A stretch of DNA of 7,465 nucleotides, taken from NCBI GenBank assembly GCA_016218905.1, contig JACRCS010000638.1, forward strand, positions 1 through 7,465. The letters are read 5' to 3'. Below the pieces are notes generated by a model. It was not told where the DNA came from, searched no databases, and worked only from the letters and a program-made list of their open reading frames with translations. This DNA comes from Deltaproteobacteria bacterium. GTDB lineage: Bacteria > Desulfobacterota_C > Deferrisomatia > Deferrisomatales > JACRMM01. Below, in pieces: positions 1 to 7,465 of the stretch (the first letter of the stretch is position 1; every line of letters begins with the position of its first letter). The translations under genes and the position numbers were made by a program.

Positions 1-858
1 GAAGGTCCCCGCCTCGGCGGAATAGAGACAGAAAGCCCCGACGACGGCTCCCTCCACCACGAGGGGAAGCGCGGCCCAGGAGAGGACGCCGCACCGGAGG
101 GCTGGCTCCCGCCAGGGCGCCGCCGCACCTTCCACGCGGACGTCGTTGCAGATCGACCGCGCGCCCGCCGCGATGGCTGCCCAGACGGGGCCGGGGTCCA
201 TCGCGTCGACGGCCGCGTTGCCGGATTGCCGGGAAAAGGCGAGGCCTGTGGAGCCCTCGTCGAGAAGCCCGATCCACGCTCCCTGAACGCCCCCGGTCTC
301 GACGGCCACGCGGCAGGCCTCGGCGAAGAGGGCCTCGAGGTCCCGCACCCGGACGATCGCCTGGTTGATGTCGGAGAGGAGGCGGTAGACCCTCGTCAGC
401 TGCCGGTTCCGGCGCTCGACCTGGCGCTTCTCCTGGAGAACCCGCCATTGCCGGCGGGCCCTCTCGACGGTCCGGGGCATTCCGGCGAAGGCTTCCGGGG
501 ACTTGACGACGTAGTCGATGGCACCCGCCTTCATCGCCTCGACCGCGACCTGCTCGTTCCCGAAGCTCGTCATCACCAGGACCGGGAAGGGGCCCTCTTC
601 GAGAGGAGACGAGAGGATCTCGATCGCCCGGCCGTCCGGCAGGTTGAGATCCACGAGGGCGAGGTCCGTCGAGCCGGCCTCCCTCGCCCTCCGGAAGTCC
701 GCCAGCGTCCGGCCCATGCTCAAGCTGGCGCCCGAACCGCACCCCTCGAAGGCGCGGCGGATCGCCTCGGCGTGCCCCTCGTCGTCCTCCACGATCAGGA
801 GCCGGAACGCGGCGCCATCCGGGATGGCTCGCTCGAAGGGTTCAGTAGGGCCGTTCAT
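1..858 (-). CDS. Receiver-GAF signalling protein (C-terminus outside window)
   Basis: I translated this frame by hand; it is open from the ATG at 858 to the left edge (286 codons, no stop), so the protein is truncated. Residues about 18-135 form a response-regulator receiver domain: acidic cluster E24-D25-D26, phospho-acceptor D70 in the stretch LVDLNLPDG, conserved T97 in VMTSFG and K119 in YVVKS. A charged helical linker (about 130-160) leads into a GAF-like sensor domain (about 160 to the edge), recognisable by LLSDINQAIV, AWIGLLDEG and the closing strands LPLVVEGAVVGAF. In known proteins this order is usually followed by a PAS/histidine kinase, GGDEF or other output domain, which cannot be seen here. 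The start overlaps the end of the upstream receiver gene by 17 nt, with only a weak GGA as ribosome site, suggesting translational coupling. It probably receives phosphate from the kinase encoded two genes upstream; this is inference. Confidence 0.88.
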   Translation of the reverse strand, partial: MNGPTEPFERAIPDGAAFRLLIVEDDEGHAEAIRRAFEGCGSGASLSMGRTLADFRRAREAGSTDLALVDLNLPDGRAIEILSSPLEEGPFPVLVMTSFGNEQVAVEAMKAGAIDYVVKSPEAFAGMPRTVERARRQWRVLQEKRQVERRNRQLTRVYRLLSDINQAIVRVRDLEALFAEACRVAVETGGVQGAWIGLLDEGSTGLAFSRQSGNAAVDAMDPGPVWAAIAAGARSICNDVRVEGAAAPWREPALRCGVLSWAALPLVVEGAVVGAFCLYSAEAGTF

Positions 859-1282
859 TCCATGCCAGCCAGTAGTAGCCGAGAGTCTCCAGGAGCGTCA
901 CGAACTGGGGGAAATCGACCGGCTTCACGAGGTAGCTGTTGGCGTGGAGGTCGTACGCCTTGACCATGTCGGCCTCTGCCGCCGACGTCGTCAAGATGAC
1001 GACGGGGATCGAGGAGAGCTCCGGACTCAGCTTGATCCTTCTCAGGACCTCCAGGCCGTCCACCTTCGGGAGCCGAAGGTCGAGCAGGACCAGACCCGGC
1101 CTCGGAGACGTCTCCAAATCTCCAAACTCCGCCCTGTGATGGAGGAAGTCCAGCGCCGACTGGCCGTCCCCCACCTGGTAGAGCCTGTTGGCGATCCTCG
1201 ACTTCTCGAAGTTCCGTCGGACTATCTCGGCGTGCGCCGGATCGTCCTCTACGAGCAGGATGATGACGGGGCTTCCTTTCAC
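842..1282 (-). CDS. Rcp1-like single-domain response regulator
   Basis: This 146-residue protein is a stand-alone CheY-like receiver with no output domain. The acidic pocket is E12-D13-D14, the phospho-acceptor is D68 in LLDLRLPKVDG, the switch Thr is in the LTTS motif (98-100) and the conserved Lys is K120 in LVKPVD. The long segment between the first acidic cluster and D68 (LDFLHHR region), the LTTS motif and the hydrophobic C-terminal helix are typical of the Rcp1 family, receivers paired with phytochrome-like or PAS histidine kinases of the VSHDLKSP type. The start is GTG at 1282, sharing GTGA with the kinase stop (4-nt overlap), which argues for co-translation. It most likely accepts phosphate from the adjacent kinase and passes the signal by protein contact, perhaps to the downstream receiver-GAF protein. 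Family assignment is strong; partners are inferred from gene order. Confidence 0.94.
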   Translation of the reverse strand: MKGSPVIILLVEDDPAHAEIVRRNFEKSRIANRLYQVGDGQSALDFLHHRAEFGDLETSPRPGLVLLDLRLPKVDGLEVLRRIKLSPELSSIPVVILTTSAAEADMVKAYDLHANSYLVKPVDFPQFVTLLETLGYYWLAWNERPY

Positions 1283-3510
1283 GTTCGCTCTCCCTTCCTA
1301 CGGTCGCGGATCGCGTCGGGAAGCGTGAAGAGGACCGCCGTGCCCTTCAGCGCTCCTTCCGATTCCAGCCAGATGCGCCCGCCGTAGAGCTCGACGACAC
1401 GCTTCACGAGGGCGAGGCCCAGCCCCGTCCCCTCGGTTCCCGGATCCAGCTTCTCGAAGAGGCCCAGGACCTTCTCCTGAAAACGCGGGTCGATGCCGAT
1501 ACCGTTGTCCCTGACGAAAAAGACCGTCTCCCGGCCCCTCCCGTTCTCGCCGAACTCGACGCGGGGCGCCTTCTGATCACCCATGAACTTGACGGCATTC
1601 TCGAGCAGGTTCTGCCAGATCTGGCCGAGGCGAAGACGATCGCCGAAGAAGACGACATCGCCCGGCCCCGCTTCGATCTCCACTCCCCGTTCTTCGATCC
1701 GGCCGGCCACCACTTCGGTCGCCTCCGAAATCAGCTCGCCGACCGTCACCTCCGTTGGCGAGTGGACGACGCGTCCGACCCGGGACAGCTCGAGCAGGTC
1801 TTCCAGGAGCCTCCCCATCTTGTCCGTGGCCGCCCGGAGGAAGAAATGGTCCTTCTCGATGCGGGTGGCGTCCTGCGTCTTCAGGTCCTCTTCCAGGTAA
1901 CCGAGGAAGGTCTTGACCGTGACGAGAGGGCTCTTCAAGTCGTGAGAGACGAGATAGGTGAACCGCTCCATCTCGGCGTTCTTCGCCTTCAGCTCGTCTT
2001 CCTGTCTCTTCTGGGTGGTGATGTCCTCGAAGACCGTGGCGAACTGCCCCGGCTTCTGACGAACGGCCGAGATCCTGAAGTGCCGCTTCAGCGGCGGGAA
2101 GTAGGTCTCGAACGACGACGGCTTCCCCGTCCGGACGACCTGGTCGTATTCGGCGAGGTATGGCGGCGCTCCCGTTCCATAGAGCTCAGTCGCAAGTGCC
2201 AAGCGCGCCTTCTCGGGCACGACGCCTGTGAGCCATTCATAGGCTGGATTGACGTCCAGTATTCTGTAGTCGACGACCTCCCCGTCTTCACCGTAGATCA
2301 TCTCGTGGAGAGCGACGCCTTCGGCCATGCTCTCGAACAGGACCCGGTATTTCGCCTCGCTCTCGCGGAGAGCCTCTGCCACCCGCCTTCGTTCCTCCTC
2401 TCCCTCCCAAAGGGCTTTCGCCGCCTTCAGCTGCTCCTCGTAGAACCGGCTGCGCTGCTGACGCCAGACGGCGCCGACGCCGGCCCCCGATGCCAGGAAC
2501 AGGGCGACGGCGAGAAAGGCCACCAGCCAGAGCCTCTCCCGAACCGGCGACAGCGCTTCTTTGACGTCCACCTTGGCCACCAGGCTCCAGGGAGAGCCGG
2601 GAACAGGGCGGATGGCCGCGTAGACGGGGACGCCCCGATAGTCGGTCCCTTCCATGACACCGGCCTTGCCGAGAGCGGCCTGGACGGCCGGGACCTCTGT
2701 CGCGGTGAGGGGTATCCGGAGAGAGAGGGCGGTCCCTTTTCGAAACCGCAGCTCGTTCAGGAAGACCACCTCGCTGCGCTCCCGGCGAACGAGAAGCGTC
2801 TCGGCCGTTCGACTCCGCGTGGGCCAACGCTGAAGGAACGGGTCGAGGTAACGTCTCGGGTCGATCTTCAGGACGACCACGCCGATCGCTGGCCCGCGAC
2901 CCGACGGATCTGAGATGGGGGCCAAGACAGCGAGAAGAATTCCCTGGTCCCTCCCGTGCCTGTAGAAGTCGACCATCGTCGCCCGGGACAAAGCCAGAGC
3001 TTCTGGAAACCGCCGGGTCACTGTTGCCGAGAGAGGGCCCTCGGCGGACGACGCGGCCAAGAGGATTCTCGCCTGTGGGTCCGCCAGGAAGACGTTCTCG
3101 TAGTCGTACAGCTTCTTGAGCTTCTCCAGCCACGGCAGCAGCACTTTCCTTGCCGCCGAGTGGTCTCCGGGCCCCAGGAAGGTAGCCACCTGCTCGGAAA
3201 AGGCGGCATTCCCGACCAGGAGATCGCCGTCCCCCAGGCGCTCCTTTCGAAACTGCTCCAGCTCGAAGACCTTCAGCTCGGCGACGGCCGAGAGCTGCCG
3301 CTCCACCTCGGTCCGGAACCGCGCCTCGTAGCTCCGGTAGTAAAGAACGGTCGCGGTTAGGATTCCAAGGGCGAGCGCCAGGAAGACGCCGACGAGTAGC
3401 CCCATGTCCCGTGACGGGGGCACCACCTGCCCCGGCTCTCTCGGAGCGGGATCTTCTCTCGGCGCCGAAAGGCGGCCGGGGCTGCCCGGTCCCTCCTGCT
3501 CATCTGACAT
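1279..3510 (-). CDS. Membrane sensor histidine kinase (Cache-like, PAS, HisKA, HATPase_c)
   Basis: This 743-residue kinase autophosphorylates on His and should donate phosphate to the next gene's receiver. I chose the ATG at 3510 because GGGAGG lies 8 nt upstream; the frame continues 46 codons further to 3648, but that extension looks non-coding. A proline-rich cytoplasmic tail (1-35) precedes TM1 (36-57). Residues about 60-325 form a periplasmic Cache-type sensor, with the typical end YRGVPVYAAIRPVPG then WSLVAKVD. TM2 is about 326-348. There is no clear HAMP; a charged helix (350-383) leads to a PAS domain (about 384-500, with SMAEGVALHEMIY and DVNPAYEWLTG). The HisKA box is VSHDLKSP with H523. 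The ATPase has the N box around N634/N638, G1 box DNGIGI (668-673) and G2 box GTGLGLAL (694-701). All catalytic motifs are intact. The ligand is unknown; Cache sensors usually bind small metabolites. Confidence 0.95.
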   Translation of the reverse strand: MSDEQEGPGSPGRLSAPREDPAPREPGQVVPPSRDMGLLVGVFLALALGILTATVLYYRSYEARFRTEVERQLSAVAELKVFELEQFRKERLGDGDLLVGNAAFSEQVATFLGPGDHSAARKVLLPWLEKLKKLYDYENVFLADPQARILLAASSAEGPLSATVTRRFPEALALSRATMVDFYRHGRDQGILLAVLAPISDPSGRGPAIGVVVLKIDPRRYLDPFLQRWPTRSRTAETLLVRRERSEVVFLNELRFRKGTALSLRIPLTATEVPAVQAALGKAGVMEGTDYRGVPVYAAIRPVPGSPWSLVAKVDVKEALSPVRERLWLVAFLAVALFLASGAGVGAVWRQQRSRFYEEQLKAAKALWEGEEERRRVAEALRESEAKYRVLFESMAEGVALHEMIYGEDGEVVDYRILDVNPAYEWLTGVVPEKARLALATELYGTGAPPYLAEYDQVVRTGKPSSFETYFPPLKRHFRISAVRQKPGQFATVFEDITTQKRQEDELKAKNAEMERFTYLVSHDLKSPLVTVKTFLGYLEEDLKTQDATRIEKDHFFLRAATDKMGRLLEDLLELSRVGRVVHSPTEVTVGELISEATEVVAGRIEERGVEIEAGPGDVVFFGDRLRLGQIWQNLLENAVKFMGDQKAPRVEFGENGRGRETVFFVRDNGIGIDPRFQEKVLGLFEKLDPGTEGTGLGLALVKRVVELYGGRIWLESEGALKGTAVLFTLPDAIRDRRKGERT

Positions 3511-3518
3511 CCAGGATA

Positions 3519-3524
3519 CCTCCC
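3519..3524 (-). promoter_or_regulatory. Shine-Dalgarno site of the histidine kinase
   Basis: On the minus strand GGGAGG is followed by 8 nt and then ATG at 3510. This near-ideal site decides the start in favour of 3510 over the longer open frame beginning at 3648, which has no comparable site. Confidence 0.8.
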
Positions 3525-3703
3525 GGATGGAGCGCTTTCTTCCGACCGTCGAAGCTGAACCCCGCGCTGCCAGGCATCTCGCGAAGGCCGATTGGCCGGG
3601 ACCGCATAGGGGGTGACTCCGCGGATGGCTCAGTCTATACCCCGGCACACCTCCGGCTCTGCCTCACTACGATCTCTCCGATGGGCGAAATCGGCCCGAC
3701 CGG

Positions 3704-3742
3704 GCGACGGGAGAACCGAGCGCCGTGATCGTTCTCCGTCGC
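3704..3742. repeat. Inverted repeat, 12-bp arms with one bulge
   Basis: The left arm GCGACGGGAGAAC (3704-3716) and right arm GTTCTCCGTCGC (3731-3742) are reverse complements apart from one extra G in the left arm; they are separated by 14 nt. It lies in the middle of the divergent region, about 200 nt from each flanking start. No T-tract follows on either strand, so it is not a typical intrinsic terminator. It could be an operator for a dimeric regulator, a structured leader element, or a relic of a small repeat element. Confidence 0.6.
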
Positions 3743-3811
3743 GCGCTTTCGACCAGGCCGGTCCGCGCGAAGCCGCGAGCCAGCCGCTCGAGGCCGGGTC
3801 GCTCGTGCGCG

Positions 3812-3858
3812 AGTCCCGGCCCCGGAAATCCCGGGTTCACCCCTCGTTCTCCGGGACT
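3812..3858. repeat. Nested GC-rich inverted repeats
   Basis: AGTCCCGG (3812-3819) is matched by CCGGGACT (3851-3858), 8 bp perfect, with a 31-nt interval. Inside it, CCCGG (3821-3825) and CCGGG (3831-3835) form a smaller hairpin with a 5-nt loop. There is no following T-run. In GC-rich DNA such dyads occur by chance more often, so function is uncertain. Its position about 95 nt before the start at 3952 would fit a 5' untranslated structure or an operator. Confidence 0.4.
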
Positions 3859-3940
3859 GGTCACATTCCGCGCACCTCCGAACCAGGGCGCCCGTACCTA
3901 TCGAGGAGGGAAGGCAGCCTGCGTCTTCCACTTCTCCTCT

Positions 3941-3945
3941 GGAGG
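3941..3945 (+). promoter_or_regulatory. Shine-Dalgarno site of the small reading frame at 3952
   Basis: GGAGG is followed by 6 nt and the ATG at 3952. The whole block GGAGGCGCTTCATG (3941-3954) matches the block GGAGGCGTTCATG at 4231-4243, before the oxidoreductase, except for one extra base. The good site is the main reason to believe translation once started here. Confidence 0.55.
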
Positions 3946-3951
3946 CGCTTC

Positions 3952-4221
3952 ATGAAGCAACGGTTCACAAGGCTCGGCGGGCCTTTCCTCCTCGTCCTGC
4001 TACGGGCTTCGCAGCTTGGGGCCCAGGTCGGGAAGCGCGAAGCCGCCGGGATCACCCCTTCCGGTGCGTCCCACCAGCGCCCACGGCGAGTACGGCGCCC
4101 ACCTGTTGGCCGACGGAGGCGCCTCTTCTTCACTCGCCGCGCTCCGCAAGGGAATCCCATCCACTGGGTCGCCACCTCGGCGATCGATCGGCTCAAACCG
4201 TCGTGCGGGTCTGGCCGATAG
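3952..4221 (+). pseudogene. Probable decayed gene for a small secreted protein
   Basis: The frame from ATG 3952 to TAG 4221 gives 89 residues. The start is signal-peptide-like: basic MKQRFTR, a hydrophobic run GGPFLLVLL, then ASQLGAQ as a possible cleavage region. An Arg breaks the hydrophobic core, which is unusual. After about residue 36 the frame becomes Arg-rich and loses G/C at third positions. From about 4061 to 4122 the strong wobble bias sits in the next frame, which reads SAHGEYGAHLLADGG. From about 4123 it returns to the first frame (LFFTRRAPQGNPIHWV). This suggests two compensating small indels. The patched reading loosely resembles secreted proteins with the Yx(F/W/Y)xxD repeat (PF03640, COG4315), which is a guess from memory of the pattern. 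The stop lies 19 nt before the oxidoreductase start, so the two could share a transcript. It could instead be a real but unfamiliar basic peptide, or chance. Confidence 0.35.
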
Positions 4222-4227
4222 TTTTGC

Positions 4228-4235
4228 AAAGGAGG
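4228..4235 (+). promoter_or_regulatory. Shine-Dalgarno site of the membrane oxidoreductase
   Basis: AAAGGAGG ends 5 nt before the ATG at 4241. The frame is open further upstream (a TTG at 4016 is possible), and another ATG lies at 4250 (14 nt from the site). The strong site selects 4241. Confidence 0.8.
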
Positions 4236-4240
4236 CGTTC

Positions 4241-6229
4241 ATGCCGTCGATGAAGTCGATCCTTCTCCTCGCGCCACTCGTCCTGTGGCTCGCCCAGTTG
4301 CTGCTGAGAACGCTCCTTGGGCGGGCGCCCCGGCGAGCTGACATCACGGTCGGACTCAGCCTGGTCACGTTGCTGTATTTCCTGGCCGTGGTGGGAACGG
4401 GGGTCTTCTGGGTGGCGAAGCAGGAGCTGCCGGCGTTCGACTGGCACTATCTGCCCGGCTACGTCCTGCTTGCCCTGACACTGACCCACGTGGTGTTGCA
4501 CTGGCGAAGCATCGATGCCTACTTGAAGCGCCGGGCGCCGGAGCGGCTGGTCGCCGAGGACCGGGCGCAGTTCGTCAGCTGGGTGAGATGGACCGGCTAT
4601 GGCGGAACGGGAGTCCTGTGTGTCGGGCTCCTCTTCTCGTTGGGCATGAGACAAGGCTCGAGGACGATGACCGTCGTCGCAACCGACGAGGCGCACAGGC
4701 CGACGACCGAGTGGGGCCAGGGCGGCCAGATTCCGGTGCGTCGTGTGGAGGTGGAGGGCGCCTCGCTGCCACTCGCCCAGTGGTACCACCAGGGCAGCTC
4801 GTATCCGGCAAGTATTGGCCTTCCCGGCCTGACCATCGCGACCCGGCCAGAGGTCTACAACACCTTTACCGGCGCGACCGTCAGCCTCCCTGACCAGAGG
4901 CCGACGGACGGACCGGGAGTGGTGGCGGCCTACGATGCCTGGCGCACCGGCCGTCCGCTGCCGGCCCAGAGTCCCATGGATCTGGACCAGCTCAGCACGA
5001 TTCTCTTCCACACCCAGGGGGTCACCGGCACACTGACGGGTCGCACCCGCACCATCGAGCTCCGTGCCGCCCCGAGCGCCGACGCCGTCTACCCGGTCAA
5101 CGTCTACGTGGTCGCCATCGACGTCCGTGGCCTGGCGCAGGGGCTCTACTACTACAACCCCAAGTTTTCCGCGCTGGTCCTCCTGCAGGCCGACTTCAAC
5201 CCGGACAAGGTAGCCGTCACATCGGGAGGACGTGGCTACTTCGAGAACGCCCCGGCCGTTGTCGTGCTCACCGCGACCTTCGCCCGAGCGGCCTACAAGA
5301 ACGACGAGCGCGCCTACAGGTACGTGGCCATAGACACCGGTCACGCCGCCTACAACCTAGCCCTGTCCGCCGCCTCGCTAGGCTGGCAATCGCCCATGCT
5401 GGGACGCTTCGACGACCAGGCTCTCCAGGTCGCGCTCGGCCTGGAGGTGACCGACGAGGCGCCCATCCTGGTCATGCCCCTCACCAGGGAGGCGCGCGAC
5501 ATTCCCGAGCCGCTCTTCAAACCGGCAGACCCGACCACTGGCAAGCGCACCTACGTCGAACTCATCCACGGCGGTACCGCCCTGAGGCTCGCCGGGGGGC
5601 AGGCGCCCCTTGCCCGCCACCCGGCGGGCCGCCTGCCGGCCGAGCCGGGCGACGTTCCTCTGCCTCCGCCCGCGGCGGGGCAGGCGCTCTTTGAGAGCAT
5701 CCGGGCGAGACGATCGGTGCGCAAATACGTGCCGGGACCCTTGACGCTCGAGGAGCTCTCCGCTCTCTGCGCCGCTTCGGCCGGCATGTCGGGGACCACC
5801 ACAGACCCCCTTCTGGCCGATACGGCCCCGCTGAATCTGTACCCGATCGTCAGAGACGTGAAGGGCCTCGCTCCCGGCGTGTATCGCTACCTTCCGGGCC
5901 CGCACGCGCTGCGTCTGCTCCGGGCGGGGGATCTCTCCCGCAGCTGCGAGGCCGCGAGCATGCACCAGGAGTTCTGCGGCACGGCCAACGTGTTGTTCGT
6001 GAAGACCGTCACATGGAAGGACCTGTTCCTGCCGGATGGCGACCGTGGATACCGCTACGCCAACCTTCGAGCAGGGCTCGTGGGTGAGGCCCTTTACCTC
6101 CAGGGCACTGCCCTGCGCCTCGGTGTCTGTGGAGTTGGGGCCTTCCAGGACCGAGACGTGGCTGCCCTGCTAGGCCTGGAACTCCAGGAGGAAGCGCCGC
6201 TCTATCTCACCGCCGTGGGCCGACGATGA
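4241..6229 (+). CDS. Membrane-anchored tandem SagB/ThcOx-type nitroreductase-fold oxidoreductase
   Basis: This 662-residue protein appears to be a flavin oxidoreductase fused to a membrane electron-carrier-like domain. Helices lie at about 5-25, 35-58, 70-88 and 117-136. H69, H83 and H87 in WHYLPGY and THVVLHW resemble haem-b ligands of DUF4405/cytochrome b561-like domains. Basic loops 23-33 and 89-102 suggest a cytoplasmic side there, placing the C-terminal part in the periplasm. A YHQGSSYP element (182-189) matches the YHxxS/T entry motif of SagB-like proteins. Module 1 (about 175-420) has RAAPSADAVYP (275-285), GLYYYNP and a GHAAYNLALSAASLG helix. Module 2 (about 480-662) has RRSVRKY (490-496), GVYRYLPG, CGVGAF (630-635) and C-terminal GRR. 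RRSxR is degenerate in module 1 (GRP at 237-239); the RxxPSxxxxYP motif is degenerate in module 2. Typical SagB proteins have one module. The substrate is unknown. No TOMM partner is visible, so I would not call it sagB. Confidence 0.85.
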   Translation: MPSMKSILLLAPLVLWLAQLLLRTLLGRAPRRADITVGLSLVTLLYFLAVVGTGVFWVAKQELPAFDWHYLPGYVLLALTLTHVVLHWRSIDAYLKRRAPERLVAEDRAQFVSWVRWTGYGGTGVLCVGLLFSLGMRQGSRTMTVVATDEAHRPTTEWGQGGQIPVRRVEVEGASLPLAQWYHQGSSYPASIGLPGLTIATRPEVYNTFTGATVSLPDQRPTDGPGVVAAYDAWRTGRPLPAQSPMDLDQLSTILFHTQGVTGTLTGRTRTIELRAAPSADAVYPVNVYVVAIDVRGLAQGLYYYNPKFSALVLLQADFNPDKVAVTSGGRGYFENAPAVVVLTATFARAAYKNDERAYRYVAIDTGHAAYNLALSAASLGWQSPMLGRFDDQALQVALGLEVTDEAPILVMPLTREARDIPEPLFKPADPTTGKRTYVELIHGGTALRLAGGQAPLARHPAGRLPAEPGDVPLPPPAAGQALFESIRARRSVRKYVPGPLTLEELSALCAASAGMSGTTTDPLLADTAPLNLYPIVRDVKGLAPGVYRYLPGPHALRLLRAGDLSRSCEAASMHQEFCGTANVLFVKTVTWKDLFLPDGDRGYRYANLRAGLVGEALYLQGTALRLGVCGVGAFQDRDVAALLGLELQEEAPLYLTAVGRR

Positions 6230-6293
6230 CCGGCAGAGCGGCCCGCTCATCGCGATGTTGGAGCTGTGTCGCCCACCGGGTCGCTCCTCAACG

Positions 6294-6348
6294 GGGGACA
6301 GGACCGCGCCTACCCTGGGCTCGCCTCCCTCGGGCGGTCCCTGGACCC
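6294..6348. repeat. Imperfect inverted repeat before the LytS-type kinase
   Basis: GGACCGC (6301-6307) and GCGGTCC (6334-6340) are perfect 7-bp arms. With mismatches and one bulge the pairing extends outward to 6294 and 6348 (GGGGACAGG against CCTGGACCC), around a 26-nt interval. The element ends 13 nt before the ATG at 6362. There is no T-tract, so a simple intrinsic terminator for the oxidoreductase is unlikely. An operator or leader hairpin is possible. The rest of the 6230-6361 gap holds only a weak 5-bp hairpin at 6236-6248 and no evident promoter. Confidence 0.4.
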
Positions 6349-6361
6349 TCTACACCTTAAG

Positions 6362-7465
6362 ATGGCGGAGTCCAGCAGGCTCAAAATGAATCTCCAGGTA
6401 CGGCCATCCCGGGCGAGCCAGGCGCAATTCCTCCTCTCCTGGGACCGCTTAGGCTTTCGCCTCCTGTTCTTCGGGGGACTGGCGCTCCTGTGGATCCTCC
6501 AGGGAAGGATGTTGCACCTGCCATGGCCGGAGCTCATCCGGGGCGAGCTGGCGGGCATCATGCCCTGGGCCTTCCTCGCCCCGATCGTGCTCTCCTCGAG
6601 CAGGCGCGTCCGGATCGAGAAGCTGGGCTTGGGGCGCACCCTGGCCGCCCATTTGCTGAGCATGGCCCTGGTCTTCATCCCCTACTGGCTCATACAGCGA
6701 GGGATCCTTCTACTCTGGGCCTGCTTCGCGTCGGGCTGGGAGGTCTCCCGTCTCTCCTTGCTCGTTCCAACGACGGAGAACCTGATCGGCAGCTTCTGCA
6801 ACGTGCCTTTCGTCTACCTCTTGATCCTCCTCGGGGCCGAAGCCATGGAGCACGCTCAGGCCCGGCGGGAGGAGGAGCTGCTGGCCGCGCGCCTGGCCAG
6901 CCAGCTCGCCGAGGCCCGACTGGCTCTCCTCCAGCGGCAGATCCACCCGCACTTCCTCTTCAACGCCCTCCAGGCGATCTCGACGCTTCTTCACCGCGAT
7001 CCCGCGACCGCGGACGGTCTCCTCGTGCGCCTGTCTGCGCTGCTTCGGGCCATGCTCGAGAACGCCTCGGGGCAGACCCTGAGCCTGCGGTCGGAGCTCG
7101 AGCTGACCCGAAAGTACCTGGATATCGAGCAGGTCCGGTTTGGAGACCGTCTTCGCGTCGAGTGGAGCGTCGACGAGTCGGTGCTCGATTGCCAGGTGCC
7201 CAGCCTGGTCGTGCTTCCGCTGGTGGAGAACGCCATTCGCCACGGGCTTTCGACGAAGGTGGGTCCGGGTCGATTGACGATCTCCGCGCGGCCTGAAGGG
7301 GCGTCACTTCTCCTGACCGTTCAGGACGACGGGTTGGGAGCGACTTTTCCCCTCCAGGACGGGGTGGGGATCGCGAATACTCGTGAGCGCCTCGAGGCGA
7401 TGTATCGCGGGCGCGCGTCGCTCGAGGTCGACACCGTGCCGGACGCCGGCTTCCGCGCCCGGATC
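6362..7465 (+). CDS. LytS/YehU-type sensor histidine kinase (C-terminus outside window)
   Basis: I translated this frame by hand; it is open from ATG 6362 to the right edge (368 codons, no stop). Hydrophobic segments at about 32-48, 66-79, 95-119 and 140-159 suggest four membrane helices with no large periplasmic loop. A charged helix (160-190) leads to the His_kinase domain (PF06580) with QIHPHFLFNAL; H197 in PHFLFN is the expected phospho-acceptor. The ATPase has the N box LVENAIRHG (N290), G1 box DDGLG (322-326) and G2 GVGIANTRERL (334-344), all characteristic of this family. Only the last strand or so is missing. Such kinases normally pair with a LytTR-type response regulator, often the next gene, which would lie past the edge. 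Neither possible start has a good ribosome site; ATG 6386 has AGCAGG 6 nt upstream and is a fair alternative. The gene lies 132 nt after the oxidoreductase on the same strand; shared regulation is possible but unproven. Confidence 0.92.
   Translation, partial: MAESSRLKMNLQVRPSRASQAQFLLSWDRLGFRLLFFGGLALLWILQGRMLHLPWPELIRGELAGIMPWAFLAPIVLSSSRRVRIEKLGLGRTLAAHLLSMALVFIPYWLIQRGILLLWACFASGWEVSRLSLLVPTTENLIGSFCNVPFVYLLILLGAEAMEHAQARREEELLAARLASQLAEARLALLQRQIHPHFLFNALQAISTLLHRDPATADGLLVRLSALLRAMLENASGQTLSLRSELELTRKYLDIEQVRFGDRLRVEWSVDESVLDCQVPSLVVLPLVENAIRHGLSTKVGPGRLTISARPEGASLLLTVQDDGLGATFPLQDGVGIANTRERLEAMYRGRASLEVDTVPDAGFRARI

Follow-up and report, generated by a model that had tools for sequence, protein, structure and literature searches.

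The gene at 4241..6229 on the + strand of the window, by which we mean the whole stretch of 7,465 nucleotides analysed here, very probably encodes a membrane-anchored flavoprotein of the SagB/ThcOx type, in which two fused nitroreductase modules share one composite FMN site, the flavin modules probably lie on the outer side of the membrane and the membrane helices are tentatively linked to heme. The open reading frame starts at the ATG at 4241, which is preceded by AAAGGAGG, and specifies 662 residues. The initial annotation had placed the feature at 4763..6229; this interval is too short and omits 174 residues, in which four membrane helices are predicted. The product is a tandem nitroreductase of the SagB/ThcOx type, matching PF00881 (nitroreductase superfamily) at 115.5 bits against a gathering score of 23.5 and TIGR03605 (SagB family, NCBIfam) at 190.9 bits against a curated cut-off of 78.4, in each case over two stretches of the chain. 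Immediately upstream, on the same strand, 3952-4240 opens with a signal-peptide-like start (MKQRFTRLGGPFLLVLLRASQLGAQ) and then changes in character, as judged by eye; it may be the remnant of a small gene that decayed or suffered a frameshift.

The two modules and their motifs are found in the translated protein, where all the motif strings quoted in the initial annotation are present. Module 1 has a nitroreductase fold at residues 234-413 (4940..5479, +), reads GRP in the place of RRS (W234-R-T-G-R-P) and carries RAAPSADAVYP at 275-285 (5063..5095, +), an FMN-contact motif that differs from the consensus SAGALYP by G281D and L283V. It has K353-N354 (5297..5302, +) in the place of the Lys-Tyr pair of the family, with Asn for Tyr, and its residues D365 to H368 (5333..5344, +) match D188 and H191 of the crystal structure 3EO7. 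Module 2 has the same fold at residues 482-661 (5684..6223, +; limits from structural alignments) and holds RRSVR at 490-494 (5708..5722, +), where R490 corresponds to R334 of 3EO7, ADTAPLNLYP at 526-535 and a C-terminal GRR at 660-662. The counterpart of the R..PS motif is eroded in this module (520-530; 5798..5830, +), as located by a sequence-based inter-module alignment that is less sure near this motif, although the BLASTP register there is identical. Between the modules, 29% of the 174 aligned columns are identical, and a single BLASTP comparison gives E = 6e-19. Module 1 has lost RRS and supplies the R..S motif and the K353 side of the site, and module 2 has lost the R..S motif, the Lys and the His and supplies RRS and the C-terminal end.

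This division of the site was followed across relatives by tracking four residues, the Arg and Ser of RRS and the Arg and Ser/Thr of the R..S motif. The sample comprised 105 proteins, the window protein included; 102 of more than 430 residues were aligned, and 98 entered the module counts after exclusion of P0023, P0061, P0104 and P0105 as partial or poorly placed. Three longer tandem relatives carry extra sequence: P0013, P0019 (845 aa) and L015 (a frame of 1024 aa). All 98 tandems, the window protein among them, have a full composite site made of the module 2 RRS and the module 1 R..S motif, whereas the mirror site is complete in none of them (0/98). No residue of the mirror site is left in 59 tandems, one in 37, two in one and three in one. 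All 26 single-module relatives hold the four residues within one chain. This agrees with the suggestion made from the window alone that the losses are those that leave one working and one dead site, and the pattern is conserved among the tandems. That the protein is a simple tandem duplicate in which both sites work is scarcely credible: both modules have the same fold, but not one of the 98 tandems retains all four residues of the second site, and the reading is contradicted at the level of sequence.

A wider survey took every column that at least 90% of the single-module relatives conserve, in L053 numbering, with counts out of 98. Retention favors module 2 over module 1 at R65 (98 against 2), S67 (98 against 17) and Q157 (95 against 0), and more weakly at G209 (85/5), A215 (69/0), Y236 (68/0) and C211 (58/0); the last three, lost in module 1, are thus held by only 69, 68 and 58 of the module 2 copies. 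Module 1 is favored over module 2 at R101 (98/21), S105 (97/2), G107 (96/2) and L109 (95/6), in the Lys-Tyr columns K179 (95/0) and Y180 (94/10), and more weakly at Y110 (80/0), H194 (74/0) and H130 (51/1). The single-module set came from a genome scan in which 79 loci were retained with the patterns FWVAxQ[ED]LP, FDWHYLxGY and KYx[ED]R[ASC]YRYV, so that Lys-Tyr, unlike RRS and PS, is partly selected for in that set. Both modules retain G127, Y129, R183, R186, G193 and D218, and G229 is lost from both alike. P104 runs against the split, being found in 85 of 98 module 2 copies and 62 of 98 module 1 copies, and R66, the second Arg of RRS, is still present in 34 of 98 module 1 copies.

A tree was built on 100 rows that represent 37 tandems out of the 98 and every one of the 26 single-module proteins; the module 1 copies form one clan in it (100/99) and the module 2 copies another (100/100), in all 200 bootstrap trees. 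This matches the prediction of a single duplication followed by complementary loss. At the level of sequence, the complementary losses in the window protein leave one composite FMN site, with R275, P278, S279, K353, D365 and H368 of module 1 opposite R490, R491, S492, R494 and the C-terminal end of module 2, and a mirror site without its key residues. The asymmetric single-chain pseudodimer put forward at the outset is therefore supported. The family makes a clean case of a one-site pseudodimer: each single-module relative holds both motifs in its one chain, and each tandem divides the site between its two copies.

The surviving site of the window protein has substitutions of its own. With its nearest relative, P0002, it shares SADAVYP for the family SAGALYP and Lys-Asn for Lys-Tyr, that is G281D, L283V and Y354N. 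Asp at position 281 occurs in these 2 of the 98 tandems; position 354 is Tyr in 94, Asn in these two and Phe in P0054 and P0055. Since the two proteins are 86-87% identical overall and carry the same substitutions, a sequencing error is unlikely. The one site left is altered in this pair, which may point to another substrate or to a sensory role. A change of job through the three substitutions, to a flavin-binding sensor or an enzyme for another substrate, is unlikely in our view. The confinement of Asp281 and Asn354 to this pair, which also share V283, and a LytS-type kinase gene downstream on the same strand speak for it; the retention of all six FMN-contact equivalents and the lack of any neighbor family that recurs widely among the relatives speak against it. 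The LytS-type sensor kinase gene (6359-7465, +; PF06580, 83.8 bits) follows the flavin gene and runs off the window. On the other side, the - strand of 1-3648 carries two-component genes for a GAF-domain response regulator, a single-domain response regulator and a PAS/HisKA histidine kinase, the last with a weak dCache match.

The Lys-Tyr pair is catalytic in azoline dehydrogenases, the function of McbC and ThcOx. It is present in module 1 of 91 of the 98 tandems, and the window protein has K353-N354 instead. The SagB name would suggest that the protein serves a thiazole/oxazole peptide pathway as its azoline dehydrogenase, a reading that we consider highly improbable, although the TIGR03605 score is far above the cut-off and YcaO is present in the genomes of 12 of 35 relatives. 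Against it stand the Asn in place of the Tyr and the predicted location of the flavin modules outside the cytoplasm. A role in a thiazole peptide pathway is unlikely because, besides the gene itself, no reading-frame family recurs in more than 8 of the 79 loci, and because YcaO was not found in 23 of the 35 genomes, among them every one of the first 13, where the closest relatives are found; many of these genomes are metagenome bins of unstated completeness.

A [ST]GAT sequence is the attachment motif for flavinylation by ApbE. FTGAT at residues 209-213 is not conserved, reading YAGAT in a relative of 87% identity.

Residues 1-140 form four predicted helices, both in the full-length AlphaFold2 model and in a separate model of this part; pLDDT falls to 57-64 at residues 51-70 of the full model. 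All lie on the + strand: helix 1 at residues 4-25 (4250..4315; hydropathy peak 2.06), helix 2 at 32-60 (4334..4420; 2.16), helix 3 at 68-88 (4442..4504) and helix 4 at 113-139 (4577..4657), the last preceded by a loop rich in Lys and Arg. The window protein peaks at only 1.26 in helix 3 and at 1.31 in helix 4; a hydropathy of 1.6 is reached by helix 3 in 20 and by helix 4 in 42 of 53 family members. These 53 membrane-domain homologues came from a search with residues 150-662 only. In all of them Y46, G54, F56 and W57 of helix 2 are invariant, as are H69 and H83, which lie 14 residues apart on helix 3; position 87 is His in 41 of 53. Of the alignments, A1 holds 50 of the 53 membrane forms, A2 holds 74 of the 105 proteins, and A3 holds the window protein and 26 loci picked by a pattern that contains H69, so that the H69 count in A3 is not independent.

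In 53 of 53 members, loops 1-2 and 3-4 have a higher density of Lys and Arg than the other loops (means 0.239 and 0.106; the latter is 0.109 if 40 residues past helix 4 are counted). This implies that the flavin modules lie outside the cytoplasm, and we infer that the four helices hold them at the outer surface of the cytoplasmic membrane. None of the 53 tandem forms has a Tat-like motif. Of the 26 single-module relatives, seven (L043, L044, L049, L059, L061, L062 and L065, from Chloroflexota and Leptolyngbya) were taken as membrane SagB proteins; in 7/7 the N-terminus has hydrophobic stretches and a His pair 14 residues apart, and in 6/7 a Ser/Gly-Arg-Arg Tat-like motif precedes the last helix; L063 has one hydrophobic stretch and no His pair. 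Profiles of the tandem and single-module N-termini match with a probability of 95 (E 1.9e-8). The controls gave 0.28 with the reversed profile and, at best among 100 local shuffles, 6.1e-6 (probability 85).

Two His 14 residues apart on one helix have the spacing seen in b-type cytochromes, and this spacing is also present in the cytochrome-like sequences compared by profile. We tentatively propose, at slightly less than an even chance, that the helix 3 pair binds b hemes in a homodimer and so connects the flavin, for electron transfer, with the quinone pool or the cytoplasm. Such heme sites would require homodimerisation here, as proposed for FezC. The other possible reading, toward which we are also somewhat doubtful, is that the N-terminus is a mere anchor, the histidines serving quinone or metal binding or packing and the flavin being fed by a soluble donor. 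The domain stays below every Pfam cut-off (DUF4405 12.1 bits against a gathering score of 26.7), so that no cytochrome family cut-off is reached; a fold search of the N-terminal model against the PDB found no cytochrome; and the conserved histidines are confined to a single helix. All three points favor an anchor. The recurrence of the His pair in 53/53 tandems and in the seven single-module membrane relatives counts against it, as does the fact that the commonest matches below cut-off belong to DUF4405 (16 of 27 members) and cytochrome b561 (13 of 27). The best single E-values among these 27 members went to Frag1 (6e-05; 7 members) and DUF4079 (0.00021; 8 members), neither of them a cytochrome family. 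DUF4405 was sought in 20 genomes, and profiles compared directly with DUF4405 sequences matched weakly, with probabilities of 3 to 10 for the tandem and 59 to 76 for the single-module N-terminus.

FMN probably sits in the composite site formed by modules 1 and 2, one per chain, and the substrate is probably reached from outside the membrane; more tentatively, two b hemes in a dimer of helix 3 would link the flavin to quinones. A history can be sketched for a heme-linked, extracytoplasmic SagB-type family, to which we give rather less than an even chance: a cytochrome-like helix joined to a single module, as in the Chloroflexota and Leptolyngbya forms, would have come first, a later duplication would have given up one site, and the chain would then have dimerised for hemes only, with electrons exchanged across the membrane. 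If this is true, the flavin site is independent of dimerisation.

The one-site tandem architecture itself is not new. It is known from crystal structures, among them that of Ava_2154 from Anabaena variabilis (PDB 3EO7, 2008), which like its plant relative At1g02020 and the window protein is a single chain with two nitroreductase modules, and the window protein is confirmed as a member of this type. The initial annotation was right in its reading, and 3EO7 and the Acg family had already been described with the same arrangement. In 3EO7, RAAPSAGGLYP lies in module 1 and RRSTRAY in module 2, and the published FMN residues R98, P101, S102, D188, H191 and R334 are spread over both (PMC7538488); we took this numbering to be that of 3EO7, whose chain has the matching letter at each of the six places. 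Both modules of the window protein superpose on 3EO7, and the equivalents of these residues come from both. The two proteins are 26-28% identical, and Arg-Tyr in 3EO7 takes the place of the family Lys-Tyr and of Lys-Asn in the window protein. Unlike the window protein, 3EO7 (511 residues) has no membrane domain, since the alignment starts at its residue 5.

The Acg family is likewise given as duplicated, fused and one-sited in the available parts of two reports (PMC8605562, PMC10404671), and a 2018 paper notes that duplication and fusion have doubled the length of a few members of the superfamily (PMC6017928). Acg/MsAcg (PDB 2YMV), which forms a flavin-dependent oxidase subgroup with TyzC, is absent from the 16 sequence matches at E <= 1; a lid covers its flavin, and the portions of the descriptions available mention no membrane domain. 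ThcOx/CyaGox (5LQ4, 8PZ5) and McbC share the SagB-type flavin domain with the window protein. ThcOx was inferred to be a dimer and has one FMN per molecule, and its N-terminal peptide-clamp domains lie where the window protein has its second flavin module (PMC5108345).

The closest parallels on the membrane side are the DUF4405, FezC and MsrQ cytochromes, whose heme b-binding histidines lie in membrane helices and which the membrane domain of the window protein resembles in its His pair. DUF4405 and FezC bind heme b, and the FezC sites are proposed to arise through homodimerisation, as stated in the accessible part of that report (PMC11334425). DUF4405, as far as its available description goes, has six helices and four central histidines, whereas the window protein has four predicted helices and two invariant His, and its helices, unlike those of the three cytochromes, are fused to a nitroreductase pair. 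No description of a membrane-bound, outer-face SagB form was found among the matches listed from openly licensed literature, a result that is weak in one case, where it covers the best 15 of 34,261. Relative to these known systems, the membrane-bound, possibly heme-linked form looks new; in it a SagB/nitroreductase enzyme would sit on the outer side of the membrane and carry its own electron conduit.
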